This document shows positions 1-64,000 of a stretch of DNA of 64,000 nucleotides, piece by piece (the stretch's first letter is position 1; each line of letters opens with the position of its first letter). Both the position numbers and the translations under genes were made by a program. The notes beneath the pieces were generated by a model. It was not told the origin of the DNA, ran no database searches, and saw only the letters and a program-made list of their open reading frames with translations. The DNA comes from Cloeon dipterum (Eukaryota; Arthropoda; Insecta; Ephemeroptera; Baetidae), in the NCBI RefSeq assembly GCF_949628265.1, contig NC_088789.1:28327883-28391882 (forward strand), given 5' to 3'.

Positions 1-95
1 AATTGCAAAAACTACCCACCGTTAGACTCGTCTCAACCACCCCTGACCAGCTAAAGGGTTTATGGGGTGCTTAACATCCCCCCTTTCAACCCCTA
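1..95 (-). repeat. Repeat family R1, inverted partial copy
   Basis: The segment is the reverse complement of the R1 core seen at 160-560. The shared core includes ACTACCCACCGTTAGACTCG followed by a CTGACCAGCTAAAGGGTTTA block. Together with the copy at 160 it forms a short inverted pair with a spacer of roughly 70 bases. Confidence 0.7.
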
Positions 96-159
96 GCTTA
101 AATTTTTATAGTAAAAATGTTCTTAACATGCTTACTTGTAGGTCTTTTAAATATTTCAA

Positions 160-560
160 ATGGAAATTGAGCACCCTTTTAACCCTTCAGCTTGCCAGGG
201 AAGGTTGATATGAGTCTAATGGAGGGTAGTTTTTGCATTTATGATGGTTAGAACCCGAGATTTCAAGTTTTAAATATTTACAAACTTTGGAATAAAAAAA
301 ATTTGGGGTTTTTCTCGTTTTAAATTGAAGTTATTCTAAAACCACTCTGTAATTTTCTCACAAGTTCACAAATTCCAACTGGGACAAATTGTATGCTCAA
401 ATTTTTAAAATTCCAAAATCCTTGAGCTAAAGATTTATATTTTAAATAAAAAACAGTTTTTTCTTTGACCTACGACATTAAATTTGGTGTCAATTCGATC
501 GAGCTCGTCGAGAGGAATTCACAGCACACATTATTTTTTAAATTGCACCCTTTAAAAGCG
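160..560 (+). repeat. Repeat family R1 copy
   Basis: The core is a C-rich block, then an AGCT block, then GAGTCTAATGG.GGGTAG, then GGTTAGAACC.GAGATTT. A downstream part contains TTTGACCTACGACATTAAAT and a GAGGAAT..A.AGCACA block. Both parts recur in the same order at 7385-7870 and 18315-18830, so the full unit is about 400-520 bases. Confidence 0.7.
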
Positions 561-1989
561 AATATTTTGTTGAAGATGATTCATGATTGATTTCTGGTGT
601 TCATTTAGTTAAGGTTTGCTTGATCTCGTGCCAATTTTATCGATTATTTTCATTGCGAAAGGAATTAAATATTGCAAAAATTCAAATATAATCTAGAAAC
701 AATTTTTCCTGATGGCAAATTTGGAATTTTCGCTATTATATAATATCTGCGTGAGGAAAGGTATAGAATTTATCGATGGCTGCGCGCGATAACGAATTTT
801 TTGCTCGTGCCTATTTTCCTAATGAGCTGAAATTTACATGGGATAAACAAACATAAATCGCAGGCAGCGGGGGTTTCCATTTTCACTCTCCTTAACAAAT
901 GGTGACAACTGTTTTGTTTTTTATTTAACGCTGCTGAAGGGGACAAGGAAAAAATGAAGCGAAACGCTCTAATTTGTCGAAAAGTCACGGAGAAAGGATT
1001 GGCTGGCCTAATCAGAGCACGCGGCGCGCGCGGCGAAAGGGGCAAGAAAGATGAGCGCACACGAATAAATTTCAGCATTTAATTTTTAATTGCTAATCCA
1101 AGGCACGCGATTTACGAATTGCTGGATTTATGGGGGCAGCTAGAGAAAAGGCAGGCAGGCAGGCGAGCGGGGCCATAAATAAAACGACATGCGACCGAAT
1201 TATTAACTATAGTTGTCGTCGTCTTCGCCGTAATGAAATCGCCTCATCATGCAAATTATCGTTTTATTCGCAGGCAAAACGCGGCCGCTTCCTCGCCCCC
1301 CACCACCCTCGCCTCCCATTATATCTCGGATTTTAAAAACTCAATTATATCCGACTGAGAGAATCGGCTAAAGACGCCATAACAACCACTTTTCAACTTT
1401 TATGGGCTTTTAGCGGCGTTTAAACTGACGAGAGGGCATAGAAAGGGTGCATTGGGGATGAAAAAGACACGCCCCTTTTGTTTCTATGACGTAAAATTTT
1501 TTGCCATGCCAAGAGAACGCATTGGCCGGCGGAAATTCATGCTAAAACTCCTTGAGTTAGAAATTATCAAAATTAAAATAAATCTAAAAGTGCATTTTGG
1601 CAAGCAATTTGGCAGAACTGATTATTTTAATCCCTATAAATTGTTTGTAACCAAAATCTGGATCAGAATTGCCTAAATATCTGGAAAAAATTCGTTGAAA
1701 ATCATTTTTCAAACCAAATATTAAAAAAATCAACATTTGATTTGTTCAAATTTATGTTTTTGAATATGATTTTTGTGTTTTATATTATTTAAAAAAATTT
1801 TTTACTTCTTAGTTTGTTCATTTTACAGAATTGCGATCTGCAAAACCAATATTATCGATTACATTTCTGTGACCATCAACATCTGCACGAATCAGCAATT
1901 TGACACATTTTAAAAATCAATTATTTTCGATTTTTTTATCTGCAAAACCAGTAAAGCGACAACTTTATCAGGATATTTGCTGAAAATTT

Positions 1990-2310
1990 CCGTTAAAAAG
2001 TACAGTTAAACGATTTTCCCGCGCTTCGCAACAAGTGCCACGCCTTTTATTATGAAATTTTGCTAGAAAACTACGCCTCATTTCAAAATTCCCGTGAGTT
2101 CTCAGAAAAAATCGTTAGATTTTATCATTTACTCGTGCTTTGCAACACGAAACACGCCTTCTTTTTAAATTTTACCGTGAAATTACGCCCTCTTTCAAAT
2201 TACGCCCTCAATAAGTACTCAACAAAAACGTCAAATTTAACCATTTTCCCGCGCTTTTTGTAACTGCCACACCTCTTTTTATAAATTTTCGGGGGAAAGC
2301 CACACCCCAT
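1990..2310 (+). repeat. Repeat family R3 copy (GCCACGCC/ACGCCC blocks)
   Basis: Recurring blocks read CCCGCGCTT, CAAC..GTGCCACGCC, AAATTTTCGGGG and CCACACCCC. The same ordered blocks occur at 4300-4620 and 32715-33115, and inverted near 22.3 and 26.1 kb. I see no open frame that would suggest coding. Confidence 0.65.
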
Positions 2311-3269
2311 TCATTTGTTGCTGTTCACAGTGAATTTGGTGGACGTGTTTTTTGAGAATTAACTGATTTCTAATCATATTTGAAATATTTCAAGTGTTAA
2401 TTCTCGTTACAGTGATTCGTGGAGAGGGAAAATAAAAAAGGTTTGCATGACAAAATTCTTTCTTTCAGGAATATCGAACGCGCACCTCTCTGACAAACGA
2501 GATTTCCACAAAAAAGCAATTCTAGATGGAAATGATAACAAAAAAACATCTCCATGGCGCTGCGGCGATATAAGAAATAAATCACAAAATGCATGTACCG
2601 CGCGCGCTCCATCCATTTAAAACGTATTTATACATGCAAGAATTTCTCCGCAGCAGCAGCATTCAGATGCGATTTTATTCAGTTCGACACGACATGTCCA
2701 AGCCGCGCAATATTTTATTTCTCTATGGAGTTAGATCGATTACGTGAGCTGCTTCTCTGATCTTCTCCTATCAATTTCCAAGTAAAAAAAAAAAACAAGA
2801 AGGCATAATTTAGTAGTTTGAAAAAGCAGGGCGGCGCGCGGTGTTACAGTTAATCGAGTGTGTTTGCATTGGTGGTAATTGGCCGGCGAAGCAAACGTGA
2901 GGCACACGTTCGCCACGACTCATTCGCGAGAAAGTGAAAAGCCAGAGCCGCAGCGAGAAAAGTGTGCGCACACCGTGGGAAAATTGTTCCTTTGTGTGTT
3001 TTAACGAGTAGCACACCATGCACATATATACTCTCTGCGGAAAATCGCTAATTCGAAATTTAACATTTTTTTCCCGTGCGGTTTTACCTCTTTTTCAAAG
3101 CTCTGCAGTTGCACGTCCATCGTAGTTGCGTCACAAAATGTAGGCAATAATGCAAATTGATCGCTCGTGTTTGAAGTTGTTTTGTTGACAAAAAAAAAAA
3201 TGGCCAACAATGAAGAACATTTTGTGGCTTTAGGAGAAGTGGTTCATTTAGTTTATTGCAACAGTTTAT

Positions 3270-3760
3270 CTTCTACCATAAATATTCAATAATGAAGTCA
3301 GAGGACTGCGAGGAACAGTTAAAGTGGAATGATATACAGGGCAACAATTGAACATTATTTGAATTGTTGGATGCCATAAACAATTGATCGATAAACAATT
3401 TGCAATAATAAAAAAGGACCTTCCTACAATAAAAATTCAAATTTTGCCAATTTTCTCCAAAATTTGCAGTGCTTGAACATATTTTCTCGGCATATTCCGA
3501 TTCCTCTCGTCGAGATCTGTCCAACAGTGTATGCCACTTATTGGGGAAACTCTTGGTTTTGAAATAAAATCGGATTTCAAGCAAGGAGACAGCCATTTAC
3601 CATTTGAAAAGCACGGTAACTTTCCAGCCAATTTTCTCGAAAAATTACAGCGCTTCTTAGGTCAATTTAGGCTTTAACTTAATCCTAAGGGATGAGTTTA
3701 AGCATTTTCCAGGCTTTTGCAGTATCATTCCTCTTTAAATTTACTAATTTTGTGTTTTTC
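3270..3760 (-). repeat. Repeat family R4 copy
   Basis: This roughly 480-base segment is almost the exact reverse complement of 36530-36990. Both read through to very similar 95-107 residue frames, which only reflects copy similarity, since those frames carry no recognised domain. The core contains CCTCTCGTCGAGATCTGTCC. A more diverged copy lies at 37370-37680. Confidence 0.8.
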
Positions 3761-4299
3761 AACAACTCCAACTATAAGTGAAATGCAAATAGCATATTCG
3801 GAGCCGAAGAATGTTTTGAAAAAATGAATGCGCGCAGTTTATTCAGTTAAATGGCAATAAAAATATAGAGGAAGCGAACTCGGCGTGCCTTTCAACTGCG
3901 GTATGTATATGTTTCGATGGAAAACAACTGCGGTTGCTTTAATAAAATATGGAAATTTCTCCTCTCTCACGATTGTGCGATGCACAAATGAATTATTGCC
4001 GATTATGAACTACCGTTCAGCCCTAAAACATCGGCCATAAACTAGAATATCGCAGATGCACACACGACACAGCTCGCAGAGCAGAAATAAAGGACCTTCC
4101 CACTTCACTTACATACCGCTCAACATCAACACACGCGGCGGCTCTATTACAGATCTTGATATTTGCCGTAAAAATGCAACGCCCAGCAGCAACAATGAAA
4201 AGGGATGTGCAAAACGGATTGTTTATTATTTTCAGAGGCCACATTAAAAAAATTTACGTTTGATGAACCATAAAATCGATCATTTAATCAGGATATTAC

Positions 4300-4620
4300 C
4301 TGAAAATCGTAGTGAAATGCCATATTTTACGAGTTCCCGCTCTTTGCAACTCATGTGCCACGCCTACTTTTTAAAAATTTCTGAGAATCACGCCCCCATT
4401 TTGAAATTCCTGCGAGTTACGCCCTCTTCCAGTGGTCTCTGGAGCTCTGGACACAGAAAGATAATCCTAAGAGACGTCATCATATGTCATATTTTACGAG
4501 TTCCCGCTCTTTGTGACTGTTGTGCCACGCCTACTTTTTAAATTTTCGGAGAATCACGCCCCAATTTTAAAATTCCTGCGAGTTACGCCCTCTTCCAGTG
4601 GTCTCTGGACTGCTCTGGAC
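4300..4620 (+). repeat. Repeat family R3, tandem pair
   Basis: Two direct copies of a unit of roughly 170 bases lie side by side. Each carries GTGCCACGCCTACTTTTTAA, AATCACGCCCC, CCTGCGAGTTACGCCCTC and TTCCAGTGGTCTCTGG. The duplication is recent enough that most blocks are identical. Confidence 0.75.
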
Positions 4621-5839
4621 ACAGATAATCCTTTGAGACATGTTTATTTTTAATTTTATCGTTTTAAACTGAACATTCTTGGAATTATTTTACGTTTTAT
4701 ATGGAAAATAAAAAATAGACTAATATCACTGATGGGGCTTGGCAAAAAGAAACAAAATGATGAACATAAAAAATTCATTCTCCAATTTCGATAGAATTAT
4801 TTTAGCACATCCCTAGCCATGTCGTTCGCTCTAGATTATCGAAGCCGAGTTCGAGCAATTGAAAATAAAAATGGAGACAGGTACAGTGAGATGGACGAGG
4901 AGGATAAAAGAAGGTGCGGGTCACGCATTTGGCCGCGGTGGACGCGCTGATCACGCCGCCGGTCCATTTATTTATATTCACCTCTTTTCCTCACGAACAT
5001 TTCCCTGATTAATTAAAAGTGCACCGCGTGCAAGATAAAATTCAATATTCAAAAGCTTTCTCTTCGTGTGTGCAGATCGCGGCCGAAATTAATTTATCAC
5101 CCGCGTTGGACTGACTAATGATTTCGTCCTCTTATTATTGCGGCTTGTTGTGTGTTGTGTCACAACCTTCCGCATTATTTACGATAAATTGCGAGATGGT
5201 TCAATTTGCTCTGCCGGCCGGGGCATGGGAACCGATCTTTTCCGTTTCGCCGCCGGCCGGTGGCAGCCGCAAGATTGATGCTTCCAATCGGCTCCACCAT
5301 TCTTCATCTGCACATCACAGGTGTCGATTTCGAACGTTTAATTTTTATCTGTATATGGATTAGAAAGAGACGCACAAAATAAAAATCTCTCTTATTAGTG
5401 AATGAGAAAATATAAGAAATGATTTTTTTTGTCTTTTAAAAAATCTGTATACGGAATTTTTGATATTTTTTTTTATTATAATCTGCCATTTTCTTTTTTT
5501 TTTTGTTATAATGCCAACCTGATTTTTGGTATGTTGTTAGGGTGGTATAATTATAGAAGGGTCTAAATTAATGTACTTTTTCAGAACAATCGGGGTGAAA
5601 TCTCGGCGTTTACTAAAATTAAAATATTTCGAGATCTTTAAACTTTGTTCCAAAAGTGACAAATTTTAAATTTTAGCCATATTTCTTATTTTTTCAAATT
5701 TTAGTATTTTTTATTTTAATTTTTGAGTTTTGAATATTTTAAAAATGGGATTTTTTAATTTATTGCTAATTATTGGATAATATTTTGCCTACAGGATGTG
5801 TAAAATAGCAATGAATTTTTAGTTTTTGAGATATTGAGG

Positions 5840-6200
5840 GTTGAAAGGTTGAGAAAAGGATGTTTTTGAGTTCAGGTGGATTTTGTTAAAATTCGAAAAT
5901 TCACGATCGGTCGATTTTTGCTGGTGGAACCTGCTTGGGGTCAACCCTGGGGTCAGAAAATACCATTTTGACAGTAAAAAATCAAACCCTGGCGTCAGGG
6001 TAGCCCTAGAGCGATCGAAATCCCCCAAATCCCATTTTTTGTAGCCACTTTAACGACGCCTGGTGGGCTTTGTATTGCTTCGATTTGCAAGATCTGCACA
6101 CCGCTGGAACGACCAAGTCGAGATCTTTCAGAATATGTGAAATTTAACCGATCAGGGTGCTCAGGAAACGCCCTGATGTGCCCAGAATTCCTGTATGGAC
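5840..6200 (+). repeat. Repeat family R2, single arm
   Basis: The copy carries CCCTGGCGTCAGGGTAGCCC, GCCACTTTAACGACGCCTG, a CTTTCAGAATATGTG block and GGTGCTCAGGAAAC. The same blocks form both arms of the large foldback at 15365-16050 and a single arm at 29500-29810. Confidence 0.75.
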
Positions 6201-7014
6201 ACATTTTGTCTAAAACTTAGCTTTGATCTTTTTTAAAAATTTAAATCTGTATTTTTATCACAAAATAATCCTTTTACAAAAGGGAAATGTTTTCTCGTTT
6301 GCTGTGGCAATCATTTGCAACATCAAAAATGAAAACACACGCGCGTCTTGTATTTATTTTATGTCACTACCTGGTAATGAAATGCATCAATCGAGGTAAA
6401 ACTTTCTGCGTGAATTGTGTCGTTTAAAGAGAGCTTTCATTCACGAGATGCGAGGCGAGAGGGAATAAGAGCGAACGGCACGCAGTTGGCAATAAATTAG
6501 CGCGACCTGTTGAGAGGAATCGCGAGATACAATCGGAACACGCAGATTGAGCGAACTAAATAAATAAACAAACACACTCACACACAGTCAATTGAACACG
6601 TTTAAGATAAGCACGACTGTTTAACCTTTTGTCAACTGCGCGTGTAGATATTATCGTTGCATTATCCAGGCAATTAGCGCCGCTGGGCGTCACGCGTGGC
6701 CAACCCCCGACGCACCCTCGCCGCTGGCTGGCCGGCCGCCCCCGCGGAGCAGCACCTGCCAACGGTCGCGCTCGGCCAATTTGTTACGCCATACCACCCG
6801 GCAATGAATAAATTCGACTAATTTTAATATCCCATCCATGCGGAGAGCGGTTTAATTTGAAACGTTTTTTAAATAAAGCAGCTCCGGATGAGAAGCCCTA
6901 ATTATCAAATTCAACAAATATATTATGTACTGAATTTAAAGTTAAAAAATAGATTTTTTTGTTTGCTGGAATTACGACCATTTGAAACATTTGATTTTAT
7001 TTCTAAAAATTTTA

Positions 7015-7310
7015 GCAGGGGGTTGAAAGGGGTGGGGGTTAGCACCCTCTAAACCCTTTAGCTGGTCAGGGGAGGTCAAGATGAGTCTAACGGTGGGTAA
7101 TTGTTGCAATTCTGATGCTTAGAACCAAAGATTTGAAGTTTAAAAAATATTGTAAAAATTCCTACATTTTTTCGTGTTTTTGGGTTCTTTGCACCTCCAA
7201 ATCTCGGGATCTAAGCTTCACAATTGCAAAAACTACCCACCGTTGGACTCGTCTAGACCTCCTCTGAGTAGCTGAAGTGTTTAGGGGTGTTTGATCTCCA
7301 CCCCTAAGTT
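7015..7310. repeat. Repeat family R1, inverted pair
   Basis: A plus-orientation R1 core at about 7015-7145 (GATGAGTCTAACGGTGGGTA) is followed by a minus-orientation core at about 7180-7310 (ACTACCCACCGTTGGACTCG). The arrangement mirrors the inverted pair at 1-290. Confidence 0.7.
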
Positions 7311-7384
7311 GCCATACAGCTTTAAAGATGTAACAGTGAGTGGCGCCAGGACGGTGATCGCTTTTTATCAAAATTGAAGCAATG

Positions 7385-7870
7385 GGGATGAAAAGGGATG
7401 GGTGTATTCACCCCCTAAACCCTTTAGCTGCTCAGAAGAGGTTGAGACGAGTCTAATGGTGGGTAGTTTTTGCAATTCTGATGGTTAGAAACCGAGATTT
7501 GGAGGTGCAAAAATCCCAAAAACTCGAAAAAAAAAATTTAGTTTTTACGAGTTGGTTTTTACGAGTGGAATTTCTCGAAAACCAAAAGTAAAAACACTCT
7601 GAAATTTTCACAAAAGTTTCTACATGTAATGAAATCACTTAAAAGCACAATTTAAAAAATTTCAAAATCGTACCTTCCATTTCCAATGTTTTAATTAGAA
7701 ACCAAAATCCTTTGGCCTTGACCCAGAACATGAAATTTTACGTCAGTTCAATTGGGCTAAATTAGAGGAATGCAAAGCACGCCCTTTTTTATAACTTTTC
7801 AAAGGCGAGGTGAGATACGGAGGTCTCGAAAAGCTCCCCAAAACTGTCCCGTAAAACCAGTAAAATTTAA
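7385..7870 (+). repeat. Repeat family R1, near full-length copy
   Basis: The copy begins at the CCCCCTAAACCCTTTAGCTG block, passes GAGACGAGTCTAATGGTGGG, and ends past the TTGACC / GAGGAATGCAAAGCACG / GTAAAACCAGT region. The order matches 18315-18830. Confidence 0.7.
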
Positions 7871-8764
7871 TATTTTGCCCAAAATGTAATCTTTTGAATC
7901 TTCTTCTTAATGACGTAATGCCAATTTTATCCTTAAACCTCTAAAATAATTTCATATAATTGTTTCCTCATCTGGTTAATTCGATGTGACATGTGACACA
8001 AATTAAAAAAAAATACAATGCTTTTTTGATGAGCAAAAACTTTAATTTCCGCCTTTCTGACCTCTTTCTAGAAAGAAAATTTCGTCTGTTATTATCGCTG
8101 TCTCTGGTTGTCTTTTCTATTTTCGTTTGTCCCGGAGACAGGTGGATGACGAGCCACTCGCGTGATGAGTCGCGCAGATTGAAAAAAGGGGTGGCGAAAC
8201 GCACGATTAGCCGCAGCTTTCATTTACGTCAGATTTCTTGCTGACGAAAATGAAGACAGTAGTTATTTATCATTCCTTTTTGCGGGAGGACATATTTGGT
8301 GGACGTCTATCAAGCCCATAATAACTTTATTTTAACCTCTTGCTTTTTCTTTTCGGGGTGCGCTTGTCATGAAAGCCAATAACGACCGCAACAGTTCCTG
8401 CTTTCGTTGTTTTACCCCATCCCCTGGATGCTTTTATAATATACGCATCAAATTGCCGATCACGCTACAATGCGGTGCTGCGGCAACTCTTTTTCACAAA
8501 ATTTAGCATAAGCTGAAAAAAAAACAACGAACGAACTATATAAATGTCAGTTTTTAAGAGGATAATAAAAGTTGGAACATTTTCTCACCAAGAATCATAG
8601 GTTGTTTCTAGCGTAAAATAAGCTGTAAAATTTATTTTCTTTGCTTTCAAAGTTTTAGATCGAATTTAAAAAACCAAATGATACAAGTAGTTGTTCCACG
8701 GTGATTGCTCAATGTGGTGCAGACAATAAAAAATTATAAAATTTTACGTTTTAGTCTTTTGGGG

Positions 8765-8890
8765 AGGATGATGAAGGGGGTTGAAGGGTTGGTACCCTTA
8801 GACTACTTTGGTTGTTTAGGGGAGGTTAGGACTAGTCTATTGGTGTGCAGATTTTGAAAATCGGATGAGTAGAAGCTGAGATTTGGGCGT
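8765..8890 (+). repeat. Repeat family R1, diverged core
   Basis: A diverged R1 core is recognisable from GGGGAGGTTAGGACTAGTCT and the following GTAGAAGCTGAGATTTGGGC block. Only the core is clear. Confidence 0.5.
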
Positions 8891-10316
8891 TCAAACATTT
8901 TTGAAAACTTGAAGAAGAACGAAATTTTTCATGTAGTTTTTATTTTTTAATAAAAAAATTAAGGCAAAACTAATTTTTTGCGCTCTACAAAGCTGGCTAC
9001 ATCGATATTAAAAATTTAAATTTCGAAAATTCGATTTTTGTGACCGCAAACTTTGGGGTCTACAGCGAAGTTTTTTTTTTATTTCGACGAGACGAGTTGA
9101 TTTGTGTTCGAATTTTCCTTCTACAACCAATTTGTACAAAGTCAGGAATTACCCAAAATTCCCGGATTTGGATCTATTGACACCCATAAAAACAGCAAAA
9201 AATTGGATTTTCAGGGGGATTTCACCGGTCAAAGAGGAGCAAAGATCTAGCAAAAGTACGGATTGCTGTAGGAGTGAAATTTTTAAAGCCATTACAAAGT
9301 TTAAAAAATCATGTTAAGAAACCAAAATTATTATAGGAATTAAATTTTTTGGCTAAGCTCGGCTAAAACCATATGTTTTCAACTGCAAAAACCATCAGTA
9401 TTAAAAAACAGTTGAACATTAGCGAGAAAATTGTAAGAAAATTGTAAATTAATTAATTTTTTAAATTAAGATATGCTTTTTAATTTTCTTTATATTTTAA
9501 AATCACCTTCACAAACACGACTAAGCGGGCAGGATAACTAACGTTCCCTAATTATGCATCAAAACTTTTCTCTAAACAAACACACAAGTGCGGGGAGCAA
9601 AGAAAAAGGAGCGATTTTCATGTGGTGTTATTTCTTATTCCGTGTGTGCGATGGCGATGGGCGCGGAAATGAGAAAAGTAACTCGTGTCCAGGCGAGTTT
9701 TTCTTGGGAACGGCGGCACATGTCGGCAGGTGTGACTGCGTGAACCGCCGAGCCGGCCGGGGGTGCGCAGGGTGCGTGCTCCTGCCAATTTGAGTTCTCC
9801 CTCACTCCCTCCCTCCATCCCTTGGTCGCTTCTCCATTACCGGCCAAATTGCAGTCAACGGAGCGAGCACTTTTGTTTTTCCACCCTTGCCGCATAAACG
9901 CGTCGTAAACACACTCGTTTTTGAATAATCAGCAGTTGTGTGCCGTCAGTTTTATTTTAAGCTCAATGAATGACCAGCCCTTCCAATTTATTGCCGGCTA
10001 TATAGGGGCGAAAATGCCGCGTGCGTTCACCTGGACAACTATTATTATTATTCGCGAGTCGCGAGGGGCCTTTTTGCGAGGAAAATTGCTTGACCGCTAA
10101 ATGCTCTGCTGCAAAGGAATAGCGGTTTTAATAAATTAATCATTTTTGTCAAGGAAATTCTTCGATATAAGGGGTGAAAATTTGCTAAAGGGGGTATTTA
10201 AATAGTTCGCTATAGGTCCCTCGCCTCTAATTGCTTCTAATCTCATCTGAGATTACATTTAATATTTATTTGTAATTTTTTTAAATGTAGAAATATTTAT
10301 TTGTTAATTTTTTTTA

Positions 10317-10707
10317 ATTAAAAACCGTCTTTGACGAAGTTTCTGAACACACCAATCGATTCCTGAGGGTCGAATTAGGTAAAGTGGATGTTTTTTCCGA
10401 CCAAAAAGTCCAGCGCGACTTGCGAACTTTTTTCCCGCCAAAACAATATGAACCTGTATTCCAGAACTGCGCATGCGTCAGAGCTGGTTTGAGCACATGC
10501 AGAGAGACCTCCTGAACCAATGACTTCTTTGTCAGATCCAGCCAGCTCTGACGCATGCGCAGTTCTCGCATTCATATTGTTTTGGCGGGAAAAAACGTTC
10601 GCGAGTCGCACTGGACTTTTTGGTCGGAAAAAATATCCTCTCTACCTAATTCGACCCTCGAGAATCGATTGGTGTGCTCAGAAACTTCGTCAAAGACGGT
10701 CTTTAAT
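10317..10707. repeat. Foldback (long inverted repeat) element, about 391 bp
   Basis: Two arms of roughly 165-170 bases face each other around a loop of about 54 bases (10488-10541). The outer ends are ATTAAAAACCGTCTTTGACG and its near-complement at 10688-10707. Arms share blocks such as CACACCAATCGATTC, AAAAAGTCCAG.GCGACT, GGCGGGAAAAAA, CAATATGAA and CTGCGCATGCGTCAGAGCTGG-like sequence, with one small indel. No protein can be supported; the frames seen are mirror images of the arms. No clear target-site duplication is visible. This looks like a non-autonomous foldback/MITE-type element. Confidence 0.85.
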
Positions 10708-11339
10708 GGTGAATAATTATAAAAGTTGATTTTTCCTCTGGACCTAATTTAATTTTGCTTTTAAATAGGTTTGTTTGCTATAGATTTCTGTTTAAAAATT
10801 AAATCTCAAGTTTTGAAGCTCTCTGCTTGCATATATTTGACCCCTGCCGCCATTTTCCTCGATTCATAAAGTGATTTTCTGAATCTAATTAATCTGTCAA
10901 TCAAACCGACGCTGCTAAATGATGAATAATCGGTTGCTTTGTCCGGCGGCGCCTTTTAACAATAGACCAGAAACGCGGCCAAGCTGAAAAAGCGCTTTTT
11001 GCGCTCAGTGCGCGCGCGAAATAATAATAATAAAAAATGGCACATCACGGAATATCGGATTCTCGTCTCTAATTCCGTATACAGGAATGAAAAATGAGAT
11101 TTTCCCAACTTCACGAGCAGCACAAAAAAGTTATATTTTCCGGCGCGCTTGACATAATGGAAAATTGCTTTCGTGTGCGAATGCGTGCACCTGTGTGGAA
11201 AATGGAGGCGCAATTAGAGTGTAATGAGCAAGGCACTTAAATGCAAATGGGACAGAAACATCGGTCGCGAAATGTACTCAACAAGCAGCGCAAAAAAGGC
11301 CAATAAATAAAATAAACTGCCGCGGAGAAATGAAATGAG

Positions 11340-11468
11340 GAAAGAAGCATCGCGAGAGATGGTTGGCTGGGCGGGGCACCAATGATGCGGCGGCGGTGGG
11401 GGCGGCATGCGCCGTCGCCCCCGCGGCCTCCGGAGGCTCGCAGTCAGTCAGTCTTGCGGCAGGCGAGC
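11340..11468 (+). promoter_or_regulatory. Putative MYRF core promoter and 5' UTR
   Basis: The sequence turns sharply GC-rich just ahead of the MYRF start codon. Overlapping TCAGT-type arthropod initiator motifs (CAGTCAGTCAGT) lie about 20-30 bases before the ATG. No TATA box stands at the expected distance. The placement of the transcription start is inference. Confidence 0.4.
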
Positions 11469-22780
<11,312 letters not shown>

Positions 22781-23011
22781 TGGTCCAAGAATGCTGATGT
22801 GATAATCGATCGACGAGCTATTTTTCCACCCCCTCCCCTCGCACTCATAGCTGGCACCACTTAGTCATCGTACGTGTACAAACAAGATCTCTGCTCCTAT
22901 TATTAAAATTTATTGAAATGTATTACGGTAATTCGACATCTATGATAATTATAATTATTATACATGTGTAACCAGTCATTTGTTAAGTTTTATCGTGTAG
23001 CTGATTGAACC

Positions 23012-23017
23012 AATAAA
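23012..23017 (+). terminator. MYRF poly(A) signal
   Basis: AATAAA lies 232 bases after the MYRF stop. It is about 100 bases from the NHP2 stop on the other strand, so the two genes end tail-to-tail. Confidence 0.6.
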
Positions 23018-23113
23018 ATTGTCTTTTTATTAATAAAAATGCTTTCTTATTATTTTTCCGTGGGATATCTCTAAAAAATAAGATGTCTATAATTTTCAAG
23101 GCCAGTACCGTGT

Positions 23114-23840
23114 TTATTCAGGCTCCTCTTTGATTTCCTGTTTGATCTTGAGTCCGTCTTCTATCCAAATCGGCTCTGGCATGGTCGTTATCGTTTCTTG
23201 GCACTCGTCATACAGTTCCCTAGTTAAAATGAAATTAAATATAATCCCTGAAATCGAATGAGAAAGCCGGAACTCACTTGTAGTCTGGTTTTGGCTTGAT
23301 CAGCATCAGCAAAATTGACCTCAGGGTTCCAATGCTCTGTCCAAGGTCCTGTCGAGAGGGAACGTAAACATAGGGCAGACCCTTTTGCTCGCACACTCCA
23401 GGAATGTGGCACATGATGTCGATTGGATTCACATCTCCAGCCAAAATCACGATTCTGGAATTAATATGAGTTCCATTGTAAGTACATGTATGTAGTTGAT
23501 TATTTTTATCGACATCTTACCCTCTCTCGTCTTTCCTGAGGCCTCTCTGAACTGCTTTCAGTCCAAACACCATGTTGGCTTTCTTGTCTTTTGAAGCTAA
23601 TAACATGAAATTCGAGTTAATTTTATCTCAAAACAACTGTTTCGCTGCGAGCACGTGGACGCAGGCAAGCGACAACTCACCTTTTTTTGCGAGTTTCAGC
23701 AGTTTCTTGGTCAGTTTTTTGCTCGCCATCGGCTTCGCGATTTTGTTGACGAATTTCAGCTTGTCGGTGTACGAAACTTCGCCTTCGACAATGCTGGCGT
23801 CACCATTTTCGGGTTCTAGTACTTTACTCTTCTTGCCCAT
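23114..23840 (-). CDS. NHP2: H/ACA ribonucleoprotein subunit NHP2
   Basis: Four exons on the minus strand (23681-23840, 23521-23596, 23278-23454, 23114-23219) give 172 residues, close to the family length of about 155. The product is an L7Ae-type RNA-binding protein. Visible marks are KPMASKKLTKKLLKLAKK, GIVILAGDVNPIDIMCHIP and the GLPYVYVPSRQDLG strand, all typical of NHP2 in the position expected. NHP2 binds H/ACA guide RNAs that direct pseudouridylation in the nucleolus. The C-terminal tail is acidic and longer than usual. An acceptor (TTGTTGTTCAG) just before the start codon implies a non-coding first exon upstream. The 5' end faces the ZAD gene. Confidence 0.92.
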
Positions 23841-24519
23841 GTTGACGTTTGTGATGATTCCGTCTTCAGACGCTGAACAACAACAACAACATGAAACGCT
23901 GATTGACTCCAAACAATGCGGCCAATGCGCTGAGACAATGCTGCCAACAAAATCGTACTATAAAAATGAATTTGTGCAGGCGAGTGGGATAATTTCAAAT
24001 TATTTTCACATTTTTCATTTTGATTTATTTATAAGTATTTTAAATAAAACATTTAGTCAGATATTATTTCACATTTTTTAAAGTTTTCAGCATGAATTTT
24101 AAATTTTCATCTATCTCTATATTATTTCACATTCTGAAAGGTTTCCAACACTGTTCTAAAAGTGAGCCTGGAGCCTGTCAACTGTACGGTCCATAGCTCC
24201 AAAATCCAAGCCAATAATTTTAGCCGAAGAATTTGTCTATTTAATTTTCAACACTTTGTCTCTAAAACCATCTCTAGTCGCGTATTCTCTTGCTGGTACT
24301 GGAACTGGAGGCTTTTCCGAAAGTGTTTCATAACAACTAGATAAGTTTGAATTGTGAAACCACACAATTTCGTAATGTATGTAAACAGTTTATGATTTAA
24401 CACGGTTGACAAAAATTAATAATTCCTGCGCCTTTTTTGATGCAGCTCCAAGACAGAAATGGCCAAGTTTTGATCGCGTTCTTGGTCAAAATATAGACGG
24501 AGACGAATTAAATAAGAAT
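23841..24519. promoter_or_regulatory. Divergent intergenic region, NHP2 / ZAD gene
   Basis: About 680 bases separate two divergent start codons. An intron acceptor close to the NHP2 ATG and a possible acceptor (TTTTTGATGCAG, about 24445) before the ZAD ATG suggest both genes have non-coding first exons here. No TATA box stands out. A shared promoter is inference. Confidence 0.4.
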
Positions 24520-27500
24520 ATGGCGACAGGCAACATTTTGGACTTGTGTCGGCTCTGCGGCACCGACACTTTAAGCATGAGCATTTTGAGGCACAACATC
24601 TTCGACGACGAGGGCCAGTTGAAGAAATTTGCTGAAAAGATCAGCAGTTGTTTGCCGGTTAATGTACGTATTCTAAATTACTGCTTCTTTCCCCGTAGCC
24701 TCATGCGTTAAAATTCAATCAGGTGGCTGAAGAGGATCCCTTGCCCAAAATAATGTGCGGCGAGTGTGCTTACAAACTGGACTTGCTCAGCGAGTTCCGA
24801 GAAAAATCGGCAAAAACCGAGTCTGCCCTGATGGTGCTTCTCAAGCAGGATATTAAACATGAAGTAAGGCTTGGTTTTTTAACCAATGATTTAAATAATC
24901 ATTTAAATTACCAGGCGTCCGATGTAGAGGAACAGACTGAAGTGAAGGAAGCGACTGAGACGGTGAATTTAAAGAGACAATCAAGCCGTAGATCCGTGAA
25001 AACGCGCCGCTACTTTGTCGACTCGGAATCTGAAGAGGACACTCAACAGAGTGATGATGATTTTCACTGCGACGACAACTACAGGGACGACGATGACGAA
25101 GATTCGGAAATAGCAGAGCCTGTGAAAAAGAAGGAAAGGAGATCTATGCCGACCAGGGCCAGCAAGAAGACTAACAACAAGAAAGCAGCCCTGGAAAAAG
25201 AAGAAATAACTGCTGAGTATGAACCTTTTTTTACTTTAAAAAATTCCAAAAATTAGGACCTCTTGAAATAAGTTCCCTTAAGTTGATGAGTATATAAATA
25301 TGTGTGAATTACCCAAGAAGCCAAAACTGTTTTTAAAAGACGTGAGGGAATTGTGACGGCGAGGCGTGATTGCAGGGAGTGCAGCTTGTGCGGACTGCAA
25401 GTGCCTGACATTGTTGCACATAAGCGAGAGCTGCACGCCCACCTGCTGAATTGTCCCAAGTGCCCTCAGGTGTGTGACTCGCAGCGAGCGCTAAACAAGC
25501 ACGTCCAAGAGCTTCACGCCTCCAATGAGCAGTTGCACAGCTTTTCAGTCGTCTGCACCAAGTGTCCGAAGCGGTTCACCAGCCGAACCGCCATGAACGC
25601 GCACGCCAGGCGGGTGCATGGCGGACAGCAGCGCAAGGAAATGAGTCTGCTGTGCAAATACTGCGGACGGGCTTTTTCCCGAAAGCAGTACCTGGTCGAC
25701 CACGAAAGGAAGCATAGAAACGAGAGGCCTTTCAAGTGCACCACCTGTGAAAAAGGGTTCTACTCCAAGGTGAGATCCGTTTTTAAACCTTTCAAACAGT
25801 TTAGGTGTGCTCCAAAATTAAACTGGTGATAAAATCCTTTTAATCAATCGATTCACCTAAAAATTGATTTCTTTATTTTTGAATTTTTATATTTTGCCAG
25901 GTGCTTAAATTAAAACAATCCAATTAATCGTAGAAAAAATGACTGAAGGTTTTGGAATTAATTCTTCGCACAATTTGACATCGAAAAACAGGTCCAGCGG
26001 ATTTTTCTGTGAACTGCGGCCACTGACAATGAGAGTGGGCGAAACTCGCGGGAATTTTGAAATTGGGGCGTGGTTTTCCGGGGAAATGAAGTAATGAGGC
26101 GTGACACCAGTCGCAAAAAGTGGGAAAATCTTAAAATTTAACGATTTTTTTCAGAATTAGAAGGAATTTTGGAATTGTGGGTATTTTTCCAGGAGAAATG
26201 ATAAAAGAATGCGTGGCCCATGTCAAAAAGAGCGGGAAAATCGTACATTTTGATGATTTTTCTCATAATTTGCCATTTTTTTGCGAAAGCCCTTGGTGTT
26301 CGTTGCCGCCAATAGATGACGCCAACGGTTTCTTTTGATTTAAAGGTTCTTCCGCTGTGATTTTAGACTCAATTCTGCTCTTATGCTTTCAGCCCTTGAA
26401 ATAATTTCCTTTGATGTGCTGGAAACCAAAATCGGTTCGACCAATCGCCATAGAAACGTGAAAAAAAACATTTTTCCAACGTTTCTACGGCGAATGGCTG
26501 GATTGATTTATGTTTTCAGCACGTGTAAAGAAATAATTCTAGATGCAGAATGCACAGCAGCAAGATTGAGTCTTAAATTACAGCAGAAGTTAATTAAAAT
26601 CTAAAGAAACCACTGGCGCCATCTATTGGTGGATTTGAATTTCGAAAACTAAGCTTACGCAACTGGTAATTCCAGGGAAATTTTAAATGGGGATGCAGTT
26701 CGCAGGAAATTAAAAAGAAGGCGTGGTACATGTCATGAAATCAACGAGGATGCGAAGTCCTTTTTAATTAATTAAAATAATTAAAGAACATGACATGAAG
26801 CTGATTGCTTTAGCAATTTTTTCGATTTTAAATTATAATAGTCCAAAAATTGCTTAATTTCATGATTCTGTTATTTAGTTTTAAATGAAAATTAATTTTT
26901 ACGATCTACAATACAATATTATTTTTAAAATTAAATTTAATTTAGTGTTCTAGTGCTTAAAAAAATACAAAATTTTCATTTTTCTGAATTATAAATAAAA
27001 AATCTGGCATTGTGTTGTTGTTTGTCAGGTTCTCCTGAAGAGCCATCTGCGGGTGCACACCGTTTCCGACTACAAGTTCGAGTGCGACCTGTGTCACATG
27101 CAGTTCACGACGCAGACGGGTTGCCGGGCGCACCGGAAGCGCCACTTTGAGGAGAACCGGCGTTTCGAGTGTTTGGCGTGCGGCTTGCGCTTCTTCAAGC
27201 GCGCCACCCTCGACTCGCACCAGGTCAGCAAACACACGCACATCAAGCCGTTCGAGTGCGCCATCTGCGCCAAACGCTTCCCCTGCAAGTACGATTTGCA
27301 GAAGCACATCGAGACTCACCTCAAGATCAAGTCGCAAGTGTGCGAGTTTTGCGGCGCTGCCTACTTCCGCTCGGACCATTTGCGCAGGCACAAAATGCTG
27401 CAGCACAAAGAACTCGTGCCGTCCTACAGGTGAATATACTTCTTCTATATTTTTCGTAATTGTTTTCTTGATGGTTTTATTTCAGCTGTGACATGTGCGG

Positions 27501-27600
27501 CCGAAGTTACACCGAAGAGAGATCCATGTTCAATCACAAACTGCGATACCACAAGCTTGGAGAGCTTAGTGCCAAACACGCTCTTTCGTCTAATCCCTAA
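24520..27600 (+). CDS. ZAD zinc-finger protein: common 5' exons plus terminal cassette A
   Basis: Common exons 24520-24663, 24723-24863 and 24915-25216 encode an N-terminal ZAD domain (CRLCG near residue 10 and CGEC near 60, the four zinc cysteines), then an acidic/basic linker rich in D/E and K/R. Cassette A (25340-25769, 27029-27429, 27486-27600) adds ten C2H2 fingers; the A form is 510 residues. ZAD proteins are arthropod transcription factors that dimerise through ZAD and bind DNA through fingers. The third exon ends after GA in phase 2, the same phase needed by the first exon of cassettes A, B and C. The intron at 25770-27028 carries a foldback and R3 repeats. The start ATG was chosen because ZAD follows it at once; an upstream in-frame extension to 24406 is possible. 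The specific gene is not recognised. Confidence 0.88.
26020..26260 (-). repeat. Repeat family R3 copy in ZAD-gene intron
   Basis: Reverse-orientation blocks ACTCGCGGGAATTTTGAAAT, GGGGCGTGGTTTTCCGGGG and GAGGCGTGACACCAGTCGC are followed by a second partial unit. A further fragment lies at 26680-26740. Confidence 0.65.
26309..26629. repeat. Foldback element with CTCF-like ends, 321 bp
   Basis: The two halves are reverse complements over most of their length. The left end reads CCAATAGATGACGCCAACGG and the right end, reversed, CCAATAGATGGCGCCAGTGG. Inner blocks GGTTTCTTT.GATTT, TTAGACTCAAT, TAATTTC.TT, GTGCTGAAAAC and GTAGAAACG also pair. No coding frame is supported. It sits in the cassette A intron. 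The right-end motif resembles the insect CTCF consensus (CC.. YAGATGGCGC); this is a motif match by eye only. Confidence 0.8.
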
Positions 27601-27890
27601 GTCCGTTAATTGGAATCTCGCCTAGGTACAATTCCCTGTGAGCGATGAAAATTGTTGCTTTAAGAAATATTCTGAGAAACAAGACTTATGGAGAGTCCCA
27701 GATCAGACTGTGTGATAGTTTCAAAATTTTCTGACTCAAGATAGACAGTAAAGTTTCTCAGATTTGAGGCTCTGGTGGGGAAAAACATGGGAATCTACAC
27801 CAAAAACGCTTATTTTATCATTAAGTAAACTTAAGCTTGAAAACATTTCCCCCTGAGGGATGGATAATCAATTCCAACCCCAATTTAGTA

Positions 27891-27896
27891 ATAAAT
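27891..27896 (+). terminator. Possible poly(A) signal of cassette A
   Basis: AATAAA lies about 290 bases after the cassette A stop and before the cassette B acceptor, as expected if A is an alternative terminal exon set. Confidence 0.5.
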
Positions 27897-28347
27897 AATT
27901 GAATGACCCTTTCAAACTTTGTGTCATCTAGAAAAGGAAAAAAAATGAATTTGAGTTATCAGACAACAACTTGTCCCATGAAGAAAAAATCTTGATAAAT
28001 ATGATTTTACGAGAATTTAAAAAATTACAAGATGTTGTCTCGTCAAGGTGTCTGCAAATTCCATCATGATTTGGCAAAAACTAATTAAAAATTTAAATTC
28101 CCGTGAGACGTGATACTTAAGTTCAGCCTCGTAATTGATTTTTTCCTAATTTCACGTACGGAAAAACTGCATTCTTTAATTCTCACTCAGAGTCCTAGTT
28201 AATACATTTTAAATAAATTTACCAAAAATTTGATTTTGCTCAAAGGGTGATTACCTTATTTTCATCTAAAACGTTTTGGCTTCTTTGGGAATCCCCATAA
28301 TCAATCAATCTTTCCTTAAAAGTAAACAAATATTTCCCCTTCTACAG

Positions 28348-30520
28348 GAAAGTAATGAAAGATGAAAGCCCGGCTACCAGCCTGGAAGGAAAGAGGCTCA
28401 AATCAAAATATCTGTGCAAAATCTGCAAAAAGGAATTTTCCAAGGAGCTAACGCTGCAGAAACACGAAAGTATGGAGCACACATTCCTGTGCGTGGCGTG
28501 CAACGTGCCGTTCATGTCCAGCCGAGACCGAGGGATACACAAATGCTTCTCCAGTTTCCAGGAAGATTACTCTCAGAACTCTAGAGGACGGAGAACGGCC
28601 CGGTCGAAGGTGCTGACGTGCGAGCAGTGCAAGAAAACGTATTCGTCTCACGCCAACTTCGTGCGACACGTCGCCGAGCCGCACACGCACCACTGCAAGG
28701 TTTGCAACATTTATTTCGCCACGCAAAGACAACGACTGGCCCACGGGTGCCGACCGGCGCCCCAGCCCGAAGGGACTCTCCCGGACGCCTCTACCAAATA
28801 TAAATACCAGTGCAGCAAGTGCGCCAAGGGGTTCGTCCAAGAGACCAACTACCTCGAGCACATTGCCAAAGCGCACGACAGCTTCTGCAAGACCTGCAAA
28901 CGGTACTTTATCTCCGCTCGAGACCGCATTGCACACTCGTGCCTCTACAAATGCCGCCATTGTGATTTTAGTGCGAAGTAATGCATTATTTATTTTTTGT
29001 ATGCCCATGGAGGGTTGAATGACCAATTTATTTCAGGACGCACACCAAACTGCAAGTGCACATCGAGAACATTCACGAGAATGGGATTGAGTTCGAGTGC
29101 GATATTTGCAAAGAAAAATTTCTGTCTAAACGAAGTCTCATCAGCCACATTGTCGCCAGCGGAATCGATCACAGGTATGACTAATTTTACTACGGTGCTT
29201 TAAATAATAAAATAGAAAAGTAACCAAGAGAAAATCTTGGAAAGTCAGCCTCTTGGACATGGAGTTTACAAAATTGAACCAAAAGATGCCTATTTAGACG
29301 GCAGAAAACTTGGAAGTTGCACACAATTTTTGGAATTTTTTTAATTTGGGTAATTTTAGAGTTTTGAGTATCTAAAAACGGCCTTTAATTACTTTTTTAA
29401 ATATAGGATGAAATGTTGCTCTTACAATTAGTGCGTGTAAGAGGCCTAGACACTCTCAGGATGGTGCAACCTTCCGTTTTTGAGATTCTGCGGTGAAAAA
29501 GGGGTATTTTTTTATCTAGGTAAATTTCGAGAAAATCAAAATTCTCGGTTGAATTTTACCCTATGAGCATGCTGGGGGTTACTCCTGAGGTCAGATAATC
29601 ATTTCAACAGATAAAAAAATCGAACCCTGGCGTCAGGGTAACCCTCAAGCGATCAATATCGATAATTGGCCACTTTAACAATGCCTGACGGGCTCAGTGA
29701 TTATTCAAATTTCAACGGCCAAGTCAAGATCTTTCAGAATATTTCAAACTCATCATTTTGAAGCCAACGGGGTGCTCAGGAAACACCCAAAATGGCTAAT
29801 TTTCAGCCCCTTTGATTTTAAAACCCATTTTTACAGTTTCATCGGCACGTACTGCAGTATTTGCAACTACGACTACCGCTCCATGTACAGCCTGAAGCTT
29901 CACATCCAGCGGGTGCACCAGGGCGTCTTTAAATGCACCGGCTGCAACACCAGTTTCGCCACAAAAGAAGAGCGCAAGGTCCACTACAAAGCGAACCACT
30001 CGCAGAAAAAGCAGGAGGTGCAGTGCCCCGAGTGCCCGAAAATCATCAGCAACATTCACAACCTCCAAATCCACATCAACATGGTGCACAGGAAACTTCG
30101 ACCGCACCTTTGTCAGGTGAAGAAATACTCCCTTTTCAATTTTGCAGGAAATTTTCTTTTTCAAGTCATTAATAATAATTTTTTCAGGTTTGTGGAAAGT
30201 CGTACCCGTGCAAATCGTCTCTGCAATTCCACATGACGATGCACACCGGCGAGAAGAAGCATGTTTGCAATGTGTGCGGACACGCGTTCGCTCGAATCGA
30301 GAACCTGAAGCAGCACATGCGGATCCACAACAATGTGAAGCCATTCTTGTGCGACTTCTGTCCGCAAAAGTTCCGTCAAGCCGGATCTCTGAAGATCCAT
30401 CGCAGGATTCACACAGGGGAAACGCCCTATCACTGTCACTTGTGCCCAAAGAAATATATCTCCAATGGATTGTTGAAAAACCACCTGAAATACCATCCTG
30501 TCGACAGAGATATCGAATAA
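28348..30520 (+). CDS. Alternative zinc-finger cassette B of the ZAD locus
   Basis: Exons 28348-28977, 29037-29174, 29837-30116 and 30188-30520 all join in phase and encode about 15 zinc fingers; joined to the common ZAD exons the product would be 655 residues. The first exon follows a good acceptor (CCCTTCTACAG) and opens with one base completing a codon, so it needs an upstream exon ending in phase 2, exactly what 25216 offers (GA|G = Glu). Three fingers are C2HC with C-x2-C-x12-H-x-C spacing, each directly behind a normal C2H2 finger. The last three fingers have TGEK-type linkers. A start at the ATG at 28355 as a separate gene is possible but would lack ZAD. The third intron (29175-29836) carries an R2 copy. 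Confidence 0.8.
29500..29810 (+). repeat. Repeat family R2, single arm in cassette B intron
   Basis: The copy carries GAACCCTGGCGTCAGGGTAA, CCACTTTAACAATGCCTGAC, CTTTCAGAATATTTC and GGTGCTCAGGAAACAC blocks in the same order as 5840-6200. It ends about 25 bases before the exon at 29837. Confidence 0.75.
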
Positions 30521-30521
30521 A
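30516..30521 (+). terminator. Possible poly(A) signal overlapping the cassette B stop
   Basis: AATAAA overlaps the TAA stop of cassette B. Only about 107 bases separate this stop from the first base of cassette C. Whether this hexamer is used cannot be told from sequence. Confidence 0.35.
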
Positions 30522-30627
30522 AAAGATCAATTGAAAATTCGCAATTTGTTTTTGATAATTCCAGTTTGGCTTCTTGGGTTTTGATATTATTTTACCTTAT
30601 TATTTGTAACAATTCCTATTTTTTCAG

Positions 30628-31868
30628 ATTTACGTGGCCGTGGAAAGGTGTAAAACTCCCTTGCGGTCGGCGCAAAAAGAAGCCTATACAACCCGAGCCA
30701 CAGTCTGACGATGATCTCATGAAAATTGAAGTCATAGACGTGCGCTCACTGCCAGACTTCTCGGCAGAACCAGCTCTCCCGCCAGAAAATGTGACCGTCG
30801 AGGAATTCAACAACCCCCTAACTGCGCGAGCCGACTTCACGTGTTCCCAGTGCCACATCAAGTTCAAAAACTACGGCTCGTACACAAATCACTCGAAGAA
30901 ACCTCACACATACCACTGCAAGTGGTGCAACAGGAATTTCGTCAACGCTCGAGGGGAGCACGCGTGCGCCTTCAAGTGCACCAAGTGCGAATTTCGGTAT
31001 TTCAAGACCAACGGCGCCCTGAGGAGTCACACCAGGTGGTTCCACACGGGAGACGAGTTTCTCTGCCACGACTGCGGAGCCAAATGCCCAACCAAATTGA
31101 GCATGCGCACTCACTACAAGAAGGTTCACATCAAAAAGCAGAGTGAAGACCAAAGGTAGGCCTTTGAATTCTCATTCACAGCCCTAACAATTTGCGATTT
31201 TCTTTTCCAGTTACAAGACTTGGTGCTCCGAGTGTCAGCGGAGTTTTTCCTCTACCTTTTCCCTGATGAAACACAAACAACGAAAGCACGAGGGCAAGAT
31301 TCTCTGCTCCGTCTGCCCGGAGGCCTTTGCCTCGAAAGAGGAGCGCAGGGAGCACGTGAAGCTGGTGCACCCGTCGACCAGAGAGAAGCAGCTGTTTGAC
31401 TGTCCAGAGTGCGGCAAGAAATTGAGTTCCAGAGCCATGATGCAGGTTCACGTCGACAACATCCACAAGAAACTTAAACCCCACCTCTGTCAGGTAATTT
31501 ATTTCTCAATTTATTTTTATTTCTTGAAGATCATTAAATTAATCTTTCAGGTTTGTGGAAAAGCATTTGCGGTTGTGTCTCACCTCAAATTGCACATGAT
31601 GATGCACACCGGAGAAAAGAAGCATGTTTGCAAAGTGTGCGGGCACGCGTTCGCCCGCATCGAAAATCTAACTCAGCACAAGAGGATCCACGAAGACTTG
31701 AAGCCTTTCCTCTGCGACTTCTGCCCCATGAAGTTCCGGCAGCAGAGCTCGTTGAAGAGCCACAGGCGCATTCACACAGGAGAAACGCCGTACAAGTGCC
31801 AATTGTGCCCTTCCAGCTTCCGAAGCAAACAGCAGCTCGATAACCATGTCAAGTTCCATCCATCTTAA
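30628..31868 (+). CDS. Alternative zinc-finger cassette C of the ZAD locus
   Basis: Exons 30628-31155, 31211-31493 and 31551-31868 join in phase; with the common exons the product would be 571 residues. Its first exon opens in phase 2 after TTTTTTCAG (GA|A = Glu), like A and B. It begins with a basic, proline-rich linker and has no in-frame ATG for about 90 bases, so it is unlikely to start a gene alone. It encodes about ten zinc fingers, including one short C2HC finger. Cassette C is a tandem paralogue of B: the last intron falls at the same place (before VCGK), and the final three fingers share most residues, such as HVC.VCGHAFARIENL and KPFLCDFCP.KFRQ. The stop is followed by AT-rich DNA. 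Confidence 0.82.
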
Positions 31869-32200
31869 ATTTTTGTCGCTTGGCATGGTAAAAGGGTTCA
31901 CTAGATTTTTTTTTAATAACTCAGGAATTTTCACATCAGTATTTGGAATAGTTAGAAATAGCAATTTTACTTCTCCTTCTAATTCGTAATTTTAGTTTTT
32001 TACGTTCAAAATTACAAAATTTCAAAATTTATAAAAAAACCTCAGGTCTTTTCTTCCTAATTTTACTTATTTTACTTATTTTAAGCTTAAATTAATTACT
32101 GTATATCAATTTACATCAGATTTAATGGCAGTAAAAAGTATATGAATTGGCACTTAATAACAAAAGTCTGTTTTCTCAGTCAAATTGCACAACATTTGTA
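31869..32200. other. Tail-to-tail intergenic region, ZAD locus / sugar transporter
   Basis: This stretch of about 330 bases is AT-rich and must contain the 3' ends of both flanking genes. I see no further gene in it. Confidence 0.6.
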
Positions 32201-34689
32201 TCACACAGTCCGGAACTGGGGCTGGTTTTCTTCGTGCTGTTCGCACAGCTGCTCGATCTGCATGTGCGAGGCGCCTTTAGTCTCCGGAATCCAGAGGCCT
32301 GACGTGACAGAGCCGAGGGCGCAAAACGCGGCGTAGAGGGCGAGAACGGCCTCCATGCCGCCCAGCAAGTGTTCCAGGTCGAAAAAGGTCTTGGTGACCA
32401 AGAAGGCGACGACCCAGCTGAAGGAGCCGGTGGCCGAGGTCGCCACCGACCGGTGTTGCTGGGCCACTAGCTCCCCAAGGAGCAGCCCGGACACGGGTCC
32501 CAGTCCGACCGAGTTGGCCACGATGAACAGGCTGAGGAACAGCAGCGGCCACACTCCGCCTGGCCCGAAGGCCATGCCCAGCAGGGCGAACGCCATCACA
32601 GCCTGTGGGATGAGAGAGATATGGCCATTATTAAATTTTTTTAAACTTAATTTTAAGAGTGGCCAGCAATTAAACAACATATTGTTGCTTAAAAATCTCA
32701 TTGAAAGCGTAAAATGTTATGATTTTCCCGCGCATTGCATCACATGCCACGCCTTATGATTTTTACAGGAGACCACGCCCCCATTTGAACGATCCTGCGG
32801 GTTTTCAGTAAAAAATGTCTAATTTAACGATTTTCTTGCACTTTGCAACGGGTGCCACGCCTCCTTTATGAAGCTTTACAGTAAACCACACCCCCATTTC
32901 AAAATTGCCTTATCTTCTAAAAAACAATACTGGATTTTTCAATTTTCCCGCGCTTTCTGTCACATATGCCACGCCTTGTCTGTAAATTTGCCCTGTTAAA
33001 AAATATCCGCGAATTTATTATGAATTCTCTCACTGCATTCTACGATGAACCACGCCCCCTTTTCTAAATTCCCGCGAGTTTACGCCCTTTTCAAGTGGTC
33101 GCTTTTCACAGAGAGAATCAGGTTTTCTCCAATTTCCAATAAGTTGCAACTTTTAGTCGTTCAGTTTTCCATCGATCTCAAGTCTCACAATCAGTCTCAA
33201 CATCCCCCCCCCCTTCTATAGAACGGCGTTGCCACACCTTGAACGATGTGTCAACGCCGCGCCATAAGAAATCATGCATTGCAGTGGGAGGGGGTGTCAA
33301 TGTAGAGCTACGCCCGGTGTTGCCACATTGTACCGAAGGGTTTCGCAAAAAGCTCCAGACGAAAAATCAACCTTAATTAATTATCTACCTGCGAGGAGAT
33401 GAGCAGCAGCCTCCGTCCGACAAAGTCGAGCAGCCCGCACGCGGCCAGGGTTGCCACCCACTGCACGGTGCCGACGACCACCGTGGCTGCCTCGGCGCTG
33501 ACGGTCGAGTGCGTCGCGGACATGATTGGCTCCAAATAAGCCACGATGGCCCGGATTCCGCACAGACGGCTGCTGGTGCGCACCATGCCCACCAGGAGGA
33601 TCGGTTTCACGGCCGCTTTCAGGGCTTGAAACCTGCCCTTGAGGCTGCTGGCCGTCGGCTGCAGGTGGAGCAGTTCAGACAGCTCGGACTGCACGTCGAA
33701 ATTGTCGCCTCTCAGCCGCTTCAGGGCTTCGTGGCTCTCGTGCAGTTTTTTCTTGGACGCCAGGTAGCACGGGGACTCGGGCACTGCGAACGGCAGGACG
33801 ATGCCTGGAAGCGTCACGGCTACTCCGAACCAAGCCTGCAGAAATATTGATGAAATTTAAAAATAATTCGCGCTGATTAAAAATTTTATACCAAGTGTCT
33901 CCACGAATCGAGAAATAGACTAGCAACGTAGCAGGCCAGGGTGCCAACGTTGAACATGAGGACCGGCACGCAGCCGAGAGCCCCTCTGTGCGAAGGGTGG
34001 GCGATCTCGCTGACGTACAGCTGCACCGAGTCCCCGATAATTCCCAAACACACGCCAAAGAGCTGTCAAAAATTATTTTAATAAAACCGAAACAATTTCC
34101 AAACAAAAGTACTCACCAGGTGGGTCAGTAAAATAGGCCAGGGTGCGTTTGCCGTAGCGAGAATGGCCCAGGAAAGGGCGAGAGGAATCGAGGAGAGCCA
34201 GATGGTGGTCCTGCGGCCCTTGGACAGCAACGGCCCCGCGAGAGCTGCCCCGAAGAGGGCTCCCAGCATCAGCAGACTAGCGACCCACGAGAGTGTGTCT
34301 TCGGTCAGGACCAGACCCTCCATCGGGCTTTTCAGCAGCGGCAGCGCCGGCGTGATGAAGCCCAAACTCGCACCGCTCGCCAAACACGACCAGCTTCCCA
34401 GAGCCGCAGCCATCACCTGACAATTGCAATTTACTCCGCTTAATAAAGTAGAGCGTTATACAGGCCAAAAGTTAAGCTAATAAATTAAAACAAATCATCT
34501 GCTTACTCCTCGCCACAAGGATGGCTTGGTTTCCTTCACCAACTGCTCTTCACTGGAGGCTGGAGAGGTGTTCCGTTGCTGCTGACAGGAGGGCTGTTGC
34601 CAGAATTTCGCCCCTTTCGCTGATCCATCTAGGATATCCTCCGAGTTCGGGCCAGAAATTTGCAGATTTTGTGTGTAAAATACGCTCAT
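32201..34689 (-). CDS. SLC2-type MFS sugar transporter (facilitated trehalose transporter-like)
   Basis: Five exons (34507-34689, 34117-34416, 33892-34062, 33389-33835, 32201-32602), all phase 0, give 500 residues with 12 predicted hydrophobic segments. Family marks: GRRTTIW after helix 2, VPESPCYL before the central loop, a long charged central loop, DFVGRR after helix 8, and PETKG after helix 12. These place it with insect Tret1-like sugar porters at the plasma membrane. The odd point is helix 7, where the usual QQLSGIN reads SRLCGIR. The glutamines and asparagine that contact sugar in GLUT-type structures are replaced, so substrate or activity may differ. Intron 4 (32603-33388) holds an R3 repeat. 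An acceptor just before the ATG suggests a non-coding first exon from the palindromic promoter region. Confidence 0.9.
32715..33115 (+). repeat. Repeat family R3 copy in transporter intron 4
   Basis: Several R3 units follow each other, with CACATGCCACGCCTTATGAT, GACCACGCCCCCATTTGAAC, GGTGCCACGCCTCC and GCGAGTTTACGCCC blocks. A small hairpin (GGCGTTG.CACA facing TGTGTCAACGCC) lies just beyond at about 33223-33256. Confidence 0.7.
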
Positions 34690-34849
34690 TTTATTCTTTT
34701 CCTGTAAACAAAGGAATCAGGAATACAATAATTGCAAGGAAAAGTGAGAAAAATAGTCAGTTTGACTAATCAAGTTTCATTTTAATCCTAAATTATCCTT
34801 GCCGCGATTATACATGCGAGCGTACGAACTTTACAAGTTTACACGTCAC

Positions 34850-34858
34850 TTTCGCGCC
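34850..34858 (+). promoter_or_regulatory. E2F-like site 1
   Basis: TTTCGCGCC matches the E2F/DP consensus. It lies between the divergent transporter and LIN37 genes, outside the palindrome. Motif match only. Confidence 0.5.
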
Positions 34859-34964
34859 AAATATATTCAAACGCGACACCCCAGCGCGCGCTGAAGCCTG
34901 CGAGCCAAGCAGTTGGATTTGTAAACAAACAACTCGGTTTGAATCAGCCCCTGCTCACTCATAT

Positions 34965-34973
34965 GGCGCGAAA
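34965..34973 (-). promoter_or_regulatory. E2F-like site 2 (left palindrome arm)
   Basis: GGCGCGAAA, reverse complement of TTTCGCGCC. It is mirrored exactly by site 3 in the other arm. Confidence 0.5.
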
Positions 34974-35219
34974 ATGCGCCAGCTAAGAAGTTCTGCAGCC
35001 ACACACAGGTGGCAGGTCGATAGCTTTTTAAGCCAATAAGAGGCCGTCTCGGAGTTTGTTGCCTGTTACGCCCACGAAAAACTCCGCACATACGCCCCTC
35101 TTCGCCTCCCTCTGCCCGTGGGCGTAACCGGCAACAAACTCCGAGACGGCCTCTGATTGGCTTAAAAAGCTATCGACCTGCCACCTGTGTGTGGCTGCAG
35201 AACTTCTTAGCTGGCGCAT

Positions 35220-35228
35220 TTTCGCGCC
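35220..35228 (+). promoter_or_regulatory. E2F-like site 3 (right palindrome arm)
   Basis: TTTCGCGCC, about 40 bases before the inferred end of the LIN37 non-coding first exon (35270). It is therefore close to the expected transcription start. Confidence 0.5.
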
Positions 35229-35469
35229 ATATGAGTGAGCAGGGGCTGGTTTGAATTTCGGCGTTCTCAGGTGATTTTCTCATTATCTTCTCACAGAGAT
35301 TCAATTTACGTTTGGAAACTTGGAAATTTCATCCATTAAACTGCTTGGGGTCATTTGGCACTGGTTAATCGTGTAAAAAAGTAACTTTAAGGCGAATTCG
35401 TTCGTTTATTTCATGAAGATTTTATGTTTTGTTGGTTGTTCTTCACAGGTGCTCAATTAATAAATCGAA

Positions 35470-38400
35470 ATGCCTCCCAAACGGAGGAGCGTAAAGACCA
35501 AATCTAAGGACGAGGAAGAGCCTACAGAAATGATTTTGCCTGATGGAGGTATGTTGAATTTAATTTTATGTAGCTAGCAGTTTAATCTCAAAAAAATTAA
35601 ACGGATTGTCGATGACTTTCGGCTTGATTTCGATTCCTCTCGGCGAAATTTATCCAACGTTTTGTGTGCGTATTTGGAGGAAAAATTCCTTAAATTGTGT
35701 AACAAATAAATAAGGAAGCCTGATTTTCTCAGAAATTTATTTCCACCTGGAAACATTTCAGAAATTTGCCGTCAAAATACATATAGTTGTGTGATAGAGT
35801 CAAATCCTTGAATGTTTATTTATAAAAATCCTGCGAAATGGACTAAATCGATTAAAGCAATATGTCTGAATCTGAATAAGTGTTGCGAAAATTTAAATAA
35901 TATAAGCAGACACGGACACGTAACGATGACAGAAGAGCAGAAAGAAGTGCCGAGCGTGCATGCAATTTGTTATTTTTTTTCAATGCACTAGTTGCAAAGT
36001 AAACGTTTCGCAAGGCGAAACTTAATTTATTTGCATTCGCCAGCTAGCAAAGCAAGTTTATTTATACGTGAATTTTTAACCTTGCCATTGAAGAAGATCA
36101 TGACTCGCGCTCGCTCGCTCGTGGCCGAAATCGTGATGTTATTGTCAAAAATAATAGTGTATCAAATCATCGTGCATGCGGAGGAGGATGATGATGATGA
36201 TGTACCGAAAAGCGTTTTAATCGCCGCATTTCTTTGCATTGTTTCTTTCCTGGAGGAAGCTCTTTGATCAGCTTTTATTGCTCACGCATGCACTCATTTC
36301 CTGCTACCTTGTAACAATCAGGGAAATCGACAAATTAAATTTATTTAAAAACGGACGGTGGTTAAATCTTCGATTTGTTAGCAAAATTATTAAAACACAA
36401 AACGAAATGAGAAGAAAATTACTACTTGTAATATATCATTTTCCGAATTGTGAAATAGGAAAAATAGGAAATTTTTATCAAATCATTGCAAATTAATGAC
36501 AAGACGAATCGAGTAATTTTTTTTTAATTTCTGAAAACATCCTGAGTTTAAAGAGGAATGATACTGCAAAAGCCTGGAAAATGCTTGTTGCCAATGTATA
36601 AACTCGTCCCTTAGGATTCAGTTGAAGCCTAAATTGACCTAAGAAGCGCTGTAATTTTTTTGAGAAAATTGGCTGCAAAGTTAGCGTGCTTTTCAAATGG
36701 TAAATGGCTGTCTCCTTGCTTGAAATCCGATTTTATTTCAAAACCAAGAGTTTCCCCAATAAGTGGCATACACAATTGGACAGATCTCGACGAGAGGAAT
36801 CGGAATATGCCAAGAAAATATGTTCAAGCGCTGTACATTTTGGAGAAAATTGGCAAAATTTGAATTTTTACTGTAGGAAGGTCCTTTTTATTATTGCAAA
36901 TTGTTTATCGATCAATTGCTTATGGCATCCAACAATTCAAATAATTTTTAATCGTTGCCCAGTATCATTCCACTTTAAAGTGGATCGATAGAGGGCGACA
37001 ATTGAAAATTATTTTCTGAATATTGTTGGATGCAATCAGGGTTTATGTACCAATTTTGCAACGCGCAACAATGCGCCACTGGTTTATTGCCGATTTTTTC
37101 CGAATTTAACCCCGAAAAAAAATCAAATATCGTGCCAAAAAAGTCAAAAGTATTGGAAAATTGCGAAGATTACAGTTAAAATTTTTGGTTTCTTGGTGAA
37201 ACCAGTGGCTTTTATACTGATTTTTTTAAAAATCCTTATTTTTAGTCATCTATAAGGGAATATTTGACCTTCCATAAATATGCACGTGTTTCGGAAAAAA
37301 TCGCAAAAAATGTTTGTATGCAATGTCGTGGGTTTTTACAGAAAAATTGCGGATTTTTACGAACCCTGGATGCAATAGCAGTTGATTGATAAACAATTTG
37401 TTCATTTTTTTTTTAATTTCCAGCGCTTGAGCACATTATTTTGGCAGATTTCGAATCCTCTCGTCGAGATCTGTCCAACGGCGTATGAAACCTTTTAGGG
37501 AAACTCTTTGTTGTGAAACAAAATTCGAATAAGGAGACAGTAACTTTGTAGCCAATTTTCTCAAAAATTGTACAATGTTTCTTTGGTCTATTTTGGCTTA
37601 AACTGAATCCAAAGGGATCAGTTCAGGCATTTGCCACAAGCATTTTCCAGGATTTTGCAGTAAAATGTCCGATTTTTTCCAAATTTCTCAAAAATTAAAT
37701 GATTTTTTCGTTCCATTTCGATTCTTCTCATCGCGATCTATCCAACGGGGCGCCAATTTTGAGTAAAAATGCCCTAAACTGTGAAATAAATCGTGATTTT
37801 ACAGTAGGGAGACAATATTTGATTAGCATCCAAATCGTTGAGCCAATTAAAAAAAAAGAAAAAGTAAATAAAGTACAATTTAGGAAAATTTTTGCTATTT
37901 CCGCTATTTCCTAATATTTAGTATTTTTCAAGTTAAGGTAAAGAAGATTTTCCTCAAATAATCTTCTCTTATTAAGTAAGAATAAGTAAATATTTTGCTA
38001 CTATTATTAAATTATGTCTTCAAGCGTGTAACATCCTATAATTCTATTCTTACACCTTCTAGTCCTCGGCTTAAGCAAGAGAACCCGATAAATATTACGC
38101 GTCTGCTGTTAGAAGCAAATATGGATATGTGCGTATTTATCTATACCGTAAACAGCGGACGTAAATAATAGGATTTCCTTGATAGCTCGCCGGCTAATTA
38201 ACAGTTTTAAGGTTAAACGCGGGCATATCAAATGCAGTCATAAATGAAAGCTTAATTCATCCTTTGGCAGACGCGGTCGCCGGGAAATATTATAAATAAT
38301 TCGAAAACAAAACAAAAAATTACTGACCTTTTGCCGGCATCCAAGTGCAGCGCATGCCGTCGGGTGGAAGAGTGCGGCTCCTTATTTCCGCCGACTGCTC

Positions 38401-40654
38401 GCCGACTCTTGTATATAAATATATCGCTCAGGGGAGGGGGGCTGCTGGGCCGGGGTGAGACACACTCAACTCCTTCTTCCAACCTTCCACTTTTCATTTC
38501 TTACGTACGCCGTCCGACAATAGGAAGTGACTCTAATTAAACTGTCAGCCGCTGAATTTGCGAATTTTACGTGTTAATTAACCATTCAACGAAGAAGAAC
38601 ACGATGCTCGGATGCAATTTTATTTTTGTTTTAAATTTTGCTCGGCGGAGAACACCGTTATATAAAATTTTAAATTCTACACTACAACTACACACTCGAG
38701 AAAATGTTTCGAAAAGTAGTCCAGTGGCACAAGAGCGATGAAAGTTTTTCTCCGCTTTCAGTCTCTTCGTTGCAACTGATCAAATAATGTTAATTCACGG
38801 TTTGATCCGCGGATTGCATGCACGTATGCACATTTCTGTCCTAATTAATTAGCCAATACTGACTGCAATAATTTTTTGCGTTTATACGTTTGCAATCCAC
38901 TATGAAAAAAGGTTTAAGGGAGTTTTCCTGTTTAAAATATGAAATAATTTAATTTTACGAGGATTTAAGCAAGGTTGCATTTGCTGACAACCCAGTTTTT
39001 TCACCACTGGTTTTTACCACTCAATTTTTACCAATTTCTTGCGCAAGAAATTAATTTATTCCATTTTTCTTCTACAAAAATCTTAAATTTCGGTCGGAGT
39101 GCTCAAAATTTCCTCCACTGTGCAGATATTTTCTTTTAAATTGCCTTTTTGCTGCCTCAATTTCGATTGCTACTGCGTCTCTGATTGGCTGAAAGGATCG
39201 AGACAGCAGCGCCACAGTGGCAGTCAGCACAATTAAGCTATGAGACCGGTTTTTACATCGGACTGACCAATCAGAGAGAACCGCTCCTTCCTCTGATTGG
39301 TTGCTGGCGTTTCTTTGACTTGGTTCAAACCAAAAACCGCCAAAAAAAAACGGATTTTACGTTTCCACCTATTTTCGGATGAGTGATTCGACTGGCTAAC
39401 CCAATTCAATCTTCAGGAATCTATTTGCACTGTCAAAAATGAATGTGAATGTTAGATTGCTAATGAGTGCAACTGAAGATCGGTGGCCATGACAGTGGTG
39501 ACGTCACACAATGGCCGTTCTCTTTGTCGAGCCCTCGTTTGCAAACAAGAAGGCTGCGATTCTAAAAATTCCAACTTCACTCTGATTTTCAGAATTTATA
39601 GCTTTGCACAATTAATACAATTTTTGAACACACGACATGTCCTTTAAAATTTTTAAACCAATCAGGAAATTTCAATTTGTTTACAGAAACGGAGGCCGAG
39701 GCCGAAGCCGAAGTGGCGGCCGCCGTAGACCATTTGCTGTTCACGCCGGAGAAGGAAGCAGTGGAGGAAGTGGCTTCGTCTGCTCAGCCGGTATCGATGG
39801 CGAGTCTGTCGATGGCCCGTTCTCGGCTCACCACCCTGCTTAGCAAGATTCACCGCGAGGAAGCGGACCACGAGACTGCCAGGAGCAGTCCCCTCGCCGA
39901 CATTCACGCCGGGGACGACGCGTAAGCGTTTAATTCCTAATTAATTAAAATTGATAATAAAATGTTACAGTGATGGACGCGATTCGCCTAGCTTCAAGAT
40001 AAAGAGCGAATCTGTGGCCGTGCCGAGCAAGAAGCGGCGACGGCGCGAGGTGCTGGAAACCGGAGGGCCGCACCATTCGTACGTGATGAAGCTGTTCGAC
40101 CGCAGCGTCGACCTGGCGCAGTTCAACGAGAAAACCGCCCTCTACCCCGTTTGCAGAGCCTGGATGGCCAACAGGCCCAGACACGTTCCCAAGTAAGTTT
40201 TACAAAAATAAATAAAAAATGCTTCCAGATATTAATTTTAAAATTGTTTCAGGCCAATTCCGCCAGACAGCGATGAAGAGTATGATTATCTCGAGTTGGG
40301 CAGTGAAGAGTTGGGAAGCATTGTCCGCAAAATGCCACCCGCTGAAGCCAAGACAGAGGCGCACAACCGTGTTCCCCACAAGCTGCCGGTCAAATCGAAT
40401 AATGACACAATTGTCAAGCAGGTAAATTATCGTTTTTTAGAACATCGAATTGATTGCAAATCCCAATTGATCAGCTTCTTGACACTTGCCTTCAGGAGGA
40501 CTGCGACGAATCCCTCCTCGAGGAGCACAAACAGCACTGGCGCCAAGTAAAGAGAGACTGGGTGCAGGCGGCATTTAACAACGAGACGCGTTACGGCAAG
40601 AGCATCAAGATGATCGAAGACATTTACAAGCGCGCCCAGGAGCTGTACTCTTAA
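35470..40654 (+). CDS. LIN37: LIN37 homologue, MuvB/DREAM complex subunit
   Basis: Exons 35470-35548, 39687-39921, 39971-40192, 40253-40421 and 40475-40654 join in phase and give about 294 residues, near the 246 of human LIN37. The call rests on the LIN37 core: SYVMKLFDRSVDLAQF, then TALYPVCRAWM, an acidic central part, and a C-terminal helix with RYGKSIKMI..IYKRA. LIN37 is a core MuvB subunit that represses cell-cycle genes in quiescence (Mip40 in the fly dREAM complex). The last exon may instead begin at 40496, where the pyrimidine tract is better, removing seven residues. A non-coding first exon probably ends at 35270 and joins an acceptor at about 35448. The first coding exon (a lysine-rich start) is followed by a 4.1-kb repeat-laden intron and is less certain than the rest. 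Confidence 0.88.
36530..36990 (+). repeat. Repeat family R4 copy
   Basis: Near-identical in reverse complement to 3270-3760, for example CCCCAATAAGTGGCATACAC and CAGATCTCGACGAGAGGAAT. The high identity points to fairly recent spread. Confidence 0.8.
37370..37860 (-). repeat. Repeat family R4, diverged copies
   Basis: CCTCTCGTCGAGATCTGTCC (37450-37480), GGGAAACTCTTTG and AAGGGATCAGTT blocks mark one diverged copy. A further unit follows with TCATCGCGATCTATCCAACG and GATTTTACAGTAGGGAGACA. A related GATATTACAGTAGAGAGACA fragment occurs near 57335. Confidence 0.6.
38320..38480. promoter_or_regulatory. Possible intronic promoter
   Basis: A strong TATA-like run (TATATAAATATAT, about 38411) sits in a GC-rich island. 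On the minus strand it is followed by a short ATG-bearing stretch and a splice-donor-like AAAAG|GTCAGT near 38333. No downstream exon can be recognised, so this is weak. Confidence 0.2.
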
Positions 40655-40661
40655 TTCTAAA

Positions 40662-40667
40662 AATAAA
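40662..40667 (+). terminator. LIN37 poly(A) signal
   Basis: AATAAA starts eight bases after the LIN37 stop; a second AATAAA follows about 25 bases later. Confidence 0.6.
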
Positions 40668-41245
40668 TGTAAATTCGTGTGTAAAATAAAATTAAAAGAA
40701 AAGACTTTGGTACTAAATAGAGAATTTTTTTGGTTGATCCTCTTAAAATCTTAATGATTTGTTTGCAGGCGAATTTGACAAATTGTTAAAAACTGAAGCA
40801 AGATTAAATGTTGGAAAAAATGGTTCCAAAATCTACAGAATAAAAAATGCAGTGCACTAAATATTTATACAAAAACTTTTGCTATTAATTTTGAGATGAG
40901 CTCAACAGGCATTGATGTGACGTTTTGCACTGAATTTAACACGAATTCACACAGTCGTTGAAGCAATTTTGCGTCAAGAAAACCCCAGACAGTTGGAAAG
41001 GGATTATCCTAATTTAATTTTCAGTTTTGTATTCATTTGTTTGCCTGCATTAATTTGTCCTTTTTTTGATTAATTATACAGGATTAGATTGTTTGTCAAA
41101 CTGCGCTTTCTGATTAAATAGAAAAAACGAATTATTTTAAAATCTACCATGCCTAAAATTAATTATGTAAAAAATACACAGAAATAATGAATTAAGTTGG
41201 AATGTCAGACACAATTAAGCACGATCAATCACAAAATTTAAAGGC
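40668..41245. other. Intergenic region, LIN37 / minus-strand 3' end
   Basis: AT-rich DNA with no recognisable gene. It lies between the convergent ends of LIN37 and the minus-strand transcript ending near 41246. Confidence 0.6.
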
Positions 41246-41251
41246 TTTATT
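41246..41251 (-). terminator. Minus-strand poly(A) signal
   Basis: AATAAA on the minus strand. It could serve the gustatory receptor (stop at 41657) or the isolated exon at 41401-41481. Confidence 0.45.
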
Positions 41252-41400
41252 GGAGGTACACTGAAAACTATGTCTATTTCGAGCCAAAAACGCTGGAGCG
41301 AGATATTGCAAAATGTTGCGAACTTTTTGAAACGCAGCTAAACAAAAATAATATATATTATTAGTGCCCTCCGCCACCACATGACGGCCGGCCGCTGCTT

Positions 41401-41481
41401 TTATGACGGGTTCTTGTCTTGTGTTTCACGGCCGCGCGCCGCACCTAGGGTCTGCAGGCACGCGTTGAGGCAGATCAGGCG
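41401..41481 (-). CDS. Possible orphan terminal exon, unknown product
   Basis: In an AT-rich setting this short GC-rich piece has a clean acceptor on the minus strand (CTCTTCATTTCAG at its upper edge). An open frame of 26 codons begins RLICLNACLQTLG and ends in TAA. Most codons end in G or C, like genuine exons of this window. A minus-strand poly(A) signal follows about 150 bases on. I do not recognise the product. The frame might simply lie in the 3' UTR of the gustatory receptor, so this is a candidate only. Confidence 0.25.
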   Translation of the reverse strand, partial: RLICLNACLQTLGAARGRETQDKNPS

Positions 41482-41656
41482 CTGAAATGAAGAGCGTCAC
41501 GAGCCACGACATAAAAAAATAAGAAAAAGCTGTGAGGTGGCATCAGCAAAACACCGCTACTAATTTTAATCAGAACCGAAAACCAAATGAATTTTTGTAT
41601 TCTATTTTTTCATGAACGCGTGGGTTTGGTAATTAAAATATTAATTAATATTTTAG

Positions 41657-43051
41657 CTACTCTGAATCTGAAAACTGGTACAAAACAAAGAAATAAGTTA
41701 AAACAAAGCTAATAATGGATCCGAAAAATTCGTAATTGAAAGTTAAGAGGGAACTAATTTTCACAGCAAACGATTGCTGGGAATCGACGGAAATCATATG
41801 CAGAATGGTAATCATCGCGTAGCAGTGGGTTGGAAATAAGTTTTCCATCCAAGGTAGGCGGTAAATCTCTTTGTTCAGCGCATCACTCTGTATAAATAGA
41901 AAAGCGAATTTTTTTAAATTTAAAATAATCCAGGTTTAGAGAAAATTATTTTACACAGTTCCGCAGTGTTTGTCCGACCATGCAATAGCAAAATATTTGC
42001 GTGCCAACCCAGAAAATATACAGGAACAAAACAGAAACGATTGTCAGTGAGGTCGCGTACTGCAAAAAATAAAATATGTATAAAGATAAAAGTTAAAAAA
42101 ATCAGATACATTTGCCGCTGTGAACGTATGTGAGCAGATTGAAATCGTGCTCATCGAAATGACGAGTGCCATGACTGGAGAAAAGAAGTCGTTTGTTTGG
42201 TCTGCAAGGCTGAAAAATAAAATTAATGAAAAATACATTTTTTACAAGAAAACTTACGCCACGATTTTTTTACGTAGTTCCAACCAATGTTTCAACTCAG
42301 GATTCGTCTTTTTTACAGGCAGAATAATTTTCATCTTTCGTGGCAAAATAACGAATTCCAGGGTATTTTTCAAGATCAATATTTCTTGGCTGATAATTAA
42401 ATAGAAAAAGAACACCAACGAGTCCAGCGACATGACTTTAAACGGATTTAGGCAGCTCGCCGTTGCAGAAAAGTAAAACATGTAACCCTTCACTGCTGAT
42501 GTTCCGAATGCTTCCTCGATCATTTCCTTCGTCATAGCGCTTTCGGCTTTTTTGCTATCGTTAAATGCCGAAATTGTCAGTGAAATTGCACAAGATTGAA
42601 TAATCACATAAACCAAAGCTTGAAACAGCAAAATTTTTCTAGCTCGATTCCCTGCGGCCCTTACAGGTTTATTTTGAAAGCGCTGAAAGGTCGGGTTGCT
42701 CAAAATTTTATCCAAATTCGAGAATAAATCCAAAAGTTGATTTTTCTTAGAAATTATGTAAATAGATTTAAGGCTGACGCTTATGTGCCCGCAAGAGAAT
42801 GCAGCAACTCTTCCTAAATCTCTTGGGGACAATTTAGTGTCCACTAATAGCTTATTCAACTGTGAACAAGCCGCCGCAGCCAGTAAAACGAGCAAGATGC
42901 ACTTCTCGTAAACATGGGCCAAGATTTTTGCTGACGAAGCCCGAAAGTTGAGATTTCCAAAGGGAATCCAAAGGCCCAGCGCGAAGTTGACGCCGAGAAT
43001 TAGTCGCAATGCGCGATCACTCTCCAACAGCGTCATGTTTAATGAGGGCAA
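41657..43051 (-). CDS. Gustatory receptor (7tm_7 family)
   Basis: Exons 42258-43051, 42110-42209, 41955-42059 and 41657-41887 join in phase and give 409 residues, typical for insect gustatory receptors. Seven hydrophobic segments are apparent. The C-terminal hallmark TYhhhhhQF is present as TYFFVLYQF nine residues before the middle of the last line of helix 7, and the family-typical stretch ELRKKIVALADQTNDFFSP precedes helix 5. Odorant receptors lack the TYhhhhhQF motif, so I prefer a gustatory receptor. The last three introns are all short, and the last two are phase 0, as in many members. The ligand cannot be predicted. The gene stands alone here, with no tandem copies in the window. Confidence 0.85.
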
Positions 43052-43437
43052 ATCGATTTTGTTTGCCAGTCTACAAAGGAAAAGGAAGAAGTGTATTATT
43101 AAAATTGCGTTAATGGAAATTATGTTTGGATTGTAATTATTATTGTTACTTTACGCGTCACGTGGTGTTATTTTAACTGGAAACAAATACAAAAAAAAAA
43201 TACACCACCGACGTTTTCCGAAGCATTAATATTATTACCCAAGCAGTAAACCAAGTTTTTTATCTTCCCCGTGTTATAAAACGCCAAAACCCGTTGAATC
43301 AACGAGGATTTCTAAAAAAATGTGACGAATGAAAGTCCTGTTTGTACTTAATGAATTTTAAAACGCATGCCGATGGAGTCCAATAAATAATGATTAAAAT
43401 TCAAATCGTTTCAAAGAATATCAACATAAACATTATA
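43052..43437. other. Intergenic region, gustatory receptor upstream
   Basis: About 390 AT-rich bases between the receptor start and the inferred 3' end of the SYCP2-like gene. A receptor promoter must lie here or the gene has more 5' exons. No motif stands out. Confidence 0.5.
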
Positions 43438-43443
43438 TTTATT
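43438..43443 (-). terminator. Possible poly(A) signal of the SYCP2-like gene
   Basis: AATAAA on the minus strand about 330 bases after the stop at 43776. Confidence 0.4.
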
Positions 43444-43775
43444 CAAATCCAGTATAGCCAAATGAAAGAGATTTTAAATTTGACTTTCATGTTTCATTAT
43501 TTAGAGCATTTCGATAGCAAAGAAATTACAGAACATTCAAATGCGCGCACTAAACATAAACAACCAACCATGCTCAATGTCGGTTTTAAACAAAATCTTC
43601 CAACAAAACAAATTTGTTCATTAACAATCGATTTTAGGAGAAACGAAGCTTTGACCCCACTAAAGTTACAGTACATGCAAGCTGGGTACACAAAAATCAA
43701 TTAGTTTTTTGTCTTACAGCAATCGGTGCAAGAAACACAGAAAAATGGCAAGAACTGTGTTTTCTGTTTCGCTTG

Positions 43776-46700
43776 CTACTTCTTGGCTGTTGTGAAAACA
43801 CTCTGGATTTGGGTGGCAATTTTCTGCATTTGGTTTTTGATGATCTGAGCCAATCCAGTGTTAGCCTCTTCGACGATCTTCTCCCTCTCAGCCTCAATTT
43901 TCGCCTTGTCTTCTGCCAGGGCACTCGTCGTCGCTTGCTTCAAGTCAGCACCCAATTTTTTCAGTCTGAGCACTCTGTCTCTGCGCCGCCCGCAACAAAA
44001 TTAATAAAGATCCAGCTTAATTGACAATTATTTACAAACCTTCTGTCGGGTTCCTGGGAGGCTTCTTGTGCCGCCAGGAGGCTCTCCATGCCGGCTTTAA
44101 TGTTTGTAGCCAGAGAAATCACGTTGTCATACTCCTCTTGCCGCTTCTTTTCCTCCTCCATGGCCTTTTTCAATTCGGCCCTCATCTCTAACACCAGCTT
44201 GACCCTGCGTGTTGGCACACAGTTTAGAGACGCATTCCACAGATTTACCCTTTGATTTACCTCAGATCTTTCGGGGTTTCCTCTCGAGTGTACGTCGCGT
44301 ACAGGTTCTCCAGACGACGAACCATTTTCTTCCTGTTTTCCTCAATTTCCCGCTCCATGGCTTCTTCACTTTCAAGATTCAACATTTTGAACATGGAAGC
44401 AAACGAATCCTCAGACACTATGGAGGGTTAAAAATTGAATTCTGGAATTTGATGATCATTTTAGCAGCACAAACCTGGCTTCTTGGCCTGAGGGGTCTTG
44501 CTCTTTTTGTCAGCAGTCATTCCTCCCTCTGCCACTTCCGGAGAGTCAAGATTTGGAGCAGGAAACTCATCCTGCAAATGCTGTACGTTAACTCAACTTT
44601 CATGAATACTAATTTCACCAAATTTACCTCATCAGACGCGTCATCAGGGCGGAAGAGTCCGTCAAACCTGTAGTCGCCTGCCATGTCCAGTTTTGACTGG
44701 CGGACTCGCTTTGTGCGGACAACTTTTGCCACATCGTCCTTGACCAGCGGCTTCTCATTTCTGGGCTTAGATGGTTTTGGTGGATCCTGCAATAAATAAT
44801 AGTCATTGAAAATAACTTTAATTATTACGAATTAAAGTTTACCAAAACAACCACATCATCGTCGTCGCTCTCATCCAACTCCATCTGGACCTGTTATACA
44901 ATGAGTAGAATTACAATCATTTTTTTTACCGAAATGGAAATCCCTAATTACCTGCTCAGAAGACAGGAAACTTGGCTCCAATTTCTTCTTACTAGCACCT
45001 CTCTGTCGAAAATGATGAGAGCATTTTATTAAGAATTGAAATAATGCGAATATGAGTTAACCAAAAAATGGCTTGAATTAATAAAAATCATGCAGCAATA
45101 ATTAAATATCGAATTAGAAATAACTCTAATACAACCATTATTCGTTACTTTTAAACTTTATCTTTGCATTTAATAATTAAAATACATTTACTTGGATTTA
45201 AAGTCAAATGATTGTGATTTTTTAATTAAATAAATGATAAATCATATTATATCCCTAACCGACTAATTTTTATTCATTTACTTGTGACCTAAATTGCAAA
45301 AAATCCAACTTTTCGAACTGTTACGAGTTACACACCCTCTTTTTTGAGCAAAGGAAATAAATTGCTTCCGGGGTGTAAAAAAATTATGATTATTTTATAG
45401 CGAAGAAAAAAATTGTACTTTCGAGAGTTGGAAGTTATTATTTAGATTTTCGAAAAACAAAATTATTTTAAAATAAAATTTACAATAAAATTGACGTTTT
45501 GAAATATTTTTTTATGTAATTTAAATATTATTGAAATCTTTTTTTAGCAATATCATGAAAAATTTTACAAAAAATTTGGCCAGTCAAGGCAGTGCCTTCT
45601 TCACTGTAAAAAGAAAAACAGAGTATACTGACAATTGAGACTGACACCTTAATAATAAAATAATTAACTATATATGTTATAAATGTTCTCCATCTCTCTG
45701 AATTTTGGATTAATTTTCCTGACAATTTTGAATTTTCCGTTCTCAGTAAAATATCCATTCAACCCACTATTACTTTTCCAAAATATCATTTTTGAGTTTA
45801 ATAGTTCAAAATTCAAGCATACCTCTTGGTTAGCACACGACTCTTTCTCATTGTTTGAGACCTGCTCTTCTTCTTGATCTCCATGATGAGTCACTTGACT
45901 CGTGCGAACAGGACGTTTGGGTGCTGGATTTCTACCTTTAGTCTGCCGTTTGTTCTGGTTCGGCACGCTCAGCTTCTTCTTCTTTGCTCCGGATGTTGGC
46001 TCTGCGTTCAGACTGCTCTGTCTCACTTCAACGCCGCTGAAATCTATGTCTTCAAACAGCTGGGGTTCAGCCGGCACCTCGGCTACTTCTTCACTTTTGG
46101 GCCGCTGAGGAGTGACAAACTGGACAGGTTTGATATCAGGCGCTGAAACTGAATTGACGAGCTCGTCAAAGACAGAGTCGCGGCTGCGGAAAGAGGCGGC
46201 TGCGTTGAACTTGGGGAACACAGGCTTCCTGCTGTACGTTTTCTGCTGTTCAGCGGTAGCAACTTTAAGCCGTTTATCCATCAAGGGATCTTCTTCTTCA
46301 GCTTTAGCCTTCTGGGGGACTTTCCTCTTCACAGGAGCGTTGACATGCAGCTGCTGGTCGACGTCCATGGCGGTCTCCTGCGGAGATTTGATTTCCACGT
46401 CCAGTTTAGAATACTTGGACTCGTCTTTGGGACTCCTGTTACGCAGGGGCGGCTTCCGAGTTCTCGGCTGTGCAGCCTTCTTCGGCTTGGCTGGAGGCTT
46501 TCTTGCCCTGGGCTTGCTGGCCGCCTTCTTCTTGGCGGGCACTCGCAGTGAAAGAGGAATTTCTTCCATCTCAGAGGCAGGTTCAACGGATGGAGCATTC
46601 AAACTCTGTCGAGGAACCTTTGGCTTGCCTGAGAAAATTTAATATTAGGATTTTTATTAAATGAAAAGATTTTACTTTCAATTCTTAGCAACATTCCGCA

Positions 46701-49700
46701 CATAATATAATATCAATTCAAGACGGTTCCGAAAAAGCAAGGATTTATTTCATTTAGCCCTGGGTTTTATTAGGGGGGTTATTTGTTTTAAGGAATATTT
46801 AAAGAAATTGAGGCAGCAAATGGCAATTAAAAAATAAAAATCTGCATAGTAGAGGAAATTTAGACCAACCCAACTGAAAATTTCTATTTTTCTCACTGTC
46901 AAAGTAATGGAAAAAATTAATTTCTTGGCGCGAGAAATTGATAAAAATTGAGTAAAACCATGCAGGTGATAAGCAAATGCAACCCTGGGAAGTACTAAGA
47001 AATTTAACATTTAAAACTGGAAATTTAAAACTTGGTCTTAATTAAACTGCTATAAAAATATCTTTTTCTGGCAAAGAAGAGCAGATTTCACTGTACCAGC
47101 AGGGGTAGCGTTCCTTCTGATCGCAGGCCTTTCATTTTCCTCCTCATCAGAGAGATCATCAGCTTTGTTTGGAGCCGGAGTTGACTGCCTCTTAGGAATA
47201 GCACCAGAGGCAGCAGGAGTTGGAATCACGGCACTAAATAAATCATGGCAATTAAGAGTTGTTATATTAAAAGAACCTTTAAAAATACCTGATGTTGGGC
47301 TTTGGCAGAGGCGCTGGAGTGGAAATCCTCCTCGCAACAACAGCAGGAGTTTCATTATCAGATCTGGATAAAATAAATCGGTTAAACTCAATATGCAGAA
47401 ATGACAATAACGAAGGTACCTGGTTTCAGCCTCCTGACTCTCCGCTGGAGTGGCCATCAAATTAGAATTAACATTAGCCGGAGTATGGCCAGCAAAGCTA
47501 TATGAATTAACAAATCAAAAAATCACAAGTAAACAGTTTAAACAATTATCAAATACTGGACTTTGGGCTTGGAAAGAACAGCAGGTGTCGCTGCGACTTT
47601 CTGAGCCACCTTTTCAGCGACTGGAGTGGCCTGAAGCTCTTCCACTGCGCCGCTCTCTTCCGCCTCAAGAAATTCGTTCAGAGTCTCATCAGAGTCGGCA
47701 ACAGTCATGTAGTCAGCGTAGGTCGACTTTCCTGGGGAATGGTCTCGCGGCGGCAGCTTGGCATTCACCGGCGTTGCCTGCCTCTTCACAGACTTGACTT
47801 TTTCTTCAGTTGGCGCAGATGGCTCTGAAGGAACCCACCAACTGGAACTTTGAGAGTAGTTTTCGGTCCAAGTAGGGGAGTCTGCTCTGTCTTTAATCAT
47901 ATAGCGGGACGCATCCTGACACAAAAATAGGAAAAACATATAATTATAATTAATTTTGCGGGGATTTCAATATTATTCCTCTTTAAATAAAATAAATATA
48001 CGCTCAACACGCAAAAAGTAAAAACGCTTACATGATCTTCATGTTGTGTCAACATAGGAGTCTTGGTCTGGTCCAACAGAGTCTGGCTCAACCTCATCAT
48101 TTCAGCCGTGATGTCACCCTTCTTGAACTAAAAGACCGCATTCATTAAAATCTCAATTAAGACAGATTAAAAGTTGTAGCATACTTTGAGTTTGTCCCCG
48201 AAGAGGTAGATCATGGTATCGTCATCAACTTCCCGCAACATCATCAGGACATGCACTTCCTGTCCTGGGGTAGCTTCGAATTTGAAGGACAGCGCCTTGT
48301 ACATTTCATACTTTGCAGTGCCTATCCACGCAACCTCCTTCACGCTGGAGACGCTGATTTCAATGCGCCTCAGGGGGTTCCGCTCCTCATCCACGGGCTC
48401 CTTCTTCAGCACGGCCAAGAAAGAAATCATCTTGGTGCCCAGACTGAAATGGATGTACAGCTTCTCCTGAAACTCGCTCTTGTACATCTTGTCGCCGTTG
48501 AAAACCAGCCTGCTGCACACGAAGGGGTGCACCTGCGTGCAAAACTTGCTGTTGATCGGGTTCAGGAATGTTTGCAGCTCCTATTAGATACATTAGTTAG
48601 TCAAAATGATGATTCTGATCGAGTTTAGATAATAATTACGACTTCAAAGTGAACTTTTCCAAAGTTGATGAACGCCTCCTTAGCTTCCTTAGGGAAGTCA
48701 CCAAACCAGCGATCTACTAGTTTTTCCCTCACGTCACCAGGAGCCAAACGCGTCAGAGTTTCCGCCACCACTTCTTGCACTGAGTAGTCACCACAGTTAA
48801 TCAAGTAGTTCACCAGCGATTTACTGCAAATATATATGCAAAATTTAAATGAGGTCAACCACAAGCCCCTTTTGAAAAGACTCTTTTAAGTGTTTTTTTT
48901 ATCTTCTCACAATTAAATTTTCATAATTTTTCTCACTCCGAAAGCAAGGTAAAATTCAAAACATTGGATTTTGGGGCACTTTTCTCAGCGATATAAATAT
49001 GACAAAAATTGGTCGGGAAGGGATATTATTTCATGTATAAACCAAAAAAATCGCCATAAGCCCATCATTTAACATTCATAGTTATAATTTTCTGGAGCTC
49101 CTCAAAATTCAAAGGAATTTTATTAAAAATAATCATAATGGTCTCACAACAATCCAAATCACTAATTTAATAGTGGTTAAAAAAATCCTGCAATACTTGC
49201 AGAGACGGTAAACTTACGTTTCCTTTGGAAATCGCTCTCTGAGCGTGCTCCTCAGCTCACGGGTGGCACCTTGAAGAAGCATGTTGAGTACGTCGAGGGC
49301 CTCTTTCGCCTTCTCGCACTCGTGCTTGATGGAGCCATAGGACAGCAGCGACTTGATGCTCACTTCCAGCAGATAAGTGCGCGTTCTCATGTGTTTTTCA
49401 TTGCACTCCTAAAACAGTTTAATCGTTTAATAACTCGGCAAATTCAAACAGAATCAATAAACATGCCCTGAAGATGTTCATTAAATTGGTGATGCTCAGA
49501 ACTGGAATTTCAGAGTGACGCCTCACACTGTCCCATAAAAGTTTCACCAGTCGGTCTCTATCATTGCGAAGTTCCTTAACCCTACTGGACTAAAATCAGA
49601 GTTTTCAGGTTAACATAAAATAAACAACTAAGTAAAATTATATTACTTTTGCGATTAATCGCAGCAGTTTTACAGTCAAGTCGGGGACTATCTCCAGGGC

Positions 49701-49905
49701 GGTGCTCTTATTCATAGTAGCCTGATAAAAGAAGGGATTTCATAGGTGATTATGGCTATAATTAAAAGGTTTAAAAGATAAAAACCTCAGGAAATAACCA
49801 ATCGGCCGCTTCCTCCAGTCTGCGCAGCAGAAGTACGTCATAGCTCTTGGCTCTGTCCACGTCAACTGCCAGTTTATGCAGATCTTCCAGAGTGGGAAAC
49901 GCCAT
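43776..49905 (-). CDS. SYCP2-like meiotic chromosome-axis protein
   Basis: Nineteen exons on the minus strand, upper to lower: 49786-49905, 49647-49721, 49467-49589, 49218-49408, 48640-48823, 48185-48580, 48032-48127, 47557-47915, 47420-47497, 47289-47363, 47097-47233, 45823-46628, 44952-45002, 44843-44890, 44628-44786, 44475-44571, 44261-44417, 44040-44204, 43776-43980. All phases agree; 1173 residues. The order is: helical armadillo-like part (1-235), a beta-rich Spt16M-like part (about 235-363), a TP-rich linker (400-615), a basic K/R/P-rich stretch (620-900), and a C-terminal coiled coil (about 1000-1173). From memory of vertebrate SYCP2, the segments VVAETLTRL, LVDRWFGDF, FLNPINS and HFSLGTKMISFL fall at matching positions. 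SYCP2 forms axial elements of meiotic chromosomes. I am fairly, not fully, sure of the family. Confidence 0.72.
45003..45822 (-). other. SYCP2-like intron 12
   Basis: The largest intron of this gene, 820 AT-rich bases joining phase 0 exons (GAG|AGA). No coding exon is visible inside. Introns at 46629-47096 and 48824-49217 are likewise plain AT-rich DNA. Confidence 0.6.
49409..49466 (-). other. GC-AG intron in the SYCP2-like gene
   Basis: Exon 3 ends TTCAGG and the intron starts GCATGT; the acceptor TTTTAG is normal. Using the nearest GT would shift the frame and create an immediate stop, so the non-canonical GC donor is the only phase-consistent choice found. Confidence 0.65.
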
Positions 49906-49908
49906 CCT

Positions 49909-51847
49909 CTGCAATTTATCAAAATTATTTAGGGTCTCACTAGAAAATATGACTAAAACAAGAAAAAACGCAATTTTTTGAATGCATCTCATAAAAAGAA
50001 GACAATAATTTGTATAATATTTTAACATTTTGCAATGCAAGAATGCCCTTTCATACACTCCGCATAATTGTTCAGGTACATACATTATTATACCTCGAAA
50101 AGAGAAAATTCGTGAGGTGAAAAATCACTCAAAGAAGGATTCGCTGGATGTGTAATGTATATACATAGCCATGAAAAAGTAACTAAAATTGCAGTTTGGG
50201 ATATAAACACATAGCAATGTCCGATTTTCATTACACTTACTTAATTGTGCATGAAAATTCATAAATACGTAAGTAGTAAGTAGCATGCTACACATTATGT
50301 ATGTATTAGCGATTATCCGTCTCCTAAATTATGTAACCAAGAATTTTTCGAATTTTCTTATGTTGATTTGGTGCAAAAAAGAGAAAAGTTTATGTACATA
50401 ATATAACATGTGCATAAACTGTTGGTTACATATTACGCATACATATTATGTACATGATTATTTTGGTTAATTCGTTCGTGCCGCGGCATTTTAGCGAAAA
50501 CAATATGACGAGATTATCTATTTTTATGATATTATACATCAATGTGACACTATGTAGTTACATTATTTATGTACTTACATTCACATTAAATTATGAGAAT
50601 TTTATGTAGGAAATCTCTACAACACAATTTTAGCAATTTTAAGGCTCATACACGCACCAGCAGCCGAGATGAACTTCAATTCGGGTTTTCCGAAGATCCG
50701 AAGAATTTCGAATCCGAAGTATGTACGCAAAACGCAGACGCAGAGCATCCACGTCCGTACGACAGTTAAAAAAATGAATCTTCTAAATTTCAAATTATGT
50801 AGATGCCGTCTGGGCGGCCAACGAGTCACCGATCTGACCGATTGATGACGGCGTTTTTCGTTTGCTGCGTGCCGCGTTTTCCGTTTAGCAGGTCTATGGT
50901 GTGAGTGGTGCCGCCGCCGCCGTGGGGCATGCTGTGGGCTGTCACCAAGTAGTGTCTTTAGTTCACCTCTGTCCTCTGTCACTTTTAGTTTTCCATGGTC
51001 TGTCAAGTTGGTGTGAGAAATCCGAACAACTAACACATTCTTTTTCGTTTTGCTGGGGACGTAAAAGCGATGGAGCTTTTAGGTAAAAAAATCTTTAAAG
51101 AAAAATTAATAAATTAGAATGCTAAAAATCCTAAAAATAGTTTGACCGGATTTGCGGTCGAATTGGGATTTTAAAGAAAATCTACCGCAGGCCGTTGATG
51201 TTTATTAAAGGCCAAAAATAGTGGGTTTGGGGTGTTTTTTTAACCCATTTTGGTTTCCACCAGCAATATCTCCGGTTTAGGACAAAATATATTAAAAAAA
51301 TTTCAACAAAAATAATTTAACCCCGCGACTTTTGACACCAAATTCGACTATTCTTATTTTTCTCGAAAATTGAGCGACTATAGATCTAGTCAAAACCTAT
51401 CAATAGGTTTTGGAGCTCGAAAAACGTGGTTGTAAGAATAACACGGGTCATTTTTCCCGCCCGGCAGGGTTAACTGTTCCATCGAACAAGTAGGCCAGAT
51501 GCCGGTCTGGACAACGATTTTAAGTTTATTCGCGCCCGTAAATCAGATTTTTTGTTTTTCGCCTTCACCAAATGCGAAAATGGTTTTCTTTTAGTTAAAA
51601 TTCGACGCGTTGATGGATTCCAAGTCAAGAGGTCTCAAATGAATCGTCTCGAACAGCCCTACCACCTTATTCAATTTTTTTCAGGGTACCCCACCCTGAG
51701 ATCGGTCCAGAAGCAACCTTTTTGCGGTTTTTCCAGCGCCGCGCGCCGCCGCCCTTTTGGCATATTTTTTCCTCTAAATTCAAACAGCAACACACACGTG
51801 TGAGATGTATAATAAAACTGAATCGATGCGATTTTAACAATATCAAG
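49909..51847 (-). promoter_or_regulatory. Upstream region of the SYCP2-like gene
   Basis: An acceptor (AAATTGCAG) three bases before the start codon implies a non-coding first exon upstream on the minus strand. Much of 50130-50600 is a TATGTA/TACATA-rich, partly palindromic tract. The GC-rich piece at 50800-51080 may hold the promoter. Nothing coding is recognised. The interval ends at the inferred 3' end of PGAP2. Confidence 0.35.
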
Positions 51848-54220
51848 TTTATTTCAAAATCAGCTGCGAACATACATAACCTACAAACAAAAAGGTGTGT
51901 AAATGACTACCGGGTTTTTGGTGGAGACATTTCGGTCGGAGCGCGTATTGAATTCGTAATTATTCTTCAGTATATAGTACATTAAGGGCAGGTGTCATTA
52001 AAGAAACTTGTTGTAAAAATAGCTATCGCGGCTACGTTTAACACAATCGTAAATCCAAATAATGACGAACGCGTACGCTGCTCGTGTTTCAGTTCCACAA
52101 CACTATAGTTTCAGCCTTTAGCGCGCAAACCAAAAAGCCATAAACGCGTTTGCTTTATTAATTCTTTCTGATTTTTGTAAGTATAACAATCCAGGAAATG
52201 ACTATTGTTTGCCCTGATATGCACCGAGTGTTACACACGAGCGTCCGTCGTGTGTATTGAGCACTTCACTCTCACGGGTTCCACCTTTTACGAAAGAAAA
52301 TAAAAAAATCAATCTAATTGGACCAGAAATATATATATATAATATAGTGTAAGTTCGTGCCGGAAAAGCAAACAACAGTAATAATTGCATGCCTATTTGC
52401 CTAAAAGAGAAAACGGTCTCGTAACATTCAGTTTTTGGTTAGATATGTTTTTAGCCAATAGAGAGATCATGAAAATGACTAAAGCGCAGAGAGTATTATT
52501 TTTTATAGTTAGTTGTGTAGAAAAGAGGGCGGTTCACTTTAGTCCCGTGTACGGCTTCATCAAACAGTTGGACTGAATTGAAAAAGTGCCCTCGCCAGGG
52601 CGGAAATTCGGATGCAGCAGCGTTTTAACGACACCTACAAAACGGATTTAGAGGCAGCAAGGGTCCAGCGAAGGAAATAATAATAATATCAGAAAGGTTT
52701 AGCCAAGGCAGAAATGATTATACAGTATATCGACTACAGCTACCGAGAGTTTTCATAAAGCATAGGAAAAAATGCGCGGTTCAATTGACTACAGATCCGA
52801 GTTAGAGCGTCCGTCGGGATTATTTTTTTGTCCCGAGTTTACGGCCTAGTCTCAGGAAAATGTCCGGATAAAATAACTTCCATGCAAATGTCTAAAAAAT
52901 GTAAATACGGAGGAAAAGGTGCCAAATTTTATTTTTTAATTAAAAATAATCGTATTTTTCCCTGCGATGCATGTTATCTAATTTTACCATCAGGGAAGTT
53001 TCAGGCGAATTTGGAAATTTGAAGTTCGATTAGGCATTGCACGGGATTTTTAGCGATTAAAATTTTTGCTTTTGTTAGTAAAAATGGTGAAATTTCAGGT
53101 TTGAAACTCAGGAAAGGGAGCGTTCCCTATTTATATAAAAAATCCCCGAAAATTCTTCGGGTGAATAATTTCAAACCTGGAATTTAACAAGTTCTTTAAC
53201 TGTCACCTAAAAAATCCCGTCCAATCGGCCTCCACAATTTGGAGGTCGAATTCGCGTGGAACTGCTCATTGGGTTTTTCCTGTCCTGAAAAAATAAACTT
53301 CTGCCCAGGATCCAAATTTTCCCGGTTATTTCCCGATCCCGATGGACGCTCTAATCCGAGTCGAGTGTGGAATTTGACCTACAAGCCGCAGTAGCAATGA
53401 TTTTCGTAAATGCAAATTAAAAATAATATCAAGATAGAGAGAAATGCCAACGAGAAGCACTGCTTCATAAGAGAGTATTCAGGAAAACAATCCCGAAATT
53501 ATGTGAGAGACTCTCCTTCCAGGGAGACAAAAACTGATTTGCAGATTCAATAGCTGCTGGTGGCTGAAGGAAATTCTTCAAAACTACAATATTCAGCTAG
53601 TTAAAAATAACGCTGCAGGTTACAGTTTGTTCAGCATGTCATTATAGTGTAGAGTAAGTAAGCAAACATTTTTCTGACATTGGAACATGCGAGATTAAGG
53701 GACTTTGTAAATTCCTTACTCTTCATAAAGGGGGCGGGGGGGAAATCTGCTCCTTTTGATCGAGAAAATTAACATTCCTTCTATACAAATGTACATCTGC
53801 GAGATAAACTATTCATTAAATTCCTGCTAAAACTAAAAAGAAACTGGAAGTTATTGCAGATCGTGTCCAGTTTTGCTTTTTATGAGACAATCGTCGCTTG
53901 AGAGACATGACCAGTTCAAATTTTATACAGATAACTCTTGACGCACACAAAAAAATTAAGTCTGCAATCGCCGATATAATTATTTAAGATTTTTCCTCCC
54001 AGTGATTAACTAAATTGAGGCTTCTCGCACTCAGGAATTTTGCAATTTGTTGCGAAAGTCAAGATCTAGCCATAAAAATAGAATATCCTCAAGTCTCCAT
54101 GCCCGTTAGAGTCCATATATATCAGGCTGACGAATCAAAGTAGCCGACTAGAGTTGATGACTTATTTATGCAAGTCAAAACAAAATAGGAGCTGATAGGA
54201 GCAGGAGAGGGCTATGCTTT
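51848..54220 (-). other. Possible long 3' UTR of PGAP2
   Basis: No gene is visible for 2.4 kb below the PGAP2 stop. A minus-strand AATAAA occurs at 51848-51853, which would give a very long 3' UTR; an earlier poly(A) site is equally possible. The stretch includes an AT microsatellite near 52331 and the inverted-terminal-repeat element at 52796-53360. Confidence 0.3.
52796..53360. repeat. Element with short terminal inverted repeats, about 565 bp
   Basis: The ends TTAGAGCGTCCGTCGGGAT (left) and ATCCCGATGGACGCTCTAA (right) are inverted with one mismatch in the shared 19 bases. The interior is not an inverted repeat and has no long frame. This fits a non-autonomous DNA transposon, with no clear target-site duplication. 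Confidence 0.55.
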
Positions 54221-57200
54221 TTACGCAACTTTCTTGCTATTTGAGTCTCTCCTAAGTTCACAATTTGGTAATCTGCCTGGCAGTCCGTTGACCACCATCA
54301 TTTCCTCGGTCGGGAAGTCAAGGACAACGGTGAAGTGGAACGCCATGTTGGCACAGGCGATGATGTACTCACAAAACGAAAACCAGCTGAATGCTGAAAA
54401 TACAAAAATAAAATTTCATTATTACAATTTAGTGTTGGTTTGAAGTGGAAGTGTTTACCCATCACGTGACACATGAAGCGGTGCTTCACAAAGAAAATTA
54501 AAAGCCCTAGCGTGCTGACCAGAGATGTGACAAATAGGAAGCGTTTTAGGTCGTAGGACCGCTGCTCATTTTCGGTGAGTTGAGGCTTCAGGATGTTCAA
54601 TGTCCGCAGCACAACCAGCATGTGGCTCAGCGAGCATATCATAAAGCATATGAACATCTTCTCATGGAGAGCTGCAAGTGCATTGAAAGATAATAAATAA
54701 TTATTTACAGTTTAAAATCAAATGTAAGTAAATAGCAAGAGGTGGTTAATTTAATGACTCGCCATTTTAACTCGTGGACTCTAAGCGGCTTTAAGGACAA
54801 ATGTCTGCTATTTCAATGAAATACCTCGGTGCGAGGAGGCGAAAAGATGGCCAAGATTGGGCCCAAGCTCTTCTTTGGCCACTCAGGCACCGTGTTATCC
54901 ACTTTGTGAACGGAATTTCGTGCTAAGCAGTGGTTAAAAAAAACCCTGCTGCCATTTTCCAGTGTCACAATTATTTGTAATAATTAGGGCTGCTATTTTT
55001 AGACCATCGAATATTTTTATCAGAGCTTCTAATCGTCGCGAGAGTACAAAATACAAATAAGCACGAAGCATACGTTTTTAGCTATTTTAACAGTACATAA
55101 TATAATTTAAAACTGTCAAATCCATCTAATGGCGTCTAAATATCTAAAATTGGCAAAGCACCAAAGAAAAATAAATATTTTCCTTTTAGCGCACTTATGG
55201 AATTTTTTTAATTCCGATCGATTTTAATTTTTTCAGTCTAAACGGTTTTTCACACACGAAATTATGTTTAACCTATTAAAAAGCAGCCAGAACTGGCCTA
55301 ATGTTGGTTCTAACATTTTAATAAAGCTTTCATTTCCATTTCACGACAAGAAAAATTGTTTTGACATTTTGAAATCAGTCTCTGCAATGTGGAACAAAAT
55401 CCCGTCTCGCTCTTCTTACATGTTAATTTGAGACGCTTAAATAAGTCCAAATAAGTTTCAGGTATGGTTAAAAAAGGGTTCAAATTAGTCTAAAAATTGA
55501 GTCAAAATCACTCTATGATTCCGTTATTAATATCTTTCAGTGTAGACGTGTAGCTCTTGCATTTGGTAAAGTTCTTTTTAACAATATGTTACAACCGTTG
55601 TTGTAAATTGCGATAAGGAAAATATTAGCGATTAAATATAAAATAAAAAAATATTTTTTCAATTTTTTTTAACAAACTTTGGTCGCTGTTTTAAACTATA
55701 AGCGATAAATTGATAATTTTAGTACAGCTGTGTAAAGATAAAAATCATGTGGTTTCGTCTGAGCTGGAAATCTCCAGGGGAGTTTCAAAAACTTGCTTTT
55801 AATTATTTATTTTTTTGCGGTTTTTACCAGTTTCGTGCGGTTTATTGCACTTAATATAAAGAACACGAAATTGAACCGTTTTACCCTTAAAACATAAGTT
55901 AAATAGTATCTGAAAAATTGGGATTCACTGGCGTTTAATATTTTTAATGATTTTTTCCATAAAAAAATTATTTGAAGAAAATTTTATTAAAATTTTGCCA
56001 TGAAAAGTTGCTAGCTGCAAAATTTGCTCCCAAAAAACCTGCAAATAAGCGCAAAAAGTCGAATCTGCATAAAACAAAATTATTCCCATGCCGAGCCCTT
56101 TTAAAAATGAAAAAATCATCCTTTTTAAATTTTACATGTGTTTGCTATTTTTCTTATCGTAATCTGCAACTAGTTGTTACAAAGAGATGAATATTTTGAC
56201 ATAAAACACGTGATAATTGTGTTGAAATAATGTCTAGAAAAAACGTCAATAGCTGCAAAAAATAGTCAACTAATTTGGCGGAAAAGCCGTCTTAAAATAC
56301 CAGTTTTTACTAATTTAATTATGTTTCTAATTTTGATTTCTAATATTTATTCTGAACGGTTGGTTATACAAAAATCATCAGAATTAGCCAAAATATTATT
56401 CCCTGATCGTATTAAAAAATAAAGATCTTAAATTTAAATGTATCAATTAGTCCAAACTGGAAAATCTTGCTGCTCAGCTTGCGCAAACTTGTCACGACAT
56501 CGATTTTGTGAAAGTAGAACAGGCTTGTTTACACAGAAGATCTTCTACATCTTAATTAAATTTTCAGGAAAGGGCGAGTGCTAATTCGTCTACATTGTTT
56601 GCAAATGGATTTCATGCACGCTATAAGCTAAAATTTTTCCCTGATGGTGTTCGGAGCAGAGGTCTCAGCCACAAGATTTAAGGCGGCGAATTTTTTGGCA
56701 TTTTTTCTCCTGCACTTTTTAATTTTTTACTCTTTTTCTCCGGCGGCTGGCTGAAACCTCTAAAATTGATATATTTTAAAGAGAAACTTACGATAATTTT
56801 CCCTGTTGGAGACATAAGTAACTCCGAGCAAAGAGGCTATCTCTATAAGATTGAGCCACAAGCAGATGCTGAGGAGGCGCTTGTATTTGGCCTGGTCCTC
56901 CGTCGAGATGCTCGGCAAGCGTGATAAGTAGTATGTGTTGTACACAATGGCGATCACAATCCTCGGCCCGATATGAAGGGCGACACAAATACGCCACAGG
57001 TAGCGCTGTGGGCTGATTCCAGTTATGGCACTGATGGAAGGTATGATGTTGTACACCTGAAATTCGAGCAAACGCGGCGTCAGTCTCTTGCGTGTGTGCG
57101 TGCGTGCGCGCCGCCGGCCTTGGCCACTTGGTCCAAAATTATTGCAATTACAAGCCACTTTTTAGATTTGACCGCGTGCCAAGAGCATTAAAGTAGAGCT

Positions 57201-57931
57201 TTACAGGCCGACAATTAAGAAAATTTAGTGTGGAAGTAGTGCATTGAGTTAGTAAAATAAGAAATTTAGGGCCGAGGATCAGTTTAATTTCAGATTTTTT
57301 TCCGAATTTCTAGTAAAAATTTCTTAAATCGTGATATTACAGTAGAGAGACAGTGCTTGAGGCAAATAAGATTTTTCTCAATTTTTCCGTTAAGCTTTTC
57401 TTTAATTTGAAACGCTGGAAATGATATTTTGTCCTTTAAAATTTACGGAATAATTAAGAAAATTTGATATTTATGCATTTTAAAGTGGCACAAACAATGA
57501 AGAAACCTTTCAATACATCTTTTATATGGAGGGAGGAGGGGAAAATATTATCTTGTACATTACAGTGGTATAAAATACTACTCCAGTTTCACGGCAACAT
57601 TATTTATGGAATTTCTAGGCCGCGTAGGAGATAGAATAATCGAAATATTTTTTCAGTTTGTTATTCAAGACAAAAATTTCTTCAAATTCCTGTAGTTTTT
57701 GTATTTTTTAATCAAACCATCGGTCCTTTTTGAAAAAATTAAAGAACTTACTTTGCAGTGTGTTTCATGTATTTGATCCTGTTGAAAAATGTAGGCAGAG
57801 ACAAAACAGATGAAGAGTCCAAAAATTGGAAGAGACACGGTGAGGACACAAAGCTGCTTAAAACTGACAGAGAAGTAGACAACTGCGTTTCCAGTCGAGG
57901 GTTTGCTCTGCTCCATCTCGCCCTTAAGCAT
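54221..57931 (-). CDS. PGAP2: PGAP2 (post-GPI-attachment to proteins 2)
   Basis: Exons 57752-57931, 56792-57056, 54459-54671 and 54221-54393 join in phase and give 276 residues (human about 254). The family is Frag1/DRAM/Sfk1, with six membrane segments. Diagnostic stretches are ETHCKVYNIIPSISA followed by SPQRYLWR, TYVSNRENY.LHE, CSLSHML and the late CANMAFHFTVVLDF. PGAP2 works in the Golgi in lipid remodelling of GPI anchors. The start codon is the first ATG of the open stretch; another ATG lies 15 bases on. Intron 3 (54672-56791) is 2.1 kb and unusually long for this window. The C-terminal tail after helix 6 is longer and more charged than in human. Confidence 0.9.
54672..56791 (-). other. 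PGAP2 intron 3
   Basis: AT-rich intron of 2.1 kb joining phase 1 exons. I see no further gene or clear copy of the named repeats in it. Confidence 0.6.
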
Positions 57932-59261
57932 TTTCAGAGTGGGTAGGATTAAAGCGACACTCACAGGGTCCAGAACCAGCGGAATAAGAAGAGTTGGTGC
58001 TGCTCCATGTCCACACTGCTCAAATAATCGAGTTGAATGCGACAAGAGCACACTGAAAGGAAGACAAAACAAGAGATATGCATCAGACTGGACACCAGAA
58101 AACACAAACAAAGCTGATCAAAACATTATACGAAAGTTCTCTCGATACAAACAGAACAGACCGAATCAATAATTTCATTTCGTGACTTAGCAATCAGCTT
58201 ATTATATGGTCGGATTGTTCCCTTTCCGCTGGAATTGATAATGCACCCTTATAAACAAATACGCGGAATTCTCACGGTACGTCATAACCTGGCGCCGCAT
58301 TATTTCCCGTTTTCCCAAGCAAGAATTAAAATTATACACTGTGTTTACGATTCTCTGTAAATAGAACTCTTTGCTAATCGGCGAAGAAAAATCGCATCTG
58401 CAAAGTGAATGTCCAAATCAGTGCAAATAATAAAAGAGGGTTGTTCGCGACGAGAGCCCATTAACACGGAAGGACGGAAGGATTGCGCGGCAGGTCCGTT
58501 TCCGGGCCAAGCAGCGCAGGGTACGCGTTTGCAACGTGTCAATATTAGGTTGGACACGAACGTACCTGTCGAAAGCGATCCCTTAGTGTTCTGGGAAAGA
58601 CGATGGCCACAGCGGATCGGTCGAATTTCCGAGAGGAAATTTCACGATCGGCGGCGGATCATATGGGCCCTATGCCTGTGACGACCATGAACTTAGCCGC
58701 TCGCGTGTGCCGACTGCGAGAAGTTGGGCGCTTTTAAAACAATGCTGCCAACCGAACATTTCTAGCGTGGTTGCATGGTTGAGGGTTTGATCAACTCGTT
58801 ATAAGGGATGGGGTGGTTCTGTGGTACAGAATTTTCTGTTGGCAGCTTTGCTTAAAAATTGGCTAACTTCTCCCGGTCGACAAACGCGAGCGGCCAAGTT
58901 CACATTCGTGATCCGATCCTGTTTGACCACGCCCCTTTTATCTTGTCGAAATTGTGTCAAATAGAGAGATCTTAAACAGAGTTAAACGCTCTCAGAAAAG
59001 TTATCGTGTAATTAGAACCCGTGTTAAATGGCTTTGTTCTGCTTCTGATGCACGTGCAACCGATTATTTGGCCTCTGTTTGTGTTTCTGCGATTGTAAAT
59101 CGATAAACCAACTCTTTTTAGCTGCAAAAATACACCAAGCAATCGGTTGCATGGGCATTGGTAGCAGTACAAAAAGGCATTTTAACATTAGGCGACTTTT
59201 TCTGAGTGCACTCATCTCTGTTTAAATTATATTAAAATGTCAAAACGTTTGTTTATGTTTT
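57932..59261. other. PGAP2 upstream region and Rca1 3' flank
   Basis: Holds the likely PGAP2 promoter or non-coding exon, most plausibly near 58400-58760 where the DNA is more GC-rich. No coding exon is recognised. Confidence 0.45.
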
Positions 59262-59267
59262 TTTATT
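59262..59267 (-). terminator. Possible poly(A) signal of the Rca1/EMI1 gene
   Basis: AATAAA on the minus strand about 720 bases below the stop. The DNA between is AT-rich with no other gene, so it is probably 3' UTR. Confidence 0.35.
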
Positions 59268-59989
59268 AGTTCATTTTCTTAACTGAACATTTTAATCCTA
59301 GTTTGAATATATTTACAAAATTTACAAGAATACAATTATTTACAGTCTTTTAATTTGATCTCATGGAAAGGCTTATAAAACTACTAAATTATTAATAAAG
59401 TATTGTAACGCACTCTTGTCGAGCTGATACTGACCAGTTTTCTTGAATCATTACTTATATAATAAGACACGTATGCCAGACAAAGAATTTGACTGATTGT
59501 ACTGATTTAAAATATGCCAATTCAAGTACTGGTCTCATTTCATGCACGCATTCAATTTACTAATTAATTTAAGCACAATTCAGATCCTAATACTGATGAA
59601 ACAAACTTAATACTAAACTAATTCTACTTAAAAATCAGAGATAGTGTTAGTTATTATATATTCACACCAATAAATGCACATCTGGTGAAAAATGAGATTC
59701 ACAGGGCATTTCATAAATGCATCGTTTCGTATATATATAGAGAGAGAGTAAATGTAGGTAGGAAAAGCAACAAGAAGTCTGTTCCTGTGGCTCCACATTA
59801 AATGCTGAATGGAGGGCCGTATATATTCATTTGTGATGCACGGTTTTAAAAGCTATACAACAATACTTGTCATGGGACAGTTCAGAGAGCATCCTGATAA
59901 AAATGTTAATACAAAACAGAGGTACTCCTCGTCATTAAAAGTACATCAATTGGCAAGTGGAATTCGATTCAACAAGAGGCAAGTGGACG

Positions 59990-60888
59990 CTAACTCCAGT
60001 TCAGTCTCTTCATGTTCTTAACGTAGTGTTTTCTGGATGCGTGCCGAGCTCCTATCAGCTTCTCCGGAGTAAGCAGCAGGCGGCATTTCGACATCCTGTG
60101 CTCCGCGCCTCGGCAGTTTTGGCAGAAGCGAAACCGGCACTGGCAGTTGGTGCACACTCCCACGTTTTCGTTGCCTTCTTTCCTGGCCGGCAGGTCGCAC
60201 AGTGGACACGCAAGTTGCGCCTCTCCACTGAGCAGACCGTTTCCCATCAGTCGAAAAGCCTCGAAACGGTCGATCCGGGTTATTATGGAGGGCGAGACCG
60301 GCAAGGGCGACGGCGAGGAGAAGTCGGGCTGCCTGAACGGAGCTCGGGAGTTCAGAGGGGTGCCAAAATGTCTGTGTTGACGTTTGATTTCTGCCACTTC
60401 CGAAGGCTGAAATTATAAATTATTAGATGATTTTATTTATGATTTTTTTTTTTATAATTTACCACCAATAAATTTTCGCTTCCGCGGGGAGTTGTTAGTT
60501 TCATTTTCTCCACTGCAATCCTGTTGTTCTTCAGAATGCGGTTCCAGCGCCATGAAACCCTCAAGCACTGAATGAGATCCACCGGTAACAGGTACTTGAG
60601 CAAATAATTGTCGAGCAAGCCTTCGCAGTTCAGCAGCTCCAAAGGGTCCGAATGTTTGTTGTTAGTAGCTTTGCAAGAAGGAAAAATGATTGATTCATGC
60701 GTGTTCCTGTTCCTTGCGCAACATGTCGAAGGTCGCTCTTCTGATGAAGAGGTATAGCTAAATGAGAGTCTGTAGCAGCAGCCTCCAAAGCTGGATGATG
60801 GAGTACACGATGAAGAGTAGCCGCTTTCATCTGCCGACCTGCAGCTATCTGATTTCGGCGTTTTACAAGAGTCGGTCAGATTTGCCAT
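59990..60888 (-). CDS. Rca1: Rca1/EMI1 (FBXO5)-type APC/C inhibitor
   Basis: Two coding exons (60463-60888 and 59990-60406) give 280 residues, shorter than fly Rca1 or human EMI1 (about 410-450). Seen in order: a Ser-rich N-terminus with ESGYSS, resembling the DSGxxS phosphodegron of EMI1; an F-box (about 88-120, LLPVDLIQCLRVSWRWNRIL); a zinc-binding region with CPLC, CTNC, CQNC and a late H..SKC; and a C-terminal tail with RL. EMI1-type proteins block the anaphase-promoting complex through these last two parts. Here three residues (NWS) follow the RL that normally ends the protein. The acceptor at 60915 and a donor at 61589 imply a non-coding first exon with a two-codon upstream reading frame. 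Confidence 0.88.
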
Positions 60889-61589
60889 TTTCAGATTTTC
60901 AACTAACCGTGAGACCTGCAATTCAATATAAAAATTAAAAGCAGAATAACACTGATTTCTTTAAAATTATTATGGTATAACGATATGTGGTAAATTAAAT
61001 AATGATTGTGATTCCCATATCCCCTGTCCCTATATTTTTTTTTAATAAATCGCGCCGCGCGTACGAGTGTAAAACAGTGCGTGCAGAAGTTTGCTAGAGT
61101 TTGTGAAAACATGAATCAAACAATAACATTAAAATTCTGTGAGTCTTGCGCAACAATCTGGTTTCTCGCGATCCTCAAGATACGGGGGAAAATAAACAAA
61201 CCTGAGAGCGCGAGAAGCAATAAGAAAGAGGCCGATCTGGTCAGATCTTGGTACATTTAAAAGCGATTCTAGTGGCTACGGTACGTTTAAGCACGTGAAT
61301 ATTCGCCCGTGGTTCCAGTTTAAAGAGAAATGAGGCTAATTTAGCCAATTTGAATGAGAGAATCGAGAATCGCGCGTAGCAGTCATCCAGAAAAACTTTC
61401 CCCAATGCACACAATACAAGCATCGCTTAGAAATGGTGGCTCATGATTTGGTAAATTCTCTGAATTTATGACAGAAATACCCAACCAATTTGCTACGCAT
61501 GCTTACAGAAATGTATAAGTAAGCGTTACATACCATCAAGGAATCCATACACTGGACGGGAATTCGCCCATAAAGGCTAAATAAATACC

Positions 61590-62139
61590 TCCCCGCTACA
61601 CTAAAGCATGGCGGCTAGCTTGTAGCTGACATGACATGTGAGCTGGCTTTTGGCTTGGCTTGTTTGAGGGAAGCAGGCACGCAGGCAGCGGCAGGCAGGA
61701 AGAATTCGTTGACGTTTCAAATGCTTCGATCTTTCGGAACGAAAAATTCGAATTGTTGCACATGTGTTTTTGTGTACCAACTACAGCAACGTATTTCAAA
61801 ATGACGCATGCGCACAGTTAAAATATAAAATTCATTTTTGCAGTTGGCAACACTGCAGCTCTTGACAGCAAGACGAACAAGCACGAATTCGGGCAACGCC
61901 TCCTTATTCGGTGATGATGTGTACTTTGCCAACACTAGGCTGTCACTAGATTTAGGTAAAATTTAAATAATTAAGATTCTATTATCACACGTATTGTTTT
62001 CGAAAAGAACATTGCTTTAAATAAAAAGATCGTACTAACTTCAACGTCTTTACATTCCCAGAGTTGGCACGAAAGGATAGCAAGAACCAGGAAGCTTTAA
62101 AATCTCAAGTCGCCGGCTCAGCTGTGACTGAAAATCAAA
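61590..62139. promoter_or_regulatory. Divergent promoter region, Rca1 / COPA
   Basis: COPA probably has a non-coding exon ending at 61955 (TTTAG|GTAAAA) joined to an acceptor at 62061, and Rca1 one ending at 61589. The start sites would lie within a few hundred bases of each other. The palindromic ACGCATGCGCA at 61804-61814 resembles the NRF-1/EWG site typical of housekeeping promoters. Confidence 0.45.

Positions 62140-64000
<1,861 letters not shown>

What the first reader, a model, noticed from the sequence alone, without database searches (positions are those of the whole stretch)
24520..31868. ZAD gene with three interchangeable zinc-finger cassettes
Three complete finger-coding blocks follow one set of ZAD exons. 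The acceptors at 25340, 28348 and 30628 all need two bases from upstream, and the third ZAD exon ends in exactly two (GA). In each case the junction codon is Glu (GAA, GAG, GAA). Cassette C starts only 107 bases after the stop of B and has no usable ATG, so it can hardly be a gene of its own. This resembles lola and mod(mdg4), where one dimerisation domain is joined to alternative DNA-binding ends. I do not know of this layout being described for a ZAD protein.
Basis: partly seen in the sequence, partly recalled or inferred. Interest (0 to 1): 0.8.

Follow-up and report, generated by a model that had tools for sequence, protein, structure and literature searches.

The report
Insect gene with swappable DNA-binding ends
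One insect gene appears able to attach any of three different DNA-binding ends to the same pairing domain, and two relatives elsewhere in the same genome appear to do this with about 14 and 38 ends, a layout well known for another protein family (lola, mod(mdg4)) and not, as far as I could find, for this one.

Summary
The anatomy is real. Three ZAD exons (24520-25216) are followed on the same strand by three complete C2H2 finger cassettes, each entered at an acceptor that needs the two bases left by the last ZAD exon. ZAD-A, ZAD-B and ZAD-C are open (510, 655, 571 aa). Correction: C has an in-frame ATG (30719), B too (28355). The phase match alone is weak, because phase 2 is common inside this gene. 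The strong evidence lies outside the window. The two nearest ZAD relatives in the same genome, 26 Mb away, have the same exon plan and are followed by 14 and 38 finger ORFs, with no further ZAD exon found there. In 45 of these 52 ORFs the best acceptor needs two bases (controls 6 of 15), and 27 of 52 have no ATG before the first finger. I conclude that these are ZAD genes built like lola and mod(mdg4): one shared dimerisation domain, many alternative terminal finger cassettes. The window holds the three-cassette member. No transcript evidence was available: splicing is inferred, trans-splicing cannot be told from cis-splicing, and B or C could still be separate genes. My literature searches listed no such ZAD gene.

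The parts
24520..24663 (+). ZAD exon 1, start codon ATG at 24520; first zinc-binding CxxC (CRLC)
   Evidence: spliced ZAD-A protein hits Pfam zf-AD PF07776 at 43.5 bits, cut-off 28
24723..24863 (+). ZAD exon 2, second CxxC (CGEC); ends phase 0
24915..25216 (+). linker exon, acidic and basic; ends in two extra bases (GA): last common exon
   Evidence: T1 and T2 have the same exon, also ending phase 2
25340..25769 (+). cassette A exon 1 (weak acceptor; alternative acceptor 25376 has the same phase but scores lower)
27029..27429 (+). cassette A exon 2
27486..27600 (+). cassette A exon 3 with stop 27598-27600
   Evidence: AATAAA at 27890
28348..28977 (+). cassette B exon 1; in-frame ATG at 28355
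29037..29174 (+). cassette B exon 2
29837..30116 (+). cassette B exon 3
30188..30520 (+). cassette B exon 4 with stop 30518-30520; AATAAA at 30516 overlaps the stop
30628..31155 (+). cassette C exon 1; in-frame ATG at 30719
31211..31493 (+). cassette C exon 2
31551..31868 (+). cassette C exon 3 with stop 31866-31868; B and C are tandem copies (47% identical over 331 aa, same last intron)

Best explanation
This is one ZAD zinc-finger gene with alternative terminal cassettes. The three common exons encode the ZAD, the domain through which such proteins pair, and a charged linker. The donor at 25217 is joined to one of three acceptors (25340, 28348 or 30628), and each cassette carries its own stop and, by inference, its own 3' end. 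The result is three proteins with the same pairing domain and about 10, 12 or 11 fingers that should recognise different DNA. Because they share one ZAD, the isoforms could also pair with each other. It is one of at least three such genes in this genome: its paralogues T1 (C4:2026415-2049847) and T2 (C4:2144524-2216481) show the same plan with 14 and 38 finger ORFs. Shown: exon anatomy, open frames, shared phase, paralogous arrays, no other ZAD exon found in them. Inferred: actual splicing, pairing, different DNA targets.
For: Open in-frame products for all three joins. The closest ZADs in the genome are T1 and T2: 55 of 91 and 54 of 92 aa identical to the window ZAD; other ZAD matches at E below 1e-3 reach at most 43%, weaker short pieces up to 51%. 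Same exon plan: phase 0, phase 0, then a charged linker exon ending phase 2 (323, 320 and 302 nt in T1, T2 and the window). Behind T1 lie 14 and behind T2 38 plus-strand finger ORFs. The best acceptor needs two bases in 11 of 14 and 34 of 38; 45 of 52 against 1/3 gives p = 3e-15. Controls: 6 of 15 other finger exons (Fisher p = 0.0007); non-best AGs of the same leaders 114 of 422. No ATG before the first finger in 27 of 52, including an ORF of 986 aa. No other ZAD exon in either fetched array (best stray hit E 0.054). Cassette A's ten strongest genome matches outside its own exons are T2 cassettes. The A-B gap holds one weak candidate start exon and no TATA or Inr match to my simple patterns; the B-C gap holds none of these.
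Against: No RNA evidence. B has its own ATG in a fair context (28355) and C one in a poor context (30719), so either could be a separate gene. The phase match in the window gene alone is near chance. Apart from B, C resembles finger genes in general more than the array cassettes; the same search with B did not complete. A's match to the arrays may partly reflect that array ORFs are long single exons, which score higher in such searches. Coding signal: C before its ATG is only moderate (423 of 4532 open non-coding stretches score as high) and the first 20 codons of B score slightly negative (-0.06 bits per codon). In 7 of 52 array ORFs the best acceptor is not phase 2. Cassettes are related by descent, so the p-value overstates independence, and the control set is small. 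The ZAD tree did not resolve W, T1 and T2 as a group (support 31/27).
Confidence: 0.75

Rival explanations
1. Two or three adjacent genes: ZAD exons plus A make one gene, and B and C are ordinary finger genes without ZAD that start at their own ATGs.
For: In-frame ATGs at 28355 and 30719; B and C are tandem copies of each other, and C is less like the arrays than A is (B not answered); B's first 20 codons carry no coding signal; one weak candidate start exon 28001-28047 in the A-B gap.
Against: Paralogues with the same plan have dozens of finger ORFs, half of them (27 of 52) without an ATG before the first finger; only 107 bases separate B from C; the C exon begins about 90 bases before its ATG at a strong acceptor (8.5 bits), where the coding score rises from -1.19 to 0.02 bits per codon.
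Confidence: 0.17
2. Same proteins, but joined in trans: B and C, or the distant array cassettes, are transcribed from their own promoters and spliced to separately made ZAD transcripts, as in mod(mdg4).
For: mod(mdg4) isoforms are reported to be made only this way (PMC12692577, abstract and passages). T1 and T2 share a 27-nt block in the last common intron although their 4-fold sites match at only 11 of 25.
Against: The cassettes lie downstream of the ZAD exons on the same strand, so cis-splicing suffices; no promoter signs were found in the two window gaps by simple patterns; the shared block was not found in the window gene.
Confidence: 0.1
3. Cassettes are chained: A exons 1-2 splice on to B or C, giving one long protein with A plus B or C fingers.
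For: A1-A2-B and A1-A2-C frames are open, 932 and 848 aa.
Against: A has its own last exon with a fair acceptor (4.9 bits) and stop; in T1 and T2 most finger ORFs look like single exons that run to a stop, which cannot chain.
Confidence: 0.07

Closest known systems
lola and mod(mdg4) of Drosophila (BTB genes with alternative terminal exons)
   Same: Common N-terminal dimerisation exons and many alternative C-terminal zinc-finger ends; more than 30 mod(mdg4) and at least 20 lola isoforms (PMC4528330, passages).
   Different: ZAD instead of BTB; clusters of several C2H2 fingers per cassette (3 to 23 by motif) instead of one or two (the latter recalled); cassettes found on one strand only; trans-splicing unknown here.
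ZAD-C2H2 proteins (Pita, ZIPIC, Zw5, Grauzone, Kipferl)
   Same: N-terminal ZAD with two CxxC and a C2H2 cluster; ZADs of Pita, ZIPIC and Zw5 form only stable homodimers (PMC5509000, passages).
   Different: Known members, as far as I recall, have one finger cluster per gene; here one ZAD precedes 3, 14 or 38 finger blocks.
cucoid of culicine mosquitoes
   Same: A ZAD-C2H2 gene with transcript isoforms that differ at the 3' end (PMC9810180, passages).
   Different: The shorter cucoid isoforms lack the last finger or fingers of one cluster; here whole alternative clusters would be exchanged.

Membership tests
ZAD-C2H2 zinc-finger proteins | N-terminal zf-AD domain (PF07776) with four zinc-binding cysteines | tested here: met
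   Spliced window protein 43.5 bits, T1 48.3, T2 47.2, cut-off 28; CRLC and CGEC present
ZAD-C2H2 zinc-finger proteins | C-terminal cluster of C2H2 fingers | tested here: met
   zf-C2H2 hits in A, B and C; motif matches listed
ZAD-C2H2 zinc-finger proteins | Dimerises through the ZAD | not testable with these tools
   PDB relatives by sequence are weak (Grauzone E 0.081, CG2712 E 0.098); pairing was not tested and no structure was predicted
lola / mod(mdg4) type BTB genes | BTB domain in the common exons | tested here: not met
   Common exons carry zf-AD; no BTB among the Pfam hits; no BTB hit listed near the window, T1 or T2 (list cut)
Layout 'common dimerisation exons plus alternative finger cassettes' | Several complete cassettes after one set of common exons, with the phase of the common donor | tested here: met
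   3 of 3 in the window; 45 of 52 finger ORFs in the paralogous arrays against 6 of 15 controls
Layout 'common dimerisation exons plus alternative finger cassettes' | Transcripts joining the common donor to each cassette | not testable with these tools
Trans-spliced genes of the mod(mdg4) type | Cassettes transcribed from their own promoters and joined in trans; U1-binding element in the last common intron | tested here: inconclusive
   T1 and T2 share a 27-nt intron block (2 of 200 shuffles reach its score); the Drosophila element's letters were not available (papers not held)

The most novel reading that the evidence does not exclude
This insect makes a library of some fifty ZAD transcription factors from only three genes by alternative terminal splicing. 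The largest (T2) offers 38 finger ORFs behind one ZAD. Because a ZAD prefers to pair with itself, isoforms of one gene could form hundreds of heterodimers that bridge or recognise different pairs of DNA sites, a splicing-based counterpart of the KRAB finger expansions of vertebrates.
Probability: 0.6. Interest if true: 0.87.

Novelty: new variant of a known kind. Interest (0 to 1): 0.74.

Why it matters
Arthropods are thought to have widened their finger-protein repertoire through many separate ZAD genes. If this holds, one lineage also did so by adding cassettes behind a single ZAD. That ties all isoforms to the same pairing domain and would let them form mixed dimers. It gives a natural test of how a shared dimerisation domain and exchangeable DNA-binding ends evolve together, and a second occurrence of the lola/mod(mdg4) layout on an unrelated domain. 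It also warns that automatic annotation could call the array cassettes dozens of separate genes without start codons.

Tried and rejected
Ideas dropped: the Glu junction as evidence (trivial); 'no ATG in C' (wrong). Pseudogene copies: cassettes A, B and C are open; the 52 array ORFs were chosen for being open (at least 90 aa and three fingers on the plus strand), so broken cassettes would have been missed and this proves nothing for the arrays. A tree of 10 ZADs did not resolve the three genes as a group, so I rest their kinship on identity and exon plan; an intron inside the ZAD is not special to them, since other ZADs of this genome also match as two separate pieces. A codon-usage test was mixed: C's leader mildly positive, A's positive, B's slightly negative; 33 of 42 array leaders that could be scored are positive. 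Poly(A)-signal words within 300 nt of the stop occur in 11 of 14 and 34 of 38 array ORFs, but I ran no control, so I give this no weight. The 11-mer CTTGTATGCAG occurs 61 times in the genome against 12 for its reversed control, so it is not by itself diagnostic. The cysteine/histidine count is circular and not used. Linking ORFs T1_2047951 to T1_2049428 and T2_2214300 to T2_2216050 as two-exon cassettes was left open: a phase-0 donor candidate exists for the first, none for the second. The 89 kb between the two fetched stretches (C4:2054001-2143000) were not read; the genome searches listed no ZAD or finger match there (lists of 9 and 10 cut). Host identification: five large contigs and 190 Mb would fit a compact insect such as the mayfly Cloeon dipterum (180 Mb, PMC7250882, passages), but I found no proof and claim none.
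Full report
OBSERVATION. I rebuilt the gene from the sequence. Three common exons (24520-24663, 24723-24863, 24915-25216) encode a ZAD and a charged linker. Cassette A is 25340-25769, 27029-27429, 27486-27600; cassette B is 28348-28977, 29037-29174, 29837-30116, 30188-30520; cassette C is 30628-31155, 31211-31493, 31551-31868. All 10 donors and 12 acceptors modelled are GT and AG. The last common exon leaves two bases, GA, and each cassette's first acceptor needs two. The three products are open: 510, 655 and 571 aa, with about 10, 12 and 11 fingers by motif. Pfam finds zf-AD above its cut-off in the common exons and C2H2 fingers in all three cassettes.

HOW MUCH IS CHANCE. The match of phases is weaker than it looks. 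Of the seven other acceptors inside the cassettes four are also phase 2, and A1-A2-B, A1-A2-C and B1-C frames are open as well. The Glu at each junction follows from GA plus the usual purine at an exon start. C has an in-frame ATG at 30719 and B at 28355. The acceptor of A is poor, those of B and C are good (0.1, 7.7 and 8.5 on an approximate scale built from recalled base preferences). On the window alone I would call alternative cassettes likely but unproven.

THE RELATIVES. Searching the same genome (190.1 Mb, 10 contigs) with the common exons, the best matches outside the window are two loci on the same contig, 26 Mb away: T1 (ZAD exons 2026415-2026549, 2026609-2026746, 2026833-2027155) and T2 (2144524-2144664, 2145692-2145829, 2145888-2146207). 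Over ZAD exons 1 and 2, W (the window gene) and T1 share 55 of 91 residues, W and T2 54 of 92, T1 and T2 57 of 91; 4-fold silent sites match at only 3 of 18, 5 of 16 and 11 of 25, so the copies are old. All three have the same plan: phase 0, phase 0, and a charged linker exon whose donor is phase 2 (GG in T1 and T2, so that every junction codon there would be Gly). A ten-sequence ZAD tree left their grouping unresolved.

THE ARRAYS. Behind T1 I found 14, and behind T2 38, plus-strand ORFs of at least 90 aa with at least three fingers, spanning 2027637-2049847 and 2147118-2216481. These tables looked at the plus strand, on both strands of T1 and the first 20 kb of T2, shows on the minus strand only four short ORFs antisense to cassettes, and every finger match listed in the two intervals is on the plus strand. 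For each ORF I took the best-scoring AG acceptor between the upstream in-frame stop and the first finger. It needs two bases in 11 of 14 and 34 of 38; taking only clear winners, 6 of 7 and 26 of 28. Against one third, 45 of 52 has p = 3e-15; against the control rate of 6 of 15 (finger exons from 17 other loci of this genome, duplicates dropped) p = 5e-12, and a Fisher test of the two counts gives 0.0007. Non-best AGs of the same leaders are phase 2 in 37 of 108 (T1) and 77 of 314 (T2). At a score of 4 or more, acceptors needing 2, 1 and 0 bases occur in 23, 2 and 2 of 52 leaders. The cassettes share ancestry, so these tests are not fully independent. No ATG precedes the first finger in 27 of 52. 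A local search of both arrays with the three ZADs found no further ZAD exon (best stray E 0.054). Cassettes without a start codon and with a common phase need an upstream partner, and the ZAD exons are the only fitting one found.

LINK TO THE WINDOW GENE. Cassette A's ten strongest matches outside its own exons are T2 cassettes (30-37% identity), although long single-exon ORFs have an advantage in such a search; in a comparison among the 55 cassettes A's best partner is a T1 cassette. B and C are tandem copies of each other (47% over 331 aa, same last intron, 69% in the last exon). Apart from B, C resembles finger genes in general; the search with B did not complete. So A and the ZAD tie the gene to T1 and T2, and B and C look like an addition with the same entry phase.

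FUNCTION. The fingers differ strongly: 487 fingers of regular spacing in 55 cassettes carry 462 distinct sets of the four contact residues, and 17 sets are shared between cassettes (the contact positions are recalled from the finger literature). Among seven close T2 cassettes (2195165-2208549) contact positions differ in 510 of 880 compared pairs, other finger positions in 1176 of 2913 and positions outside fingers in 1282 of 2652, while dN is below dS in all 21 pairs, in some only just (0.21 and 0.22; pairs are not independent). This fits cassettes kept intact but pushed to differ in DNA target. ZADs of Pita, ZIPIC and Zw5 form only stable homodimers (PMC5509000, passages), so isoforms of one gene, sharing one ZAD, should be able to pair with one another. 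That last step is inference.

COMPARISON. It works like lola and mod(mdg4), which join common BTB exons to at least 20 and more than 30 ends (PMC4528330, passages), but is not a member of that family, since the common domain is a ZAD. It is a member of the ZAD-C2H2 family by sequence. mod(mdg4) is reported to be made only by trans-splicing (PMC12692577, abstract and passages; the older PMC4528330 says at least 18 isoforms), and both genes carry a U1-binding sequence in their last common intron (PMC10645366, passages). T1 and T2 share a 27-nt block in the equivalent intron, but I could not compare the letters, as the primary papers are not held. Paper searches for ZAD with alternative splicing, lola, trans-splicing, mayflies, arthropod isoforms and alternative or mutually exclusive ends listed no ZAD gene of this layout; I saw listings only, cut to 25 of 63, 15 of 557 and 15 of 138 papers. 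The nearest is cucoid with alternative 3' ends (PMC9810180, passages). The library lacks most subscription papers, so this is not proof of novelty.

VERDICT. The more striking objects are the two arrays outside the window.

Noticed in passing
G000:C4:2026415-2049847 (L041-L043) and C4:2144524-2216481 (L044-L051): Two ZAD genes followed by 14 and 38 plus-strand finger ORFs; one ORF (2148592-2151552) is 986 aa with 23 fingers by motif and no ATG before the first finger.
   Followed up: yes
C4:2027387-2027442 and C4:2146315-2146377: Block shared by the last common introns of T1 and T2 (TCTTGTATGCAG followed by ATTAAAGATC). Read in the common phase it gives 7-9 residues and a stop, so it may be a short finger-less terminal exon or a splicing element. 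Not found in the window.
   Followed up: partly
C5:29261357-29300253 (+) and C5:28837264-28863505 (-): Further trains of finger matches with no ZAD or BTB match listed nearby (lists cut).
   Followed up: no
C4:29.2-32.5 Mb: 13 scattered matches to cassette A in long open frames (386-480 aa; one match has stops inside), another finger-gene expansion.
   Followed up: no
C3:33106627-33129020 (-): A BTB match followed on the same strand by three finger matches: a candidate lola-like gene that could serve as a positive control.
   Followed up: no
window 23628-23957 (-) and 32201-32716 (-): Neighbours: a small basic protein start resembling NHP2 (recalled; no Pfam hit) head-to-head with the ZAD gene, and the end of a sugar-transporter gene (PF00083 on this piece) tail-to-tail with it.
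   Followed up: partly
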